From: Maylandia zebra
Taxonomy: Eukaryota; Chordata; Actinopteri; Cichliformes; Cichlidae
Assembly: GCF_041146795.1 (NCBI RefSeq)
Contig: NC_135168.1
Location: 14,560,131 to 14,624,130, forward strand
DNA: 64,000 nucleotides
Reading direction: 5' to 3'
This document shows positions 1 through 64,000 of this stretch, one piece after another; position 1 is the first letter of the stretch, and every line of letters begins with the position of its first letter. Made by a program: the position numbers and the translations under genes. The notes under the pieces are model-generated. The model was not told the origin of the DNA and searched no databases. It saw nothing but the letters and a program-made list of their open reading frames with translations.

Positions 1-17516
<17,516 letters not shown>

Positions 17517-18673
17517 GGTGTGTTCCCCAGCCGGCCAGCACACAACAGAAACCTACAGTCTTCACACAGCAGACATGAACAGGAATCCAGTCAGCATATG
17601 GCGGCTGTGGCCAGCTACCTCGCTTCCCTTAGTCCTTCTCCCAGCCCCTTAGTGACAAGCATACACATGTGCTCCCCCTCTTTTCGCTCTCTCTCTCTCC
17701 CCTCCCTTCCGTCCCCTTCGCTCGCCTGCTCTCTCTATCTCTTACCCCTCCCTCCCCGCTGTCTTTAGGTACCTCCCTCCCCTTCCTTTCTCACTTTCTA
17801 ATACAGAAAATCTCTCTGTCTTTCCAGCTCTCTGTCACCAAAAAAAGAAGCACACACAGTTTGCAAGAGCTGCTGCGTTTATGAGAGCGGGAGAGTGCAA
17901 AAGAGATGGCGGGGGGGTATATAGCATAGAAAAAAAGAGAGAGCGATAGGGAGAGCAGGAATGGGGAGGAGCTAACGCGGGCCAAAATTCATCTTTTGTT
18001 TCCTGAAAGACGACAGGGAGGAGGAAAGACGAAAGAAAGAAGAGTTGTGCAATTTCAAGGCTGAAGCAAGAGAGGAAAAACTAGTTCTCTGTGATAAAAA
18101 CGAAACTATAACAAAACTTAATTTGAATAATGAGGAGACAAGTTGTAACACTGCAATCAATGTGTGCCTTTAGTAACACCCGTTTAATCACCATCTTTGG
18201 TTTATAAGTTTACTCTTGCGTTGTGTTTGTTTGAGAACATTCAAACTTTTTATTTTTGCGAGGGATTAGTTATATTTTTGACTTAACCCACTTCCATGAG
18301 TAATGCACACTTTCTATATGGGTAAATACACTGTGCTTATGCCATGCATGAATACAGGTTCATGTTTTTATATTTTAAGGAAGTTACTTGAGGAAGTCAG
18401 TGCTGTTAGTCTACCCCGCCTTAAGTAAGCGTATGAAATGTGCTGATTGTGCTATAGTTCCTTGTTATATACGTTTAGCTTGTTTTGCTTGGCTAAATAT
18501 TTAACCTGTGACAATGATTTCCTCCAGAAAAAGAACATTAAATTTTATAAGTGAAAAGTTCTTATTACTGCATTATGGTGTTTCTTTATTAAATCATCCA
18601 TCTATTTAAAAATAAAATGTTACTATTCTATTACTATTACTATTCTTTCTAATTATCTTGTTTATGTGCTGTC

Positions 18674-19438
18674 CTGGCCACTTTATTAGGCACACCTTCC
18701 TACTACCTAGTTGACGTCTTCTTGCCTTCAGAACTGCTTTTTGTATGGTGTAGATTAAAAGATGCTTAAATCCATATGAATTTGTTGGTTGAACATTCAT
18801 AATGTAAAGTTGCTCTACTGAATTGCCGATATCCTCCCCCGCACCATTACACCACCACTGCTAGCCTGAACCATTGGTATAAGGCAGGGTGGATCCATGC
18901 CTTCATGTTATTTACAGCAGACTCACCAGATCAGAGCTTCATTTGTCCAATTTTAGTGAGCCTGTGTGAAGTGTAGCTTCAGTTTTCTGATCTTTGCTGA
19001 CTGCATTAGTACCTGGTATGGTCTTCTGCTGCTGCTCTGCTTTAAGGTTCAAATATGCTCTTCTGCATACCTTGGTTATAATAGGTGATTATTTGAGTTC
19101 TTGTTGCCTACTTTCTCTGACTTCTGTCATCAACAAGGCATTTTCAGCCAGAGAACTGCCACTCAGTCCATATTTTTTCGTTTTTGGACCATTCTCTGTA
19201 AACCCTACAGATGGCTATGTGGAGAAATCCCAGAATATCAGCAATTTATGAAATATTCAGACCAATCTTTGTGGTGCTAACAACTAGGCTGCATTCAATG
19301 CCACTTAAAAATCACCTTTCTTCCTCATTCTGATGCTCGTTTTGAACTCTGTATACCTAAATGTACTGAGTTGCTGTTGCATGAAATATTTGTATTAATG
19401 AGCAGCTGAACAGATGTGCTTAACAAAGTGGGCAGCGA
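18674..19438 (-). mobile_element. Second, internally deleted copy of the same Tc1/mariner family
   Basis: Begins with TGGCCACTTTATTAGG and ends near TTAACAAAGTGGGCA, matching the terminal word of the copy at 1915-2916. The interior is antisense, broken transposase sequence with a missing middle section. Same orientation as the first copy. Confidence 0.7.
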
Positions 19439-20251
19439 GTATATATGTCCTCGCCATTTTTATCATGTTATTTTCTGTTGATTCCTTTTGCGCATAAAAA
19501 CTAAGCCTTTAAAGTAGACCATTATCAGAAGGAGAAATCTTATCAGTGATGTAATATGGCCGTTCTCTCCTTCATGCTCTATTGTTCCCTAATAATACCT
19601 CATAGGTGTGTCCAAAAATGCAAGCAACAGCTAGTGTGTCATCCAATTAGTCTCCAATTTTCCATCTGGGTGCTTTGGTCTGGTCACCGACAGTAAATAC
19701 CTGTCCAGACTGACTGCAGTGATGGCTTTAGAGCTCATCTACACATTAGCCACTTGATAACGGCTGTGATATAAGCGGCCTCAGACGCCCCTCTAACTGC
19801 CGGCGCCTAACCTAGTTTAACAGCAATGATGGTTACATCACACGCTCACTATTGGTAAATGTCACAGACAGCCAGTGGGCGAGTTGTTCAAATCCAAAAA
19901 GAGGCAGAGGGTTAGCGAAACTGTTGTTTTCAACACCAGCATTTCCTCCCATCATTCCTTTCATGCACTGTTGAATTGTTTGAAACAAAATTAAAAATGA
20001 GCAGTACCCTCCTCCCTTACCTTTTTCCCCCCTTTAGTTACACAGTGAAGTGGACCATACATGGCTCTGGGCCACTGCCTCTTTCTTTAAATAAAATAAC
20101 CCAACCTCTTTTTTCTGGCCCTGTTTCAAAGAACTATGATGGAAATTACGTCGACTCCAAATTTTCCAAAGGTAAACATAGTAAAAGGAAAAAAACACAG
20201 TTTAGACAAGACAACGCTAAAAAAAAACGAACAAAGGAACGAGCTGCAGAT

Positions 20252-20279
20252 TGCCTCATATTTGCAAATATATGAGGCA
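20252..20279. repeat. Palindrome centred on ATTTGCAAAT
   Basis: TGCCTCATAT and ATATGAGGCA form perfect 10-bp arms around TTGCAAAT. The centre resembles a POU/octamer-type site. No function is shown by the sequence. Confidence 0.45.
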
Positions 20280-22829
20280 CGTATATATGAGTAGCCTTGA
20301 CATACTGAACCAGAGACCTGTCAACCGTGACAATTGATGTACTAAAACACGTTATTTTGGCTGTTTTGGGTCCTCCTGGCTTTTTCCACAACACTTTCAT
20401 GCTTATTTCACACTGCAGCACCGAACAGTGGCAAGCGATGGCATTTTCTGAATGTTTCTCTTGTAAAGCTTGACTTGAAGTAATCTTTTCTATCGCAGCC
20501 AGTAGCAGCAGCTGGCGGGAACAGACCTGAGACGCTTTCTAACTTAAGAAACAAGGTTTTCCACCTCTGCACTGTAAACATGTGTAACTAAATGTGTTTC
20601 TGATCAAATTTGCGACGAGGAAAAGCCCACGAACCAACGTATAAATTAGGTGCAAATTGCAGCAGATACTTTAAAAATTTGCTGTGGGATTAGGAGGTTT
20701 GTGAGATTTGCTCCACACTGCAGAATGTATCAGCCACTTGCTGTTTCAAGAAGAAGCACCCGAGCTGTCTCGTATTTTAGTATCATAACCGTGATATATT
20801 GAACTCAACAAATTATGCCAGTTAGTAGTTAAACTGATTAGTAATTGAGAAATGTCTCTCTGACACATCACAGTTGCATGTATCCTATTAAAAGGAATGT
20901 GTTAGGTGCTCGAGGTCTCAGACCAAATGCAAACTGACATCCCTGTGTCGACTAGAGAAGCAACAGACGTGTTTATCTTGTTTCTGAGGCTGACAGCGAC
21001 TTCAGCTAACATACGAGAGACAAATATTCCCCAGGAGATGGAAGAAATATGAAGCATATTTGGTGCTTCTAAATAAGGACAGAGAAAGGCGACACTGCGG
21101 GGATATCTGAACTGTTCAAGCTCCACAGGGAGCAAGGAGGAAACAAAGGGGGGTGGATGGGTAGTAGAGAGATATAAGGGAAAAAAGAAAAAATAGTTTA
21201 AAAGAGATTGAATATTTAATGATTTTCAGGAGGGAAAAGGTGAAACAGAAGAGGGAAAGAACTGGGGATAGACTTCCTTTGGTTTTTCCTGTTCATCCTC
21301 TCTCTCTAACTGCCTTCACCTCGCCTGCATCTGCCCTCCTTATCTGACTGTGATGATTTTTATCATCTTCCTCTCCCAGTTTCTATCTTGATCTTATTCA
21401 CACTCCATCAACCACCACGACACACTCCACCCCTACCCCATTCCTCATTCCTGCATTTCTCTCTCTCTTTTTCCCACTCTCAGGCGTTCTCACCATACAT
21501 CTCCACCCTCCCACTCCTTTTCTCTCTATAGTCACTGCAGCGTGTCTAATGGTTCGGCTCCTCAGCAGATCCACCACGCAGAGGCCAGGCGAGCAGACTG
21601 ACGCCTCCCAACCACTGGCCTTATCAAGACTGACAGCGAACTAGACCCAGAGCTATCGCTAACACACACACATGCTCACTCGCACAAACAATTGCAAAGA
21701 TACACGCCTGCACATCCACAAAGACACAAGCTTAATAAATGCACACTCATGCAAGACGAACGTACTGACACTGAAAGGCAGGTACACGGAAATAATATTT
21801 CTGCAGCACACACAAACAAAAGGATGCCTGCGACACTTAAATGCACTCACGCGGACAACTAAACGTAAGGCAGCTGCATCGCATTGAAGCACACATGCAG
21901 ACGCAGGCACATACAGACACACGCATGGGCAACAAATTGGATTTATGGATGCTGACAGTGAGCTGCAGAACAATGTGGATGCCACTACAGAAGAGAGTAG
22001 ATACTGCAGAAACAATCTAATCTACTGTAGGTGGAGATGGGTACCGCAGGCGTGAAGAATCCAGCCAACATGTAGAAGGGAAGGAGGGAAGGAGGGGGGG
22101 CGAGATGAGTGAAAAGAGGCTGACTAGGTGGGACCAACGGGAGAGATTAAGGAACAGAGCGCTAGAAAGGAAAAGGAAGGGGGAAGAGGAAGTTGAGGAG
22201 TGCAAAAGGATGGGCACAGTAAGAAAAGAATAAAGGAAGTAGTCAAGTAGTCTCTTTGATTCTGGCCTGAAACTTGTGCTGTGTTATCTTCCTGTTTCAT
22301 TCAAGGAGTAGAAAAGAACCTATTTGAAAACTCAATAACAGTATGAGAGTGTGAGGTTAAAAATGAGAAATGCTCCAATGTCTGATCAGCATAACAAAAA
22401 TCAGTTCTTACTGGATGAGCTGCTTTCTTGAGCTGTTTAATAAAAGAGGAAATGGACTCTTTTAGATGTTTTCATTATGCTAAACAGCAGACCAAAACGT
22501 AAAGATTAGAACCATGCATCTGGGCTCAAACAAGGCTGTGTGAGAGTGGTTACAAACTGGATACTCTGACGCTCTAGTGGCTGGGACACCGATCATGTTA
22601 TACCTTGATCATATACAAGCACAGACAGCTCGAGGCGCAACGGCCGAGCAGTCATTCCTGTTATACTTCTTGAAGTCTGCCGCCTGGGGCGCATGGGTAG
22701 TTGGTGCATTGTTATGTAAATCCTCTGCGGACATCTGCAGAGACCCTCGCTGTCACCGTTTACATCTCTCGGACCCAAGTGCTTATAAGTGGATGTAGAA
22801 ATAATAATTGGGCACTGGATGATTTAAAA

Positions 22830-23340
22830 CCCTGTAAGCTGCCAAAAAAAGATATAGGAGAAGAAAGCCTGTTCTCTAAAAAGAACATGGCAGCATGTTT
22901 GGAAAAGAACAAACAGAACATATTAGCACAAACACCTTATACCAGCCGTCAAGCACGGTGGTGGACGGGTGATGATTTGGGCTTGTTTTGCAGCCACAGG
23001 ACCTGGACACTTTGCAGTCAGAGAGTCAACCGTGAACTCCTCTGAATACCAAAGTGTTCTCGAGCCAAATGTGAGGTTGTCAGTCCGACAGCTAAAGCTC
23101 GGCCCAAATTGGATCATGCAACAGGTCAGTTATCCCAAACACAGACGCAAAGCTACAACAGAATGTTTAAAAAAAGAAAATAATCAAGGTTGCAACCCGA
23201 TTGAAATGCTGTGGTGGAACCATAAAAGAGCCGTGCATTAACAAATACCTGCAAACCTCAATGAATTTATTTAAGCAATAATGTGAAGAAGAGTGAGACA
23301 AAGTTCCTCCACATCAGTGTGAGAGACTGATAAAGCCATA
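22830..23340 (+). mobile_element. Tc1-like transposase remnant
   Basis: Frame-broken transposase similarity: GGRVMIWACFAATGPGHFAV resembles the GGGSVMVWG region of Tc1 transposases, followed by a remnant NPIEMLWW near 23195-23220. No terminal repeats identified. Confidence 0.6.
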
Positions 23341-25940
23341 CAGTAAATAAATACTTTAAATTATGCAAGCTGTTGAGACAAAGTGTACTAAGTTTTTAGT
23401 TTTTCACTGAGATACCTGTAAAATTGTTTGTTCTTTACACAAGATTATTGTATTTTAACCGTGTTATTAATGGTGATCTATTGGATTTTGTTTAGATTTT
23501 TACCTATTAGGCTCCTTTGTGTCATTTGTTATATTGTATTCACTTCATTCAGCTTTTCTACTTTATTTAAGTTATTTTGTTATAGATTGTGTTTAATGTT
23601 TTAGCTACAGTAAAACAGGGGTTTTGCAACTTTTGCATGAAGTGTCCTATCTAAGCTTATTAATATTAATTTTTGGGACTCACAGTGGTTTTGGCTCTTA
23701 ATACCTCACATACTTCACTGATCATATGCGCTGAGGAGTGCACAGCCCTCTCAACACTTACGTTTAAAGACTCGCTCTCTAATCGGCTCCCTATTTATGG
23801 TTCATAAGGATGTTTTAGATGCTGTATTTGTCATACGATGAGAGCTGATACTCAGACTTTTTTCTATATAACCAGCAGCAACATGTAAAAACCCTTCTGG
23901 GTAGAATTCATCGAAGCAGTAATCCCCACGTCTCTGCAAACATCTTACTTACTAAACAACAACCCTTTCACAGAAAAATAAACAAATTCTTACATTCACA
24001 CACAACCAAGCCTTCATACTGTTAAGTACACAGAGGAAGGGGGGGGGGGGGTTGTTTCACCCTTATTAGCTTGGCACAGAGTTATCTCTTCAGACCTTAA
24101 ACACACTACAGAATAGCCGCTGTTATCACACAAACCTGCACACACATACATAGACACACACAGAAAATTACACACAGGAAGTCTGTGATATGGGGCCAAA
24201 AATACATCACAAACCTTGCATCACCTTCCTCTCAGTGTGTCCACTCTTCCACTGTGTCCCAAAGCTGGGTGGAGGTGTGTGTGTGTGCGTACGGGAGGTG
24301 TGGCATGCAGTAGATAATGGGCCAATTGTAAGTGATTAGAGTTGGAGCCAACCAATCAGCACAGCCTGGTACTGGACTGTGGCCAATGGCAAGATGTTCA
24401 GCGCAGCTGGGGGAGGGCGCTCTCGCTCACACACAGGAAAAGAAATGTGGCCGAGCCTTTGCACAGTACCTCCTATAATTCAGTGCATGTGTGTAAATAT
24501 GTTTTTACAATTTTGTTTCATTTTCTTTTTCAAATTGATTACATACAATTTATTTTTAGATGGACGTCCTTAAACAAAACCCAGAGTTGGTTTCCAAACA
24601 GACTAATGTGAACAAAATGAATAACTAACAGCTTTTTCTCCATCAGTGTCATTTGTTTACACTATGCCACAAACATTTTTTCATCTTTATCCTTTTTTAT
24701 CTCTTTCTGCCTTTTCTGTAAATGTAGCAACGTGTTATTAATGTTTAAATATGAGTCACTCCTGTGCACCACATATAACTCGTTGTCATCATCACCAGCC
24801 TTTACTGTAGTGTATAATTTTCCAGACTCCAGCTCATCATCTTGAGTTTGTTATTTTGTCCTGCAAACTTCAAAATATCCTTTACGCTGATTTAAAACAA
24901 TGAAAGCAGCCGAATTCTGGCATTTGGAAAGATAAAAATGTTGTTTTCAGACTGATATCTCATCCTGATTATTGTAGGAGTAGCAAATTTTCTGTTCTTC
25001 CACCAGCTTCAATAATTGTTTAAGCATTATGCAGTTATACAAGAACTCTGGGCCAGGCTTTTTGTCCACAGCTTTGTGCTTCAGCTCTGAGCTTTTCTAG
25101 ACTTTTACAAAGTCTGCATGTGTGAGACAATTCATGTAATTACGCAGTAAATTCACAGTAAACCACGGGGCATCAAGAGTCTGCCTTCTTGCATGCTCTA
25201 CCCTGGCAGCTGCCTCACCTGAATATTTACAGTCGTCCTTTTGAGGCCAACATGTAAGTAAGAGAACTGCTCCTGCCTGGTTGATGCATGTAAATTGCTT
25301 CTCCTCTACCAAAGAGACACAAGGGTAAAGTCTAGAAATGTTCAGGGATGCAGTGCATGTTGAAAGCAGCTTAAGTGTCTCCAGTGTCATCCATTCGTTC
25401 TGCTTTTAGCCCAAAACCTCGTTTTTTCTCTTATCCCTGTTGGTTTTCATTTAACTGCATTTCTATTGTATATATAAATAAATGTGATGAGTGACTAAAA
25501 AGGATCAAACTAAGCTCTGCTTGAAAGGGATGATTCAATAAAACAAGCCTAGAGAAACCAATAAACACAATAAGAGGTTATTAAATCACACATTATTATT
25601 TTTATTTGGATGGAAGATTTGGTGCCAGGTGTTCATGTGAAATATGGTTTTAATACTGCGCGCTGTTTACATCAAAGCTGTTAAATGCATCATCTGTTTG
25701 TCTTCCTCAACATCTTTGTTATGACTTTGGCTCGTGTTCCCACGTGCCACTAATTTTTCCATTAATTTTTTTTGAGTTTCTTTATTTGAAGCATTTTTCT
25801 TTATCTGGGCTTTTAAACCATTTAAAAACTAAGATCCATGTAAATATAGCCACTATTTATTTACTGATTTCATTACAGAAATATCTCACAGTAACGTTGG
25901 GTGCTTATGGTTGTTAAAGCTATTTTTCTCTATTATTGCT

Positions 25941-26620
25941 TGTTGTGATATTTTGATACCATGGTAGCATTTACAGGATATTGTTTTATAGTGATATTAT
26001 ACAGGAAAACTGTTACTCAATAAGGCCCATTTACTAGTTGTTTTTCTCTTTCTCTGTGACCCAAGAATTAATGTGTAAGAATCACAGGATGGTACCTCAA
26101 GGTCGAAAACACCACAGAGATCACTTCCTTACTCCCATCCTCCCTTCTTTATCTCCTAGAAAAGAGCTTGTTAAAGGCCAGGTGGTTTGTTTCAGAATTC
26201 ACTAATGAAAGAACTCTGTATTCTGTGTCTAGGAGTGTATTTTGCTGGAATGATCATAAATTGTAGCTGAACTGATAAACTACACAAAGGATACTTCTTT
26301 GCTCAGAAGGCAGGAAGACGCTTCCTTATTTGGTCTGTACCGGTTTGAACTGAGAATCTGCTGACACACGAACCTTTTTTTCCTCTATATAAACTGTTGT
26401 GTACTGAATAAACCTTTGAGTTGATTTTGGAAGAGCAACCTGAAGCAGTTTCTGTGTCATTTTGTTCTCCCAAGCTACTCCCGGCGCTGTAACTAACCTG
26501 CTGAACGGCATACCTGAGCTTACTTTGAATAATAAATTTTATACAGAACTCTGCTTATCGGTGCTCACGCCTTGGAGGAAACCCGATCCATGGAGAAACC
26601 CGGGATGGAGATTTCTTTCA
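25941..26620 (+). repeat. 5' LTR
   Basis: 680 bp, starts TGTTGTGATA and ends TTTCTTTCA. It contains a TATATAAA box at 26386-26393 and AATAAA at 26407-26412, the expected promoter and polyadenylation layout of a retroviral LTR. Nearly identical to 33516-34196. Confidence 0.95.
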
Positions 26621-26623
26621 ATT

Positions 26624-26641
26624 TGGTGTCAGAAGTGGGAT
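26624..26641 (+). other. Primer binding site, tRNA-Leu type
   Basis: TGGTGTCAGAAGTGGGAT begins three bases after the 5' LTR. It is complementary to the 3' end of a vertebrate leucine tRNA plus CCA. Confidence 0.85.
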
Positions 26642-26981
26642 CGGCTGACGAAGGTAAATACACGTCTTTAATATTTATATGGGACTGTATTATACCTCTC
26701 TCAGTGATCGATCTATAATGAAACGGGATATGCTGACGAAGTTTCACTTAGTGATCCAGAGAGATACACTGACGACTTCTTTAGTCCCCGAATAAAGTAA
26801 ATTAAAAGCAGAAAGACACAGGAAGTTGCCTGTTGTATTGCGAGAAGTTGCTCGTTAAGTGAGAAATTGCTCACCCAAACAAAAATTGCTAGCAATAAAT
26901 TTAAAGTAACCTCAGCTGTGCCGCAGCAAAATACTAACATAAATCCTTCAAGCGTGTAAACCCCTCTGGAAATCACTGAAC
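26642..26981 (+). other. Retroviral leader with possible splice donor
   Basis: Untranslated leader before gag. AAG/GTAAAT at 26651-26659 could be the major splice donor. GCTGACGAAG occurs at 26644 and again at 26732, with a related CACTGACGAC at 26768. The leader would be expected to carry the packaging signal, but none can be proved here. Confidence 0.5.
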
Positions 26982-29057
26982 ATGGGTCAGAATAATTCAA
27001 AGACCACAGACAGGTCCGATAAAAAATCGAAATTACCTGTAAAACCAAAAAATAATAAAATAAAATATAAAATCACAAATAACGGCTCAGTACAACTCCC
27101 ACTTCCGGTGACGTGTAACCTACGTCCGCGAATCGGTGAAGACTTCCATGATTACGTATCCAGAACATGTGGAAGTGCTTATGTGACTGACTTTGTTTAC
27201 AATTTAAGAACTGTAAGTTCAATGCATTTTAATTTATTTCCGGAGCCCTATCCCGAACGATTATCGCCAGAAAACAGGTCAGTAGAAATGTTGAATATCA
27301 TTTGTGATAAGAAAAGTAGTCTGCTTAAACAGTCCTGTAGAAAATATATGATAGAATGCCGCGACGTGATACATCGAATGTTACCGCTATGGAAAAAGGG
27401 ACCGGAACCAGGTGTAGATGCTTTAACATCAAATAAAACTAGTGCAGGCTCTAGCATAGAAAATAAATCTACCGCAGGAAAAGCTAGTCTTGCATGCTCA
27501 GCCGTTCAGCCTACAGCCCCACCCCCTTACGAAGATGAGACCGAATTAATAGTCGCTGTAGCGGCTGCACGTAAACAATGTCAGCATTCTGATCCAACCA
27601 GCTTAAAAGAAAGTGACAAAAAACCTGAATCACATGCAACGGATCTTAGCCACCTAATTGAACAAGATCAGGAAAAACAATATATACGCCGCGAGGAAGA
27701 ATTAGCAGAACATAGAAAAAGAGAAAAACTTTTGAAAGAAGAATGTGAGGAACTTATGAAAAACAATTTAGACGACTATGAAGAAAAACTTTTGCATCAG
27801 GCAGTGTCCACGATAGACACCCACATGAAACGCCACGATATCGTAGCTAGGGGTTTAGAGGTAGCTAAAGAAATACCTGTTACCCGAACTTTAATAAAGA
27901 CTTATCTAAAAGGAAAAAAGGAAAAACAAAGCCAGAATGACAAAGGTCCTCACGCCAACACTCGCGGTAGTAAACAAACAGAACCAAAATCTAGTGACGT
28001 CAATGACACTTACCCCTTTATGATAATAGGAGATCAGTGTTGTATTCAGCCCCCTAAAATCTCAGAATTAGTGGCAACTATTAAAGAGCTTCCCGATCCT
28101 CTTAAAAATCCTACAGCCTTTGTCTCTGCATTACAGAAAAGTACCAGATATCACCATTTGGGTGGTCCAGATTACAGGTACATATTGTGTCAATGCATTC
28201 CTGGAGTAACCGAGTCACAACTCATAGAAGAGATAGGTGAATTAGACCCAAAGCATGATAAAGCATCCACAACTGCAGAGTTTTTGTGGGTAAATAATGA
28301 CAAAATCACCGATTTCTTTAAGAATCTAAAGAAATTCCTGCTAACAATGTCCAGAGACAAAATTGACTTAAATGCAGTAACTATGTGTAAACAGAATCCT
28401 GATGAATCTATCCTAGTATTCATAAAACGCTTTATGCACTGTTGGACTAACGAGGCATGCATGCCAGAGGATGGTAATGATCAGATTTTCATTACTACCT
28501 TTTTGAACAATATCCACCCTGAATGCTCTCAGTTGCTAAAAGTGACAGCTACTGATAATCTCTACGAACTGAGTAAAGATGCTTTCTTAAAGCTTGTACA
28601 ACTGAAGGCCAGTGCAGACCTTTTTCCTACTACCACAAAAGCTAAAAGTGTTAAGATGATGTTGAATTTTGATGTTGAAGGCTCAGAAGAAAGTGAGAAA
28701 CTAATGTATGCAGGATCATCCGCTCCAGCACAGCCAGGAAGTTTCAGAGGACGGAAAGATAAGAGTAGAGATATGTGTTTTTGCTGTGGGAAGATAGGAC
28801 ATTGGTCTAGGGAGTGTCGATTTGCAGCTTCCAACAGGGCACACGCGCCTCGACCACAGAACGCAGTACAAGTTCCTGCCACTAGGCGTCAGCGGAGCTC
28901 TTCCAGTCAAGGTAACTGGCAACCACAAGAAGCACGCAATAATGGCTCCACATCTAGGCAGCCTTACAACCCGAATTTTAACCCACAAGGTAGACAAGCT
29001 AGAGGTGCAAATTTAGCTCAGTTTTCCAGCAGCCGCAGACACCCAGAGCAAAAATGA
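26982..29057 (+). CDS. gag: Endogenous retroviral Gag polyprotein, intact 691-codon frame
   Basis: Structural polyprotein that would assemble the viral core at the plasma membrane. It begins MGQNNSK, a likely N-myristoylation signal, in the start context GAACATGG. Overlapping late-budding motifs PTAP (177-180) and PPPY (180-183) recruit ESCRT and NEDD4-type factors in known retroviruses. A charged, probably coiled-coil segment spans about 225-275. A capsid-like region covers about 345-575. One CCHC zinc knuckle lies at Cys599-Cys602-His607-Cys612, followed by a basic, Gln/Ser/Arg-rich tail. No stop or frameshift interrupts it, unlike pol just downstream. The spacing to the downstream protease remnant suggests readthrough or frameshift expression in the ancestor. 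Whether it is expressed is unknown. Confidence 0.93.
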   Translation: MGQNNSKTTDRSDKKSKLPVKPKNNKIKYKITNNGSVQLPLPVTCNLRPRIGEDFHDYVSRTCGSAYVTDFVYNLRTVSSMHFNLFPEPYPERLSPENRSVEMLNIICDKKSSLLKQSCRKYMIECRDVIHRMLPLWKKGPEPGVDALTSNKTSAGSSIENKSTAGKASLACSAVQPTAPPPYEDETELIVAVAAARKQCQHSDPTSLKESDKKPESHATDLSHLIEQDQEKQYIRREEELAEHRKREKLLKEECEELMKNNLDDYEEKLLHQAVSTIDTHMKRHDIVARGLEVAKEIPVTRTLIKTYLKGKKEKQSQNDKGPHANTRGSKQTEPKSSDVNDTYPFMIIGDQCCIQPPKISELVATIKELPDPLKNPTAFVSALQKSTRYHHLGGPDYRYILCQCIPGVTESQLIEEIGELDPKHDKASTTAEFLWVNNDKITDFFKNLKKFLLTMSRDKIDLNAVTMCKQNPDESILVFIKRFMHCWTNEACMPEDGNDQIFITTFLNNIHPECSQLLKVTATDNLYELSKDAFLKLVQLKASADLFPTTTKAKSVKMMLNFDVEGSEESEKLMYAGSSAPAQPGSFRGRKDKSRDMCFCCGKIGHWSRECRFAASNRAHAPRPQNAVQVPATRRQRSSSSQGNWQPQEARNNGSTSRQPYNPNFNPQGRQARGANLAQFSSSRRHPEQK

Positions 29058-29379
29058 ATTTGTGTATTTCATTTAACACAAAGGGTGAAATGTTTGCTGA
29101 CACTGATAACAGCTTATGTTTTTTCTTTGCTATGCACCGACATGATGGAGAAGGAACAGCCTCTGTGTCAGCTGGACGCCTCAGCAGAGAATGAACTCAA
29201 CATCCTTTTTCTGGTATTCCACGTCACACACTGTGCCAAAAAAAAAAAAAACGTGTACAAATATAACAAGCCACACTTTTGTCTCTCTCACACTGTTCAA
29301 CAACATGATAACTGCTCACACCAGTGATTTATTGACTGCACACCTTATCACGCACAGCTGAAAAACAACAAGCCAGTAT
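29058..29379 (+). pseudogene. pol: Protease remnant of pol
   Basis: Just after gag, one frame reads EMFADTDNSL, resembling the protease active-site region with Asp-Thr but without the expected following Gly. The rest of a protease is not recognisable in the 0.3 kb before reverse transcriptase begins. It appears mostly deleted and is out of frame. Confidence 0.5.
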
Positions 29380-30590
29380 ATGTCAAGCAATGTCTCATTT
29401 CTTTCCGAAAAAGCCTCAGCCCTAGATGTCATCATAGGAGATTTATTGACTACAGGAGTAATAAAGCCCACAGTATCTCCATATAACACTCCTGTCAATC
29501 CTGTGCCAAAGCCTAACAAACCTGGCGTATGGCGTTTCATACAAGACTTAAGGCAAATTAATGCAGTCATTATGCCTCTGCCACCTCTCAGACGTTCCCA
29601 GCATATTGACATCTATTCCATCCACAGCTATACATTTTACCGTGGTGGACCTGTGTTCCGCCTTTTTCTCAGTACCTGTGCATGAAGACACACAGCCGTT
29701 ATTTGCATTCACACATAGAAATAAGCAGTACACTTGGACTCGTTTGCCCCAAGGCATGATAGACAGCCCTGCGGCTTTCTCAATGGTGGTCCGTGCTACC
29801 CTGGACAGCTTCACTCCTCCGGAGGGCTGTACTGGATGACCTCCTCCTCTGTGCTCCGAGTGAGGAACTATGTCAAACTGCTACACACATGCTTCTCCAG
29901 CACCTCCAACAGACTGGCCACAAAGCATCTGCAAAGAAAATGCAGTACTGTCAGACTTCTGTTCAATATTTGGGATTTACACTGTCTCACGGAAAACGTT
30001 CCATGACTGCAGACAGGGTCAAAGCTGTGACCTCCGTCCCTCGGCCCACTACACAGAAGGAAATGTTGTCCTTCCTGGGCATGGTGAACTATTGCAGACA
30101 GTGGATACCAGACTGTTCTTTTCATGACCACATTCTGCGTGACTGTTGTAAAAAAGACAAGCCTCCTCGAATACTGTGGTCCACAGAAATGACTGCCTCT
30201 TTCAATTAAAGGGAGTGCTGACCTCCGCCACTCAAAGGTGCTGCCTGTGGATTGTTCAGGGGATGCCGGCCTGCCTGAGGGCGTTAGCAGCTTGCTCTAT
30301 CATGATAAGGGACTGCGAGAAGCTCACACTCTCACATGACACTATTCTACACACCAATCACCAGGTCACGACCATTCTAGCAAACATAACTACACAACAT
30401 ATGCAAATCTCACTATAAAAGCAAACAGCACACCCAATTCGCCAGCACATTTATTGATCCATATGCTGTGTTCTTCTGACCGACAGGATGGCTCAGACAG
30501 GCTTGACGATCATGACTGCATGACACGTATACAGGAATCCACAGCACCACGTCCAGATTTAGAGCAAACACCTATCTCAGACTCAGCCAC
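29340..30590 (+). pseudogene. pol: Broken reverse transcriptase region of pol
   Basis: Recognisable segments appear in several frames: TTGVIKPTVSPYNTPVNPV and WRFIQDLRQIN (29440-29570), then WTRLPQGMIDSPAAF (about 29730-29785) in another frame, then LGFTLSHGKRSMTADRV (29960-30030) in a third. At the catalytic YxDD position (near 29830) the frame changes and the Tyr is lost (VLDD remains). A stop follows at about 30207. The thumb/connection region is partly deleted, with GMPACLRALAACSIMIRDCE at about 30260-30320. At least three frameshifts are needed to follow the domain, so no active enzyme can be made. Confidence 0.85.
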
Positions 30591-31050
30591 GGTTTATGTG
30601 GACGGGTCCTGTTGAAGGCCGAATGACAACTCATTTCTTTGTGGCTATTCAGTGGTAACAGTGCCTGACATCATACTAGAGGCTCGCTCATTACCATTTC
30701 ACTCAGCACAAAAAGCAGAGCTCATGGCTTTAATACGCGCCTGTGAGCTCCATTTGGATAAGCGTGTGACAATTTACACAGACAGCCGCTATGCGTTTGG
30801 CGTCGTACATGACTTTGGCACATTGTGGAGACAAAGAGGATTTAGATCTGCTGACGGAAAATCAATTGCTAAATTCTGATTTTGTTCAAAGATTTTTGCA
30901 GGCTATACAGCTGCCATCGGCCATTGCAGTTGTAAAAACGAAAGGACACAGTACAGCTGACACAGACGAAGCAGCAGGTAATGCTCTAGTAGACGTGACA
31001 GCCAAGGCTGCAGCTGCATCACAGCTCCCACCTCCACAGGAAGTATTATC
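30591..31050 (+). pseudogene. pol: Broken RNase H region of pol
   Basis: Catalytic landmarks are present but split. VYVDGSC at about 30595-30615 is followed at once by a stop. KAELMAL and YTDSRYAFGV (30710-30805) lie in one frame up to a stop at 30877. KGHSTADTDEAAGNALVD (30943-30995) lies in another. The Asp, Glu, Asp and His/Asp positions are visible, but a stop and a frameshift break the domain. Confidence 0.8.
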
Positions 31051-31212
31051 TGTGCCCCTACAGTTGCCACTTGTTACACTCCCAGACTATTTAGAAACAA
31101 ATGTTGATTTAAACTTTATACAAGAGCAAGCCTCTGCATCTGATTACACCTATTGGGAGGATAATGACTGTACCTTAGATGACAGAGATGGCCTATACAA
31201 AATTTTGAGGGT

Positions 31213-32041
31213 TTGATTGCCCTCCCATATTCCCTGATGCCAGTCCTTGTCCGACATTTTCACTGTGTGAGTCATGTCGGACAAAGAGGGGTAATAGGGG
31301 CAATAAAATCAAGATTTGTAATTGAGAAAACATCACATGCAGTAAAAAGCATATTAGCAACCTGTCTAACATGTGCACGAGCTAATGTAGGGAGACCAAA
31401 AGCGAAACATCAGCATTTACCACAACCAGATTTTCCATTTCATACATTATGACTCCATCTGCAGTAACCAAATTATCTCCATTTGAAATAAGACTATTTC
31501 CAACACCATGGTCAGCTTCCAGAGGGGCACCGCTAGTAGAAGGTGATGTATATTGCATTGTCCGACTATGTTCACAATCTGGTAGAAACACTGAATAATA
31601 ACTATCAGAAAGTTTGTCTCTCCCAGCCTCTCCCCTCCACAGTTCCACCAGTGGAGACCAGGAGATGCGTGTTGGTGAAGTCGCTAAAACCAAGGACACT
31701 CTGGGAGGCCGCGCGTGTTCCAGCCCCAGACTGTACTGGCAGTGACGAAGAACCAGCATCCTCACAGACGGACAACCTCAGTGGATTCATGCCAGCAGGG
31801 TTAAGACCAGCCCAACCAGACCATCTCAGGCGTCGGATCAAGCAGACGACGTCTCCGGCGAGCCAACGCCCGGAACCAAAACAAATAAACACACAACAGG
31901 TAGATGACATCTCCGGCGAGCCAGCGCCCGGATCCAATCCACCTACACACACGCAATCACTGATTAACACACAACGTCTGAAAGAGCCACAGCAAGGTAC
32001 TCGAACATCCAGCAGGAATAGAAAGCCGAGAGTACCACAGG
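31213..32041 (+). pseudogene. pol: Integrase remnant lacking the catalytic core
   Basis: The zinc-binding N-terminal part is visible (HFHCVSHVGQRG, then CLTCARANVGRPK, 31255-31400) and stops at 31452. The sequence then passes directly to what looks like the C-terminal side of the core (AVTKLSPFEIRLF) and the C-terminal domain (CVLVKSLKPRTLWEAARV, about 31660-31715). The DDE core between them is missing. A Pro-rich frame continues to 32049 and overlaps the env start by 8 bases, as pol and env often do. Confidence 0.75.
31848..31963 (+). repeat. Two imperfect tandem copies of a 58-bp unit
   Basis: GACGTCTCCGGCGAGCCAAC at 31848 recurs as GACATCTCCGGCGAGCCAGC at 31906, both followed by GCCCGGA. 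Because 58 is not a multiple of three, the duplication shifts frame within the 3' end of pol. Confidence 0.6.
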
Positions 32042-33343
32042 ATGTCTAATCTGATAAAGCCAGACTCATTCCATCCTGATAATGGAGAAAATGAAATGCC
32101 CATTGTCATCATACGACGCTTATTCTATGTCTCTCGAACCTGGGACCAGGCCAGGAGACGACTGAAGAACTGTTTTTCTTATATATTTAGGTTATTTATC
32201 ATATCTATCGCATTAACCTTAGGATTTTTCTTTGCTATTTTGTATTGTAAACTGCAACCATGTTCACATTTCTGCAGGTCATATTTTGCTGACAATACCT
32301 CATGCTCTACTTTGCGAGACACCTACTTAATACGCTCCTCACAATCAGTAAATAGCAACATAGACGCCACTAATAAACCATTTTATGCGACCTCTAGAGC
32401 AGGAGTCAACTCCTGGTATGAAAATGCCAGAACAGCCGCTCGTGATTTAGGAAACAGTAACTGTTATGTCTGTTCAAAGGGTAATCCAGAACAGGTAATA
32501 GTAGGATACCCCATATACGGTTTCCCCCTCACTGAGGGACTAGAGAAAATCGGCGGAGATAATGCTCTCCTTAAAGACGCTTTACAGTTGACTCTGAGCC
32601 CTCTCGACTGCCTACTTAGACACACACACACACCAACTAACCCTGAGACTCCATTAGGCGAATTATTGAAGTTATCTAATGACACGGCAGGGACCTGCGC
32701 CCCAATGAAACGCCCTAAGACTAGGTTAAAGCCCTCACTACCCCTAGGACAGATCCCTTTCCATTTTAATACTAGTATGATATGTCTGCGTAGACTAAAG
32801 TTAACTGGCCCAGACACACACATAGATTATACAAAGGATAACTACACATTTTTCTCTGACTCCCCAGGTGCACGCTGTAATGAGACATGGCTAGCTGTCT
32901 CTGTGGCTGAAGTTTTATCATATCTGGAGGAACACACACACAGTTCAAGTTCGAGCGGAGAATCGATCATTGTTCCCCCAGAAGGTGTATTAAATGACAC
33001 TGAATGGGGGGAGTTAGTTAAATCACACATGGTCACGCGCCTAACTAGAGCAATCCCTAACGCTTATTGGATGTGCAATAATACCCTTAGATTAGCTTTA
33101 CCTGTTAATTGGACCGGTACCTGTGGTCTAGTGACCGTTGATGTATGCTGTACTTTCATTCCCAATAATACCGCCCCTAACGGTTCATTCACACAAGCTA
33201 TGAATAGACTTGAAGCATTGAAGATAGAACTAATTGCCAATACAGGTCACGGTCAGTGGCTAGATAAGTGGCTACAGGACACGTTTGGAAAATGGAAGGA
33301 ACTAATTGTAGCCTTTGTAACCGTTGCCGCATGTTTTCGATAA
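32042..33343 (+). CDS. env: Endogenous retroviral Env-like protein, 433 codons, internally shortened and C-terminally cut
   Basis: Envelope glycoproteins mediate receptor binding and fusion. The frame has a long hydrophobic leader or anchor at about 49-70, several NxS/T sites and surface-unit-like cysteines. A surface-type motif, WMCNNTLRLALPVNWTGTC, at 343-361 runs straight into a Cys-x7-Cys-Cys and IPNNTAP stretch (361-379) that belongs to the transmembrane subunit in related viruses. No furin-type cleavage site, fusion peptide or heptad-repeat region lies between them, so an in-frame deletion is likely. The frame ends early in the membrane-spanning region (421-433). Hydrophobic codons continue in another frame, indicating a frameshift. 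Unlikely to be a working entry protein; it could still be expressed. Confidence 0.8.
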   Translation: MSNLIKPDSFHPDNGENEMPIVIIRRLFYVSRTWDQARRRLKNCFSYIFRLFIISIALTLGFFFAILYCKLQPCSHFCRSYFADNTSCSTLRDTYLIRSSQSVNSNIDATNKPFYATSRAGVNSWYENARTAARDLGNSNCYVCSKGNPEQVIVGYPIYGFPLTEGLEKIGGDNALLKDALQLTLSPLDCLLRHTHTPTNPETPLGELLKLSNDTAGTCAPMKRPKTRLKPSLPLGQIPFHFNTSMICLRRLKLTGPDTHIDYTKDNYTFFSDSPGARCNETWLAVSVAEVLSYLEEHTHSSSSSGESIIVPPEGVLNDTEWGELVKSHMVTRLTRAIPNAYWMCNNTLRLALPVNWTGTCGLVTVDVCCTFIPNNTAPNGSFTQAMNRLEALKIELIANTGHGQWLDKWLQDTFGKWKELIVAFVTVAACFR

Positions 33344-33502
33344 TTATTGTCTGTTGTGTGATACCATGTATACGCTCTCAGGATTTTTGATATTAAGCTT
33401 GCTCGAAGGACCAGTTACATTTATGATTTGTTTTATGTTTATGATTTGTCTTTATATTATGTTATTACATTCTGTCTTTATACTATGTTATCATTTCATG
33501 AT

Positions 33503-33514
33503 AAAAGGAGGGAA
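33503..33514 (+). other. Polypurine tract
   Basis: AAAAGGAGGGAA lies directly before the 3' LTR, in the position where plus-strand synthesis is primed. Confidence 0.85.
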
Positions 33515-33515
33515 C

Positions 33516-34196
33516 TGTTGTGATATTTTGATACCATGGTAGCATTTACAGGATATTGTTTTATAGTGATATTATACAGGAAAACTGTTACTCAATAAGG
33601 CCCATTTACTAGTTGTTTTTCTCTTTCTCTGTGACCCAAGAATTAATGTGTAAGAATCACAGGATGGTACCTCAAGGTCGAAAACACCACAGAGATCACT
33701 TCCTTACTCCCATCCTCCCTTCTTTATCTCCTAGAAAAGAGCTTGTTAAAGGCCAGGTGGTTTGTTTCAGAATTCACTAATGAAAGAACTCTGTATTCTA
33801 TGTCTAGGAGTGTATTTTGCTGGAATGATCATAAATTGTAGCTGAACTGATAAACTACACAAAGGATACTTCTTTGCTCAGAAGGCAGGAAGACGTTTCC
33901 TTATTTGGTCTGTACCGGTTTGAACTGAGAACATGCTGACACACGAACCTTTTTTTTCCTCTATATAAACTGTTGTGTACTGAATAAACCTTTGAGTTGA
34001 TTTTGGAAGAGCAACCTGAAGCAGTTTCTGTGTCATTTTGTTCTCCCAAGCTACTCCCGGCGCTGTAACTAACCTGCTGAACGGCATACCTGAGCTTACT
34101 TTGAATAATAAATTTTATACAGAACTCTGCTTATCGGTGCTCACGCCTTGGAGGAAACCCGATCCATGGAGAAACCCGGGACGGAGATTTCTTTCA
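33516..34196 (+). repeat. 3' LTR
   Basis: 681 bp, TGTTGTGATA...TTTCTTTCA. TATATAAA lies at 33962-33969 and AATAAA at 33983-33988. Differences from the 5' LTR: five substitutions (two adjacent to one another at GAATCTG/GAACATG) and one extra T in a T run. Confidence 0.95.
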
Positions 34197-34289
34197 TTGC
34201 TCATGACATTCAAGGCTGTGAAATGACAAAATATGCCTTTTTCTTTTTTACATTATTCTCACAAGTCTCAACACTTAGAGGACAATAAT

Positions 34290-34450
34290 AATAATGATGA
34301 TGGCTGGGCTCTTTTGGCTGCTTCCTTGTTTACCCAAGGGGCTCTGCAGCGGATAGAACTACATGTTTGATTTGGCACATTTTTTACCCCGGATGCCCTT
34401 CTGAATGCTCCCCTCCTATTTATCCAGGCTTGGGACTGGCACTGGGAGTA
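34290..34450. repeat. Teleost interspersed repeat, class uncertain
   Basis: Contains TCTGCAGCGGATAGAACTAC, GGATGCCCTTCTGAATGC and ATCCAGGCTTGGGACTGGCA, words I recognise from a widespread fish repeat. Ends and class were not resolved. Confidence 0.45.
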
Positions 34451-34715
34451 CGCTAATACTCCTTAAATACAAATAAGCTGGGGGTTAGTTGACTGACACT
34501 GGGTCTGTGTCCTCCCAGCCCTAAAGAAGGGATATTTCATAACAATAATAAGAATGTTTCTTACCGACATGCAAAAACTGTTTACATGTTTCCAACACTA
34601 AAGGGTTATTCAGTCATTCATCCCTTTCCCTTGATGCTTTCTTTCTTCCTGCTGAATAACTTCAAACTTTTTAAAAACACAATGATGGTTAATTTTTTAA
34701 CCATCATTGAACCTG

Positions 34716-35600
34716 TGACCAAAAAATCTACAGTAAGTTGTGTCAACAACTATTGGCCAATTCCTCTTACCATGATCATTCCTAAATACTTTGAAAGACT
34801 GCTATTCAATCACATAAAGCTATGCGTCACAGCTGAGGTAGATCACCAGGTATGAGATTTTAACACCAACTGCTCTCAGACTGTCAGCCTGGGCAGGCAA
34901 ACACTCCCCATCCTCACTCTGACCACGGAGTTCTGCAAGGCTATGTGCCGAGACCCTTCCTGTATGCTCCGGACAGACATGACCATCAGTGCATGCACAA
35001 GACGAATACCACTGTTACGTTTACAGATGATACGACAGCCATTGCACTCAATTTGACATCATAACAATATGATGTCATGTGTGTGTTTTAATAACACACA
35101 CACCAAAGAGATGATTATAGAGTCCCGAACCAAAAAGAAAACCACAGACACACCACTACACATCCATAGAGAGAGTCTACTGCGCACCACACTGCCACCA
35201 ACACTGCAGCTTTTACAGCACAGTAGAGAGCATCCTCGCAGCTTGGTGTGGTAGCTGTACCAAAGCTGACAAAAGGCCCTCCAGCATGTTGTGGAAAGAT
35301 TGTGGGCACAGAGCTACCATATCTGGATCATCTTTACACCACTTGCTGTGTGAAGAAGGCCACAAAGACTCTCCAGACCTCCATTTGTTCAAGCTTCGCC
35401 CATCAAGCAGGTACTTCAGAGGTGTACAAACACGCAAATAGGCTGAAACGCATCCTTACACACAGAAAAACAAAATCACCTTTCACTAAACAGGACAAAC
35501 TGGAATGGGTTAAAACAGTGCAGCGCTCATCCTGGATGTCACCACCTTTCTGTACTTCTTCCTGGAGGTGTATTAGTCTTTTTTTTCCCATTTCATTTCT
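34716..35600 (+). mobile_element. Decayed LINE (L2/CR1-like) reverse transcriptase remnant
   Basis: VNNYWPIPLTMIIPKYFERL (about 34741-34800) resembles the NxYRPVALTS...KxFERL block of fish non-LTR reverse transcriptases. Later, a frame around 35220-35310 resembles their C-terminal AWxGSCTKxD region. Frames are broken throughout; the middle is deleted or scrambled. Confidence 0.6.
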
Positions 35601-36012
35601 CAGAGTTGCAAATCTGAAAGTATTGGTGGAAGTTGCACTTGTTTAAATGTCTTATGTCCTTACTGTTTACATCCTTTTTTACTTAGACAGAAATACCCAC
35701 CAAAATAATGTTCTATACCCAAGTTTGAGGCAACACACTGGACTTCTCTGAAAAGTGAGGAATTTATCAAACTACAAAAACGTTTATGTTTAGGAATGCA
35801 AGCAAATAACTGTAAGGTATAAATACTTTTCTATTATCCTATTTATTTTTTATTTATTTTCCTCCTACTGTTTGTGTATGTACGTCCGTGCGTGTTGTGC
35901 TGTGTGTAAATGTTGTGCACAAGGTTAGGGAGGGAGTATAACTGTCACTTCGTTATGTTTCCATAGTAAGTGCTGAATCCTGAACGTCTTCAGAGTCAGT
36001 ACTTACACCGTC

Positions 36013-36029
36013 CCACCAGATGGCGATAG
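36013..36029 (+). promoter_or_regulatory. CTCF-like motif upstream of maea
   Basis: CCACCAGATGGCGATAG, about 80 bases before the maea start codon, is close to the CTCF core. Motif evidence only. Confidence 0.3.
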
Positions 36030-36099
36030 TGAGCGCTGAGCCCATTCTGAGCTGATAGAAAAAAAACACAAACAACCACAAGAAAACCACAAAACCAAG

Positions 36100-48306
<12,207 letters not shown>

Positions 48307-49560
48307 TTGCTCGGATGACGCTTCTGAGTATCAACCACATCAGATACGGCCCGTCGCCCATCACCTGTGACCCGGCCTGCTCAGAGCCACCTGTGGAGCT
48401 GTGATCCAGTGCCCTTCCTCCCACAGACAAAACCCACATGTCCGTGGAGACTCCACCACCCCAACCCATCCAGTTCCTCTACATGATCAGCTCAAGTTAG
48501 CCCATCCAGACCCCGTGCCCCCCCGCCCCCTCCATTTTATCTGACAAACTGGGCTCCTCTCCTTTAAGACTCTGTTTTAGATGTGGCTAGAAGTTGTTTA
48601 ATCTGATCCATTCAAGCACATGGACTATCAGCATTGTCATTATCTTACAGGCCTTCACACTGAAGATTAGAGAGTAGAGAAAAAGACTGAAGAGTGGAAA
48701 AACTGCTAGATAGATGTTTGATTTTACTACAACAAATAAAATCCTGTTGAGGTTACTTTTGACTTTTTTCCTTTTACAAATGTTGTTTGTTACTGAAATA
48801 ATGTGGCAGAAATGTGTTAAGTCGCTGCTTTAACCATTAACACAAGATTTGAGCCTTTTTTGTGAACAGACATGGCTTCCTAGTCACATCTCCTCCTGTG
48901 GTGCATGCTGTCTGCATCGTTTGTCTTATAGCCATGTTTATGTTGGTTGTTAGGGAATATTTTTAAATGCTTCCTTTAAACTACCTAACTGGATTAATTA
49001 CATTTATCTCCCTCACGATTGAAACTGGAGGATGTTTTGGGCTACAAAAGGCTTCAGTTTTAATGTAAATATTAGGTAGGACTTGATCTTCATTTATAAA
49101 TTCAGGAGTTTTAGAGAAATGTCATTTTAAAAAAACAAAATATTTGCCATCTGCACAGATTGCTGTGTAAATTTGAGTGTTTTCTCGGGTGTTTAAAACC
49201 TGATGTAGCCTTCAATATCCTCAAGTCAAGCGGTTTTTGCTTATAATTTCTCATATCTGGAGAAGCTCGTAGTTTCACAGACAGTAATATAAATTAAGCG
49301 GTACTTGCTCCCGTAAAGAAATGTACTAAGTTTTCAGACAAGAAAACCATCTCTGATGTTTTTAGCTTCCAAATGAAAAACACAAAAACAGTCTTCCCAT
49401 TTTTGGTGTGACAGGTTTGGTGTTTATTTCAGTTTGTTTGAAATTTTGCCTTTAAAAAAAGACATTCTGGGTGATTTTTAGTCAACTGGACGTTGCCTAC
49501 AGTCTGAATTTCATAACTATTTTCCCAGTGAAGCCTCGATAATAAAGAGAAGGACAATGG
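48307..49560 (+). other. maea: maea 3' untranslated region
   Basis: Two polyadenylation signals suggest alternative ends: AATAAA at 48735-48740 and AATAAA at 49541-49546. The region is AT-rich in its second half. Confidence 0.7.
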
Positions 49561-50490
49561 CGCTGCGTTACCAGTCTTGTACTCTATGTTGAAGCTGCTT
49601 GCAGCACCATTATTACAGGCTTTAAGACCATTTCATTTAATATACATTCACATGCCTTTACTGAAGGTAAAGACTTTGTCTTTCCTTACAAAGACAGGAG
49701 GAGGAGAGGAGTCACATTCAACCTTTATGGCTTTCAAACGTACTATAGAAGGACTGGGATATAAAATAATATGGAGAAGGACCTAAAGGTCACTCTGAAA
49801 ATCAAGCCTGAACACCCAGAATACTCAAAAAATGCAGGTTAACATAATCAATTTTGTGGTCGGTCCTTTCTTCCATCTGTTGTTTTATCAGCAAACCACG
49901 AGTCACCTCGTTTGTGTCCATCTATAGTTTGGAGCTGTATCTGTGCAGACACAGACTGTCCTGTGTGTTTGTGTTGGTAGAGTAGAAATGGGGATTGTTT
50001 CATGAGCAATATGCCTCATAAAGGTTTCAGTAAACTTTGATTTTGGTGTTTCTTTGTTTGCCGTCTGCTTTGCTCTTGTCTGCTCTGAAATCTGCATTAC
50101 CATAAGCTGTTGGTAGGTGTGGTTATTCTCTGCACAAGGTAATTAAATCAAGTGCCGTGTCTTTCACCTGAAACTACATCGCCATAGCCCGAGGACGTCG
50201 GGATTCGAGGGGAATTGGCCTTTTCTTTGTGTTTGATCACTTACATGGAGATCGTGGCAGGAAAGATAAGGGGAAAATAGGCAGGATGATTGGCTTATCT
50301 GTTACAACCGAAACCTGCAACTTCTGCAGAAAACACATCAGCCACTGACAAGGTTTTCTTCTCCAGATTAATCCAGTATTTTTCTCATTTTCTGTTTGAC
50401 GTGTAAATTAGTGAAAAATAATGTCTGCTACAATTTCACACACTAGTTGAGAGCCTATTCAGTTTCTACAGCCTTTCTTACCTTGATAAA

Positions 50491-50664
50491 TACGGAAGAG
50501 GATTAGGGCTGCTGGGGAAAAGTGAGCACGTCTTTTTTCTTCTTCTTCTTTTCCAGAATTCTGAGAAAAAAGTCAGAATTCTGACTTCAATCTCAGGATT
50601 CTGGAAAAGGGGGAAAAGACGTGCCCACTTTTTTTCCCCCCAGTGGCCCTAATCCTCTGCCGTA
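50491..50664. mobile_element. MITE or foldback element with TA ends
   Basis: Long inverted repeat: TACGGAAGAGGATTAGGG at the left end pairs with CCCTAATCCTCTGCCGTA at the right (one mismatch), and the pairing continues inward with interruptions, for example GCACGTCTTTT/AAAAGACGTGC. TA at both borders suggests a Tc1/mariner-type insertion. 174 bp. Confidence 0.75.
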
Positions 50665-51049
50665 GATAAAACCAAATATAAAAATTGTAATTTCATTAGC
50701 AAATCTTCCAATGCCATATTTCGGAGAGATAGAAAAGAGAATAAGTCTTTTTTTTGTTCATCCGATTTATTGGGTCATAGCCTCGCACTCTTTAAAATAA
50801 TGAGGAGGAGATACGCAATACATAACAAGGTTCCCCACCTCCATGTTTTAAGGTCTAAGTTTTTGAGATCGATGTGGTTTGGTAATACGTGAGAAAAGGG
50901 TAGCATGGCCAAAACTATTCACTGTAGTTAAGTCTTTTTAAATCATGGGTTATTCATGTATCTTCAGTCTTTTTCTACAAAAGAAACAGCAGTGGACCGG
51001 AAAAGGCGGCGCTAATAGTCAGCCTAGCATGTCGTCACAGCGCGTATGA

Positions 51050-51055
51050 TATAAA
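51050..51055 (+). promoter_or_regulatory. TATA box candidate for first hnrnpa0 gene
   Basis: TATAAA about 90 bases upstream of the ATG, followed by CTCCCCCACCTCC, a pyrimidine-rich start-site-like tract. Confidence 0.5.
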
Positions 51056-51120
51056 TACAGCTGCGTTCTCCCCCACCTCCATCTTGAGTTCAGAGCGTTG
51101 TTGAGGGTGTTCGGGTGTAA

Positions 51121-52047
<927 letters not shown>

Positions 52048-55000
52048 ATGAGACTGCACGATGGAAAGCAACCCCTACTATTGTCCCACAAATTGCCCTC
52101 TCCCCTCAGCCCGGAATTGGACGCCAAGAGTCAAAGCCAGTAACGGGGCGTCTGCCGTGAAATCCAACCATGGCAGAGATACGGACACAAAGACCCCCTC
52201 CCCCAAATCATTACGAAGACCTCCAAACCCAAACAGGTAGGAAGGTCACTTCCCAGAACACCTGATTATAACGAGAAGCGGTTGTTGCCGTTCAACTAGG
52301 ACACATTAAGACGAAGAATAACATCGCTTTTTATTATGTACTCACGCCTCCGGCGTCTAGTTGTCTAGAGTTGAATTTATTTTTTATTTGCGTTCACTCG
52401 TTGTTTTTGGATTTTTTCGATGTAGGATTGTTTTTCTGACAAGTTCTGATTTATTTTTAATATTTGCATTTTAAAGCAGTTCGTTTTCGATTTTGTTTTT
52501 TTCTGCAGAAAACTTAGTGTGACTTTTCAATGTATGAGGATGAGAAAGCATGTTTATGGTTTTTCATAGCTATGTCATTATTGATAACGGACATGTATTA
52601 TTTACTTATTGGGTCATTCAGCAAAGGCGGGACGGGATGCAGGACCACTGTTTCCTTCTCCCTTATTGTACCAAACCTCTCAGCCAGTCTCAGTCTAAAT
52701 ATTGTTCATGTTTCCTTTACCTGTAGCAATATCTAATGTATATTGTATACTTTCATGTCTGGAGAACAAAACCTACTGTTAAAAAAAAACAATTTGCTAT
52801 GCTCATGTATGTTCATTTTAAATAAAACGTTATACCACTTAGCTTAGTTATTTTACTTATTTAACCAGGCTTCCTCAAGTTCATCCACAGGTATATAAGT
52901 GGCATCACCTTGTTGCTCTTTAGTTACATGGCATCATTCCCACAGTTTATTCCCTTACACTCAGGTGGGTGAAATGGTTAATGGTTGTCTACCCACAGCC
53001 AATGCATGTAGGCTTTGTAGGGTGTGACGTTGTTTTAAAATTGTGGTTTTTAGATATTGCTAATAACTCTTTATTTTTCTTCTGAATACATATATTTATG
53101 TGGACATGAGGGCTCTGATATTTATCTTTGATTATTCCTACATTTAGGTGTTCTTACTCTTATTCCAGTAGGCTATCCCAGCCAAAATAGCCGTAGCAGT
53201 TTGTTTGTAGGCTACATCAGGACCCTGTTGATTACCTGGGGTCGATTGTGATAGGAGTCTGAAATATCTCTTTAGGATATCCACATCCAGCAAACTAGGT
53301 ATGTAAATCAACCTGTCTTCACTCTGTGTTGGTCATTGTATGGCATATCTTTGAGATGGTGCACACGTGTGCCATTATTTAATTTATCAGCGTCTTATAT
53401 AGCTAATCTTAAAATAAATAAAAGGGAGGGGTGGGTGGGTTAATTATTTTTTGATGGGGGTTGGAAGGGGGTCCAAGTATTGTTCCATAATTAAATGAAA
53501 CGATGGAACAAGTAAATTGGAGTCTCCTCCAGAGAAGCTTTGCTCGGTGCAGAATCTCACCCTGTTGTTTTCTTTCTCATCTCCTCCAGGTTGCTTCTGT
53601 AACCTGGGCACGAGGACGGTAACCCCCGAAACGATGGGGGGTGTGTGTCTCTCCACGCTGACAGTGGGGACCAAAGAGTGGTTGTGCCTTCTTCCCCCAC
53701 AGGTGAAGTCAGTTTTCAGAGGATTCCCCCGGTGTGGTCAAAGGCAGTGTTAATGTGCTTTTTAATGTGAACTGTTACTGGGTTTCCAGGGAATTTTGAT
53801 TATACAGTACCCCAGTGCTACTGACTAACCAGTGTACACCTTTGATGCATTTGTTTTAAAAAAATAAGTACTGAATCCAAATCGGGGTTTTCTAGCCTTT
53901 TTGGTCTGGAACACCTTCTAAAATAAAGCGTTTTCTTAGTCCTCGTTAGTGTGTTCTTTTTGGTGTATTTGAGCTTTTACAGTTTTGACTTTCATCTAGG
54001 TAACTTATTAACTTGTGTTTAATACCAGAATAAATCCTCGTATGAAAGGAGAACTTGGCATTGAGTAACAGTACCCAAATAAAATTGAGGTCAAGTCTGA
54101 GAATTTTCTACTTGATTCAACATCTTGGTTGGAAACCACCAATGTTCATAGGGAGCATGGGCGTTTTTGCGCTGTTTCAAAAGTATTTAACACTTGAAGC
54201 TGATAATTGTAAAGCTTTTTAAGATGCATTTCAAGTCAGTCACATGCTTTGTGGGGTTTTGGCCAAAGGGAAACTGTTCAAATGGCTCTTGTAGTTCTGG
54301 TTTTACTTGTTTTGCAAGACCAGTAAAAATCTAGTTGATCTTTGTAAACAACACAGTTGACTCTACATTTGTCTACAGAATTGACTTCACATTTCATTTT
54401 ATTAACTTGCAAATAAGTAATTAAAATAACCCACTTGTCGGGTTTTAATGTGGTAATGGATGGTTGTAAAATTAAAACATGACGGGTCAGTAAATGGAAG
54501 GGGTGGGGAATAAAAACATGGGAGATGGTGGCAGACCCCACTGCAGCTCAATGCTTCTTACCTAAATTATTAAAGTGTTCAACAGCTGCAAAGTGGGCTA
54601 GCTGTTAAAACGGCCTCCACATTTGACAATGAACGTTAGTCATATATAATTGAACAGAGGGGAGATGATGCTACTTTGTATCAGGTAAAAGCCATAATGC
54701 ACTCAGAATTTGCATAAACAAACACTGTAGACCAAACTAGTCATCTACACAGAGTGGACTGTTATATTCAGCTATTTGGTTTTTCCAGCACTGCTTTAAG
54801 TCTTCAAGTCTGCTGACCACTGTCTAAAAGTGAATCTTGGTCTTTGTGGTTCTTGAAGCAGTTTTCTCAGATTAATTGAAAGATGTTCTAAAGAGCGCTT
54901 CAATGATGAAATGCAAGACAATACTTGATGTCTTGGCTTTAATGAGCACTAGAAAATCAGTACAAGAGTTGACTAAAACTCCCACAGTAATCTTAAGTAT

Positions 55001-55230
55001 TTGTTAGGGTTTAAATAATAAAAAATGAAAACCAATCTGAGGTTTTGTGCTGATTTAAAAAGGAACTGCTTGATGTGGTCATGAGTGTAAATTATGCTTT
55101 TGTTCTCTTACCTTTTTTTTTTTTTATAGGATGATGGTGCTTGGCGAATTCTGATCACCCTGTAGGAAAAGGAAACTTATGTTGACCTTTCTTTTTATGA
55201 ATTCACAATAAATCAATATATTTTTGTATA
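52048..55230 (+). other. 3' UTR of the first hnrnpa0 gene, possibly spliced
   Basis: AATAAA at 52821-52826 could end a short transcript. A good donor, AAACAG/GTAGGA at 52236, lies 190 bases after the stop. Acceptor-like sites follow: CTCCTCCAG at 53589, CCCCCACAG at 53702, and T-run TTATAG at 55129. The last opens a short exon with AATAAA at 55207-55212. This pattern suggests alternative 3' UTR introns. Confidence 0.5.
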
Positions 55231-56608
55231 TCAAGATGTCTGTTATGTTGCTTTTTTACACTGAGGGCAGTCTGATTGCTTGTTTTCAATCTGTTGGGTG
55301 GAGGGTTTGCAGAGGTGGGAGCCCAGAGATGTAAAGCTGGTATGTGTTTTTGTTTTAGGGGTGTTTTATAAAACATGCAGAGTGCCCTTCTTTACTGTCC
55401 ATCCCATGTGTTCCATAATACAGCTTGGATTTCATGGTTTTTCCATATGCATAGCACATACTGTGCCAGTTTTGAAGGTGCCTTGTGGAGGTCTGCCCAT
55501 CACCATCACTCCTATTTGGCCTCCTTCCACTTTGGTTTTGCCTGCACATTGCTGCATGTTTTGGCTAAATAACTAGCTGAAATAATAGTTCAATAGTGGC
55601 AATAATAATAAAACCTTGGTGGTACCTTTTAACTATATTTTCACTTGGTTACAGTTGGTGTTTTGCAACATGTTTGCCAAACAAGATAAATAATTATGTG
55701 TTAAATGAATAAATTATATCCAATCTCAGTTACCACTACTGAAAATTCACATAGAATTAAATTAACATAATTTACATTTCAGATCTGCACGACCACTAAG
55801 ACTGAAGTTTAAATGGCTTGCAGAACAATCTCCACAAGGTGTCCTATCAAAATGTCTTTTTTTTCAATCAGAAATTAGGTGGATCAAACTAAGAAGCTGA
55901 ATTTGATAGGAAAAATGCTTTTCGTGTGTCAGACTATGTGATGGGAGTTATTCGCTTCTGTCGGGCTCAAATCGTGTTCCAGGAACAAGGGGGGAGGGGC
56001 GCTGAGAGAAGTTGCATTTATTGTGAAGCGCCTGCCTCCAGCTAACCTAATTTATTAAGGCTGTAGCGACTTCAGATTTTCTCTGATCATAATAGTTTAA
56101 CAGCGAAATGACTGCATTTCACAGCTGTAATTGCTGGAAACAGCCAGTCGTGCAGAGCTAATATACACTTAAAAAAATAAAACATGAAATTCAGGCTTAT
56201 GAGTTTCGTTTATTTTAGGGTTGAACGTGGTTCACGTACACACTTGGAAAAAATATATTTTGTCCCAGTGGGTCTAAAGTGCGACACAAAATAAAACACG
56301 GATTGACGTTTTATGTGTTTTAAGTAAAATTAATTTATCGGGGGTGTAGCTTTATTACTGTATTCGAAGAAAAACAAAGGTCGAAATTTACGCGGTCCTT
56401 TTTCAGGAAATTAAGATTTCCGATGGGACCTGAAGGGAACAGGACAGTGACGCCAATCGCGCGCCGATTGTGAGGGGGTGATTTGGTTTAAGGTGACCAA
56501 TCAGCGAGAGGAACGTCTTACGAAGACGTGAGTGAAACGGCCCGCCCTTACGTCGGTTCATTGAAGAAGAGGGACGGTCTGAGCTGCGCACCATCCTCCG
56601 GAGGAACC
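55231..56608. other. Spacer between the hnrnpa0 genes and promoter of the second
   Basis: No gene seen. CCAAT boxes at 56453-56457 and 56497-56501 and rising GC content just before the ATG at 56609 mark a likely promoter. Confidence 0.5.
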
Positions 56609-57481
56609 ATGACATCCAAACTTTGTAAGCTTTTTGTTGGGGGATTGAACGTGGAGACCACCGATGAAGGCCTCCGCAAGTACTTCGAGCAGTATGGTAC
56701 CCTTAGCGACTGCGTGGTGGTCATGAACCAGCAGCTTGGACGTTCCCGCTGTTTCGGTTTCATCACCTACTCCACGCCGGAGGAGGCCGACGCAGCAATG
56801 GCCGCTAAGCCACATGTCGTCGAAGGCAACAACGTGGAGGTGAAAAGGGCCATAGCGCGAGAGGATGCCAACAACCCGGACATACTCGCCAATGTCAAGA
56901 AAATCTTCGTCGGCGGCGTGAAAGACCACATCGTTGAGGAGAACCTGACCGAGTACTTCTCGCAATTTGGCGCGGTGGAGAAGGCCGAGATCATCTCCGA
57001 CAAGCAGACCGGCAGGAAGAGAGGCTTCGGCTTTGTCTTCTTCGAGGATACCGACTCCGCCACCAAAGCGGTCCTGACCAAATACCACACCATCAACGGG
57101 AACAAGGTGGAGGTGAAAAAGGCTCTAACCAAGCAGGAAATGTCCACCAGCGGCCGGGGAGGAAGGGGTCGAGGGAGAGGGATGCAGAGTTACGGCGGCG
57201 GAAGAGGAGGCGGCGGCGGCAGCTACGGAGGCGGCTACGGCGGTAGTTACGGGGGTGGCTACGGCTACGGCGGGGGCTATAACGGGGGGGATGGCTACGG
57301 AGGCTACGGGGGATACGACGAATACGACAGCCAGATGGGTGGCGGGTACAGCAATGGGGACTTTGGGGACGGCTATGGACAGCAGCACTCCAGTTACGGA
57401 GCGATGAAGGGGGGCAACTATACTTCTTACCGGAGCGGGGCTCCTTATAACAGGGGTGGTGGATTTAGCAGTGGCTACTAA
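56609..57481 (+). CDS. hnrnpa0a: hnRNP A0-like RNA-binding protein, 290 aa, intronless (tandem paralogue)
   Basis: Paralogue of the gene at 51142, same strand, 4.6 kb downstream of its stop codon. The ATG at 56609 ([12 protein letters not shown]) was chosen over an in-frame ATG at 56528 because it aligns with the paralogue's start; the 27-codon upstream extension has no domain. RRM1: LFVGGL (8-13) and RCFGFITY (47-54). RRM2: IFVGGV (99-104) and RGFGFVFF (138-145). Gly/Tyr/Arg-rich tail from about 182. The M9-like signal reads YGAMKGG to RSGAPY (263-280), with Ala where the paralogue and hnRNPA1 have Pro. Ala83 again replaces the MK2-type serine. Suffix a/b is provisional. Confidence 0.92.
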   Translation: MTSKLCKLFVGGLNVETTDEGLRKYFEQYGTLSDCVVVMNQQLGRSRCFGFITYSTPEEADAAMAAKPHVVEGNNVEVKRAIAREDANNPDILANVKKIFVGGVKDHIVEENLTEYFSQFGAVEKAEIISDKQTGRKRGFGFVFFEDTDSATKAVLTKYHTINGNKVEVKKALTKQEMSTSGRGGRGRGRGMQSYGGGRGGGGGSYGGGYGGSYGGGYGYGGGYNGGDGYGGYGGYDEYDSQMGGGYSNGDFGDGYGQQHSSYGAMKGGNYTSYRSGAPYNRGGGFSSGY

Positions 57482-58097
57482 TGGCGCCCTCAAACGATGA
57501 GAGATTCATTTCTAATTGAAATGGACTTGATTTACACACACGAGCTACACATGTCCAGGTAGGGGGTGAGAGGTGGTCTTCGAGTTCAATTAAAAAGAAG
57601 CAACGCCCATCACCCACACAGCCTGCTTTCTGGATCCCATCCACCCCCCACCAGGACTTCCCTTCTTGTCCTCTTATTCCACACGTTATGGACTTTAATA
57701 CTAAGAATTGTGAATTATTGAACTGTATTTTGTTATGTTGAATTCTTTAAGTATAATTTTTGTCAGTCACTGCTTCAAATGAGAAAAAATCGATTGTTTG
57801 ATTTGCAGATCTGTCAGTTTTGCCTGTTTTCACACCATGAACTCAGGGTTTTAGGTAAAGTTTGTGGCAGTGTCCGGCAGCATGGGACTGGATTTCTTCA
57901 GCTTCTTGACCCTAAAACTTTTTTCTTTGCTCTCTTTTGTTTATTGTTTTGAGAAATGTCAGGGACTATTTTCACTGTACTCTTGCCCCACTTTCCCGTC
58001 CCAGTTTTCTTTTTGTTTTCTTTTTTTGTTTTTGCCTAGATTAAAATCCTTTGAAATTCATGTGTTCAGCTCACCCCCTATGTTCTGCTTTTATTAA
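57482..58097 (+). other. 3' UTR of the second hnrnpa0 gene
   Basis: Ends near the polyadenylation signal ATTAAA at 58092-58097. A donor-like TCCAG/GTAGGG at 57558 lies about 77 bases after the stop, echoing the donor in the paralogue. Confidence 0.6.
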
Positions 58098-61000
58098 AGT
58101 TTTTAATGTTTTAAAAATCTATCTAATCTCGCAGTCTTAATTCAGATCAACAGAAAGTGCTTTTAAACCCCCCACTTTGGGAACGTTTGGGAACAATTAT
58201 TTTTATTTCCTTTTTAAATCCTTAAACTCTCCTCTTTAAATTGGGTTCAGGAAACGACCACTAGGAGGTAGTATTGCCTGGAAATCATGGATTTCTGCTA
58301 CATCGGCCATTTTGGAGGTGGTGAATCACCAAAGCAGTATTTGTTATTCCTATACAACATAAAAAATAAACGAGCATCCTCATTTTGATTAACTGCTTTG
58401 TTTTTGTTTTTTTTGTTTGTTTTTTTAAGACTTACCAGTTGTCTTTTTATTTTTCCTCCATATTGATCTACAGATCTACAGGTTTTCACAATATCAGGCT
58501 CCTAAAACCCTCACAGATTCAGCCAGCTGATAAATATTTTCACCTGGGAGCAACCAGTATTTAGTGTCCATCAAACAAAGGGGAGAGGTGTTAGGTATTG
58601 GCAGATATAGATGAACGTAACCGGCCATGGTGCTAAAGTGTGTACCAAATCCGCTTGTGTAAGGGCTGGATGTCATCAGCAACACCTACATGACCTACAA
58701 GATTTTATGGAGGAAAGTAGGTGCACAGGCAAAGGAAGAATAAAGTGAGAGCTCTCACTCTGAACCTGTTTCTGGTTTGGAAAATATCCAAATACTGGGT
58801 GTTTTTATATGAAAGTATTTTTCTTTTTAACATTGAGTGTTATAACCTGATGTTGTTACAGCTGTACACTGCATTTTATCACTCCTTTCATGCCTGATTT
58901 TTATAAAGCACGTTTAGTAGCATACATTCATTGTTTGACTGAATCATTTTGGCTTTAGATTAAATGGAATGAGAGTTGGAAGAGACCTCGAGCGAACTTA
59001 AAACTGAATGCTGGTCTTCTATTATCAGTTTAGTACATGGAAATGCACATACTCATCACAAACCTGACCTAAGAGGCCTGGAGATGAGAATGTGCATTTC
59101 CAGGAAGGAAATCAGAAATAAATGCAGAAAACAGGCCTGGAAAACCTATGATTTTAACGTTTCTGTGCAGCTTTGCCTTGTATCCTGTTTAATATATTTA
59201 ATGAAAAGTTACACTTCACAAAAGGTTTGAGCGTTAATTTGTAATGCTTGTTTTGCAAAGTATTTTGAGCATAATCTTGCTAGATATAATGCTTGATTTA
59301 AACCAGATTAACAGATCCTAATAGAAAATGTAAAATAAAAAACTAAGGAGTAAAAATGATCCCCTGGGGTGTCGAGACTTAAGCACGAGCAGCAGAGAAA
59401 GACAAAGTGCCGCTGACACCTTCTCTCTTTGTTATTTAACCACATGTATTGTGCACAAGCGTAGACTCTAAATGCATATTAATGTGAAGCACCTCTCACA
59501 TGCCAAACATATCAGGCCAAGCTTTGCTTTTCCAGTGTATTTGAGCGTGCCTATGTTCAGCATGCTTCCCAGTGTTTACTCCCTGTAAACTGTATGACAA
59601 CCTCCCTTCAAAGCCACCCTACAGGGATCTAGGTACAGCTTCCCCAAAGGTCACACAGAGTTCAGTTCTTCAGGCACAGGGTTGCAGGTTTTTTTGTTTT
59701 TCACAGGTTACAAATAGGATTTTAAGTCAACTTCAATTCATAGCGAGTGAGATTAGCAATATTAAATGAGGCTAACTGAGAAGGTTCCGGTGTATAACTC
59801 ATAATTATTCCCTTTAGAGTTTGTGAGAGGAGTGCTGTTGACACCAACCCGTTCAGTGTTTTACAACAGCAGAAAAATCTCTGACTCACAGGAAGCCAGA
59901 ATAAAGCTCCGATCACTGGACAGATGACTGTGAATGTAAAATACTAAGTCAAACAGTGGGTGGAGCTAGAAAGATTTATTATAGAGACGACCATTATTTA
60001 CACTACGTGCAGAACTTGATATGTAATTTTTTTAACTGTAGTCCAAAGAGTTATTTTTTGAGCCACTTTTATAATTTGCTGAATCCCTTGCAAATAGTGC
60101 ATAAAAGTGCTAATACAAAGCCTATAAGCATTTTTATTTTAACCTCAACTGATAGAAGAAAGTTCCTCAAGTTATTTTTTGTTATTGCTGAAGTAAACTA
60201 AATGCATGTTTGTGCTGTTAAAATAGGAACAATTAACTTATAGAAATAGTTCTGCATACCCCTTTTGCTCAAATGTGAATTCAAAGGGTGGCTGACTTAC
60301 GTTTGAAAGCTCACAATAATGGGTAGGAATTTTGCTTCGTGGTATTTGCAATCACTGAATGCTCCCATAGATTTTAAAATGGGACTCTTTCAGTGCAGAT
60401 GTGACCAGATGTGACTATTTGTATTTGACTCCTTAGTAAGCATTTTATGATACACTAATAGACTAAATGCAGGCCACCAGTTGGTAAACAACCCTCCAGT
60501 AAGCAATTTTGGATTGTACAATCTTGCTATTTAATAAAACCTAAATATTCATAATGTGGGCCTATTTAAGATGTGATTTTTAAGTCATCTAAATTCTTTT
60601 ACTTTGGCAGTCCTTCCATTGCAGAGATTTAAAGACTAACAGCTCTTGCAATACAACTAAAATAACAAAAAAATGGCTTTATTTTATGTCTACAACGTTG
60701 CTGCATTTCCTGTTATCTTAAGTAGCTGGTAACGCCCCTGCTTTATACCAGGTGATGGATTTCACATTTCTTGTTAGAGTTGAAACAGTGATTTGATTAG
60801 CCAGATGATGGAAAATCAATTGTACTCATGAAGTCCTGCAAATGCAAAAGCATTTATTGACTGTGCTGCCTTTATAGTGCAAATGGAAACAAAAGGCATC
60901 GAAACGCATTTTCTTTTTAGTTAATCGGAATATCTGAATTATAATCATCCAGCTAATTTAAATTCAAATCAGTTGTGTTTTTAAGATAAGAGAAATTCAA

Positions 61001-61368
61001 GTTTATCGTGGGAGGAGCATTTAGTAATTTCAGGGAAATGTTGATCCCTGATCCTGTTTTCACTGGAAATGACAACAAAAGACGAATGATACAAAGAAAG
61101 AACGATGAACCCTATAACTCTTATGAAATTGTGGTCTTGTTGATAATTCTTGTCATTACTTATTATCTTTCAAAGGTTGGCTTACTGTGTTTTAATACAG
61201 TTTGTATAACTATTTTTAAAAATGTGCATAAAAATAAAGGGAGTGAGTCACCATATAAAACCATCTGTGTATGCCAGTCTTGCGGAGTTACTCATCTTTC
61301 TAATAGACGATCTGCGTGCAGCCGGCCGCTCGGCGCTCATGCCCGCTGTGTTCTCTGACTCCGGGAGG
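58098..61368. other. Intergenic region between hnrnpa0 and klhl3
   Basis: AT-rich, no gene or mobile element recognised. GC content rises at about 61305-61370, just before the klhl3 start. Confidence 0.6.
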
Positions 61369-63217
61369 ATGGACGGTGTGTCGTTGGGGTGAGTTGGCTC
61401 ATCGGTGGGGATTATGTTTTCTAAAGATGGGATTCAGGCTGCTTCTGAATCTGCTGGATGACATTTGAACCTACGCGATGTAGTGGCCAGAAACCCAACA
61501 CGGACAGCTCGAGAGCTCGCTCACAGCACGCGAACTCGGGGCTAGCTGTGTTGACTAGTTAGCGCCCGTTAGTCAGCTAGCATCACTGGCTGCTCAGCTG
61601 ATGGCAGCCAACCAAACCAGACTGTAGATAGTTGACTGAAAGTGGGTTGGTTTGTAATTATTTTTAAAGTAGCTTAGAATACGATTTCAGTTGATATCCA
61701 TGGCTGTCATAAGGTTATATGTTGGTTAGCAATGCTAGGAGCTAGCTAACTTAACCCACAACAAACTTAAAATGAATTGAACAGCTTCCTGTTGATTTGG
61801 TTTTTTTGGACGCATGAAGACAAGCTTACCGTAAGCTGTTAAACAAAAACGAATTACCGGGCAGCTACTGGGACTTTTCAGTGAAGCATCATAAATTCTT
61901 CGAAATGCTTGATTATCTGTGGGTGAAGAGACGGCTTGTTTTGAGAGTTAAGATAGCACATCGTACAGTACATGCACGGTGGAGACGGCCAAGCACTGTT
62001 TAAATAAACAGCGGTTTTTCTGTCCGACACTATCAGATGTGCTTTCAGCTCGCTGCAGGTCACATTTGCTTGTAAATTAATATCCTAAGGTTTGGGCTGA
62101 AGCTTCGGGTCTGCATGCTCTTTCTCCCCCCATTTCCTTGTAAGCATGTGTGAGGGCTTCTTTTTCTGTGCAGTCCCTGTGTAAAAGAAGTTACCAGTAA
62201 TATGCACATGCCATCTGTGTGGCAGATGTTTGTTAATCTTCCACAGCAAATAGGCACTAATTGCTTAGCTCGTTAAAAGAAATTAAACGAAACCCTATAT
62301 ATTGTGGCTGTTTTTACCCTTTTAAAGGATGCACTGACCATAAAATGTATCCAGCTTTAATCCTTAATAAAGGATAGGGTCAAAGAACACCTTTCCTCCA
62401 ATCATCTTGAATAGAGCAGGTATCCTCAGTTAAATAGACATGCTTGAATGGTTATTTGGTACCTTTGGATTAACGCGAAGATGACATCCATCAGTCTAAT
62501 GGATCAGCTTTGAGTATACACATACTCATTTTTTTGTAGTTTGCTTCCAAGAAGCCAGACTCTGTTGTTGTTGTTGTTGTTGTTGTTGTTTTGATTGTCT
62601 TGAGAAATCCAAACTTTCTACTTAACACTAACCAGTTAACCATTCAAGGATAAAAAGGCACCTAACTCAAGGATGAGCCAGTGTTGTATCTACACAAAGA
62701 CGTGACACAGGATCTGAGAGATGCATATGAACCTTCAGTTGATCTGTCCACTGTTTGCTGAAGCCTTATCAGAAATGGTCTCATTGGATATGTGGCTGTT
62801 CAAAATCTGTTCCTAAGGAAGGGAAATGAGGAGACAAGGCTGAGCTATGCCAAATTACATAAGAACTGGACTGTAGCAACAAGTTTTATGGAGTGAAGAA
62901 GCCGTATAAAATTATTTTTGGTTCAGATCATCCATATGTACAGAGGAGGTGAGGGGAGATGTACAACAGTGAGTGTCTACAGTCATCTGTAAAAGATGGT
63001 GGAGGCTTTGTTATGGTTTGTGGTTGCCTTTTGTCATCATCGCTATCCGCTGATCCAGACACCGCCTCTTATGTCTTACCAGTCTGGTTGCCACACCGGC
63101 CTCACCGCGTCCACCATGTGCCACCGATTCAGAAGAGGACACGGTGAATGGAGGGATGCACACCTTCAACCAGACGCACATGAGGAAAGCGTTTCAGTTG
63201 ATGAACGACCTGAGGAG
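61369..63217 (+). CDS. klhl3: Kelch-like protein 3, first two coding exons (3' part outside window)
   Basis: Substrate adaptor of the CUL3 ubiquitin ligase that targets WNK kinases in vertebrates. Exon 1 is 61369-61388 (ATGGACGGTG, donor GTGAGT, phase 2). Exon 2 is 63083-63217 (acceptor CTTACCAG, donor GTGCGT). Together they give 51 codons plus 2 nt: a variable N-terminus, then TFNQTHMRKAFQLMNDLR, which fits the xxNxxHMxKAFxxMNELR lead-in to the BTB domain of KLHL2/KLHL3. Position beside hnrnpa0 (as in human 5q31) favours klhl3. BTB, BACK and Kelch repeats would lie to the right. The exon 1 assignment rests on phase match and GC-rich context only. Confidence 0.7.
62563..62591. repeat. (TTG)n microsatellite
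   Basis: About nine TTG units in klhl3 intron 1. Confidence 0.9.
62690..63045 (+). mobile_element. Tc1-like transposase remnant
   Basis: Frames read FLRKGNEETRLSYAKLHKNW (about 62812-62872), then a broken segment, then YNSECLQSSVKDGGGFVMVC (about 62962-63020). These match the order of Tc1 transposase blocks. Several stops and frameshifts; no terminal repeats found. Confidence 0.7.
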
Positions 63218-64000
63218 GTGCGTAGCTCAAATTGTGGTTTCTACCGTTTCGTTTTAACTTGAGAACGAAGAGGCCGTATCGAGTTTTGTAAGCCAGAAAG
63301 GACATGCAAGTCTTCGCTTGTTCACCTGGCTTGTCTGAAAATGTCAGTGCAGCAGTACATGACTTCTGCCTGAACTGAACTGCTGCGTTTTTAAAGAAGC
63401 GACTTCAACTGCAAATCACTGTCGAACAGCTACTGGCAAACCTCTTCTGTTGGGTGGGGATGTTTTATTCTGCACATGCATGACAAAAACGACTGTGGGC
63501 TTGTTAATTGTGAAATGTGAACCTCAACACAACTGGCCCAGGTTCATGTATTTTACTGTGATATTTCATCAACTGGTGATGAATACCAGAGTTTTTGTAC
63601 TTCAAAGGTGCCCCTCTTCCCTGGCTCGGCTCTTGAGTGCAGATTTAACTTCACATTTGTACAAAAAACATTTTAATAATTCTGTCTTATATTTTTGACG
63701 CAACTCAAATAATCCTTCCAGAACTCTCAATTGACAAAGCAACTGGAATGACCAGAAGCATTAATGCTTATCTGTTGCTCTATTTTGTGTTTATCGTATG
63801 TCTGTGACATATTTATGTTCTAATGTCAGTAATTTTTTTTAAGTCTTTATCGAAAAGTGAGTTAAATTCTCTTTGTTTCAATGCCTTAATCTCATAGTGT
63901 TACTGCCACATGTCTGTTTAGATTTACTTTCTAATAAACGTCGTGTTTGTAGGTGTGTAACATTAGGAAATTGAGTGTTTCTGCACAAAAATAATGACGA
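63218..64000 (+). other. klhl3 intron 2 (partial)
   Basis: AT-rich sequence after the exon 2 donor. No BTB-coding exon was recognised before the window ends. Confidence 0.55.

What the first reader, a model, noticed from the sequence alone, without database searches (positions are those of the whole stretch)
25941..34196. Very young LTRs around a badly broken pol: a likely mobilised defective retrovirus
Seen: the two LTRs differ by five substitutions plus one 1-base indel in 680 bp, and the 5-bp target duplication is perfect. Also seen: pol has several frameshifts, stops, an altered active site and internal deletions. Inference: so much damage is unlikely to have built up after so recent an insertion. 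The genome was probably already defective when copied, with reverse transcriptase and integrase supplied in trans. Gag stays open while pol decays, as expected for a non-autonomous lineage riding on a helper.
Basis: partly seen in the sequence, partly recalled or inferred. Interest (0 to 1): 0.75.

Follow-up and report, generated by a model that had tools for sequence, protein, structure and literature searches.

The report
Mobilised defective retrovirus in cichlid fish
A recently inserted fish provirus with broken enzymes shares its damage with sister copies elsewhere in the genome, so it was already broken when it jumped and probably borrowed the enzymes of more complete relatives; this is a good fish example of a known kind of genomic parasite.

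Summary
In detail: young LTRs, perfect 5-bp duplication, badly damaged pol. The window's integrase-core deletion is found in 12 of 40 scored copies (letters read in 6). The 14-bp deletion over the RT YVDD box is identical in 8 of those 12. The protease deletion is in 6 of 6 read there. Four such copies have LTR pairs with distinct, perfect duplications. Substitutions private to this locus are 18 of 4888 sites, 0.37%, as its LTR age predicts; the large lesions are inherited. Copies spaced for a full integrase core exist (12 of 40), but each of the three complete-structure copies read has some damage, so no undamaged helper was identified. One correction: gag is not a lineage trait. Five of five sisters read lost most of it, and this gag is 97-99% like two of three complete-structure copies, so recombination probably brought it back. 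Lesions recombine, and a second defective class (16 of 40 by spacing) apparently lacks the integrase glutamate. Closest known: C/D-type ERVK[2-1-LTR] of cattle.

The parts
25936..25940 (.). 5' target-site duplication TTGCT
25941..26620 (+). 5' LTR (TG...CA), closest to defective copy C19 among the proviruses read
26624..26640 (+). primer-binding site, tRNA-Leu-like (assignment from recall)
   Evidence: sequence
26985..29057 (+). gag, open 690 aa from ATG; middle part like copies of complete structure, 3' part like defective copy C19; tail altered by the protease deletion
29050..29053 (+). junction of the ~440-bp deletion that removes the protease; shared by C17, C19, C11, C1 and (by contiguous match) C7b
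29326..29329 (+). junction of a 167-bp deletion shared with C19, C11, C1
29362..30209 (+). RT remnants in several frames (RVT_1 hits in two)
29588..29589 (+). 5-bp RT deletion shared with C17, C19, C11, C1 and C16_8
29832..29833 (+). 14-bp deletion over the YVDD box; exact in 8 of 12 IN-core-less copies and in one copy of the second class
30229..30230 (+). 121-bp deletion, in 10 of the 11 IN-core-less copies scorable there, absent from C19
30402..30403 (+). 46-bp deletion shared with six other IN-core-less copies, absent from C17, C19, C11, C1, C7b
30580..31213 (+). RNase H remnant split over two frames; stop at 30613 not seen in the 8 other copies covering it
31183..31449 (+). integrase zinc-binding (H2C2) remnant
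31448..31449 (+). junction of the 391-bp deletion that removes the integrase catalytic core; 12 of 40 scored copies
31982..33343 (+). env, 453 aa stop to stop, with a 369-bp deletion in the TM half at 33135 shared with C17 and C19
33503..33515 (+). polypurine tract before the 3' LTR
   Evidence: sequence
33516..34196 (+). 3' LTR
34197..34201 (.). 3' target-site duplication TTGCT

Best explanation
This is a non-autonomous, class I (gamma-like) endogenous retrovirus of a fish, very probably an African cichlid. It belongs to a defective lineage that had lost protease, the RT active-site box and the integrase core before this copy was made. Shown: the same breakpoints occur in other proviruses with their own target duplications; copies of complete structure exist and are about as young; lesions occur in combinations that point to recombination. 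Inferred: the RNA of the defective element was packaged in particles of more complete relatives, copied by their reverse transcriptase with template switching between co-packaged RNAs, and inserted by their integrase. In that process this copy, or its parent, picked up most of gag from a complete-type RNA.
For: Protease deletion in window, C17, C19, C11, C1, C7b and not in C18, C53, C3. RT 14-bp deletion exact in 8 of 12 IN-core-less copies. IN-core deletion in 12 of 40 scored copies, letters read in 6. Target duplications TTGCT, CTGGC, ATTAC, AACTC for window, C19, C17, C11; no flank homology of the window to 38 LTR loci. LTR-pair K2P 0.0074, 0.0045, 0.0074, 0.0058 for those four and 0.0087, 0.0015, 0.0060 for C18, C53, C3. 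RT dS between the 12 IN-core-less copies 0.079, ten times or more the LTR divergence of the four dated ones. Private substitutions 18 of 4888 sites = 0.37% = half of the LTR divergence. Pol pieces of C3 match RVP, RVT_1, RNase H, H2C2 and the integrase core, and MLVIN_C below its curated cut-off. Six pairs of lesions (36-bp indel left out) show all four combinations, states scored by hand. Full LTRs and exact 5-bp duplications point to a retroviral integrase.
Against: No expression or transposition was observed. No undamaged helper was identified: C18 has a gag stop, a stop in pol and a 585-bp insertion in pol, C53 lacks about 254 bp of 5' gag, C3 has a 14-bp gag deletion; helper products might come from several loci, from unread copies or from an exogenous virus. 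Only 40 of 125 candidates were scored; 15 copies were read at the lesions (fewer at some), plus parts of six copies of the second class. RT dN/dS among defective copies is 0.28 (0.07 among the three others), well below 1, so exchange with functional copies or fairly recent damage must be assumed. C19 lacks the 121-bp deletion; C3_50, C3_54 and C6_0.1 lack the 14-bp one. Ectopic gene conversion could move some lesions.
Confidence: 0.9

Rival explanations
1. The damage happened after insertion at this locus (ordinary decay).
For: One stop codon (30613) and two 1-nt indels are private.
Against: Each pol deletion of 4 bp or more that I compared occurs at the same junction in at least one other copy; private substitutions are 18 of 4888.
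Confidence: 0.02
2. Lesions spread between existing loci by segmental duplication or ectopic gene conversion, not by retroviral copying.
For: Mosaic patterns could also come from conversion tracts; one of the five LTR differences is polymorphic in the family.
Against: No flank homology of the window to 38 LTR loci, distinct target duplications, lesions spread from 29050 to 33135, and a young LTR pair in each of the seven proviruses dated.
Confidence: 0.07
3. The defective RNAs were moved by LINE machinery, as reported for HERV-W.
For: Would not need the element's own enzymes.
Against: Two complete LTRs with TG...CA ends and exact 5-bp duplications at four defective copies.
Confidence: 0.01
4. 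Gag here is the ancestral gag of the defective lineage, and the sisters lost it later (no recapture).
For: Sister gag deletions have several different borders, so loss happened more than once. No IN-core-less relative with gag was read for comparison; the gag search did not complete.
Against: Gag 27330-28590 is 97.1-99.1% identical to C18 and C3 (94.3-95.9% to C53), while the gag 3' end, IN C-terminal part and TM2 of this locus are at most 94.0, 90.6 and 89.8% identical to C18, C53 and C3 but 98.4-99.6% to C19. Diagnostic sites switch side between 27121 and 27170 and are on the defective side again from 28719.
Confidence: 0.25

Closest known systems
[quoted passage not shown] abstract and outline, and sections 11 and 20, read)
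   Same: Young family in which defective members outnumber complete ones and recombine with them by the four-haplotype test; trans-complementation inferred.
   Different: Betaretrovirus-like, with the central segment swapped; here gamma-like, and defective members keep a degraded pol with several deletions. Mobilisation in cattle was measured; here it is inferred, and no undamaged copy was identified.
MusD/ETn, IAP I-delta-1 and KoRV-A/RecKoRV pairs (named in section 20 of PMC10924933)
   Same: Non-autonomous retroviral copies complemented in trans by related elements.
   Different: Mammalian hosts; their own papers were not read.
Copies of complete structure of the same family (C18, C53, C3 in this genome)
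   Same: LTRs 91.6-93.3% alike; gag and pol pieces 88.6-99.2% alike.
   Different: They keep the protease segment, RT box and integrase core, though each has damage elsewhere.
Uncharacterised proteins of Simochromis diagramma, Maylandia zebra and Astatotilapia calliptera
   Same: 94, 87, 65 and 60% identical to the gag of this locus over 75, 51, 82 and 73% of it (4 proteins).
   Different: Nothing is known of their proviruses from this search.

Membership tests
Class I (gamma-like) retrovirus | RT/RNase H closest to gammaretroviruses | tested here: met
   Pol piece of C3: best PDB matches 4mh8, 5dmq, 4hkq (RT/RNase H p80), E down to 2.3e-74; that these are MLV/XMRV enzymes is from recall. Not tested on the window's own fragments.
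Class I (gamma-like) retrovirus | gag and pol in one frame separated by a stop | tested here: met
   3 of 3 copies of complete structure; destroyed in this locus by the protease deletion
Class I (gamma-like) retrovirus | gamma-type Env | tested here: inconclusive
   TLV_coat hit in C3; no Pfam hit for the env of this locus
Non-autonomous (D-type) endogenous retrovirus | several insertions share the same gene-inactivating lesions | tested here: met
Non-autonomous (D-type) endogenous retrovirus | each insertion has its own target duplication and full LTRs | tested here: met
   4 of the 6 IN-core-less copies whose ends were read; C1 had no 3' LTR found, C7b has a truncated one; ends of the other 6 were not read
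Non-autonomous (D-type) endogenous retrovirus | complete relatives sharing LTR and leader exist | tested here: inconclusive
   12 of 40 scored copies have the spacing of a full integrase core; of the three copies of complete structure read (two of them among the 12), each has some damage
Non-autonomous (D-type) endogenous retrovirus | mobilisation by enzymes supplied in trans shown experimentally | not testable with these tools
   needs expression and insertion data

The most novel reading that the evidence does not exclude
The family is a recombining swarm of parasites rather than one defective lineage: two differently broken pol types (integrase core gone; catalytic glutamate gone together with another broken RT) exchange lesions with each other and with copies of complete structure, and partial members such as this locus regain single genes (gag), so that Gag, Pol and Env might be supplied by different loci and no single intact helper is needed.
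Probability: 0.3. Interest if true: 0.6.

Novelty: new member of a known kind. Interest (0 to 1): 0.42.

Why it matters
It is a well-resolved fish case in which non-autonomous retroviral copies outnumber those with a full-length integrase core: 28 of 40 scored copies have the spacing of one of two integrase-core deletions (letters seen for 6 and 3 of them). Because the lesions are unambiguous markers, the family could be used to study how parasites of retroviruses arise and recombine, and related cichlid genomes could show which insertions are polymorphic.

Tried and rejected
Decay after insertion, LINE copying and segmental duplication or conversion were considered and rejected or judged unlikely (see rivals). 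I first took the 46-bp deletion at 30402 as private because none of the first eight relatives has it; all six further copies read share it, so that reading was dropped. The 36-bp indel at 31988 also shows four combinations, but nothing rests on it. Site runs against C19 alone mix switches with private changes of C19; the counts used are those where C17 and C19 agree. A PDB search with the env of this locus gave nothing convincing (best E 0.074). Tandem repeats and tRNA genes in the window: none at the settings used (the tRNA search is bacterial). Paper searches (listings and starts of abstracts, plus passages of PMC10435555) listed no description of a cichlid or other teleost family of this kind among the titles shown; that says nothing beyond those six searches.
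Full report
Observation. The window lies at G000:C2:14560131-14624130 of a 962-Mb genome. The LTRs at 25941-26620 and 33516-34196 differ by five substitutions and one 1-nt indel and are flanked by TTGCT on both sides. Gag is one open frame (690 aa from 26985); RT, RNase H and the integrase zinc finger lie in fragments in different frames, and the ten frames searched gave no protease or integrase-core match. The gag matches four uncharacterised proteins: Simochromis diagramma 94%, Maylandia zebra 87%, Astatotilapia calliptera 65 and 60%. These are African cichlids (recall), so the host very probably is one; the species is not known to me.

Relatives in the same genome. An LTR search scored 40 of 593 candidates. 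Of these 40, 17 are attached to proviral sequence and 23 are solo LTRs, 22 of them with a perfect 5-bp duplication. After the window's own two LTRs the six best hits (L003-L008, 97-99%) are all solo LTRs with six different duplications. Eight other proviruses were read over much of their length: C17, C19, C11, C1 and C7b (defective) and C18, C53 and C3 (complete structure). Left out: two LTRs (C7:65000175, C20:29705952) whose interior matches the window only next to the LTR.

Lesion sharing. Against C18, C53 and C3, the window and the five defective copies lack the ~440-bp protease segment. The 391-bp integrase core and 5 bp at 31645 are missing in the same six, present in C53 and C3 and in C18. 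The 14-bp deletion over the YVDD box is identical in window, C17, C19, C11 and C1; C7b lacks 16 bp at the same place. The 5-bp deletion at 29588 is shared with C17, C19, C11, C1; the 167-bp one with C19, C11, C1 (C17 has its own, C7b none); the 121-bp one with C17, C11, C1, C7b but not C19; 4 bp at 30204 and 22 bp near 29267 with C17 alone among the copies compared; the 369-bp TM deletion and 9 bp at 31489 with C17 and C19. Private to the window among the copies covering them are a stop (30613), a 1-nt insertion near 29402 (C1 has one of its own close by) and a 1-nt deletion at 31723.

Wider count. A search with 30580-31660 scored 40 of 125 candidates. By the spacing of the matching parts, 12 copies have the window's integrase-core junction, 16 have 278-281 nt there and 12 have 381-391 nt. 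C53 and C3 are among the last 12; C18 is not among the 40. In three copies of the second class the letters show a 111-bp deletion which by position includes the catalytic glutamate codon; for the other 13 it is inferred from spacing. RT pieces of the other six IN-core-less copies show the exact 14-bp deletion in three and other small deletions at or just before the box in three, the 121-bp deletion in five (the sixth has a larger, overlapping one) and the 46-bp deletion in six of six. Of six copies of the second class read at RT, one (C16_8) carries the window's 14-bp and 5-bp deletions; the other five share one different deletion at the box, four of them with further shared gaps.

Ages. LTR-pair K2P is 0.0074 here, 0.0045, 0.0074 and 0.0058 for C19, C17, C11, and 0.0087, 0.0015, 0.0060 for C18, C53, C3. 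Substitutions private to this locus are 18 of 4888 interior sites covered by at least five of the eight other copies, 0.37%, half of the LTR divergence; the middle of gag, which the five defective copies lack, is not covered by this count. IN-core-less copies differ by dS 0.079 in RT, so the shared lesions look much older than the insertions, unless recombination imported that diversity. One of the five LTR differences is at a polymorphic site, so the LTR age may be slightly overstated.

Recombination. Six pairs of lesions, the 36-bp indel left out, occur in all four combinations, for example the 14-bp and 46-bp deletions (states scored by hand). At sites where C17 and C19 agree against C18 and C3, the window sides with C17/C19 3 to 0 in the 5' LTR, 9 to 0 in 3' gag, 11 to 0 in 29052-29327, 21 to 0 in RT (29330-29910), 15 to 1 in the 3' TM part and 7 to 0 in the 3' LTR. 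It is mixed elsewhere: 6 to 4 in 5' gag, 1 to 3 in 29911-30402, 3 to 2, 5 to 2 and 10 to 2 along 30404-31800, 7 to 5 and 6 to 4 in two parts of env; the leader has no such site. In 5' gag the order is five defective-side sites (27073-27121), four of the other side (27170-27229), one defective (27248). Gag 27330-28590 has no counterpart in the five defective copies and is 98.5-99.1% (first half) and 97.1-98.8% (second half) identical to C18 and C3, 94.3-95.9% to C53. I read gag as taken over from a complete-type RNA. Against this: the site at 27248, the differing borders of the sisters' gag deletions, and the lack of any IN-core-less relative with gag.

Mechanism. Full LTRs, TG...CA ends and exact 5-bp duplications show that a retroviral integrase made the insertions, yet these copies cannot encode its catalytic core. 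Copies of complete structure encode protease, RT, RNase H and integrase domains (C3) and inserted in the same period. But each of the three read is damaged: C18 has a stop in gag, a stop in pol and a 585-bp insertion, C53 lacks about 254 bp of 5' gag, C3 lacks 14 bp of gag. The helper may be among the copies not read, several copies together, or an exogenous virus. Supply in trans with co-packaging and template switching remains the simplest account; no activity was measured. RT dN/dS of 0.28 between defective copies against 0.07 between the three others fits relaxed constraint with exchange with functional copies.

Comparison. The cattle ERVK[2-1-LTR] family has the same logic: 15% complete and 85% defective elements, recombination by the four-haplotype test, new insertions dominated by defective elements (PMC10924933; abstract and sections 11 and 20 read). 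The case here is a new member of that kind in a fish, with pol eroded by several deletions instead of replaced.

Noticed in passing
L039 (G000:C7:65000000-65009999) and L055 (G000:C20:29705800-29715799): LTRs of this family whose upstream interior matches the window only over the last ~110-130 bp; the same LTR seems to be attached to a different interior.
   Followed up: no
G000:C13:1875559-1876428 and 1881481-1882350: Two copies of the second defective class with equal scores 5.9 kb apart on the same strand, perhaps a tandem provirus sharing an LTR.
   Followed up: no
L011 and L012; L025 and L042: Pairs of solo LTRs on different contigs with the same 5-bp duplication (GTGAC; CTATC); possibly duplicated segments rather than independent insertions.
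   Followed up: no
L032 (C17 copy), between the places matching window 31807 and 31800: About 1.4 kb of extra sequence before env that does not match the window.
   Followed up: no
window 32530-33030: The middle of env matches C18, C53 and C3 over only 11% of its length but is 96.6-98.0% alike in C17, C19, C11 and C7b; two env types seem to circulate in the family.
   Followed up: partly
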